A stretch of DNA of 35,588 nt from Methylocystis sp. (GTDB lineage Bacteria > Pseudomonadota > Alphaproteobacteria > Rhizobiales > Beijerinckiaceae): the NCBI RefSeq assembly GCF_021731785.1, contig NZ_JAKFWS010000086.1, positions 1 through 35,588 of the forward strand. Reading direction: 5' to 3'. Made by a program: the position numbers and the translations under genes. Each line of letters opens with the position of its first letter. Position 1 is the stretch's first letter. The notes under the pieces were generated by a model, which saw only the letters and a program-made list of their open reading frames with translations, ran no database searches and was not told the DNA's origin. Below, piece after piece: positions 1 through 35,588 of this stretch.

Positions 1-1
1 C

Positions 2-58
2 ATCGCCGGCGCCGATGGCGTGCGCATCATCGGCAACATATCGGGCGACAGCATATGA
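2..58 (+). CDS. rpiA: 3' end of an upstream gene, probably ribose-5-phosphate isomerase A (partial)
   Basis: An open frame enters from the left edge and ends at TGA 56-58. Its 18 visible residues include the stretch IAGADGVRIIG. That stretch resembles the C-terminal strand of RpiA, which interconverts ribose-5-phosphate and ribulose-5-phosphate, and rpiA often lies upstream of gor in Hyphomicrobiales. The stop overlaps the ATG of the next gene as ATGA, so the two are probably translationally coupled. The fragment is too short for a firm call, and another family remains possible. Confidence 0.45.
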   Translation: MAGADGVRIIGNISGDSI

Positions 59-1428
59 GTTTCGACTATGACCTTATCGTCGTCGGCGCAGGGTCCGGCG
101 GCGTCCGCGCGGCGCGCGTCGCGGCGAGCCATGGCGCGAAAGTCGCCATCGCCGAGGAATTTCGCGTCGGCGGCACTTGCGTCATCCGCGGCTGCGTTCC
201 CAAGAAGCTTTACGTGCTCGCAAGCCGGTTCCGTGACGAATTCGAGGACGCCGCTGGGTTTGGCTGGCGCGTCGGCGATGTCTCATTTGACTGGTCCGCG
301 CTTGTCGCCGCCAAGGAAAAGGAGATCACGCGACTCTCGGACCTTTACGCCGAAACGCTCGCGAGTTCGGGAGTCGAGCTTATCCGCGCCCGCGCGACGC
401 TCACCGATCCAAACGGCGTGCGTTTTTCCAATGGCCGTTCCGCCCGCGCTCGCTACATTCTCATCGCCGTGGGCGGCGCGCCCGTGCTCGCACCGCACAT
501 TCCGGGCATTGAATTCGGCATTTCGTCGAACGAGATTTTCGATCTGCCGAAATTTCCTCAACGGCTGCTGATTGTCGGCGCGGGATATATCGCCGTCGAA
601 TTCGCCAGCGTCTTCGCGCGTCTTGGCGCGAAAGTTCATCTCGCCTATCGCGCCGATCTGCCGCTACGCGGCTTCGATGACGATCTGCGCGCGCGCCTTG
701 CCGACGCCTTGAAGGCGGCAGGCGTCGAACATCGCGCCGGCGTCCTGCCGACGCGCGTGACGAAATGCGTCGGCGGTCTTGAGGTCGAGATGAGCGATGG
801 CGCGCCGCCGACAGTCGATTGCCTGCTGGTGGCGACCGGGCGCCGGCCAATGACGCAGAATCTCGGACTGGAGGCGGCGGGCGTCGCCTTGCGCGAAAAC
901 GGCGCCGTTGCGGTCGACGAGCATTCGCGCACGAACGTCCACTCCATCTACGCGGTCGGCGACGTCACCGATCGGCTCAACCTGACGCCCGTCGCCATTC
1001 GCGAAGGTCAGGCTTTCGCCGACAGCGTCTTCGGCGCAACGCCGACGGCGATCAATTTTGAACATACGCCGAGCGCAGTGTTCACGACGCCCGAAATCGG
1101 AACCGTCGGACTGACCGAGGCGGATGCGGTCGCGCGCCATGGCGCGGTCGATATCTATGAGACGCAGTTTCGTCCCATGCGCGCGACGCTCTCGGGACGC
1201 ACCGAACGCGTCTATATGAAGCTCATCGTCGACGGCTCGAACGGGCGCGTGGTTGGCGCACATATTTTGGGCCCCGAGGCGGGTGAGATGGCGCAGCTTG
1301 TCGCCGTCGCCCTGCGCATGGGGGCGACGAAGAGCGATTTCGACGCGACCATGGCGGTGCATCCGACAATGGCGGAAGAGCTTGTGACGATGCGCGCGCC
1401 GGCCCGGCGGCTTGGCCTTCAGGCCTAA
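55..1428 (+). CDS. gor: glutathione-disulfide reductase
   Basis: This 457-residue cytoplasmic flavoenzyme reduces glutathione disulfide with NADPH. The FAD-binding glycine motif VGAGSGG is at residues 10-16. The redox disulfide motif TCVIRGCVPKK places the active cysteines at C42 and C47. A second nucleotide-binding motif, IVGAGYIAVEFAS, lies near residue 175, followed by the FAD contact AVGDVTD. The catalytic histidine is in HPTMAEE near residue 436. Motifs and length fit the GSH reductase branch of the family rather than lipoamide dehydrogenase. The ATG overlaps the stop of the upstream RpiA-like gene. The 3' end overlaps the convergent acyltransferase gene by four bases. Confidence 0.95.
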   Translation: MSFDYDLIVVGAGSGGVRAARVAASHGAKVAIAEEFRVGGTCVIRGCVPKKLYVLASRFRDEFEDAAGFGWRVGDVSFDWSALVAAKEKEITRLSDLYAETLASSGVELIRARATLTDPNGVRFSNGRSARARYILIAVGGAPVLAPHIPGIEFGISSNEIFDLPKFPQRLLIVGAGYIAVEFASVFARLGAKVHLAYRADLPLRGFDDDLRARLADALKAAGVEHRAGVLPTRVTKCVGGLEVEMSDGAPPTVDCLLVATGRRPMTQNLGLEAAGVALRENGAVAVDEHSRTNVHSIYAVGDVTDRLNLTPVAIREGQAFADSVFGATPTAINFEHTPSAVFTTPEIGTVGLTEADAVARHGAVDIYETQFRPMRATLSGRTERVYMKLIVDGSNGRVVGAHILGPEAGEMAQLVAVALRMGATKSDFDATMAVHPTMAEELVTMRAPARRLGLQA

Positions 1429-2660
1429 GCTTCGATTCGCTGGCGCGGCGGCTGCGCCGCAACCGGCTGCTGCGCCGGAACGGGCTGCTGCTGCGAGGGC
1501 GCCGCGCGCTCTGCTGGCGCCCATCTGTCGAGAAGGGCGCGAAGCTTGCGCCGCGCCGCGCCGGTCTTCGCCTCGGTGACTCGGGAGAAGAAATAGCCGG
1601 AGACGATGGCGATCCCCATCACCGAAAAGCCTACCGCATAATTCTGCGGGGTCGCCAACTGCGTCGCCCACTCATTGCTCATCGTGCTGCCGACCGCGGC
1701 GCGCATGAAGATCAGGATCGGCATGTGGATGCTGTAAAGCGAGAAGGAAAAATCGGCGAGCGTCTTGTGGAATTTGAAACGCAGCAGCGAGAAGCCTTCG
1801 GACGGCCCGTAGCGAAAGGCGATAAGGACAATGATGAACAGGCCGGACGCGAGAAGATCGGCCGCGTCGGCCATCCAGGGATGGGCCTCCAGGAGCTGGC
1901 CGCGCACGACCAGCCGGATGACGGCGACGACGGCGGCATAGAGAAGAAGCGCCCGCCAGCGCGAGCGGATGATCGGCCGGGGAATGAGAGTGGCGAACGC
2001 GCCCCCAGCCCAAAGAATATAGCCGAATTTGAACCAGCTCGGCGGCGTGGAAATCGCCAGGAAGAGCGCCGCGCCGAGCGCGAAACCGAAGAGGCGCAGC
2101 GCCAGCGGATAATTGCGCGCGAAGGGCAGCAGCAGCAGCGGAAAGGTGATGTAGTACCAGAACTCGCAGGCGAGCGACCAAAGAGGCCCGTTGGTGCCGA
2201 AATAGTCGAAGGCGATGCCCTGCAGATTGATAAAGCTTGCAAGAAACAGAAGCGCCGAAAAATGGCCCTTGAACAGCGGCCATTCATAGACGCCGCTGCT
2301 GGCGAACAGCCATCTGCCGAGCGAATCGAGGACGAGCGTGAGCACGACGGCTGGTCCGGCCACGAGATAAATTCGGGAAATTCGGTGGATGAAATATTCG
2401 CGCAGGAAGCCCTGGTTCTTGCGCAGATGCGCCAGCACGGCGCCGCCGACGAGATAGCCCGACATCACGAAGAAGGCGAGCACCGCCTGATGCCCGAGTT
2501 CGAAGGCCGAGTAGAACCACCAGACATAGACCAGCGGCGCGTGCGGAGCGCTCATAATGTCGGCGATGTTGATGTAGAGGTTGGAGGTATGGACGGCGAG
2601 CACCACCAGCGCGCCAAGCCAGCGGCTGGCCTCGATGAACTGCGATAGAATAAACGGCAT
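1425..2660 (-). CDS. acyltransferase family 3 integral membrane protein
   Basis: This is a polytopic membrane protein of the acyltransferase-3 family, which transfers acyl groups to sugars, glycans or lipids at the inner membrane. About ten hydrophobic segments are visible. The early motif FIEASRWLGALVVLAVH matches the usual family N-terminus, whose histidine is thought to be catalytic. The phrases FFVMSGYLVGG, LWSLACEFWYY and FSLYSIHMPIL are also typical. The C-terminal tail of about 35 residues is rich in A, P and Q and probably disordered. I chose the ATG at 2660 because the family motif begins there. An in-frame ATG at 2771 would add 37 Arg/Ala-rich residues and has AGAGGA close upstream. 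The substrate cannot be inferred. Confidence 0.85.
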   Translation of the reverse strand: MPFILSQFIEASRWLGALVVLAVHTSNLYINIADIMSAPHAPLVYVWWFYSAFELGHQAVLAFFVMSGYLVGGAVLAHLRKNQGFLREYFIHRISRIYLVAGPAVVLTLVLDSLGRWLFASSGVYEWPLFKGHFSALLFLASFINLQGIAFDYFGTNGPLWSLACEFWYYITFPLLLLPFARNYPLALRLFGFALGAALFLAISTPPSWFKFGYILWAGGAFATLIPRPIIRSRWRALLLYAAVVAVIRLVVRGQLLEAHPWMADAADLLASGLFIIVLIAFRYGPSEGFSLLRFKFHKTLADFSFSLYSIHMPILIFMRAAVGSTMSNEWATQLATPQNYAVGFSVMGIAIVSGYFFSRVTEAKTGAARRKLRALLDRWAPAERAAPSQQQPVPAQQPVAAQPPRQRIEA

Positions 2661-2853
2661 CGCCCTGGTTCGCCCCTCGCTCGGTCGCGCCCGCGTCTCG
2701 ACGTTATAGCCGCTCGCCGCAGCCTTCGCCAAATTTCGGCGGACGGGCGGAAGGGTCGCATTCGCCGTCATAATCCTCTATAAGCGCCGCTGGCGCCGCT
2801 TCGAGACGGCCCAATTCGCCCGCTGAGGCGTTGATTTTGCGGAGTTTTGAGAA

Positions 2854-4233
2854 GTGGAACGGTGGTCGCCGAGCAGCTGGAGGAATTTGCCGATCGAGCA
2901 GACGCCGGTCTATCGCGACCAGGCCGCGCTCGCCGACGTCGAGCGTCAGCTCGCCGGCTTCCCCCCGCTGGTCTTCGCCGGCGAAGCGCGCAACTTAAAG
3001 CGTCACTTGGCGGACGTCGCCGCCGGCAAGGCCTTTCTGCTGCAAGGCGGAGACTGCGCCGAGAGCTTCTCCGAACATTCGGCCGACAATATCCGCGACT
3101 TCTTCCGGGTCTTTCTGCAGATGGCGGTGGTGCTGACCTACGCCGCCGCCTCGCCGGTGGTGAAGGTCGGGCGCATCGCCGGCCAGTTTGCGAAGCCCCG
3201 CTCCGCGCCGCTCGAAAAACAGGGCGACGTCGAGTTGCCGAGCTACCGCGGCGACATCATCAATGATCTCGCCTTCACTCCGAAGGCGCGCGAACCCGAT
3301 CCGCAACGCCAGTTGCTCGCCTACCGGCAATCAGCGGCGACGCTGAACCTTATCCGCGCCTTTGCGGCGGGCGGTTTCGCCAATCTCGAAAACGTCCATC
3401 GCTGGATGCTCGGCTTCATCAAAAGCAGTCCGCAGTCCGAGCGCTATCAGAAGCTCGCCGATCAGATCACCGAGACGCTCTCCTTCATGCGCGCGATCGG
3501 TCTTGACCCGGAGCATCATCCGGAGCTGCGCGGCACCGATTTCTATACCTCGCATGAGGCGCTGCTGCTCTGCTACGAACAGGCGCTGACCCGCGTCGAT
3601 TCGACGACGGGCGACTATTACGCGACGTCCGGCCATATGCTCTGGGTCGGCGACCGCACGCGCCACGAGGATGGCGCGCATATTGAATTCGTGCGCGGCG
3701 TCAAAAACCCGCTCGGACTGAAATGCGGCCCCAGCCTCAAGCCCGACGCGCTTCTGCGCCTGATCGACGCCCTCGATCCGGAGAACGAACCGGGCAGATT
3801 GACGCTGATCTGCCGCTTCGGCGCCGATAAGATCGAGGATGCGTTGCCCGCTCTGGTGCGGCCGGTGATGCGCGAAGGCCGCAACATCGTATGGTCTTGC
3901 GATCCGATGCACGGCAACACGATCAGCGCCGCAGGCTACAAGACGCGGCCGTTCGATCGGATCATGTCCGAAATTCGCAGCTTCTTCGCCGTGCATCAGG
4001 CCGAAGGGTCATATGCCGGCGGCATCCATCTCGAAATGACCGGCAAGGACGTGACCGAATGCACGGGTGGCGCGCGCGCCATTTCGGAGAGCAATCTGCG
4101 CGATCGCTATCACACCTATTGCGATCCGCGACTGAACGCGGAACAGGCGATCGAAGTCGCTTTCCTCGTGGCTGAACTCCTGAAAGCGGAGCGGCTCGCC
4201 CGCGGTCTGCCGGAACAGCACGCCGCGGAGTGA
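2854..4233 (+). CDS. class II 3-deoxy-7-phosphoheptulonate (DAHP) synthase
   Basis: This 459-residue enzyme condenses phosphoenolpyruvate and erythrose-4-phosphate, the first step of the shikimate pathway to aromatic amino acids. It belongs to the class II (plant/Mycobacterium, AroA-II) type. Diagnostic segments in order are [64 protein letters not shown] and [10 protein letters not shown]. They supply the expected metal ligands: the Cys in GGDC, the His in PMHG, the Glu in HLEMTG and the Asp in CDPRL. The start is GTG 2854, with GGAG at 2841-2844. The gene is transcribed away from the acyltransferase and seems to stand alone. Confidence 0.96.
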
Positions 4234-4333
4234 CGCGCGGCCTAAAGCAAAGTTGCGTCCAGGCGTAGCGGCCACGCGGCATGCGCCGAAAGCCATTCGA
4301 TCGCCAAGTTTGACGATGCGCCGCGCCACTGAT

Positions 4334-4351
4334 CCAAGCAGCTGGCCTTGG
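4334..4351. promoter_or_regulatory. short inverted repeat upstream of lldD, possible operator
   Basis: CCAAG (4334-4338) and CTTGG (4347-4351) form a perfect inverted repeat with an eight-base spacer, about 54 bases before the lactate dehydrogenase start. Lactate genes are often controlled by GntR-type regulators that bind short inverted repeats. No lldR-like gene lies in the window, so this is only a candidate. Confidence 0.2.
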
Positions 4352-4404
4352 CGGGCGCGTCATGCTCATCTTCGGCGCGTTCAAGGCCTATTTTGGAGAG
4401 TGGA

Positions 4405-5535
4405 ATGATCGTTTCGTCGGCTTCGGATTATCGAAAGGCCGCGCAGCGTAAGCTGCCGCGTTTTCTGTTCGATTATATCGACGGCGGGGCGAACGCCGAG
4501 GACACCTTACAGGCCAATGTCGCGGATCTGAGAGCCGTGAATTTAAGGCAGCGCGTGCTGAAAAACGTTTCCGGCCTCGATCTCGCGACGGAGTGGTTTG
4601 GTCAGCGTTCCGAACTTCCTGTGATTTTGGGACCGGTGGGCCTGAGCGGAATGTTCGCCCGTCGTGGCGAGGTCCAGGCGGCGCGCGCCGCGGCGAAACG
4701 CGGCGTTCCTTATGTGCTGTCGACGCTGTCGGTCTGTTCGCTTGAAGAAGTTGCGACGAGCTGCTCTAGCCCGATTTGGTTCCAGCTATATGTTCTCAAG
4801 GATCGTGGATTCATGCAGTCCATGTTGGAGCGCGCCCAGCGCGCCGGCGTAGAAGTCCTTGTGTTTACGGTCGACCTTCCCGTGCATGGTTCGCGCTACC
4901 GCGACGCGCAGTCAGGCATGTCGGGGCCGTTTGCGCGAACGCGGCGCATGTTTCAGGCGATGACGAAACCCGGTTGGACCCTTGACGTCGGCCTCAGAGG
5001 TCGACCGCATGATCTCGGCAATATCTCCAAATATCTCGGCCAGGCGACGGGACTCCGGGACTACATCGGATGGCTCGGAAAAAACATTGATCCGTCGATC
5101 ACCTGGTCGGATCTTGAATGGATCCGCGATTTCTGGAAGGGCCCTCTGATCCTCAAGGGCATATTGGATCCTCAGGACGCCAGGGACGCGGTGCGGTTCG
5201 GCGCGAACGGCATCGTCGTTTCGAACCATGGCGGACGGCAACTCGATGGCGCGCTGTCTACGGTTAAAGCCTTGCCGACAATCGCGGACGCCGTCGGAAA
5301 CGATCTTGAAGTTTTTGCCGATTCGGGCGTGCGGTCCGGACTGGACGTCGTGCGGATGTTGGCGCTTGGCGCGAAAGGCGTCCTGCTTGGGCGCGCCGCC
5401 GCCTATGCCCTGGCGGCGGCCGGAGAAGCCGGAGTCGAGAACGTGCTCGATATCTTCGCCAAGGAGATGCGCGTGGCGATGACCTTGACCGGCGTAAGTT
5501 CGATCGCTCAAATCGAACGCCGGATTCTAGCTTGA
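4405..5535 (+). CDS. lldD: FMN-dependent L-lactate dehydrogenase (quinone)
   Basis: This 376-residue enzyme of the FMN alpha-hydroxy-acid dehydrogenase family oxidises L-lactate to pyruvate and passes electrons to the membrane quinone pool. It follows the LldD pattern along its whole length: [10 protein letters not shown] near the N-terminus, [69 protein letters not shown] and [15 protein letters not shown]. The catalytic His is H275 and the FMN/substrate tyrosine is Y129. The ATG at 4405 has GGAGAG four bases upstream, so the longer in-frame start at 4348 is rejected. The carbonic anhydrase gene follows within 30 bases and is probably co-transcribed. Confidence 0.94.
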
Positions 5536-5564
5536 GCTGGCGCAAACGCCTGGGGAGAAGCAGC

Positions 5565-6278
5565 ATGTGCAACGATCGTTCGCAGCATCTATCGAGGCGT
5601 TCATTAATCGCCGCCGGCGCGACCACCGTCGTGATGGGCGGCCTGGCTGACGTCTACGCTCAAACTTCGCCTAACGCCGATCCCTCAGCCGCGGTTTTGC
5701 CGGACGAGGCGCTCAAGCGACTGGCGGATGGCAACACGCGATATTCGAGCAACACGTCAATCAACCGCGACATGTCCGCTGGACGGGCAGGGCGTGCGCA
5801 GGCTCAGTATCCTTTCGCCGCTTTGGTGAGCTGTTCGGATTCGCGCGTCGCTCCGGAACTCGCGTTCGATCAAGGTCCGGGCGATCTGTTCGTCGTTCGC
5901 GTCGCCGGCAATTTCGTCAATACCGACGGACTTGCAAGTCTGGAATATGGCGTAAAGATTCTTGGAATCCCGCTTATTGTCGTGCTCGGCCATTCCAATT
6001 GCGGCGCCGTCGCCGCGACGATCAAAGTGCTAAAGGAAAAGACGAAACTGCCGGGCCACCTTCCGCAACTCGTGAATGCGATCAAGCCTTCTATCGATTT
6101 GGTCGAGAAGCAAAAGGCAGCGGACCCGCTCGCGGCGGCGATCGCACAGAATGTCCGCTACAATGTCGAGCGCTTGCGTCGGGCTAAACCGATCGTCGCC
6201 GAGGCCGTCGCCGCGCAAAAAGTGAAGCTCGCCGGCGCCGTCTATGACATCGGCACCGGAAAGGTGTCGTGGCTTTAG
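5565..6278 (+). CDS. Tat-exported beta-class carbonic anhydrase
   Basis: This 237-residue protein carries a twin-arginine signal (SRRSLIAAG, R11-R12, then a hydrophobic stretch ending near VYAQ) and a beta carbonic anhydrase domain. The enzyme interconverts CO2 and bicarbonate. The zinc site is complete: C90 and D92 in CSDSR, and H143 and C146 in GHSNCGA. The signal implies that the folded, metal-loaded enzyme is exported to the periplasm, unlike the usual cytoplasmic beta enzymes. I chose ATG 5565, with GGGGAG seven bases upstream. A TTG at 5532 overlapping the lldD stop would bury the Tat motif behind 11 extra residues. The gene is probably co-transcribed with lldD. Confidence 0.92.
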   Translation: MCNDRSQHLSRRSLIAAGATTVVMGGLADVYAQTSPNADPSAAVLPDEALKRLADGNTRYSSNTSINRDMSAGRAGRAQAQYPFAALVSCSDSRVAPELAFDQGPGDLFVVRVAGNFVNTDGLASLEYGVKILGIPLIVVLGHSNCGAVAATIKVLKEKTKLPGHLPQLVNAIKPSIDLVEKQKAADPLAAAIAQNVRYNVERLRRAKPIVAEAVAAQKVKLAGAVYDIGTGKVSWL

Positions 6279-6367
6279 AGCGGTATGGGCGGTCTCGGCG
6301 CATGAACAGATCTGCCGAGGCGGAACGGCCGTGGTGACGTCCCAGCAAGTCATGACGATTCTGCCTG

Positions 6368-6514
6368 ATCCGTTCGCTTGGACCATTGTCATTCCCGGCA
6401 GGCCGAAGGCCTGACCGGGAATCCAGAGCCGATCCAACGACTCATGTTGTGACTCTGGATTCCCGATCGCGCGCGTTGCTCGCGTCGGGAATGGCAAACC
6501 CGAGACGTTCAAAC
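6368..6514. repeat. three-hairpin intergenic repeat, copy 1
   Basis: This is one of two related copies in the window (the other is at 10723-10865). It holds three consecutive inverted repeats. The first is an ATTCCCGG arm with a CGAA turn and an ACCGGGAAT arm. The second is CCAGAG paired with CTCTGG. The third is ATTCCCGA paired with TCGGGAAT around a GC-rich loop. Both copies begin with ATCCGTTCGCTT and end with CGTTCAAAC. It occupies much of the 377-base gap between the carbonic anhydrase and the DUF4142 gene. The organisation resembles REP/RIME-like mosaic elements of Rhizobiales. No coding potential is seen. Confidence 0.85.
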
Positions 6515-6655
6515 GGTCGTCGTATAATATTAGCCTGCTCCAATTCGCCGCAGCGCAGCGTCCACCAGCATTTTAAAAAAATCGCGCATCCAAATTCCGC
6601 GGTCCTCGGTAATGGCTGTGGTCAGTTCAATGACCGCATCCAAATGGAGGACATC

Positions 6656-7198
6656 ATGAAAATCATTGCTCCGATCGTCGCTGGCTTCATATTTGCCACG
6701 AATTTTTCGGCGCGGGCGGCGGATACGCCGACCGATCCACAGATCGCGCATATCGCCTATACCGCCGGCCTGGTCGACATCGGCTACGCCGAAATTGCCC
6801 TTCAGCGCTCCAAGAACAAGGCCGTGCGCGAATTCGCCATGGAAATGGTGAAGGATCATAAGGCCGTCAACGATAAGGCTTTGGCGCTGGTCAAGAAGCT
6901 CGGCGTGACGCCGGAAGACAATGCGACGAGCCAGACGATCGCCAGCCAGGCGGCGACCAAGCGCGCCGAATTGCGGCGCCTGTCCGGCCCCGCCTTTGAT
7001 CGCGCCTATGCGGAAAATGAAGTCGCCTATCATTCGCTGGTCAATGCTGCGGTCGACACTCAGCTCATTCCTTCCGCCAGCAACGGCGAACTGAAGGATC
7101 TTCTCAAGGTCGGCTTGAAAATCTTCCAGGGGCATCAGCAGCACGCCGAGCACATGGCCGAGCGACTCTCTCGCAAGCATGCGGCGAGCAAGGAGTGA
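6656..7198 (+). CDS. DUF4142 family periplasmic protein
   Basis: This 180-residue protein has an N-terminal signal peptide (about residues 1-22, ending SARAA). The rest is an alpha-helical DUF4142 domain, a ferritin-like four-helix fold of unknown role that is common in outer-envelope and stress proteins. Typical phrases are AYTAGLVDIGYAEIALQRS, VREFAMEMVKDHKAVND and GHQQHAEHMAERL. The start at ATG 6656 is preceded by GGAGG at 6646-6650. The next gene, a cupredoxin, starts within ten bases of its stop, so the pair is almost certainly one transcript. The biochemical function is unknown, and the His-rich C-terminal helix could bind metal. Confidence 0.85.
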   Translation: MKIIAPIVAGFIFATNFSARAADTPTDPQIAHIAYTAGLVDIGYAEIALQRSKNKAVREFAMEMVKDHKAVNDKALALVKKLGVTPEDNATSQTIASQAATKRAELRRLSGPAFDRAYAENEVAYHSLVNAAVDTQLIPSASNGELKDLLKVGLKIFQGHQQHAEHMAERLSRKHAASKE

Positions 7199-7203
7199 CG
7201 CCT

Positions 7204-7527
7204 GTGCGGAGCATCGCACTGCATGCGGCGCTTTGGTGGCTGCTCTTGCTGGCGGGCGCGACATTCGCGCCCGCCGGCGAAGCCGCGAGCGTCGTGATCG
7301 CCGATCTCGAATTTAAGCCGTCCACCGTCACCGTTCGCGTCGGCGACACCGTGACCTGGATCAATAGGGATTTTGTCGAGCACACGGCGACGTCGCGCAA
7401 CGGCGTCTTTGACGTTGCGACGCCAAAGACAAGGCCTGCCCATTGGCGCGCACAGAAGGTAGGCGACTTTTCCTATTATTGCCGCTTGCATCCGAATATG
7501 ACCGGAGTCATCCGCGTCACGCGGTAA
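7204..7527 (+). CDS. small periplasmic cupredoxin (plastocyanin/pseudoazurin-like)
   Basis: This 107-residue type-1 copper protein has a signal peptide (about residues 1-28) and one cupredoxin domain. The copper ligands are H60 in VEHTA and C93, H96 and M99 in YYCRLHPNM. The short ligand loop C-x2-H-x2-M fits the plastocyanin/amicyanin group. The likely role is electron transfer in the periplasm or copper binding; the partner is unknown. I prefer GTG 7204, with AGGAG eight bases upstream. A GTG at 7195 overlaps the previous stop but has no room for a ribosome binding site. It forms a pair with the DUF4142 gene and ends before a strong terminator. Confidence 0.92.
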   Translation: MRSIALHAALWWLLLLAGATFAPAGEAASVVIADLEFKPSTVTVRVGDTVTWINRDFVEHTATSRNGVFDVATPKTRPAHWRAQKVGDFSYYCRLHPNMTGVIRVTR

Positions 7528-7547
7528 TGAGTCCGGCGTATTCAAAG

Positions 7548-7578
7548 CGGCCGCGCGCGTTTCGCGGCCGTCTTTTTT
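7548..7578 (+). terminator. rho-independent terminator after the cupredoxin gene
   Basis: A perfect 8-bp stem (CGGCCGCG at 7548-7555 with CGCGGCCG at 7563-7570) with a seven-base loop is followed by TCTTTTTT. It lies 20 bases after the cupredoxin stop, in the gap between two convergent operons. Confidence 0.9.
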
Positions 7579-7593
7579 GCGTTTCGGATTTGG

Positions 7594-8133
7594 TCACATC
7601 GCCTGAACGATAATGCAGCGGCAGCCGGCGCGGGTGCGATGCGCGGCGTGAAGGCTGCCCTTGGGCGAAAAATGAAAGTCGCCCGGACCGAGCTCCACAT
7701 CGCCAAAGGCGAGATCGCCCGAAATCATGAAAATCTCTTCGTCCTGCGCATGTTCATGCTCGGGAAAAACGGCGCCGGGTTCGGCGTCAACGAGTATCGT
7801 CCAGCGGTTAAGCGCGACGTTGCGATGCAGTTCCTTGAAGCGCACGCCTGGACTAAGAGCAATCCACTCGCCCTCATTGGCGCGAAGCGTCCGGCTCATC
7901 GAGTCGAGCTTCTCGCGCGCGTCGATGCGCGCCTCGATCTTGTCGAAGAGATCCGGCGGCGGCGCGACGTCGCCTGCGTGCATGGCGAGCGGCGCAAGCG
8001 CATCCTCCCATTCGCGCGTCAGTGCAGCGAGAGCGGGATCACGCTTCTGGCGCGCCTTCAGGATCTCCGTTTCTTCGCGGCTCAACGCCCCCGCCGCAAA
8101 CAGCGCGGCGTCGGTCTCGTCGGAGTTCGTCAT
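7594..8133 (-). CDS. anti-sigma factor with C-terminal cupin domain
   Basis: This 179-residue protein probably holds the adjacent ECF sigma factor inactive. The N-terminal half (about 1-75) looks like the sigma-binding segment of RskA/ChrR-like anti-sigma factors, with LFAAGALSREE, a short helix around REWEDALAPLA and a PPPDLFDKIEARI linker. It lacks the His/Cys zinc motif of Rhodobacter ChrR. The C-terminal half is a cupin with EHEHAQDEEIFMISG and GDFHFSPKGSLHAAH, which probably binds a metal or senses a ligand or oxidant. ATG 8133 overlaps the sigma stop as ATGA. A GTG at 8142 is an alternative start. The gene is last in the minus-strand run. Confidence 0.85.
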   Translation of the reverse strand: MTNSDETDAALFAAGALSREETEILKARQKRDPALAALTREWEDALAPLAMHAGDVAPPPDLFDKIEARIDAREKLDSMSRTLRANEGEWIALSPGVRFKELHRNVALNRWTILVDAEPGAVFPEHEHAQDEEIFMISGDLAFGDVELGPGDFHFSPKGSLHAAHRTRAGCRCIIVQAM

Positions 8134-8666
8134 GAGATGCACTTTCTTAGGTCCGCCAGCCCTCGAAACAATGCAGATTTCATCGTGCCGAGCGGGCGCT
8201 GGAAACGCCTCGCAAGCTCTTCATGAGAATAGCCATGGATGTAAGCGAGCAGCACCCATTGACGACGCTCCTCGCCCAGTCTGTCGAGACATTCGATGAG
8301 GCGTCCCTTAGCCAACGGATCATGCTCGGGAAGATCTGCCGCCATTTGCGGCGTTTCCTCCTCATCAAGCGAGGCATGCGCGCTGTCGCGCCGCCGCAAT
8401 TCGTTGAGCGCGATGCGCCGAGTCAGTACGGTCATCCACGCAAGAGCGACGCCTTTCTCGGCATCGTAGCTCGCCGCGCGCTCCCATATGCGCATGAAGG
8501 CTTCCTGCAGAACCTCTTCGGCGCGCGCGCGATCGCGCAGCAGTCTGAGGCAGACGGCGAAAAGCCGCGACGAGGTCGCGGCGTAAAGATCGCGGAAGGC
8601 GGCGCGGTCCCTTTTTGCGACCCGCTGCAGAAGCGCTTCAAGGGTGTCGTGCACGTCTACAGTCAT
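8130..8666 (-). CDS. ECF-type RNA polymerase sigma factor
   Basis: This 178-residue sigma-70 family protein has region 2 (FRDLYAATSSRLFAVCLRLL, then AEEVLQEAFMRIWERAASYD) and region 4 (HGYSHEELARRFQRPLGTMK). There is no region 1 or 3, as expected for an extracytoplasmic-function sigma factor. It directs RNA polymerase to a stress regulon when the anti-sigma factor encoded by the overlapping gene releases it. I chose ATG 8666 (GGAAA just upstream) because region 2 starts soon after. The frame stays open to 8843, but that part would overlap the upstream oxidase gene and has no family features. Confidence 0.92.
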   Translation of the reverse strand: MTVDVHDTLEALLQRVAKRDRAAFRDLYAATSSRLFAVCLRLLRDRARAEEVLQEAFMRIWERAASYDAEKGVALAWMTVLTRRIALNELRRRDSAHASLDEEETPQMAADLPEHDPLAKGRLIECLDRLGEERRQWVLLAYIHGYSHEELARRFQRPLGTMKSALFRGLADLRKCIS

Positions 8667-8755
8667 TTTCCGGCAAGACGGCCTGGCGTCATCAATAGCA
8701 TAGCCAAGGCCTGCCGGGCCGTCGAGACGCATGGCATGCGCGTCGCAAACGATCG

Positions 8756-10111
8756 TCATTCGAGGAACTCGCCAAAATAGCGAGTCGTGAAGCGCGATCT
8801 CGCCAGCCGTTTCGGTATTGCGATGTCGCCTTTTTCGAGCCACTGCGTCTGGATTGGCGAAACCCGCGCGCCGAGCGCATCAATCGCCAGCCTGTTGTAA
8901 CGCCGCGAAAAATCCTGCCATTGCGGCGCGCAGGGATCGCTGCAGAATGGATCGAACGAAAAGGAGACGCCGGGCCCGTCCGAATAGAGTCCGAAGGGCT
9001 TTTGGGCGCGAGGCGGTCGATTGACGAAATACGTCGCCCAGCCGCCTGGCGCGAACCCCGTCTCCGCCGCAAAGGCCTTGGTGAAATCATAACTCTCGGC
9101 GATCACCCGCTCGAGCTTGGAAATGTCGTGCTCATAGTATTGAAAGTCGAGCCGTTTCTCGTCCTTGCAAGGACGCCAATATTCGTTCACGAAATCGGCC
9201 CGTGAATAGAGGATTCCTTTCGGCTGCGGAGTCGCGACGCCGTCGAACCCGCGCTGGATCGCCAGCCGTTTCGCGATGCGGAATTCTTCGCATTCAGATT
9301 GGGGGAACGGCGCGAGGCTCCCGGAGCCAGCCGCGTAGCGTTGGTCATAAAAGCTGACAAGCTTGTCGAGAAAAACGATGGCGAGCAGCGCATCGCATTG
9401 TCCTCGCCTTTCGAGGAGGCTGCGCGCGAGTTGCTGCGGCGTCTCGTAAGTCTCGAGCGAAACATCGCTGCGGCAGAGCCGCGCCGGCCGCGTTTCAACG
9501 CAGCATTCGACGACTATGCCCATGAGGCCGAAGCTGCATTTGAACTCATAAAAATCCGCGCCGTCGGCGTGGTCGGAAATCGTTCGCAGCTCGCCCATGT
9601 CGTCGACATAGGTCAATTCGACGACATGGGCGGAGAAAAAGCCCGGCCCGTCAAGCGATGATTCTTTCGTGTCCCCCACCGCGACGGAGCCGACAGTCGC
9701 TTCGCCGATCTCAGCCTGAAAGGGAATCTCACGCTCGCGCTCTTTCAGCCACATGTTGAGCTTCTTCAAGCGGCAGCCTGCCTGCACGCGTATGACGTCA
9801 CGCCCGAGCGCATCGGTCTCGATCCCCAGAATTGAATCGAGCTTGCGCAGGCAGACAAGCGTTCCGCCGTCGTTCACGATTGCGTCGGTGACGGACAGCA
9901 TCGAACCGACGGGATTGACCGGCGTCGGAAAGCGTCGATGATTGCGCGCGATCGACTGTACGTCGGCATAGCTGATCGGCTCGACGTAGACGGCTGGCGT
10001 CGTGGCGCGATGTCCGCCCCAATTTGAATAGCGCCTTCCTTCGGCGATCAGTCCGTGAACGGGCGGCGCGTCGCTGTCTGGGCAAGAGTCCGGCGTGCAA
10101 GCAGGCGCCAT
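8756..10111 (-). CDS. FAD-binding oxidoreductase (PCMH / sugar-lactone oxidase-like)
   Basis: This 451-residue protein has an N-terminal PCMH-type FAD domain: YSNWGGHRATTP, PVGSMLSVTDAIVNDGGTLV and the GEATVGSVAVGDTKESS stretch, where family members contact the flavin. The C-terminal domain ends in RFTTRYFGEFLE, reminiscent of D-arabinono/L-gulono-lactone oxidases. It probably oxidises a sugar, lactone or alcohol with FAD; the substrate is unknown. No export signal is apparent. ATG 10111 follows GGAGA with seven-base spacing, so the longer frame to 10174 is not needed. It lies between the NTF2-like gene and the sigma factor on the same strand, suggesting a shared regulon. Confidence 0.8.
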   Translation of the reverse strand: MAPACTPDSCPDSDAPPVHGLIAEGRRYSNWGGHRATTPAVYVEPISYADVQSIARNHRRFPTPVNPVGSMLSVTDAIVNDGGTLVCLRKLDSILGIETDALGRDVIRVQAGCRLKKLNMWLKEREREIPFQAEIGEATVGSVAVGDTKESSLDGPGFFSAHVVELTYVDDMGELRTISDHADGADFYEFKCSFGLMGIVVECCVETRPARLCRSDVSLETYETPQQLARSLLERRGQCDALLAIVFLDKLVSFYDQRYAAGSGSLAPFPQSECEEFRIAKRLAIQRGFDGVATPQPKGILYSRADFVNEYWRPCKDEKRLDFQYYEHDISKLERVIAESYDFTKAFAAETGFAPGGWATYFVNRPPRAQKPFGLYSDGPGVSFSFDPFCSDPCAPQWQDFSRRYNRLAIDALGARVSPIQTQWLEKGDIAIPKRLARSRFTTRYFGEFLE

Positions 10112-10170
10112 TGGCCTATCTCCCATGCTGAATGAACAATGCGCCGGGGTGCGCCCGGCGTTTGAGCGGA

Positions 10171-10563
10171 TCACGCCGCGATGGCGTCAGCGATCGACTG
10201 CGTGTCGTAGAACTCGCGAAAGCGCAGCAGCTTGCCGTTCTTGAGCGTGAAGACATGCGCCCAATCGCTGTCGAAGACGCCGCCTTTCTTCACCCGCGCC
10301 TTGGTGCGGCCGAGCACGATCACCGTCTCGCCGGCCTCAAAGAATTCCTTCGGCTCAAAAGCTTCGAAATCGAGATTGTCCGCAAGCGCTTGGAAAAAGG
10401 ACGCCGCGCCGGCCACGCCGCCCCGACGGCCCCCCCAGGGAATGATCTTGGCGTCGCCGTTCGACAGCCACTCGATCGCGGGGTCGAGCGTGTCGAGAAT
10501 GGATTTGACGTCGCCGCGCCCAAAGGCCGCGTAAAGCGATTGGATCAATTGGGAATTGCTCAT
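10171..10563 (-). CDS. NTF2-like / SnoaL-like small protein
   Basis: This 130-residue protein has the cone-shaped NTF2/ketosteroid-isomerase fold signature: LIQSLYAAFGRGDVKSILDTL at the N-terminus, IEWLSNGD, and a C-terminal HVFTLKNGKLLRFREFYDT. Proteins of this group are either small enzymes acting on hydrophobic or carbonyl substrates or binding proteins. The activity cannot be told from sequence. ATG 10563 follows AGGAG at seven bases. It is first in the minus-strand run that continues with the FAD oxidase, the sigma factor and the anti-sigma factor. Confidence 0.85.
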   Translation of the reverse strand: MSNSQLIQSLYAAFGRGDVKSILDTLDPAIEWLSNGDAKIIPWGGRRGGVAGAASFFQALADNLDFEAFEPKEFFEAGETVIVLGRTKARVKKGGVFDSDWAHVFTLKNGKLLRFREFYDTQSIADAIAA

Positions 10564-10722
10564 CTTTATGCTCCTGTCTTCCGGCCGCAACGCGTCGCGC
10601 CCGATGAGGGTTACGCCACGCTTTGACGTTTGGATGCAGGCGGACGAGAATTTTTCCGGCGATTTCGAGCGTCGGCTCCATCCGATATCTGAAGGAGCGT
10701 CGAGTCATACGGACTCTGGCTA

Positions 10723-10865
10723 ATCCGTTCGCTTAGCCCTTGTCGTTCCCGGCGCGCCGAAGGTCCGACCGGGAATCCAGAGCCAATCCGAAAACGCTGA
10801 TCTTGCTCCGGATTCACGATCGCGCGCGTAGCGCGCGTCGGGAATGACAGACGAGCCGTTCAAAC
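10723..10865. repeat. three-hairpin intergenic repeat, copy 2
   Basis: Second copy of the element at 6368-6514, in the same orientation and fairly similar. It shares the ATCCGTTCGCTT start, the GACCGGGAATCCAGAGCC core, GATCGCGCGCGT, the TCGGGAATG arm and the CGTTCAAAC end. The middle hairpin is weaker in this copy. It fills most of the 308-base gap between the NTF2-like gene and the transglutaminase stop, ending seven bases before that stop. It may therefore act as a 3' structure for the transglutaminase transcript. Confidence 0.85.
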
Positions 10866-10871
10866 AGATTT

Positions 10872-11753
10872 TTAAATCGACGCTTCCTTCACATCGACGC
10901 TTACGTCCAAGTCCTGATTGCCGGCGCCGAGGATGACGCCGTCGATCGGCGAGACGTCCGCATAGTCGCGGCCGATCGCAATAGCGATATGATCATTTCC
11001 CACCGCCATGGCGTTCGTGGGATCAAGATCGAAGAACCCAAATTCGGGCCCGCACCAGACAGAGACCCACGCATGGGTCGAGTCGGCCCCTTCCAGTCGC
11101 GCCTGGCCAGGAGCCGCATAGGTTCGAAGATAGCCGCTGACATAGGACGCCGACAGGCCAAGGCCGCGCAACGCGGCGATCATGATATGCGCGAAATCCT
11201 GGCAGACTCCCCGGCGGCTTTCGAAGGCCTCGACGATGGGCGTCGCAATGTGCGTCGCATCCGGATCGTAGGCAAAATCGGCGTGGATGCGCTCCGTCAG
11301 TTCAATGACGCCTTCGAGGATGGGCCGTCCAGGCGAAAAGCTTTGTCGTGCGTAATGCGTCGCCGCGTCGAACAGCGGCGCATGGCGGCTCGCATAGATG
11401 TAATGGGCCGGAGAGGACGCAGCGAGGGAGTCTGACGCGTAGGCGGCGTTCCTCACGATCTCCCAAGCCGGCGTCAGCGCCGGCGCAGGCGGCGGCGTCC
11501 GTTCGACCGCGACGCGCGCCGTAAGAGCGATCTGCAACTTCGTGTGGGGCTTGACAATGCGCGCTTCGCAGACCCGGTTTCCGTGAAAGTCGATTCTTTC
11601 ATTGAGGATTTCAGCCGATGGCGACAGCTCGATACGATGGGACAATACCGTTTGGCCGCGATCGTTGCGCGGGATCAGGCGCATGGCGCAGCGCGCCGAA
11701 GCGACGGGCGCGTCATATTTGTAGGTCGTGCGATGGGCGATATCGTAGATCAC
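10872..11753 (-). CDS. transglutaminase-like family protein
   Basis: This 293-residue protein has an N-terminal beta domain ([20 protein letters not shown] is typical) and a transglutaminase-like core. The catalytic triad is present: C184 in GVCQDFAH, H227 in STHAWVSV and D244 in DLDPTN. Members act as cysteine peptidases or peptide amidases/cross-linkers. It starts with GTG, overlapping the stop of the ATP-grasp/alpha-E gene as GTGA, so it is translationally coupled as the third gene of the cluster. The likely job is to process or cleave the peptide or tag made by the neighbouring ligase; this is an inference from conserved gene neighbourhoods. No signal peptide is seen. Confidence 0.93.
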   Translation of the reverse strand: MIYDIAHRTTYKYDAPVASARCAMRLIPRNDRGQTVLSHRIELSPSAEILNERIDFHGNRVCEARIVKPHTKLQIALTARVAVERTPPPAPALTPAWEIVRNAAYASDSLAASSPAHYIYASRHAPLFDAATHYARQSFSPGRPILEGVIELTERIHADFAYDPDATHIATPIVEAFESRRGVCQDFAHIMIAALRGLGLSASYVSGYLRTYAAPGQARLEGADSTHAWVSVWCGPEFGFFDLDPTNAMAVGNDHIAIAIGRDYADVSPIDGVILGAGNQDLDVSVDVKEASI

Positions 11754-14263
11754 GCGATCCGTGACGGCTGAGAACTTGCCGGGCCTTCGGTGCCATGCGT
11801 GAAATAGCGCTCGGCGATCTTGTCGGCGAGCGACATCAGTCGCTGCTCAAACCCAAGAATGATCGCGGCGTCCAAACGGTGCGCATCCTCCGACTCGAGT
11901 TCTGCGCGCAACTTAACGGAGAGCCGTCGTGGCGGCTCCATGACGCCGTCATTGCGTAAAGTTGGCAGCGCGGCGAGATGTTCGTCGATGCGCATAGCCT
12001 GAAAAAGCACGGATCGGGGATTGAACGGATCGAGCATCGCCATATCGAGCACGGGGGTTAGCGCCGCGCCGGCGATGTAGCGGGAGCGATAGGTGATCTG
12101 CGAATCGAGGAGATCGAGCAATGCATCCAGGTTCTCGACGGTCGCCTCGCCGCCCGCGAGCTGCCGAGCAAAGCGGCAGGTGCCGATGGCGCGTTCGATC
12201 CTTCGGCCAAGATCGATGAAGCTCCAGCCGGCGACTCGATTGAAATTTTCGTCGATCAGTCCGGACAATGCCGCCAGCGTATGTAGCGAACGCTCGATGA
12301 TTTCGAGCGTTTCCGGCTCCGTAATGGCGCCCGCGCCGGCGCGCATCAGACGCATTTCGATGCGTCCGATAAGCTGCCAGACATCTTGGGAGAGGCGTTC
12401 GCGCACGATCGACGCCGCGCGTCTTGCATGGCGCACGACCGACAGCGCTGAACCGTAGGCGTCGGCGTCGGCGGCCGCCGCCAAGGCAATCTGCGTCGGA
12501 TTCATATCCGGCATGTCTTCCGGCGCCGCGCCCCAGGCGATCAGCAATCGCGCGAGCAGCTCGATCGACTGGCGCCCCTGGAGATCGATGTGCTGCGGCT
12601 GGCTCAGTCGCGCGGCCAACGTCCGCACGACGCGCAGCGTCGCTTCGGCGCGCTCGAAATAGCGGCCCATCCAGAAGAGATTGTCGGCGGCGCGGCTCGG
12701 CAGATTGCCGAGCGCGCGCACGATCGGCGGGTCCTCGTCGGATGGCAGCAGCGTCGACCATTTGATCGGACCGCTCGTCAATACCCAGACATCGCTCGAC
12801 TGCGCGCCGGCGTCCATCGAGACGGCGCGCACATGCGGCCGGTTGGAGATGCGGCAGAAGCCGCCAGGCATCACGGCCCATCCATTCGCCGTCGCGGCGG
12901 CGAACACCCTCAAGACGAATGGTCTCGGCGACAGCCGGCCATCGATCCAGGCGGGAGTCGTGGAGAACTTTGTCGGCTCCTGAGCGACATAGTCGACGCC
13001 GCGCTGATTTATGGCGTCGACCAGCCGAGCGCGCTCCTCGCCAGTGAGGGCATGACCGAGCGCCTCGCGCCGTTCGCCAAAACCGGGGAGCCGGTCGGCG
13101 AATGCGCCGCTGATCGCAAATTCGTTCAAGGAGTCGATAACCTTGTTGCGTTCCATTTCCCGGCCGCACCAGTAGGTGGCCATATTGGAAAGTTTGAGGC
13201 TCTCGCCGAGCACGCGTTTCGACAACTCCGGCATCAAGCTCATCAGCGCGCGCGACTCGACGACACCCGCGCCTGGCATGTTTGCGACGACGACTGCGCC
13301 TCTACGAATGGCGTCGAACATCCCGGCGACCCCAAGCCGCGACGAGGCGTTCTGCTCCAGCGGATCGCACCAGTCGGCGTCGACGCGACGCCAGATGACG
13401 TCGGCGCGCTTCAACCCGGCGATAGTGCGCACATGCAACTTGCCGTCGCTCACCACCAGATCTTCGCCTTCAACCAGGGTCAAGCCGAGATAGCGGGCGA
13501 GATGCACCTGTTCGGAATAGGTTTCGCTCCAAACGCCGGGCGTCAGCAGGCAGATGCGCGGATCGACGCGCTGCGCGACGCGGGAGATGCTCGCGCGGAA
13601 GTCTCGAAAGAACGGCGCCAGGCGCTCGACGTTCATATCTCGATACAGGCTGGGCAGCGCGCGCGACAGGACGAGCCGATTTTCCAGGGCGTAGCCGGCG
13701 CCAGAGGGCGCCTGCGCGCGATCGCCGAGCACGCGCCAATTTCCGTCCGGCCCTCGTCCGAGGTCGGCGGCGTAAAAGCGAAGCCAACGTCCGCCCGGCG
13801 GCGTCACTCCGCACATCGGCCGGATGAAGTTTTGCGAACCCGCTACGGCCGCGGCCAGAATGGCGCCTTCGGCGATCAGCCGCGCATCGCCATAGATGTC
13901 GTGCAGGATCTGATCGAGAAGCTCCGCGCGCTGGGCGACTCCCGCCGCGAGGTCGCGCCATTCCGACTCCGGTATCAGCAGCGGCAGACGCCCGAGCGGC
14001 CAACTGCGCTCCTTGGCTTCTCCATGGACCCGGTAGGAGATCCCCATGTCGTCGATGCGGCGGCCGGCTGCGGCGAAGCGTTGCTCCAGGCCGGCGTCGC
14101 CGAATGCGGCGAATGATTCGAGCAAGTGGCGCCAGTGCGCGTGCGGACGCCCATCGCGATCGATCAACTCGTCGGGCGCGTCGCGCGCTAACGCATAACC
14201 GGCGATCCAGCCCGCGACACGTTGCGAGGCCTCGTCGGTTTCGATGTCGCGCTCAGCGGACAA
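11750..14263 (-). CDS. circularly permuted ATP-grasp / alpha-E fusion protein
   Basis: This 837-residue fusion has a circularly permuted ATP-grasp domain (about residues 70-480, with [36 protein letters not shown] and [14 protein letters not shown]). It is followed by an all-helical alpha-E domain (about 520-825, beginning [20 protein letters not shown]). In many genomes these are two separate genes; here they are joined. Cp-ATP-grasp proteins are predicted amidoligases that form peptide bonds using ATP, and alpha-E is their constant partner of unknown role. The start is TTG 14263 inside the end of the upstream gene, with GGAG just upstream; a stop codon a few codons before excludes a longer start. 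Confidence 0.9.
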
Positions 14264-17200
14264 TGCTTCTCCGAAGGTCCAACGTCAGCGGAAACTCCTG
14301 GCTTGGCTCCTCGCGCGGCGGATCCACCGGGCCAGGCGTATGTCCGTGATCCTCAAATCGCGCCAGCCGCCGCGCTTCGGCTTCGTTACTGTTGACCGGG
14401 AAGGCGTCGTAATTGCGGCCTCCTGGATGTGTCGCGTGATAGACGCAGCCGCCCAGCGAACGCCTGCTCCAGCAGTCGATCACGTCGAAGGTCAGCGGCG
14501 CATGGACCGCCAGCGTCGGATGCAGGCCGGAGGGCGGCTGCCAAGCCTTGAAGCGCACGCCAGCCACCGCCTCTCCAGGGGCGCCGGTGCCGGTCATCGG
14601 AACGCGACGTCCGTTGCAGGCGATGACGTGGCGGCCGGGAACGAGGCCCTTCGCCTTGACCTGCAGGCGCTCGAGCGAAGAGTCGACATAGCGCACCGCG
14701 CCGCCATTGCCGCTTTCCTCGCCCATCACATGCCAAGGTTCGAGCGCGCCGCGAATTTCGAGGTGAACGCCGCCATGTTCGACGCTGCCGGCCAGCGGGA
14801 AGCGAAACTCGCGCTGCGCTTCGAACCATTCCGGCTCGAAGGCGTAGCCGGCGCAGCGCAGATCATCGAGCACGCCAAGGAAATCCTGCCAGACGAAGTG
14901 CGGCAGCATGAATTTGTCGTGCAGCGCGGTTCCCCAGCGCACCAGATCGCCGTGCTGCGGCTCGCGCCAGAACCAAGCGACAAGCGCGCGAAGCAACAAT
15001 TGTTGCGCCAGACTCATGCGGGCGTCGGGAGGCATTTCGAAGGCGCGGAACTCCACCAGTCCGAGACGCCCGGTCGGTCCGTCGGGGGAAAAGAGCTTGT
15101 CGATGCAGATTTCGGCGCGATGGGTGTTGCCGGCGACATCGACCAGCAGATTGCGAAACAGCCGATCGACGAGCCACGGCGGCGCGTAGCCTTCGCCGGG
15201 CGACGGCACCTGAGCGAGCGCGATCTCCAGCTCATAAAGCGAATCGTGCCGCGCCTCGTCGACCCGCGGCGACTGGCTCGTCGGACCGATGAACAATCCG
15301 GAGAACAGATAGGACAGCGCGGGATGGCGCTGCCAATAGAGCACAAGGCTTTTCAACAGGTCAGGCCGGCGCAGGAAAGGAGAATCGGCCGGGGTCCCGC
15401 CGCCAAGCACGACGTGATTGCCGCCGCCTGAACCGATCTGCCGGCCGTCGATCATGAATTTCGCCGTCGTCAATCGGGCCTGCCGGGCTTCCTCATACAG
15501 CGCGGTCGTCGTCTCGACGGCCTGACGCCATGTGGCGGCCGGGTGAATATTGACCTCGACGACGCCCGGATCGGGCGTCACCTTGATCACCTCGAGGCGC
15601 GGATCGTCGGGCGGCGGATAGCCTTCGATATGGAGCTGCAGTCCCGTGGCTTTGGCGCTCTCCTCGACCGCCTCGAGCAGTTCGAGATAGTCCTCGAGCG
15701 TGGCGACAGGGGGCATGAATACGCAAAGACGGCCGTCGCGCGGCTCGATGGTGAAGGCGGTCCGCACGGCGCCTTCGACGATGGATTGTTCGTGCACGTC
15801 CTGACGCGCGTGTCCGCCGGCCGTCTGGCCGCCCACCTGAATGCGCCGAAAATGGCCGGGCTCCGGCAGCGGTTCGCGCGGGGCGAAGGGATCCTGCGGA
15901 TGAATGTAGGGAAATTCGTCTTCGGCCAGCTTGGGCAAAGACGCCACCGGCAGCCGTAGTCCGATCGGCGAGTCGCCCGGCGCCAGGAACAGCTTTCCGC
16001 GACGCAACGTCCACTTCTCGGACGTCCACCGCGACTGAGATTCCGCGCGCGCATTCCAGCGCTGGATCGGCAGGACAAAGCCCGTCGGTTTGCTCAGGCC
16101 GCGTTCGAAAACGCGCATCATCCGCGACCGTTCTTCCGCATCGTCGATCTTGGGATCGGAAGGGTCGACATTGATCGGAAGCGCGCCCTCCTTGACCATC
16201 CAATGCGCGGGATCCTCGTAAGCCGGAACGGCGTGTTCGGCGCCGACGCCTAGTCGCTCTGCGAGCGCATGGACGAAAACTTCGGCGTCGGCAGCGGTTG
16301 CGCCTTTCGCCTCCGCAATGTCGGCGATGAGTTGCGGCGCCGACCAAATCGGCTTGCCGTCGCGCCGCCAATAAAGCCCAAATGCCCAGCGCGGCAGGCT
16401 TTCGCCGGGATACCATTTGCCCTGGCCGTAATGCAGAAAGCCGTCTGGCGCGAAGCGCTCGCGCAGCCTGCGGATAAGATCGTCGGCCCGTTCGCGCTTG
16501 CAGGGCCCGGTCGCCGCCGTGTTCCACTCGGGGGATTCGAAATCATCGATCGAGACGAACGTCGGTTCGCCGCCCATGGTGAGGCGAACGTCCAGCGATT
16601 CAAGATCGGTGTCGACCTTTTCGCCCAGCGCATCGAGCCGGCGCCATGCATCATCTGAGAAGGGCGCGGTGATGCGCGGCGCCTCATTGATGCGATCGAC
16701 GCGCATCTCGAAACTGAAATCGACTTGAGCGGGCTCCACGAAGCCCGATAAAGGCGCCGCGGAGCGATAATGCGGCGCGCCGCAGAGCGGCAAATGACCT
16801 TCGCCGCAGAACAGTCCCGACGTCGCGTCGAGACCGATCCAACCGGCGCCGGGCAGGAAAACTTCCGTCCAGGCGTGCAGATCGGTGAAGTCGTGATCCG
16901 TTCCCTTCGGGCCTTCGATCGGATCAATGTCGGCCTTCAGCTGAATGAGATAGCCGGAGACGAAACGCGCCGCGAGACCAAGCTTGCGCAGGATCTGCAC
17001 GAGGAGCCAAGCGGAATCGCGGCAAGAACCCGACCCCAGCGCGAGCGTTTCTTCCGGCGCCTGGACGCCAGGCTCCATCCGGATGACGTAGCGAATGGCG
17101 TTGCTCAGTCGCGCGTTGAGCTCGACGAGAAAATTGATGGTGCGCGTTGTTTCCTTTGGCAGACTTTGGAGGAAGCCTTCCGTCAGCGGGCCGACGTCCT

Positions 17201-17561
17201 CTGGCTCGAGATAGGCCGCAAGCTCGATTTTCTGCTCCTCCGGATAAGCGAAGGGGAAGTCTTCGGCGTAGGGCTCGATAAAAAAATCGAAAGGATTGTA
17301 AACGGCGAGCTCCGCCAGCAAGTCGACTTCGATCTTGAATTCGTTCGCCTTCTCGGGGAACACCAGTCGCGCCAGCCAATTGCCGTGCGGGTCCTGCTGC
17401 CAGTTTATGAAGTGACCCGAAGGCGCGATCTTGAGCGAATAGCTGGAGACTTTCGTACGACAGTGGGGAGCGGGGCGCAGCCGAACGATCTGCGGGCCGA
17501 GTCCAACCGGACGGTCATATGTATAGTGGGTGACGTGATGAAGGGCGATCTGGATCGACAC
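14253..17561 (-). CDS. transglutaminase N-terminal domain fused to DUF2126
   Basis: This 1102-residue protein has a transglutaminase-like domain (about 1-290). The triad is C180 in [11 protein letters not shown]229 in DLHAWTEV and D245 in IGLDATSG. The long C-terminal DUF2126 region includes [51 protein letters not shown] and [14 protein letters not shown]2126 resembles a glutamine-synthetase-like amidoligase fold, so one chain may hold both ligase and peptidase activity; that assignment comes from family knowledge. The start is GTG 17561 with a weak ribosome site. It is first in a three-gene run and overlaps the next gene by 11 bases. Confidence 0.92.
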
Positions 17562-17839
17562 GTTAATCGGCGTCTCGTTTCAGCGCCATTCGCGCTCGGA
17601 GCGGCGCAAAGCCAGTATCGGAGTTTAGCGGTGCCGAGCCACAAGGAGTCAATCTGACGCGCTGCGAAAATCGCGGCTTTGTCCGAAATTGGGGCAATGA
17701 GCCTATCGGGTGGGTGCGTCTTGCGCAAAGCGCCGGCGCCGGAGGCGCTGCGCGGCGGAAGAGATTGGGCGTCCTCCGGACCAGGAACATTCCCCCTGCC
17801 GCGCAGTTAAGGCCGCAGGCGTGTCCGGAAAGATCCTCC

Positions 17840-18955
17840 ATGAAAGCCTTTCGCTGCCAGGTTTGCCGCCAGAGCATACTTTTTGAGAACACCAAATGCG
17901 AAAGTTGCGGGCACATGCTCGGCTATCTGCCGGGACATGGCGAGATGACCGCAGTCGAAGCCGTCGGTAATGGATGGCGCGCGCTGGCTGACGGGACTCG
18001 CGAATATCGGTTCTGCAAGAACTGGGAGCTGCACGGATGCAATTGGATGGTCGAAAAGGGAGGCTCTTCGGAGTATTGCCTTGCCTGCCGACACAATCGA
18101 ACTGTGCCCAATTTAACCGACGACAAGCGCCGCGCCGCTTGGCAGAAAATCGAAGCCGCGAAACGACGGCTGTTTTACAGCCTGATCAGATTAAATCTTC
18201 CGACGCCGACCGCTTCTGAGAATGACAGCGAACCGCTCGTCTTCGATTTTCTGGCGGAGGAGCCCTCGCAAAGCCCGGTACTAACCGGCCATGACTCTGG
18301 CTTGATTACGATCGCCTTGAAGGAAGCTGACGATCCTGTCCGCGAAAAAATGCGCCACGAAATGGGAGAGCCCTATCGCACCTTGCTCGGGCATTTCCGG
18401 CATGAGATCGGCCATTATTATTGGGACCGCATCGTGCCTCACTCGCGTCACCTCCGGCCGTTTCGAGAGCTCTTCGGAGACGAGCGCGAAGATTACACGA
18501 GCTCCCTGCAGAGACATTACGAAGAAGGGCCTCCAGCCGACTGGCGACAGAACCACATAAGCGCATACGCCTCATGCCATCCGTGGGAAGATTTTGCGGA
18601 AACCTTCGCGCATTATCTCCATATCGTCGAGACGCTCGAAACGGGCCGTAGCGCCGGGCTCGTGGTGCGACGCGACGACGGCTCTCCGGCTCGCGTCGAA
18701 TTCGATCCCTACAGCTATCCTGACGTCAACGAGATGATCGACAATTGGCTCGATATTTCGTTCGCATTGAATAACATCAATCGATCGATGGGTCAGCCGG
18801 ATATCTATCCCTTCGTGATCTCGCCGCTTGTGAAAGACAAACTGGGCTTTGTCCAAAATCTTCTCAAGGCGCATGCCCAGCTTGCCGCCCGAGATTGCGC
18901 GCGTCGGGCGAGGGATTCCGACTTCGTGACGCCTATCTGCCTGGGCGAAGCATGA
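17840..18955 (+). CDS. zinc-ribbon putative metallopeptidase (DUF2248/COG4307-like)
   Basis: This 371-residue protein begins with a zinc ribbon (C6-x2-C9, C20-x2-C23). A second cysteine set follows (C59, C67, C80, C83). The body contains HEIGHYYWD, an HExxH-like site with H188, E189 and H192, and ED residues in FGDEREDY and PWEDFAETFAHYLH that could supply the third ligand. It is a probable cytoplasmic zinc peptidase of an uncharacterised family. ATG 17840 follows GGAAAG with seven-base spacing. It diverges from the DUF2126/ATP-grasp/transglutaminase run and may share its promoter region, which suggests, but does not prove, a link to the same pathway. Confidence 0.85.
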   Translation: MKAFRCQVCRQSILFENTKCESCGHMLGYLPGHGEMTAVEAVGNGWRALADGTREYRFCKNWELHGCNWMVEKGGSSEYCLACRHNRTVPNLTDDKRRAAWQKIEAAKRRLFYSLIRLNLPTPTASENDSEPLVFDFLAEEPSQSPVLTGHDSGLITIALKEADDPVREKMRHEMGEPYRTLLGHFRHEIGHYYWDRIVPHSRHLRPFRELFGDEREDYTSSLQRHYEEGPPADWRQNHISAYASCHPWEDFAETFAHYLHIVETLETGRSAGLVVRRDDGSPARVEFDPYSYPDVNEMIDNWLDISFALNNINRSMGQPDIYPFVISPLVKDKLGFVQNLLKAHAQLAARDCARRARDSDFVTPICLGEA

Positions 18956-18968
18956 CACCCCGCCTTTT

Positions 18969-20321
<1,353 letters not shown>

Positions 20322-20492
20322 TCAGCCGCAAAAAGCTTCTGCGTCGGGCGCGCGCTCTCGCCACGACGATGCTGCGGCGCGGCGATGGCGCAATGAACTC
20401 CATTGACTGTCGGCGACCCCCGCCTATCCTTGAGCTTGATCGATTGAGCGGGCGTTCGCCGCCAAGCGCGACGGGGTCGGCGGGAGGTTGGA

Positions 20493-21272
20493 ATGGCCCT
20501 GAGCACAACGCGATTCGCGCGCGGCGTCGCGGCATTCGGCTTCTGCTTCGGACTTTGGCCTCAGGTCGGCGCCTCGGCGCAGTCGCCGGAGCATATCGCC
20601 GCCGCGACGGCGATTTTGGAGAAATCCCCCGTTCGCGCCAACTGCGCGCCGGCGCAGGAGGATTTTCTGGGCTGGCCGGCGAATCTCATTCAAAGATGCG
20701 AATATCAATATGACGACATGCCGGGCCTCGCCTATGTGCTTGACGTGAAGCCAGAAACTCTGGCGCGCTGGGTCGAGGCCGGATGCAGCGCGCTCATGGT
20801 CGGCGCCAGCCACTGTTTCGATCGGACGCTAAAATGCGCGCTCGATAGCTCGGGCGTTACCTTTGTCGTCGCCGGCAATCTGATCGCAATGCGCAAGGGG
20901 GTGAAGCAGAACCGCTTCTATCGCAACGGCGTCGCGATCGTCGCGCCGAAAAGCGGTGCGCCCGGCGCCGTCCCGATCGCGGAGCAGGAGCCGATTGCGC
21001 ATATTGCGGAAAAGGACGTGTCGGCGATGCTCGACCGCGGCGGCGTCGCGTTCTGGAACACGATGCCCTATCAATTCGCGGTCAAGGCCATCGACCTGGG
21101 CGTGCCGGCGGAGATGAATACGCCGGACAGGCGCGAGAAATGGCTCGAAATCGTGCGCGTTGAGATGCTCAAAGCGCTGGAGAGCCCGGAGAACCGCTTT
21201 CTTTCGGGCTGGATGTCGGCGCATCCGATCACTCTGCGCGCGGGAGAATGCCCGGACTCGCGGGATCCGTGA
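20493..21272 (+). CDS. secreted protein of unknown function, six cysteines in mature form
   Basis: I do not recognise this 259-residue protein. It has a clear Sec signal peptide with a likely AxA cleavage (GASA) after residue 29. The mature part carries six cysteines (about C51, C69, C98, C108, C115, C254), which could form three disulfides in the periplasm. No lipobox, membrane span or catalytic motif stands out. The start is well supported by GGGAGG five bases before ATG 20493. QueF follows 46 bases downstream on the same strand and may be co-transcribed, but no functional link is evident. Confidence 0.75.
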   Translation: MALSTTRFARGVAAFGFCFGLWPQVGASAQSPEHIAAATAILEKSPVRANCAPAQEDFLGWPANLIQRCEYQYDDMPGLAYVLDVKPETLARWVEAGCSALMVGASHCFDRTLKCALDSSGVTFVVAGNLIAMRKGVKQNRFYRNGVAIVAPKSGAPGAVPIAEQEPIAHIAEKDVSAMLDRGGVAFWNTMPYQFAVKAIDLGVPAEMNTPDRREKWLEIVRVEMLKALESPENRFLSGWMSAHPITLRAGECPDSRDP

Positions 21273-21318
21273 GCCGGTTGCCGCTTGACGCCGCCGACGC
21301 GGCGGCATTGTTACGCGC

Positions 21319-21780
21319 ATGACCAAGACGCATAAGGGCGCCGCGCTGCTCGGCCGGCAGGCCGCGCTGCCGGCTTCGCCGGACGAGGCTGAACTCGACC
21401 TCGTGCCCAACCCGCACAAGGACGCGACCTATTTGGTGCGCTTCACCGCGCCGGAGTTCACCGCGCTCTGCCCGGTGACGGGCCAGCCAGATTTCGCGCA
21501 TATCGTCATCGACTATGTCCCTGCCGAATGGCTGGTCGAGTCGAAGGCGCTTAAGCTTTATCTCGGAAGTTTTCGCAACCACGGCGCCTTTCACGAGGAC
21601 TGCACGCTGCGAATCGCGCGCGATCTCGTCGCGGCGCTGGCGCCGAAATGGCTGCGCATCGGCGGCTATTGGTATCCGCGCGGCGGCATGCCGATCGATG
21701 TTTTCTGGCAGACCGGCGCGCCGCCAGAAGGACTCTGGCTTCCGGACCAGGGCGTTCCGCCCTATCGCGGGCGAGGCTAG
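21319..21780 (+). CDS. queF: NADPH-dependent 7-cyano-7-deazaguanine reductase
   Basis: This 153-residue single-domain (YkvM-type) QueF reduces the nitrile preQ0 to the amine preQ1 in queuosine biosynthesis. The catalytic C51 lies in [14 protein letters not shown], with D58 as its partner. The conserved NADPH/substrate segment [21 protein letters not shown] follows, starting at E74. The C-terminal [16 protein letters not shown] is also typical. QueC, which makes the substrate preQ0, is encoded at 28995-29729, so two pathway steps are in this window. Confidence 0.97.
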
Positions 21781-21891
21781 GCTATTGCGGGTCCAAACTT
21801 CGCGCCCTTGTGCGCCCGCCAACAAATCGCCTACCTATGCGCCGCTACGGTCTCCTGACGCCGAGACCGTCCGATCACCGGGCGAGCGACG

Positions 21892-22512
21892 ATGAAGCTT
21901 CGGACTTTTTTCTCGATCTTCTTTCTGTTGCTCGTCGCATTGGCAGGCGCCAATTTGGCGTTAGGCGTTTTTCTGGAAAGGGCTCAGCGGGATCTGGAGA
22001 CCTCGCATCGCGAGTTGCAATCCCTGACGACGCTTGCTGAGGATTTGGTTTTTTCCTCGCAGTGGCAGACGCGCTTTGCGAGAGGTTACATCTCGAACAG
22101 CGATACGAGAAGAGTTGAGTGGTACAACACGATCGAAGCCATTCTAAACGGCAAAGTCGCTCGACCGAAAGACTATGATTTTGGCTATTGGGACCTCGTG
22201 AACGCCGGAATCATTCCGCCGCCCGAAAAGAAAAGCGACGGCGGAGTTTCCATCGAAGACCGCTTCTTAAGCCAAAATGTCACTGCGCATGAATTGAACA
22301 AGCTTAAGGAAGCGCGAAGCTTCCTGGACCGGGTAGTCGTTATCGAACGCACCGCAATGCATGCGGTTGATGGCGAATTCGATGACGGCGCCGGGACCTT
22401 TTCCCGCAAGGGTAAGCCTGATCGCGCTCTGGCGACAAAGCTGCTGTTTAGCGACGAATACCGCAAGCTCAATGGAGATCTGACGCGAGAATTGCCCAGA
22501 TGCAGGACTTGA
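21892..22512 (+). CDS. N-terminal half of a frameshifted adenylate cyclase (membrane anchor and sensor)
   Basis: This 206-residue frame has one N-terminal membrane segment (FFSIFFLLLVALAGANLALGV) and a helical extracytoplasmic region, and then ends. The next frame resumes with the rest of the sensor, a second membrane segment, HAMP and the cyclase. The natural join is at TRE/IAQMQDLIRH: one extra A after 22491 (GAAATT instead of GAATT) would restore a single protein of about 550 residues. The half-protein alone would lack catalysis. It may be a true mutation, a phase-variable site or a sequencing error. Confidence 0.8.
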   Translation: MKLRTFFSIFFLLLVALAGANLALGVFLERAQRDLETSHRELQSLTTLAEDLVFSSQWQTRFARGYISNSDTRRVEWYNTIEAILNGKVARPKDYDFGYWDLVNAGIIPPPEKKSDGGVSIEDRFLSQNVTAHELNKLKEARSFLDRVVVIERTAMHAVDGEFDDGAGTFSRKGKPDRALATKLLFSDEYRKLNGDLTRELPRCRT

Positions 22513-23543
22513 TCCGGCATAGGTACGCTGAGCGGATTTCACAAGAACAGGCGTTCGCCAACCAATTGTTTGAAGCCAACTCATATTTGAATATCGGATT
22601 GTTTGGAGTGGTTGTTTTTTCCCTGATATTCTTACGCAACCGCTTCGCGGTTCGCGCGTCGAAGCTCATGGCGGTCGTTCGCGAGATCGGTTCGGGAAAT
22701 CTGGCCGCTCAAGCCGCGGTCTTCGGCAGCGACGAGATCAGCGAACTCGCCACGACCATCAACGCGATGGCTGCAAATCTGAACGTCGCTTTCGACAAGC
22801 TCGAAGACAAGATAAAGCTTTCGGGCAAAGCCTTGTCGGACCTGGAGATCGAACGCTCCCGCTCGGAAAAGCTGCTGCACAACATTCTTCCCGCCGCCAT
22901 CGCCGAACGGCTGCGCGGCGGAGAAGAGACGATCGCGGAAGTTTTCCCTGAAGTTACGGTATTTTTCTCCGACATTGTCGGATTCACCGAGCTCTCGGCA
23001 AAGCTTGGACCGCACGCGACCGTCAACATGCTCAACGCCATATTCGAAAAATTCGACGAATTGGTCGAAACGCACCGCGTCGAAAAAATCAAGACGATCG
23101 GCGACAGCTACATGGTGGTCGGCGGGGTCCCGAACCGGGATCCGTTGCATTGTCAGCACATCGCAAACTTCGCTTTGGACGCGCAAAGTTTCATAACGAA
23201 TTTCGCGGAAGGGCTCCCTTACCCGCTACAGATGCGAACGGGCATCCATACCGGCACAGTGGCGGCCGGCGTCGTGGGAAAAAAGCGATTTTCCTATGAT
23301 CTGTGGGGCGATGTCGTGAATGTCGCCAGCCGCTTCGAATCGACCTCTCAGCCTGACAAGATCCGTGTGTCCGAAGCGGTCAAGGTGCGCCTCCACGACG
23401 ATTATGTGTTCTTGGACGGCGGAATCGTCGAATTGAAAGGCAAGGAGGCGACGCGCTCTTTCTTCCTGATCGGCAAAAAGGCGCTCATGCCTGGAATTTT
23501 GGAGTTCACGACTCCTCGCGCCGCGACCGCCAGTTCATCGTGA
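22500..23543 (+). CDS. C-terminal half of a frameshifted class III adenylate cyclase (TM, HAMP, cyclase)
   Basis: This 347-residue frame has a membrane segment (about 30-46), a HAMP linker and dimerisation helix (about 47-130), and a class III nucleotide cyclase domain (150-330). The metal-binding aspartates are D158 in FFSDIVGFT and D202 in TIGDSYM. K198 and D267 (YDLWGD) are the adenine-selecting pair, so ATP rather than GTP is the expected substrate. N274 and R278 in VNVASRFES stabilise the transition state. The catalytic part is intact. It overlaps the N-terminal half by 13 bases in a different frame, and its ATG 22500 may not be a natural start. The 3' end overlaps the convergent permease gene by 142 bases. 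Confidence 0.88.
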   Translation: MQDLIRHRYAERISQEQAFANQLFEANSYLNIGLFGVVVFSLIFLRNRFAVRASKLMAVVREIGSGNLAAQAAVFGSDEISELATTINAMAANLNVAFDKLEDKIKLSGKALSDLEIERSRSEKLLHNILPAAIAERLRGGEETIAEVFPEVTVFFSDIVGFTELSAKLGPHATVNMLNAIFEKFDELVETHRVEKIKTIGDSYMVVGGVPNRDPLHCQHIANFALDAQSFITNFAEGLPYPLQMRTGIHTGTVAAGVVGKKRFSYDLWGDVVNVASRFESTSQPDKIRVSEAVKVRLHDDYVFLDGGIVELKGKEATRSFFLIGKKALMPGILEFTTPRAATASSS

Positions 23544-24589
23544 CTGCGCCGGGGATAGGCCGCCGTCGGCCCTTTGGTCCGATAGACGAGCGAGGAAATG
23601 ATCCAGCTCGCAATCAGGATTGCGGCGATTGCAATGCCGAAATTGGCCAGATTGCCATTTAGGCTCTGAACGACGCCCCAGATGCCTCCCTCGAAGCCGA
23701 GCTTATCGCCGATCAACCCGAGCGCCTCCACCCCGCCGATGAAAATGGCGACGATCACCGACATCGCGGTCATGACCAGATTGTACCAAAGTTTCCTCAG
23801 CGGATCGTCGAACGCCCAGCCGTAGGCCCCGGTCATCACCACGCTGTCCGTGGTGTCCAATAACGACATGCCGGCGGTGAACAAGGCCGGAAACACCAGA
23901 GTCGTCGAAAACGACATGTCTTGCGCGGCCTGGCCCGCCGAAATTCCGAGCAGGCCAATCTCCGTCGCCGTGTCGAAGCCCAGTCCGAACAGGAAGCCGA
24001 CGACATACATGTGCGGCGACCGCGAAACAAAGCGGAACAAGGGGCGCAAGACCCGGGTGAAAAAGCCTCGCCCGTTGAGCAGACGGTCGAGGTCTTCTTC
24101 AAGAACCGGCTCGCCACGTCTGGCGCGGTTGTATGCCGACCAGACGCCGCTCAGCACAAGAAGATTTGCAAGGCCAATGACGATCAGGAACGAAGCAGAC
24201 GCCACCGTGCCGATGGCGCCGCCGAGGGCTTGAAAGTCATGCGCTTGGCCCTGCATCGCCACGGCCGCCGCGGCCATCATGATCGAAGCGAGCGCAACAA
24301 ACGAGGAGTGGCCGAGCGAGAAGAAAAATCCCACCGAATAGGGGGTTTTGCCATCCTGCATCAATTTGCGGACCACATTGTCGATGGCGGCGATGTGATC
24401 AGCGTCGAAAGCGTGCCGAAGCCCGAACATGAAGGCCAGAACTGCAGCGCCCATTAACCCCGGCCGTTCCGAGAACGCTGTCCACGCCCATGTCCAGGCG
24501 ACAATATTCGCGGCGACGATGAAAACATATGTCGTCGCAACCTTGGCTTTGACGTTTGCTCTTCGGTCGTCGAAAGGATTGAGCGCCAT
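23402..24589 (-). CDS. NiCoT-family nickel/cobalt permease
   Basis: This 395-residue membrane protein of the HoxN/NixA/HupN family imports Ni2+ and/or Co2+. The signature RHAFDADHIAAIDN gives the HX4DH metal motif (H59, D64, H65). The other family motifs are present as FSLGHSSFVAL, GFLFGLGFDTATEIGLL and AGMSLLDTTDSVVMTGAY. About eight membrane spans are visible, and a loop of about 40 charged residues follows the fourth. The last 45 or so residues run antisense to the cyclase end and have no family character, so the ancestral stop was probably earlier. No NikR-type operator or cobalamin riboswitch was found upstream. Ni or Co choice cannot be fixed. Confidence 0.93.
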   Translation of the reverse strand: MALNPFDDRRANVKAKVATTYVFIVAANIVAWTWAWTAFSERPGLMGAAVLAFMFGLRHAFDADHIAAIDNVVRKLMQDGKTPYSVGFFFSLGHSSFVALASIMMAAAAVAMQGQAHDFQALGGAIGTVASASFLIVIGLANLLVLSGVWSAYNRARRGEPVLEEDLDRLLNGRGFFTRVLRPLFRFVSRSPHMYVVGFLFGLGFDTATEIGLLGISAGQAAQDMSFSTTLVFPALFTAGMSLLDTTDSVVMTGAYGWAFDDPLRKLWYNLVMTAMSVIVAIFIGGVEALGLIGDKLGFEGGIWGVVQSLNGNLANFGIAIAAILIASWIISSLVYRTKGPTAAYPRRSHDELAVAARGVVNSKIPGMSAFLPIRKKERVASLPFNSTIPPSKNT

Positions 24590-24896
24590 GTTCCCGCCCG
24601 CCTGCGCAAAATTTTTTCACCGCGTAGTCACTTATCTAACAAAGCTCATACCATTGACCAGCGGGAGCACGCCAGCATGACCGAGCGGATAAGCGTCGCC
24701 TTTGCGGCAAGCGCGGCGATGCGGGACGCAATCCGAACCGGAATGAGCCCGCTTTTCAAATGTTTTGCCGGCGCGGCAAGCAGAAATAGCATGGCTCGCG
24801 CCGAGATCGCCATGTCCGGAATTGGACGGGTCTCAATGAAAAGAGCCGCGACGCGGACAGCGACGGCGATCGTGCGCCCTCGCTTTTTTTAATAGG
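24590..24896. other. 307-base divergent intergenic region between permease and Crp/Fnr genes
   Basis: This gap holds the upstream regions of the divergent NiCoT permease and Crp/Fnr regulator. An AT-rich patch around 24608-24660 is a likely promoter area for the permease. A run of seven T at 24884-24890 sits just before the regulator start. An open frame at 24677-24892 has no family features, and I do not call it. I see no RNA gene or repeat. Confidence 0.4.
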
Positions 24897-25583
24897 ATGC
24901 CGGTCAGCACAAACGACGGGTTAGACATGCTATCGCAGGCGAATATCGCCGAGTGGCGGCTCTGCGCGCCTTCGCTGCGGGAAGCGGACGTCGCTGACGG
25001 CGAAACGCTCTATCGGCAGGGCGAGGAGCCGGGCTTTCTCCATTGTTTGATGCGGGGCGTGGTCAGGCTTTCGCATATCGCCGAGAGCGGGGCGCAGATC
25101 ACGCTCGCCATCGCGCAGGCCGGCGATCTCTTCGGGCGCGTGGCGCCTGGAAGAGCGTCGGCGCACAGCGCGAGCGCCATCGGCGACGCGCGCGTTCTGA
25201 TGTTCGCGCCTTCGGACGTCGACCGTCTCGTCGCGAATAGCTCGTCCTTTGCAAACTTCCTCAGCGCCGGCCTGGAGGCGTCGCGGGAGCGGGCGGAACG
25301 CAAGCTGATCGACCGCCAGACCAAAACAGTCGCGACCCGGCTGATCGAGACTCTCGGCGAGCTTGCGCGCGCTTTCGGCGCGCCTTGCCCGCATGGCTAT
25401 TCGCTGGAGATCAGGCTCACGCAGCAGGACATCGCCGATCTCGTTCACGCGAGCCGCCCGGTCGTGACGCGGATCATGAATGATCTGAGGCGCCGGGGGG
25501 CGCTCGATTATCGGCGCGACCTCATCTGCGTCAATCACCTCGCGCTGCGATCCCTCGCGAAAGAAAAATCCGCCGATCTGTAA
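24897..25583 (+). CDS. Crp/Fnr family transcriptional regulator
   Basis: This 228-residue regulator has an N-terminal cyclic-nucleotide-binding-like beta barrel (about 20-120: DGETLYRQGEEPGFLHCLMRG, AGDLFGRVAPG) and a C-terminal winged helix (about 150-220: RLTQQDIADLVHASRPVVTR, then LRRRGALDY). The PRPxTR-like recognition helix is typical of the family. The Fnr-type N-terminal cysteine cluster is absent, so it is not an oxygen-sensing Fnr; the effector is unknown. A cAMP link with the nearby cyclase is possible but unproven. ATG 24897 has AGG directly adjacent, which is poor spacing; ATG 24927 is an alternative start. Confidence 0.9.
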   Translation: MPVSTNDGLDMLSQANIAEWRLCAPSLREADVADGETLYRQGEEPGFLHCLMRGVVRLSHIAESGAQITLAIAQAGDLFGRVAPGRASAHSASAIGDARVLMFAPSDVDRLVANSSSFANFLSAGLEASRERAERKLIDRQTKTVATRLIETLGELARAFGAPCPHGYSLEIRLTQQDIADLVHASRPVVTRIMNDLRRRGALDYRRDLICVNHLALRSLAKEKSADL

Positions 25584-25666
25584 TGCGGATGACAGACCGC
25601 CTCCGCGCCGCGCCTTAACGACAAGCGCGGCGGCCGATCCGCGCCGCCGGCGAGGGAGGAGCGAAG

Positions 25667-26017
25667 ATGAAATTCATCGCGGCGCGCCTGCATGGCTATC
25701 TCGACTATCTGACGGTTTTGATTTTCCTCGCCGCGCCAACCGTTCTCGGTTTCGGCGGCGTTCCGGCGCAGCTCTCCTGGCTGCTTGCGGCCGTGCATTT
25801 GGCGATGACGCTCGCGACCCGATTTCCGCTTGGGCTCTTTCGGCGGCTGGCGTTCACGCTTCATGGCTGGGTCGAAAGGATTGTTGGCCCGACGCTTATC
25901 GCCATCGCCTTTCTTCCCGATATTTTCAGCGTGAAGCCGGCCTTCGCCTTTTTCGCCGGCATGGGGCTTGTCATTATCGCGGTCGGCTGGCTGACGGATT
26001 ACGCGGACGCGGGATAG
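25667..26017 (+). CDS. small four-helix inner-membrane protein, unknown function
   Basis: This 116-residue protein has four predicted membrane segments: YLTVLIFLAAPTVLGFG, LSWLLAAVHLAMTLAT, IVGPTLIAIAFLPDIFS and FAFFAGMGLVIIAVGWL. It looks like the SPW-repeat type of small membrane proteins, but I am not sure of the family. ATG 25667 is preceded by GGGAGGA at a six-base spacing. It follows the Crp/Fnr gene by 83 bases and may be read from the same transcript. No catalytic motif is visible. Confidence 0.75.
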   Translation: MKFIAARLHGYLDYLTVLIFLAAPTVLGFGGVPAQLSWLLAAVHLAMTLATRFPLGLFRRLAFTLHGWVERIVGPTLIAIAFLPDIFSVKPAFAFFAGMGLVIIAVGWLTDYADAG

Positions 26018-26071
26018 TCTTGCCGTCCTTCGCGACCGCCGAGGCGCAGGTCGACAGATCGTTGACGCTGT

Positions 26072-26098
26072 GGCTACAAGTAGCTACTTATATAGCTA
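26072..26098. promoter_or_regulatory. palindromic operator/promoter of the toxin-antitoxin pair
   Basis: The bases just before the antitoxin ATG contain GCTACAAGTAGC-like dyad symmetry followed by two TAGCTA boxes (26081-26086 and 26093-26098). A TTGACG at 26062-26067 could be a -35 element. Autorepression by the antitoxin at such dyads is usual for Phd/YefM and VapB systems. No Shine-Dalgarno sequence is visible, so the mRNA may be leaderless. Confidence 0.55.
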
Positions 26099-26367
26099 TG
26101 ACCACGGTCTCGATCAAAGACGCGAAGAATCGCCTTACTGAACTCGCTCGCCGGGTTGAGAAGGGCGAGACGATTGTCGTGACGCGCAATGGGCGGCCGG
26201 CCTTCGATCTTGTCCCCCATCGGCGCAAGACCGGGCTGCGGCTTGAGGCCGTGGACGAATTCAAGAAGCGCCATGGCCTCGAATCCCTCGTCACTTTCGT
26301 CGCCGAAGATTTCGACGCGCCCTTGCCGGAAGATTTTCTGCTCCGACAATTGCCCGACGACGCATGA
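26098..26367 (+). CDS. Phd/YefM-type antitoxin
   Basis: This 89-residue antitoxin has the Phd/YefM N-terminal DNA-binding fold (TTVSIKDAKNRLTELARRVE, then ETIVVTRNGRPAFDLVP) and a C-terminal toxin-binding tail rich in acidic residues (EDFDAPLPEDFL). It should neutralise the downstream PIN toxin and repress its own promoter with it. ATG 26098 lies inside the last TAGCTA box. The frame is open to 26020, but the upstream part has no family features. The stop overlaps the toxin start as ATGA. Confidence 0.92.
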   Translation: MTTVSIKDAKNRLTELARRVEKGETIVVTRNGRPAFDLVPHRRKTGLRLEAVDEFKKRHGLESLVTFVAEDFDAPLPEDFLLRQLPDDA

Positions 26368-26753
26368 GGCTGTTGCTCGACACGCATATTCTTCTCGCTT
26401 TAATCGAGAGACGCATCGCCACTTTCGACGCGGGAGTCAGGGCGCTGCTGGTAAATCCAGAGGCGGAGTTTGTGGCGAGCGTCGCCAGCCTCTGGGAGAT
26501 CGCCATCAAATGGCGGCTGGGAAAGCTCGAACTGGCGATCAATCTCGACTCGCTTCCCGAACTGCTCGAAACGATGGGCGTCGAACTTATTTCAATCAAT
26601 GCGCTGCACGCGCTCTGCTCCGTCGACCCAGAGGCGCGCACGCGCGATCCGTTCGATCGTTTGTTGCTTGCACAATGCAAAATCGAAGCGATGCGACTCG
26701 TCACGATCGATCGCGCACTTGTCGATCATCCGCTGGCTGCAAAAACCGCTTAG
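26364..26753 (+). CDS. VapC-family PIN-domain toxin
   Basis: This 129-residue PIN-domain ribonuclease has the four acidic active-site residues: D6 in LLLDTHIL, E45 in SLWEIAIK, D95/D98 in RDPFDRLL and D116 in TIDRAL. Toxins of this family cleave RNA, often tRNA or rRNA, and stop growth when free. Its start overlaps the antitoxin stop by four bases, giving a complete type II module. Pairing of a Phd/YefM-type antitoxin with a PIN toxin is common. Confidence 0.94.
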   Translation: MRLLLDTHILLALIERRIATFDAGVRALLVNPEAEFVASVASLWEIAIKWRLGKLELAINLDSLPELLETMGVELISINALHALCSVDPEARTRDPFDRLLLAQCKIEAMRLVTIDRALVDHPLAAKTA

Positions 26754-26757
26754 CGAC

Positions 26758-27597
26758 TTAGCGTAGAGACTTCGCGAGCCTATCGAAGTCGAGGAGTTCC
26801 TCGATCAGCGCGCCAAGCTCGTCGAGCGGCACTTGCGTCGTGCGGTCCGAGATCGCCGCGCCGGGATCGGGATGCGTCTCGATAAAAATCCCGGCGACGC
26901 CGATGGCGACGGCGGCGCGGGCGAGCGTCGAAACAAAGCGCCGCTCGCCGCCCGACGACGATCCTTGTCCGCCTGGCTGCTGCACGGCGTGGGTCGCGTC
27001 AAAAACAACGGGCGCGCCGGTGGTCTCCTTCAATATCGGCAGCGCCCGCATGTCGGCGACGAGCGCGTTATAGCCGAAGCTCGTTCCCCGCTCGGTGATG
27101 AGGACGCCGGCGGCGCCGGCGTCGCGCGCCTTCTCGACGGCATGGACCATGTCCCAGGGCGCGAGAAACTGTCCTTTCTTGATGTTGACCGGACGGCCGG
27201 TCTTCGCCGCCGCGACGATGAGATCGGTCTGGCGGCAGAGGAAGGCCGGGATCTGCAAGAGGTCGACGACCTTTGCGACGCGCGCGCATTGGGAAACCTC
27301 ATGCACGTCGGTCGTCACCGGCAGGCCGGTCTTATCCTTCACCTTGGCGAAGATCGGCAGGGCCGCCTCAAGCCCGACGCCGCGCGCCGCTTCGCCGCTC
27401 GTGCGGTTCGCCTTGTCGAAGGACGCCTTGAAGACGACGCCGATGTTCAGCCGCTCGCCGAGCCGGGCGAGTTCGTCGGCGATCGTGAACGCAATGTCAG
27501 CGCTTTCCAGCGCGCAGGGGCCAGCGATGAGCGTCAGCGCCAGCTCATTGCCGATTTCGACTCGGCGCGCGCCGTCTCCGATGATTACGCTTGTCAC
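26758..27597 (-). CDS. kdsA: 3-deoxy-8-phosphooctulonate synthase
   Basis: This 279-residue enzyme joins phosphoenolpyruvate and arabinose-5-phosphate to give KDO-8-phosphate for lipopolysaccharide. Family segments are LIAGPCALES, FKASFDKANRTS, TDVHEVSQC, LQIPAFLCRQTDL, NIKKGQFLAPWDM, ERGTSFGYN, FDATHAVQQPGG and FIETHPDPGAAISD. The start is GTG 27597 with AAGG at five bases; the family sequence begins just inside. The UDG-family gene upstream ends 12 bases away on the same strand, so KdsA may be last in a GST-UDG-kdsA transcript, although no pathway link is apparent. Confidence 0.97.
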   Translation of the reverse strand: MTSVIIGDGARRVEIGNELALTLIAGPCALESADIAFTIADELARLGERLNIGVVFKASFDKANRTSGEAARGVGLEAALPIFAKVKDKTGLPVTTDVHEVSQCARVAKVVDLLQIPAFLCRQTDLIVAAAKTGRPVNIKKGQFLAPWDMVHAVEKARDAGAAGVLITERGTSFGYNALVADMRALPILKETTGAPVVFDATHAVQQPGGQGSSSGGERRFVSTLARAAVAIGVAGIFIETHPDPGAAISDRTTQVPLDELGALIEELLDFDRLAKSLR

Positions 27598-27609
27598 TCG
27601 GGCCTTGTC

Positions 27610-28254
27610 TCACGTTTTGATAAGCCGCGCGACTTCTGCGCGCAGCGCCGGCAAGACCTCGGCCTCAAACCAGGGATTGCGCTTCAGCCAACCGCTGTTG
27701 CGCCAGGACGGATGGGGCAGGGGAAAGATCAGCGGCCGGGCGCTCTGAAATTCGCGCCAGCGCGCGACAATGTTTGTAACGCTTGCGCCCCTCGGCAAGG
27801 CGTTGCCCAACCGCGCGAAATGATAGTCCTGGGCATAGCGCCCGATCGCGACGACCGTCTCGATCTGCGGCAGCGTCGCAAATAGGGAGTCGTGCCAGCG
27901 GGCGCGACACTCGGGGCGCGGCGGCAGGTCGCCGCCTGCGGCGTCATTGCCCGGAAAGCAAAAGCCCATAGGTACGATCGCGATGCGCGAAACGTCGTAG
28001 AACGTGTCGCGATCGACGCCCATCCAGTCGCGCAGCCGATCGCCTGAGGGATCATTGAACGGAATCCCGGTTTGATTGACGAGATTGCCGGGCGCCTGGC
28101 TCGCGAGCAGCAGCCGCGCTGTGGGCGACACTCGTAGCACCGGCCTCGGCTCATGCGGCAGTTTCGCGCCTTCGGGCGTTTCCGCGCAGAAACGACAGGC
28201 GCGGATGCGCGCCCTGATCTCGTCGAGTTTCCTGCCGGAGACGCGTCGTATCAT
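27610..28254 (-). CDS. uracil-DNA glycosylase family protein
   Basis: This 214-residue protein belongs to the uracil-DNA glycosylase superfamily (base excision repair). The N-terminal catalytic segment is ASQAPGNLVNQTGIPFNDPS (51-70). The C-terminal DNA-minor-groove motif is PLPHPSWRNSGW. Four cysteines (C20, C23, C99, C116) are spaced like the iron-sulfur ligands of family 4 enzymes, so a [4Fe-4S] cluster is plausible. The substitution pattern in the first motif is not the classic GEAPG of family 4, so activity on uracil is not assured. The ATG overlaps the GST stop by one base (TGATG). The open frame continues upstream to 28581 only as a shadow of the GST gene. Confidence 0.87.
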   Translation of the reverse strand: MIRRVSGRKLDEIRARIRACRFCAETPEGAKLPHEPRPVLRVSPTARLLLASQAPGNLVNQTGIPFNDPSGDRLRDWMGVDRDTFYDVSRIAIVPMGFCFPGNDAAGGDLPPRPECRARWHDSLFATLPQIETVVAIGRYAQDYHFARLGNALPRGASVTNIVARWREFQSARPLIFPLPHPSWRNSGWLKRNPWFEAEVLPALRAEVARLIKT

Positions 28255-28865
28255 CAGGGAACGACGGTTGGACGCGCCGACACTTCCGCGCGCCAGCGGG
28301 TGAGATGCGGCAGATCTTGAGGAATCTCGACTCGCGCAAGCTTCGCCAGATCCATCGCGACGATCGCGGTGATGTCGGGGATGGTGAAGTCGTCGGAGGC
28401 GATGAAGCGGCGCGAGGCAAGTTCCTGGTCGAGAAAGCGCATCATCTGTTGCGCGCGCGGCCGCTGATGCTCCGCCAATTGCGGCATTTGCGGCGACTCG
28501 AGCTTCGCCAGCGCCGGATGGCTGTGACGAAAGGCGAGCGCGACCGGCGCGAACAGGTGGAATTCCACCCGCCGCTGCCACATCTCGACGAACGCCTGTT
28601 CGCGCGGGCTGCGGCCAAACAGCGCCGGCTCCGGATAAAGCGATTCGATATAGCGGCAGATGGCGACGGATTCCGTGAGCACCGCGCCGTCGTCGAGTAC
28701 GAGCGCTGGCGCCTCCTTCAGCGGGTTAATTTGCGCATAGGCCTCGCTCTGATGCTCTTGCGCCATGAGGTCGACGTCGCGCACGGGAATCGTGACGTTC
28801 TTCTCAGCCAGAAAAATGCGGACGCGCCGGGGATTTGGCGCGAGCGGGGTATTATAGAGCAGCAT
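28254..28865 (-). CDS. glutathione S-transferase family protein
   Basis: This 203-residue protein has an N-terminal thioredoxin-like domain (MLLYNTPLAPNPRRVRIFLA, then INPLKEAPALVLDDGAVLTESVAICRYIE, which holds the cis-Pro and the glutathione-binding ES pair). An all-helical C-terminal domain follows, with DDFTIPDITAIVAMDLAKL. It conjugates or binds glutathione; the substrate is unknown. The gene is coupled to the UDG-family gene by a one-base stop/start overlap and diverges from queC across a 129-base gap. Confidence 0.93.
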   Translation of the reverse strand: MLLYNTPLAPNPRRVRIFLAEKNVTIPVRDVDLMAQEHQSEAYAQINPLKEAPALVLDDGAVLTESVAICRYIESLYPEPALFGRSPREQAFVEMWQRRVEFHLFAPVALAFRHSHPALAKLESPQMPQLAEHQRPRAQQMMRFLDQELASRRFIASDDFTIPDITAIVAMDLAKLARVEIPQDLPHLTRWRAEVSARPTVVP

Positions 28866-28994
28866 GTCGATCTCGTTTGGGCTTCGATATGGGAAAACTC
28901 ATCGCGCTTGGTGAGGCCGCCGCGAAAGCTGTTTGACATGCGTTCTGCGTGACGTCCGCTCGCAGTTTTTCAGCCATGATTTAAGTTAGGCGCA

Positions 28995-29729
28995 ATGACG
29001 AACGACCTCCCAACCAAATCCGCCGCCGCGCTCGTGCTCTTCTCCGGCGGCCAGGATTCCACCACCTGCCTCGCCTGGGCGCTGTCGCGCTATGAGCGCG
29101 TCGAGACGGTCGGATTCGATTACGGCCAGCGCCATCGAGTCGAACTCTCGCGCCGGGCGGGGCTGCGCGAAGGGCTGGCGCGGCTGTCGCCCGCCTGGGC
29201 CGAGCGGCTTGGCGAAGATCGCACGATTTCGATCGAGGCGCTCGGCGCCATCTCCGACACGGCGCTGACGCGCGACGCCGAGATCGCTTTCGCCGCCGAC
29301 GGGCTTCCCAATACTTTCGTTCCGGGGCGCAATCTGCTGTTTCTGACCTTCGCCGCGGCGCTCGCCTATCGTCGCGGCATCGCCGATCTCGTCGGCGGCA
29401 TGTGCGAGACCGACTATTCGGGCTATCCCGACTGCCGCGACCAGACCATCCGGGCGATGGCGGAGGCGCTCAGTCTCGGCATGGACCGCAGCATCGCCAT
29501 CCAAACGCCGCTGATGTGGATCGACAAGGCCGAGACGTGGAGACTGGCGGAATCGCTCGGCGGCGAACCGCTGGTGCGGCTCATCGTCGAGGAAACCCAC
29601 ACCTGCTATCTCGGCGAGAGGGGCCGCCGCTTCGACTGGGGTTATGGCTGCGGCAAATGCCCCGCTTGCAAGCTGCGCGCCGCCGGCTGGGAGAAGTATC
29701 GCGCCGGCGAGACGAGCGCGACCGCCTGA
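28995..29729 (+). CDS. queC: 7-cyano-7-deazaguanine synthase
   Basis: This 244-residue ATP-dependent enzyme converts 7-carboxy-7-deazaguanine to preQ0 in queuosine biosynthesis. The PP-loop ATP motif SGGQDS is at residues 17-22. Further family segments are [30 protein letters not shown] and [16 protein letters not shown]. The C-terminal zinc site uses cysteines in [10 protein letters not shown] and [11 protein letters not shown]. QueF, the next enzyme in the pathway, is encoded at 21319-21780. A GGCC-type hairpin follows the stop. Confidence 0.97.
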
Positions 29730-29748
29730 GACCTTCTGATCTTTCGAG

Positions 29749-29766
29749 TGTGGCCTCGTGGCCACA
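29749..29766 (+). terminator. short hairpin after queC, weak terminator candidate
   Basis: TGTGGCC (29749-29755) pairs perfectly with GGCCACA (29760-29766) around TCGT. There is no following T run, so termination is uncertain. Confidence 0.3.
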
Positions 29767-29829
29767 GGCGGCGCTGACCTTTGCATGCAGGGCGACAATG
29801 CATTGACAGGCGAGCGCGCCATCTGAAAT

Positions 29830-29847
29830 GTTATGTTATAACATTAT
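29830..29847. promoter_or_regulatory. Zur-like zinc regulator box upstream of the TonB receptor
   Basis: The 12-base core ATGTTATAACAT (29833-29844) is a perfect palindrome. The surrounding 18 bases, GTTATGTTATAACATTAT, closely match the GTAATGTTATAACATTAC type of Zur box in alphaproteobacteria. It lies 17 bases before the ATG of a ZnuD-like receptor gene, where bound Zur would block transcription when zinc is plentiful. No zur gene is in the window. Confidence 0.75.
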
Positions 29848-29864
29848 CAGCGAGAGCGGCGTCC

Positions 29865-32156
29865 ATGAGGAAGTGCGTTTTGGCCGGCGCGGCGGTCTGC
29901 GGCGGCGCGACGGTGGGATTCTTTGTCTGCGTCACGAGCGCCTGGGCTCAGCAGGCTTTGCCGCCGATCGAAGTCGGCGCCGTGAGTCCAATCAAGCGCG
30001 CCAAGATCGTCTCCCCGCCACAGACTCCCCCAGCGCCCGGCGGGCGCAGCCGCAGCGTCGCGGGCCCGAGCGGACCCGAGCCGCGCGAAACGGCCGTGGC
30101 GCCGCAAGGCGTCCTCCCCATCGTCGCCGATCAGTTCGCGACGGTGACGTTCGTCACCAATGAGGAGTTGCGGCGCTCGCCGGGCGCGACGCTGGGCGAC
30201 GTGCTTTTCGCCAAGCCGGGCGTCACCGGATCGACCTTTGCGCCCGGCGCGGCGAGCCGTCCGATCGTGCGCGGTCTCGACAACTACCGGGTGCGCATCC
30301 AGGAAAACGGCGTCAGCAACAGCGGCGTCTCGGAACTTGGCGAAGACCACGCCGTTCCGCTCGATCCCGTCGCCGCGAGCCAGGTCGAGGTGGTGCGCGG
30401 CCCCGCGACGCTTCGTTGGGGGTCGCAAGCGATCGGCGGCGTCGTCAATGTCGAGAACAACCGCATTCCCACGGCCTTGCCGTGCCGTCTTGCTTTCATC
30501 CCTACGGCCGAGACGGAGGGTTGCTCGGTCATCGAGACTCGCGGCGCGGTGATGACCGTGGACAACGCGTTGGAAAACGCGACGCTGCTCGACGTCGGCC
30601 GCGGCAATGTCGCCTTCCACATAGATGTCCATGGCCGTCGCAGCAGCGACTATCTGATTTCCGGCTATCCTTATCTTTTTCCGCCGGATCCGCCGCCGCC
30701 GGTGTTCGGACGCCAGCCCAATTCGTCGATGCGCTCGGCCGGCGGTTCGGTCGGCGGGTCCTATTTTTTCGATGGCGACTTCGTCGGCGTCGCGGTGACG
30801 CAGTTCAACTCGCGCTATCACATCCCCGGCATTGAGCCGACGGAGACCAATACGCGCATCGAGCTTCGCCAGACGCGCGTGACGACCAAGGGCGAGTTCC
30901 GTCCGCAGTCGGCCTATATCGAAGCGGTCCGCTTCTGGGCGGGTCTGACCGACTACAAGCACCATGAACTCGCCAATGAGGAGGGCTTCAACGGCGTTCA
31001 GCAGACCTTCACCAACAAGGATCTCGAGGCCCGCGTCGAAACGCAGCTTCGCCCAGTCGACCTGTCCTTCGCGACTCTGACCAGCGCCTTCGGCGTTCAG
31101 GGCATGCATCAGATCCTGACCGCGCCCGGACGCGAGGGCGGACTCTTCGACCCCAATCGGACGCGAAGCGTCGCCGGTTACTGGTTCAACGAATTCAGAC
31201 TGACCGACACATCGAGAATGCAGCTTGCAGGGCGCATCGAACATGCGACCGTCTCCGGCGCATTTCCCGAACTCCTCGTCTCCGGCGAATCTCCGGAATT
31301 CCTGATTGAGCCTGGGCTGCAAGTCGCCCGCGTGCGAAATTTCACGCCAAAGAGCGGGGCCTTTGGCTTTCTGCAGGATCTCCCGGAAGGCGTCGTCGCC
31401 AGCCTGACCGCGCAATATGTCGAACGCGCGCCGCGCGCCCCCGAGCTCTTTTCGCGTGGCGTTCACGAAGCGACGGGGACCTTCGACATCGGCAATCCGA
31501 ATCTCGGAATTGAAGCGGCCAAGACCATCGAAATCGGCCTGCGCCGCCCGCTCGGTCCCTTCCGCTTCGAGGCGACCGCCTATCTCACGCGCTTCGATGG
31601 ATTCATCTTCCGCAATCTCACCGGCGCTCTCTGCGAGGGTGATATTGCGAGCTGCGCCTTAGACGGCGAGGGCGATCTGCGCCAGGCGTTCTATGCGCAG
31701 CGCAACGCTCTCTTTCGCGGCGCCGAGTTTCAAAGCCAGCTTGACGTCGCGCCGCTGCTCGACGGCGTTTTCGGCGTGGAGCAGCAGTTTGACGTGGTGC
31801 GGGCGACATTCGTGGGCGGCGGCAACGTCCCCCGAATCCCGCCGGTGCGGCTCGGCGGCGGATTGTTCTGGCGGGACATCAACTGGTTGGCGCGGGTCAA
31901 TCTTCTGCACGCCTTCGCGCAGCGCAATATCGACCCAACCAATGAAACGCCAACGAAGGGCTACAATCTGCTCCGGGCCGAGATCAGTTACCGAATGCTG
32001 TTCGATCCGGGCGATCCGCTGAGCCGCGAATTGAGGCTGGGACTGGTCGGCGACAATCTCCTCAACGAGGACATCCGCAATAGCGTCTCCTTCCGGAAGG
32101 ATGAAGTGCTGCTGCCGGGCGCGAATCTGCGGTTTTTCGCCAATGCGCGGTTTTGA
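29865..32156 (+). CDS. TonB-dependent outer-membrane receptor, ZnuD-like (probable zinc uptake)
   Basis: This 763-residue receptor has a signal peptide (about 1-28), a TonB-box/proline-rich stretch, a plug domain (about 80-200) and a 22-strand barrel. ZnuD-like features are SRPIVRGLDNYRVRIQENGV, the LGEDHAVPLDP segment, VEVVRGPATLRWGSQAIGGV and the C-terminal DNLLNEDIRNSVSFRKDE ending in NARF with a terminal phenylalanine. It should import zinc, or a zinc-carrying ligand, across the outer membrane using TonB energy. ATG 29865 directly precedes the signal peptide, and the frame open from 29781 would add a non-signal extension. The Zur-like box just upstream supports the zinc role; copper or another metal cannot be excluded. 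Confidence 0.9.
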   Translation: MRKCVLAGAAVCGGATVGFFVCVTSAWAQQALPPIEVGAVSPIKRAKIVSPPQTPPAPGGRSRSVAGPSGPEPRETAVAPQGVLPIVADQFATVTFVTNEELRRSPGATLGDVLFAKPGVTGSTFAPGAASRPIVRGLDNYRVRIQENGVSNSGVSELGEDHAVPLDPVAASQVEVVRGPATLRWGSQAIGGVVNVENNRIPTALPCRLAFIPTAETEGCSVIETRGAVMTVDNALENATLLDVGRGNVAFHIDVHGRRSSDYLISGYPYLFPPDPPPPVFGRQPNSSMRSAGGSVGGSYFFDGDFVGVAVTQFNSRYHIPGIEPTETNTRIELRQTRVTTKGEFRPQSAYIEAVRFWAGLTDYKHHELANEEGFNGVQQTFTNKDLEARVETQLRPVDLSFATLTSAFGVQGMHQILTAPGREGGLFDPNRTRSVAGYWFNEFRLTDTSRMQLAGRIEHATVSGAFPELLVSGESPEFLIEPGLQVARVRNFTPKSGAFGFLQDLPEGVVASLTAQYVERAPRAPELFSRGVHEATGTFDIGNPNLGIEAAKTIEIGLRRPLGPFRFEATAYLTRFDGFIFRNLTGALCEGDIASCALDGEGDLRQAFYAQRNALFRGAEFQSQLDVAPLLDGVFGVEQQFDVVRATFVGGGNVPRIPPVRLGGGLFWRDINWLARVNLLHAFAQRNIDPTNETPTKGYNLLRAEISYRMLFDPGDPLSRELRLGLVGDNLLNEDIRNSVSFRKDEVLLPGANLRFFANARF

Positions 32157-32171
32157 GCGCGTAGCGGGCGG

Positions 32172-32194
32172 GGTAGTGGGTCTGACCCACTACC
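32172..32194. repeat. perfect inverted repeat after the TonB receptor gene
   Basis: GGTAGTGGGTC (32172-32182) and GACCCACTACC (32184-32194) are perfect complements around one base. They are flanked on both sides by the direct repeat GCGGGCGG (32164-32171 and 32195-32202). It starts 15 bases after the receptor stop and has no T run. It may stabilise the 3' end of the receptor mRNA or be a small mobile or recombination site. Confidence 0.6.
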
Positions 32195-32297
32195 GCGGGC
32201 GGGTCCGGCTTGATCGCCGGGGCGAAATAGGGCATAGGCGGGGCCAACGAAGCGCTGGGCGTATCCCGGCCAGTTCACTATTGCCGGGGTGAGATCG

Positions 32298-32423
32298 ATG
32301 AAAGTCCGCAACTCTTTGAAATCTCTGCGTTCGCGCCATCGCGCCAACCAGATCGTGCGCCGCAGGGGCCGCGTCTATATCATCAACAAGGTCCAGCGGC
32401 GCTACAAGGCGCGCCAGGGCTAG
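32298..32423 (+). CDS. rpmJ: 50S ribosomal protein L36 (zinc-ligand-free type)
   Basis: This 41-residue gene was found by eye. It reads [15 protein letters not shown] and ends [10 protein letters not shown], the usual L36 pattern of alphaproteobacteria. It lacks the zinc-ribbon cysteines of the C+ form, so it needs no zinc. L36 is a component of the large ribosomal subunit. ATG 32298 follows GGGGTGAG. A strong bidirectional terminator lies just downstream. It is encoded after the Zur-linked receptor, but the hairpin between them and the essential role of L36 argue for its own promoter. Confidence 0.95.
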
Positions 32424-32460
32424 TTTTCGCCACGCCTGTTGATCCAGGCGATTGGAATGA

Positions 32461-32493
32461 AAAAGGGCCGGAGCGCCAGCTCCCGGCCCTTTT
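32461..32493. terminator. bidirectional rho-independent terminator
   Basis: AAAAGGGCCGG (32461-32471) pairs with CCGGCCCTTTT (32483-32493), with an inner AGC/GCT extension. The A and T runs give a U-tract in both directions. It lies between the converging L36 and deacetylase-family genes and can serve both. Confidence 0.9.
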
Positions 32494-32532
32494 GCATTTT
32501 CCGATGAGCGTCCACCAATAGCCACAGCCGCG

Positions 32533-33477
32533 CTAGGCGCCAGCCTCCTGGACGCCCAACAGCGCGAGCACATGGGAATTCACGCAGCGGCTGAGGGCGT
32601 CGACGTCGTAGCCGCCTTCCAGCATCGAGACGATTCGGCCGCCGCAGCGCTTGTCGGCGATGTCCATCAGCCGTTTGGTTGCGTCGTAAAAATCGACCTC
32701 GCGCAGCCGTAAGCCGCCGAGCGGATCGCGCTCATGGGCGTCAAAGCCTGCTGAAATCAGTATCAGATCTGGCGCGAAGTCGCGCAGCCGCGGCAGGATC
32801 CGGTCAGCCATCGCCTCTTTGAAGGCGTCTCCCGTCGACCCCGCGAGGAGCGGCGCGTTGACGACATTGCCGTGAGCTCCGGTCTCATTGCGTCCGCCGG
32901 TGCCGGGATAGAACGGCGCCTGATGCGTCGAGCAAAACAGCACCGTCTCGTCGGCCCAGAAAATCTCTTGCGTGCCATTGCCGTGATGCACGTCGAAGTC
33001 GACGATCGCCACCCGCTCCGCCCCATGCGCGGCCTGGGCGTGGCGCGCCGCCACGGCGACATTGTTGACGAAGCAAAAGCCCATCGGATTGTGTGCGCCG
33101 GCATGATGTCCCGGCGGACGGGCGGCGACGAAGGCGTTGTCGGCTCGTCCCGACATCACCTCGTCGACGGCGGAGATGGCGCCGCCGGCGGCGCGCCAGA
33201 CCGCCTCGATCGTCTTCGGGCACATCAGCGTATCGCAGTCGAGCGCGGAATAGCCTTCGCGCGGCGCGGCTTGTTCAAGGGCGGCGAGATAGGATTGCGG
33301 GTGAACGCGTTGCAGAGCTTCCGACTCCGCCAAGGGCGCGCTCATCCGCGTCAAGGGAGCGAATCGCGTCTGATCCAAGCCGCGCTCGATCGCACGCAAC
33401 CGTTCGGGCCGCTCGGGATGGCCGGGTCCCATCTCATGGTGGAGACCGCTTTCGTGCGTGACGAGAAGGGTTTTCAA
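32533..33477 (-). CDS. histone deacetylase family (acetoin utilisation/acetylpolyamine-type) hydrolase
   Basis: This 314-residue zinc hydrolase removes acyl groups from lysine or polyamines in this arginase/deacetylase fold. Motifs are HHEMGPGHPERPERL near the N-terminus, RPPGHHAGAHNPMGFCFVNN with catalytic H124-H125, VDFDVHHGNGTQEIFW with D160, D162 and H164-H165, STHQAPFYPGTG, ILISAGFDAHERDPLGGL with the third zinc ligand, and MLEGGYD. It is close to the class II bacterial HDAC-like proteins; the true substrate is unknown. The start is TTG 33477 with GGAG about 11-12 bases upstream. It diverges from the L,D-transpeptidase gene. Confidence 0.95.
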   Translation of the reverse strand: MKTLLVTHESGLHHEMGPGHPERPERLRAIERGLDQTRFAPLTRMSAPLAESEALQRVHPQSYLAALEQAAPREGYSALDCDTLMCPKTIEAVWRAAGGAISAVDEVMSGRADNAFVAARPPGHHAGAHNPMGFCFVNNVAVAARHAQAAHGAERVAIVDFDVHHGNGTQEIFWADETVLFCSTHQAPFYPGTGGRNETGAHGNVVNAPLLAGSTGDAFKEAMADRILPRLRDFAPDLILISAGFDAHERDPLGGLRLREVDFYDATKRLMDIADKRCGGRIVSMLEGGYDVDALSRCVNSHVLALLGVQEAGA

Positions 33478-33640
33478 TGCTGCGACGCACTCCAGGCGGG
33501 CGGCGCTATGCTAATCGAAACATTAGTTTTCGGCCTTCCTAGGCTTTCTGTCCATGAAAAAGAAACTGTACAGCTCAAGCGAGGCCTCGCGCCGGTTCGC
33601 GTGGCGCCGGTGCAACAGTAAGGGAATAATTCCGAAGACG

Positions 33641-33669
33641 TGATCCCAGCGCCAAAGTTCATGATAAGA
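33641..33669 (+). promoter_or_regulatory. candidate ECF (RpoE-type) sigma promoter of the L,D-transpeptidase gene
   Basis: TGATCC (33641-33646) and TAAGA (33665-33669) are separated by 18 bases. This is the published consensus for Rhodobacter RpoE promoters. It is 42 bases before the transpeptidase ATG. The window itself encodes an ECF sigma/cupin anti-sigma pair (7594-8666), which may or may not recognise this sequence. Confidence 0.45.
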
Positions 33670-33710
33670 AAATCGTAACGAAAGTTTCGCGGCGGAAAGG
33701 AGTGCCCAAA

Positions 33711-34319
33711 ATGAATTTCAGATATGTGACGGTGCCAGCGCTTTTAGCCGTCTGTCTTGCCGGCTGCAACGGAGGGACTGCCCTTCCAGATCCGAGGCTG
33801 AGCGGGCGCGACGCCGAATTCATGGCGCTCGCCCCGAAGGCTTCGGTCAGCTCGCAATACGAGCGCTACATGGTTGATTACAAGACGAACGAGCCGGTCG
33901 GCTCGATCATCGTCGATAATCGCTCCAAGTTTCTTTACTATGTCATGCCGGGCGGCAAGGCGGTGCGCTACGGCGTCGCCACCGGCCAGGACGCGATGGC
34001 CTTCACCGGACGGGCCTATGTTGGGGCTATGCAGGAATGGCCGCGCTGGATTCCGCCCAAGGACATGCTCGAGCGCTGGCCGCATCTTCAGCCGACGGCG
34101 GACGCCGGCGGTCTGCCCGGCGGTCCCGACAATCCGCTCGGCTCCCGTGCGCTCTACCTCTATCAGAACGGCAAGGACACGCTGTATCGCATTCACGGCA
34201 CCAATGAGCCGGACAAAATCGGACAGGCCGTGTCCTCGGGCTGCATCCGCATGCGCGATATCGATGCAATCGATCTTTACCACCGCGTGAAGGTCGGCAC
34301 GAAAGTCACCGTGCTCTAA
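33711..34319 (+). CDS. L,D-transpeptidase (YkuD family) lipoprotein
   Basis: This 202-residue protein begins with a lipoprotein signal (lipobox LAGC, lipidated C19) and has a YkuD domain. The catalytic motif is IHGTNEP (H162) with SSGCIRM (C178). It cross-links peptidoglycan through 3-3 bonds or attaches proteins to it in the periplasm. Length is typical of the short anchored members. ATG 33711 is preceded by AAGGAG at eight bases; the frame start at 33702 is unnecessary. A hairpin with a 9-bp stem lies 29 bases after the stop. Confidence 0.95.
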   Translation: MNFRYVTVPALLAVCLAGCNGGTALPDPRLSGRDAEFMALAPKASVSSQYERYMVDYKTNEPVGSIIVDNRSKFLYYVMPGGKAVRYGVATGQDAMAFTGRAYVGAMQEWPRWIPPKDMLERWPHLQPTADAGGLPGGPDNPLGSRALYLYQNGKDTLYRIHGTNEPDKIGQAVSSGCIRMRDIDAIDLYHRVKVGTKVTVL

Positions 34320-34347
34320 GTCCTTTACCGACTTCAAGATTTGAGTT

Positions 34348-34377
34348 GACGCCCTCCGCGCATTGCGAGAGGGCGTC
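34348..34377 (+). terminator. hairpin terminator of the L,D-transpeptidase gene
   Basis: GACGCCCTC (34348-34356) pairs perfectly with GAGGGCGTC (34369-34377), with a partly paired 12-base loop. The tail ATCTATTCT is only moderately T-rich. The rest of the 243-base gap before peptide gene 1 shows no other gene. Confidence 0.65.
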
Positions 34378-34464
34378 ATCTATTCTGATGAGGCAATATC
34401 TTTCGCATCGGCTGCGTTCGCCCCAAAACCCCTGTAGAGCCGCCAAGACGCGAGCTTGAAATTC

Positions 34465-34482
34465 CACATGCGCGAACATGTG
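34465..34482. promoter_or_regulatory. inverted repeat upstream of peptide gene 1
   Basis: CACATG (34465-34470) and CATGTG (34477-34482) form a perfect 6-base inverted repeat with a six-base spacer, about 80 bases before the peptide 1 ATG. It could be an operator for a dimeric regulator. A chance palindrome is possible. Confidence 0.3.
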
Positions 34483-34562
34483 CGCCGTCGCACTGCGTCA
34501 GATCGACGGCGCTCCTAAAGTCGCCATGCTCGCAGAGTGCGGGCGACGGAGGAGGGGAAGTC

Positions 34563-34709
34563 ATGATGCGTCCGACGACAAGCATGGGCTGGTTAGGCCT
34601 GGTGGTTTGCGTTCTTTTGCTGGAATTCGCCAGCGCCGGCGCTTACCTCGCGTCGTCCGCGAAAGCTAATCCCTCGGACGTTTGCTATGGTTATGCGATT
34701 TGCCAATAA
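34563..34709 (+). CDS. small secreted peptide 1 with C-terminal CYGYAICQ
   Basis: This 48-residue frame was found by eye. A hydrophobic N-terminal half (LGLVVCVLLLEFASAGAYLA) ends at AKA, a good Sec cleavage site. That leaves a mature peptide of about 13 residues beginning NPSDV and ending CYGYAICQ. The two cysteines flank five residues, so a small disulfide loop could form in the periplasm. GGAGGGG lies five bases before ATG 34563; an adjacent ATG at 34566 is equally placed. The same C-terminal pattern recurs in the gene at 34867-34998, which argues that both are real. The function is unknown. Confidence 0.7.
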   Translation: MMRPTTSMGWLGLVVCVLLLEFASAGAYLASSAKANPSDVCYGYAICQ

Positions 34710-34735
34710 ATTTTGATGCTTTGCGCAAGTTCCGT

Positions 34736-34760
34736 GGAACGCGCGCGCCCACATTGCGTT
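34736..34760 (+). promoter_or_regulatory. EcfG-type general stress promoter upstream of peptide gene 2
   Basis: GGAAC (34736-34740) and CGTT (34757-34760) are separated by exactly 16 bases. This matches the GGAAC-N16-17-CGTT consensus of the alphaproteobacterial general stress sigma factor. It lies between the two peptide genes, about 105 bases before the ATG of peptide 2. No ecfG, phyR or nepR gene is in this window. Confidence 0.6.
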
Positions 34761-34866
34761 TATTTCTTGAAAGGCCGGCGCGTTCGAGGTCGAAGCTCGA
34801 AAGAGCGGAGACGCGGAGCGCCGCGCCTTTCAAATTTTCAGCGATAGACGGAAGGTGGGGCCCGTC

Positions 34867-34998
34867 ATGCGCAAGTTGGTTGTGTATGTCCTGATGCTAT
34901 TCATGTTCGCGGCAAGCGTCGCGAGCGCAACGACCATGCTCTCGCGTCCGTCGCCCAACGGCGACGATTTTTGCTTTGGATATGCGATTTGCGAGTAA
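34867..34998 (+). CDS. small secreted peptide 2 with C-terminal CFGYAICE
   Basis: This 43-residue frame was found by eye. The Sec signal MRKLVVYVLMLFMFAASVASA ends in ASA. It leaves a mature peptide of about 22 residues that begins TTMLSRPSP and ends DDFCFGYAICE. It shares C-aromatic-G-Y-A-I-C-polar-stop with peptide 1, although the rest of the sequences differ. GGTGGGG lies six bases before ATG 34867. An EcfG-like promoter precedes it. A disulfide between the two cysteines would make a seven-residue ring at the C-terminus. The function is unknown. Confidence 0.72.
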   Translation: MRKLVVYVLMLFMFAASVASATTMLSRPSPNGDDFCFGYAICE

Positions 34999-35283
34999 TC
35001 GCGGCCTGCGCGTCATTGGGCGAGATGCCGGTGACGCGCCAGGTCTCGTAGCCGGGCGATGTTGCGCATCAGTGCGCCGGTGCCGATGAAGGCCCTTCAT
35101 CAGCCAATCATATTTGTCTGAAAGCCTCGCGAACGCGTTGTTTCAGAGGCGCTACCAGCTTAGCCGCGCAGGCGCTAATCGCGCGGCTGAGGGATTATAC
35201 CGATCCCCATTGAAGCAGACTCATTGGGTCTTCACGAATCGGCTTTCGTCTGATTCTAGTTGGCGAACTCCAGGGGGTTCGCC
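34999..35283. other. intergenic region upstream of the transposase, with possible broken transposase scraps
   Basis: This stretch holds no intact gene. On the minus strand, two short frames around 35029-35140 (reading NAFARLSDKYDWLMK and then, one base out of frame, AFIGTGALMRNIARLRDL) look like pieces of one degraded protein, possibly a transposase tail, but I cannot assign a family. An 8-bp hairpin (35162-35169 with 35181-35188) lies nearer the transposase. The left end of the IS630 element should lie somewhere in 35190-35283, but I cannot fix its inverted repeat without the right end. Confidence 0.35.
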
Positions 35284-35284
35284 A
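35261..35284 (+). promoter_or_regulatory. hairpin over the ribosome binding site of the transposase
   Basis: TGGCGAAC (35261-35268) pairs perfectly with GTTCGCCA (35277-35284). The second arm includes the A of the ATG, and the AGGGGG ribosome binding site falls in the loop and at its edge. Such structures keep transposase translation low when the mRNA is read from outside promoters. Confidence 0.55.
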
Positions 35285-35588
35285 TGGCGGCTGCGATTGG
35301 ACTGCGGGAAGACTTTGACGCGGATGCGCTTCGGGCGATTGCGAAGCGCGCGAAAGATGGGCCTCAGGCACGCAGGCTCCTGGCGCTCGCCGCAATTTAC
35401 GACGGCGCGCCGCGCGGCGAGGCGGCGAAGATTGGCGGCGTGACGCTCCAGGTCGTTCGCGACTGGGTTTTGCGCTTCAATGCGCATGGCGAGAGTGGCC
35501 TCGTTGACCGCAAGGCGCCGGGTCAACCGTCGCTCTTGAAGAACGAACATCGCGCCGCGCTCATGCGCATGATCGAGGACGGTCCGAC
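35284..35588 (+). CDS. IS630-family transposase, N-terminal part (runs off the window)
   Basis: An open frame from ATG 35284 continues past the right edge, with 101 residues visible. The sequence RAIAKRAKDGPQARRLLALAA, then IYDGAPRGEAAKIGGVTLQVV and GLVDRKAPGQPSLL is the N-terminal helix-turn-helix region of IS630-type transposases, which bind the element ends. The DDE catalytic domain would lie beyond the window. AGGGGG is six bases upstream, inside a hairpin. The visible part shows no frameshift. Confidence 0.93.
   Translation, partial: MAAAIGLREDFDADALRAIAKRAKDGPQARRLLALAAIYDGAPRGEAAKIGGVTLQVVRDWVLRFNAHGESGLVDRKAPGQPSLLKNEHRAALMRMIEDGP

What the first reader, a model, noticed from the sequence alone, without database searches (positions are those of the whole stretch)
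34563..34998. Two tandem mini-genes encode exported peptides with the same C-terminus, C-(Y/F)-G-Y-A-I-C-(Q/E)
Two small frames, 48 and 43 codons, sit side by side with strong ribosome binding sites and predicted Sec signals ending in AxA. Apart from being small and secreted, they share only the last eight residues. At DNA level the block TATGCGATTTGC is conserved and the flanks differ, which suggests selection on the peptide end. The predicted mature products are about 13 and 22 residues with two cysteines five residues apart, so a seven-residue disulfide ring at the C-terminus is likely in the periplasm. I know no described family with this ending. Roles to consider are a signalling or stress peptide, metal binding, or the precursor of a modified peptide.
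Basis: partly seen in the sequence, partly recalled or inferred. Interest (0 to 1): 0.82.

Follow-up and report, generated by a model that had tools for sequence, protein, structure and literature searches.

The report
Methanotroph mini-proteins sharing one tail
Two tiny neighbouring genes in a methane-eating bacterium belong to a previously unnamed family of export-tagged mini-proteins that end in nearly the same two-cysteine tail, and the two genes carry different predicted on-switches, one of them resembling the general stress switch.

Summary
ORF A (34563-34709, 48 aa) and ORF B (34867-34998, 43 aa) belong to one lineage-restricted family of export-signal mini-proteins ending in D-x-C-x-G-Y-A-[ILV]-C plus 1-6 residues. 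A profile search finds full-length members in 33 of 39 Methylocystis genomes and 10 of 10 genomes of the Methylosinus genus; in the sampled family it rings in 2 of 43 genera. Third codon positions vary inside the motif, so the protein rather than the DNA is kept. Pfam, NCBIfam, PHROGs, PADLOC and PDB gave no convincing relative.

New here: the two genes carry different control elements. GGAAC-N16/17-CGTT, the EcfG general-stress promoter pattern, precedes 26 of 31 distinct B-type genes; the palindrome GTGCG-N4-CGCA precedes 22 of 23 A-type genes. In the home genome that palindrome also precedes other tiny export-signal ORFs.

Best reading: one periplasmic, probably disulfide-looped tail supplied under two regimes, general stress and an unknown palindrome-binding regulator. 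Coding and lineage conservation are well supported; export and stress control are strong predictions; disulfide, partner and function are inferred. Membership in methanobactins, bufferins or entericidins is not supported.

The parts
34480..34493 (.). palindrome GTGCGCCGTCGCAC before ORF A; predicted operator
   Evidence: GTGCG-N4-CGCA before 22 of 23 A-type genes; in 247,547 bases of Methylocystis DNA the strict form occurs 6 times, all before A-type genes; one match in the window, 0.15 expected
34514..34524 (+). conserved CCTAAAGTCGC block, possible -10 region of the A promoter
   Evidence: kept in varied form in the alignment of 21 loci; inference, no promoter scan hit
34550..34555 (+). AGGAGG ribosome site of ORF A
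34563..34709 (+). ORF A, 48 codons, export-signal mini-protein ending CYGYAICQ (alternative start 34566)
   Evidence: profile hit E 2.4e-18
34736..34760 (+). GGAAC-N16-CGTT, EcfG-type (general stress response) promoter of ORF B
   Evidence: before 26 of 31 distinct B-type genes; 13 of the 15 sites in 247,547 bases of Methylocystis DNA are at B genes; but the window alone gives 2 matches, 0.47 expected
34768..34832 (+). stable hairpin in the predicted 5' leader of ORF B
   Evidence: z -4.1 for 34765-34870; element kept in 14 aligned leaders but no covarying pair; not present in every B leader; no Rfam match
34867..34998 (+). ORF B, 43 codons, export-signal mini-protein ending CFGYAICE
   Evidence: profile hit E 5.9e-20
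34347..34378 (+). GC-rich hairpin after the YkuD gene, likely terminator that separates A from it
   Evidence: z -3.7; not called by the terminator scan, which found 3 other sites against 1.7 expected
33702..34319 (+). YkuD L,D-transpeptidase gene, conserved neighbour in Methylocystis
   Evidence: PF03734 E 9.4e-22; neighbouring clusters in compared loci

Best explanation
A and B are paralogous members of a mini-protein family of Methylocystis and Methylosinus. Each has a Sec-type N-terminal helix that sends it to, or anchors it in, the inner membrane, leaving a short periplasmic tail D-x-C-x-G-Y-A-[ILV]-C. In the oxidising periplasm the two cysteines most likely close a seven-residue ring that presents G-Y-A to one conserved envelope partner. 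The two genes supply the same tail under two regimes: B from an EcfG (PhyR-NepR) general-stress promoter, A from a promoter with a palindromic operator shared with other tiny export-signal genes. Shown by computation: conservation, lineage restriction, protein-level constraint, the two upstream elements. Inferred: export, ring, partner, stress function. Component odds: real coding family 0.95, exported or membrane-anchored 0.85, B in the EcfG regulon 0.8, disulfide ring 0.6, one envelope partner 0.45.
For: Intact frames in 33 of 39 genus genomes (34 pass E 0.1; one hit, G022, does not reach the motif) and 10 of 10 Methylosinus-genus genomes. 13 members found only by the profile, 9 of Methylosinus and 4 divergent Methylocystis copies, still carry D-x-C-x-G-Y-A-[ILV]-C. 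Outside the motif pN/pS is 0.43 for A (22 sequences) and 0.55 for B-like (33). Small-x-Ala within 20 residues before the Asp in 51 of 56 distinct members. AlphaFold model: helix 2-25 and loose tail. EcfG-type element before 26 of 31 distinct B-type genes, 13 of 15 sites in 247,547 bases; the published Sphingomonas EcfG motif GGAAC-N17-20-GTT fits (PMC6599016, passages seen). NepR, the anti-sigma factor of that response, in 8 of 8 genomes tried, home genome included.
Against: 5 of 31 B-type genes lack the element: four with a longer C-terminal tail and one whose upstream DNA is replaced. Methylosinus and the unplaced copies lack it too. 5 of 56 members have no clear small-x-Ala. Six of 39 genus genomes have no member, and 4 of 4 of these whose YkuD flank I read have no tailed small ORF there, so the family is dispensable. 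The tail has low model confidence. No transcript, protein or disulfide evidence was seen.
Confidence: 0.5

Rival explanations
1. Uncleaved single-helix membrane mini-proteins that are accessory subunits or regulators of a membrane complex of type II methanotrophs; the tail docks on the complex and the cysteines need not form a ring.
For: Restricted to two of the three pmoA-bearing genera of the sampled family. Helix 2-25 predicted; four tailed members (L071, L076, L077, L078) differ at the C-terminus and three of them have no small-x-Ala.
Against: G001 and G004 have pmoA but no member; G021, G036 and G037 have a member but no pmoA hit (the last three are drafts). The A/B locus is not beside a methane monooxygenase gene in the loci compared. 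Small-x-Ala before the tail in 51 of 56.
Confidence: 0.2
2. Precursors of a modified peptide (RiPP), with the cysteines or tyrosine of the tail modified before or after export, for example for metal binding.
For: Sec signal plus short Cys core is the design of MNIO-modified precursors (PMC12452194, passages seen). One copy (G016, L038) lies 3.3 kb from a bufferin MNIO maturase; three divergent copies (L173-L175) lie about 3 kb from a radical-SAM gene in a shared neighbourhood.
Against: No maturase among the neighbours of the main A/B locus that were scanned. In L038 a glutamate-synthase-type gene lies between. Spacing is C-x5-C, not the C-x4-C or EGKCG named in that paper. Family conserved as free-standing genes.
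Confidence: 0.12
3. A toxin/antidote pair of tiny envelope peptides, like the entericidin locus in layout.
For: Tandem, small, export-signal, one gene under a stress-type promoter. The comparison with entericidins is recalled.
Against: By type read from the profile hits, 9 of 33 genomes have B without A and Methylosinus has one A-like gene, so pairing is not obligatory; no lipobox; no entericidin profile hit.
Confidence: 0.08
4. A released signalling peptide.
For: Short, Cys-bounded, nearly constant tail after a variable signal.
Against: No receptor or exporter gene linked in the loci examined; no density-type regulator seen.
Confidence: 0.07
5. Conserved DNA that is not translated.
For: A conserved hairpin lies in the B leader in part of the genus.
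Against: Third positions vary inside the motif and pN is below pS outside it; frames intact in 33 genomes.
Confidence: 0.02

Closest known systems
Entericidins EcnA/EcnB (Escherichia coli; recalled)
   Same: tandem tiny export-signal genes, one of them stress-sigma controlled
   Different: entericidins are lipoproteins with a lipobox cysteine; here no lipobox, a two-Cys C-terminal tail, no profile match, and B occurs without A
Bufferins and other MNIO-modified precursors (PMC12452194, passages seen)
   Same: Sec signal followed by a Cys-bearing core
   Different: no MNIO/DUF2063 operon at the A/B locus in the ORFs scanned; different Cys spacing and motif
Methanobactin precursor MbnA (PMC3621798, passages seen)
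   Same: tiny Cys peptides of the same genera
   Different: MbnA has a Lys/Arg-rich leader and C-[GAS]-[ST] core beside mbnB/mbnC; A and B have a hydrophobic signal and no such motif
EcfG-regulated genes of the alphaproteobacterial general stress response (PMC6599016, passages seen)
   Same: GGAAC-N16/17-CGTT upstream element; the Sphingomonas list includes a predicted small secreted protein
   Different: regulon membership is a class of control, not a protein family; not tested by experiment

Membership tests
EcfG general-stress regulon (gene B) | EcfG-type promoter upstream | tested here: met
   34736-34760; 26 of 31 distinct B-type genes; background. By pattern only
EcfG general-stress regulon (gene B) | PhyR-NepR-EcfG system in the organism | tested here: met
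   NepR in 8 of 8 genomes searched, home included; PhyR and EcfG themselves not searched
EcfG general-stress regulon (gene B) | EcfG-dependent expression | not testable with these tools
   no expression data
Methanobactin precursor (MbnA) | Lys/Arg-rich leader and C-[GAS]-[ST] core | tested here: not met
   sequences against features in PMC3621798
Methanobactin precursor (MbnA) | mbnB/mbnC beside the gene | tested here: not met
   not among the ORFs scanned at the main locus; other neighbours were not all scanned
Bufferin / MNIO precursor | MNIO and DUF2063 genes in the same cluster | tested here: not met
   none among scanned ORFs at the A/B locus; one unlinked-looking copy 3.3 kb from BufB
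Bufferin / MNIO precursor | Sec signal peptide | tested here: inconclusive
   hydrophobic start and A-x-A; no signal predictor available
Entericidin | lipobox and entericidin profile | tested here: not met
   no Pfam match at E up to 10 other than a weak Blr hit, 0.053, below cut-off; no Cys after a lipobox; lipobox definition recalled
Blr divisome protein | PF24673 / NF033231 score above cut-off | tested here: not met
   13.5 against 27 bits and 15 against 40 bits, signal region only, A alone

The most novel reading that the evidence does not exclude
A released or membrane-displayed cyclic peptide of type II methanotrophs: one C-x-G-Y-A-x-C ring delivered by two differently regulated genes, A as part of a regulon of tiny exported proteins under one palindrome-binding regulator and B under the general stress sigma factor, acting as a stress or status signal in the cell envelope or between cells.
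Probability: 0.1. Interest if true: 0.85.

Novelty: new variant of a known kind. Interest (0 to 1): 0.55.

Why it matters
It adds a small-protein family, with an almost fixed tail, to the well-studied genera Methylocystis and Methylosinus, including the model strain Methylosinus trichosporium OB3b (named through its plasmid). The two control elements turn an orphan into a testable system: one gene is predicted to follow the general stress response, the other an unknown regulator with a set of tiny exported targets. If the ring is real it would be a compact, genetically simple envelope peptide for asking how stressed methane oxidisers act on their membranes.

Tried and rejected
Rejected readings. 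DNA-level repeat or gene-conversion block: third positions vary. Broad motif: 18 of the 42 stretches of the genome-contig scan come from unrelated organisms and, read by eye, none has a signal-like start with the motif near a C-terminus, so I treat them as chance; the other 24 are family members. Strict methane-monooxygenase link: not one-to-one. Defence or phage origin: no PADLOC match; PHROGs only 0.26. Plasmid location: no match of the A-B DNA or of the OB3b peptide in the plasmid collection. PDB: four weak hits at E 0.18-0.2, not taken as relatives. Structure of the tail: not resolved, so no fold search was run. Leader hairpin as an RNA element: no covarying pair.

Caveats on method. Many members were collected with a pattern that fixes most motif residues, so the very low pN/pS inside the motif is partly built in; I rely on third-position variation, on the part outside the motif and on the 13 members found by profile only. 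The B-like set of 33 includes a few unplaced copies. The family-wide profile search scored at most 28 candidates per genome, and the order-wide search used a pattern that would miss the Methylosinus form. The palindrome control used random positions, coding ones included, so its enrichment is overstated. Gammaproteobacterial methanotrophs were covered only by the genome contigs pattern scan. Synteny was compared for a subset of loci, not for every copy.

Full report
Observation. The window holds two small frames in tandem, A 34563-34709 and B 34867-34998. A is MMRPTTSMGWLGLVVCVLLLEFASAGAYLASSAKANPSDVCYGYAICQ and B is MRKLVVYVLMLFMFAASVASATTMLSRPSPNGDDFCFGYAICE. In the 4.2-Mb home genome the motif pattern occurs only at these two places, with no match of the reversed control.

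Organism. The window's genus is Methylocystis: contigs of the same genus group have the length and names of Methylocystis records, for example Methylocystis rosea SV97 and Methylocystis sp. L43. The second genus is Methylosinus: a contig of one member, G179, is identical over 6000 bases to a plasmid of Methylosinus trichosporium OB3b. One member of that genus group, G140, bears the name Methylocystis sp. in its record.

Distribution. The exact motif pattern is in 27 of 39 genus genomes, control 0. A profile built from the first members gives 34 of 39 at E up to 0.1; one of these (G022, E 0.0138) does not reach the motif, so I count 33. By type of hit, I read A plus B in 23 genomes, B alone in 9 and one unplaced copy in G016; six genomes (G001, G004, G015, G017, G022, G034) have none, three of them below 90% complete or at that limit. 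All 10 genomes of the Methylosinus group have a member. In the family sample 25 of 258 genomes and 2 of 43 genera match (at most 28 candidates scored per genome); a motif pattern gave 21 of 298 and the same 2 of 43 genera. In the order sample only the 2 Methylocystis genomes among 397 matched the stricter pattern, which would miss the Methylosinus form. Of 42 stretches in a scan of 84,980 species genomes, 24 are family members and 18 look like chance.

Selection. Members collected by pattern cannot prove motif conservation. Thirteen members found by the profile alone (nine Methylosinus, G012 second copy, G038:C52, G011:C7, G011:C8) all keep D-x-C-x-G-Y-A-[ILV]-C while the residue after the first Cys changes to Leu, Met or Ala. 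Third codon positions vary throughout the motif, pS 0.55 in A and 0.85 in B-like genes; before the motif pN/pS is 0.43 and 0.55. In four of four member-free genomes whose YkuD flank was read, no tailed small frame remains.

Export. The N-termini are hydrophobic with a basic start, and a small-x-Ala site lies within 20 residues before the Asp in 51 of 56 distinct members. No signal-peptide predictor was available. AlphaFold gives a helix 2-25 and a loose tail, mean pLDDT 69, pTM 0.38. Predicted mature tails are about 13 residues for A and 22 for B.

Neighbourhood. In the Methylocystis loci compared, the genes lie between a YkuD L,D-transpeptidase gene and, convergently, a gene for a membrane protein of about 190 residues without Pfam match, followed by dihydrolipoamide dehydrogenase. 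In Methylosinus the gene lies beside xerC and, in part of the loci, the same convergent gene. This is gene order, not an operon: A is cut off from YkuD by a hairpin at 34347-34378.

Control of B. Aligned loci showed a block upstream of B that stays fixed in poorly conserved DNA. It is GGAAC-N16/17-CGTT, present before 26 of 31 distinct B-type genes. The five without are four members with a longer tail and one gene whose upstream DNA is replaced. In 15 Methylocystis sequences, 247,547 bases, the pattern occurs 15 times, 13 of them at B. The window by itself is weaker: two matches, 0.47 expected, one inside the TonB-receptor gene. The published EcfG motif of Sphingomonas melonis is GGAAC-N17-20-GTT (PMC6599016, passages seen). 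NepR is in 8 of 8 genomes tried, including two without a member.

Control of A. GTGCG-N4-CGCA precedes 22 of 23 A-type genes and, exactly, 4 of 9 Methylosinus genes at a similar distance; the strict palindrome occurs 6 times in the 247,547 bases, always before A-type genes. In the home genome TGTGCG-N4-CGCAC gives 18 strand matches at 15 places against 2 for the reversed control. Four of these 15 places, A included, are followed within 40-160 bases by a tiny ORF with a hydrophobic start, against 6 of at most 4000 random positions (coding positions were not excluded from the control). The form resembles a CRP-type half-site in my judgement; the regulator is unknown.

Leader. B's predicted 5' leader holds a stable hairpin, 34768-34832. 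It is kept in 14 aligned leaders without covariation, is not found in other B leaders and matches no Rfam family.

Literature. No paper in the held library contains five spellings of the tail. Searches for small proteins, general stress response and small ORFs in these genera returned listings without such a family. Of PMC12403871, a transcription map of Methylosinus sporium 5, I saw passages only; they name RpoD, RpoN and CtrA motifs, and those passages did not mention an EcfG motif.

Judgement. The family, its coding nature and its lineage restriction are well supported. The EcfG link for B and the palindrome for A are strong predictions from sequence. The ring, the partner and the function are inference. 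The nearest working analogy is a stress-regulated pair of tiny envelope peptides; membership in the named families was tested and not met.

Noticed in passing
home genome, loci L202, L216, L217 (and A itself, window 34480-34493): The palindrome TGTGCG-N4-CGCAC precedes several unrelated tiny ORFs with hydrophobic starts, suggesting a regulon of small exported proteins under an unknown regulator.
   Followed up: partly
window 34999-35588: The convergent gene found next to B in relatives survives here only as a remnant with stops, followed by the start of an ORF with transposase-type HTH domains at the contig end.
   Followed up: partly
L173-L175: Three divergent family copies share a neighbourhood with a cyclase-domain gene, TIGR04282 and TIGR04283 glycosyltransferases and a radical-SAM gene; G011 has two diverged copies of this neighbourhood.
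   Followed up: partly
L038:5017-5931 and 9239-9259: A stray family copy in G016 lies 3.3 kb from a bufferin MNIO maturase with DUF2063 and DoxX genes.
   Followed up: no
L071, L076, L077, L078: A sub-clade ends in six residues after the last Cys instead of one and lacks the EcfG-type element.
   Followed up: partly
home genome: NepR-type anti-sigma genes are multiplied: six matches in the home genome, five over the cut-off.
   Followed up: no
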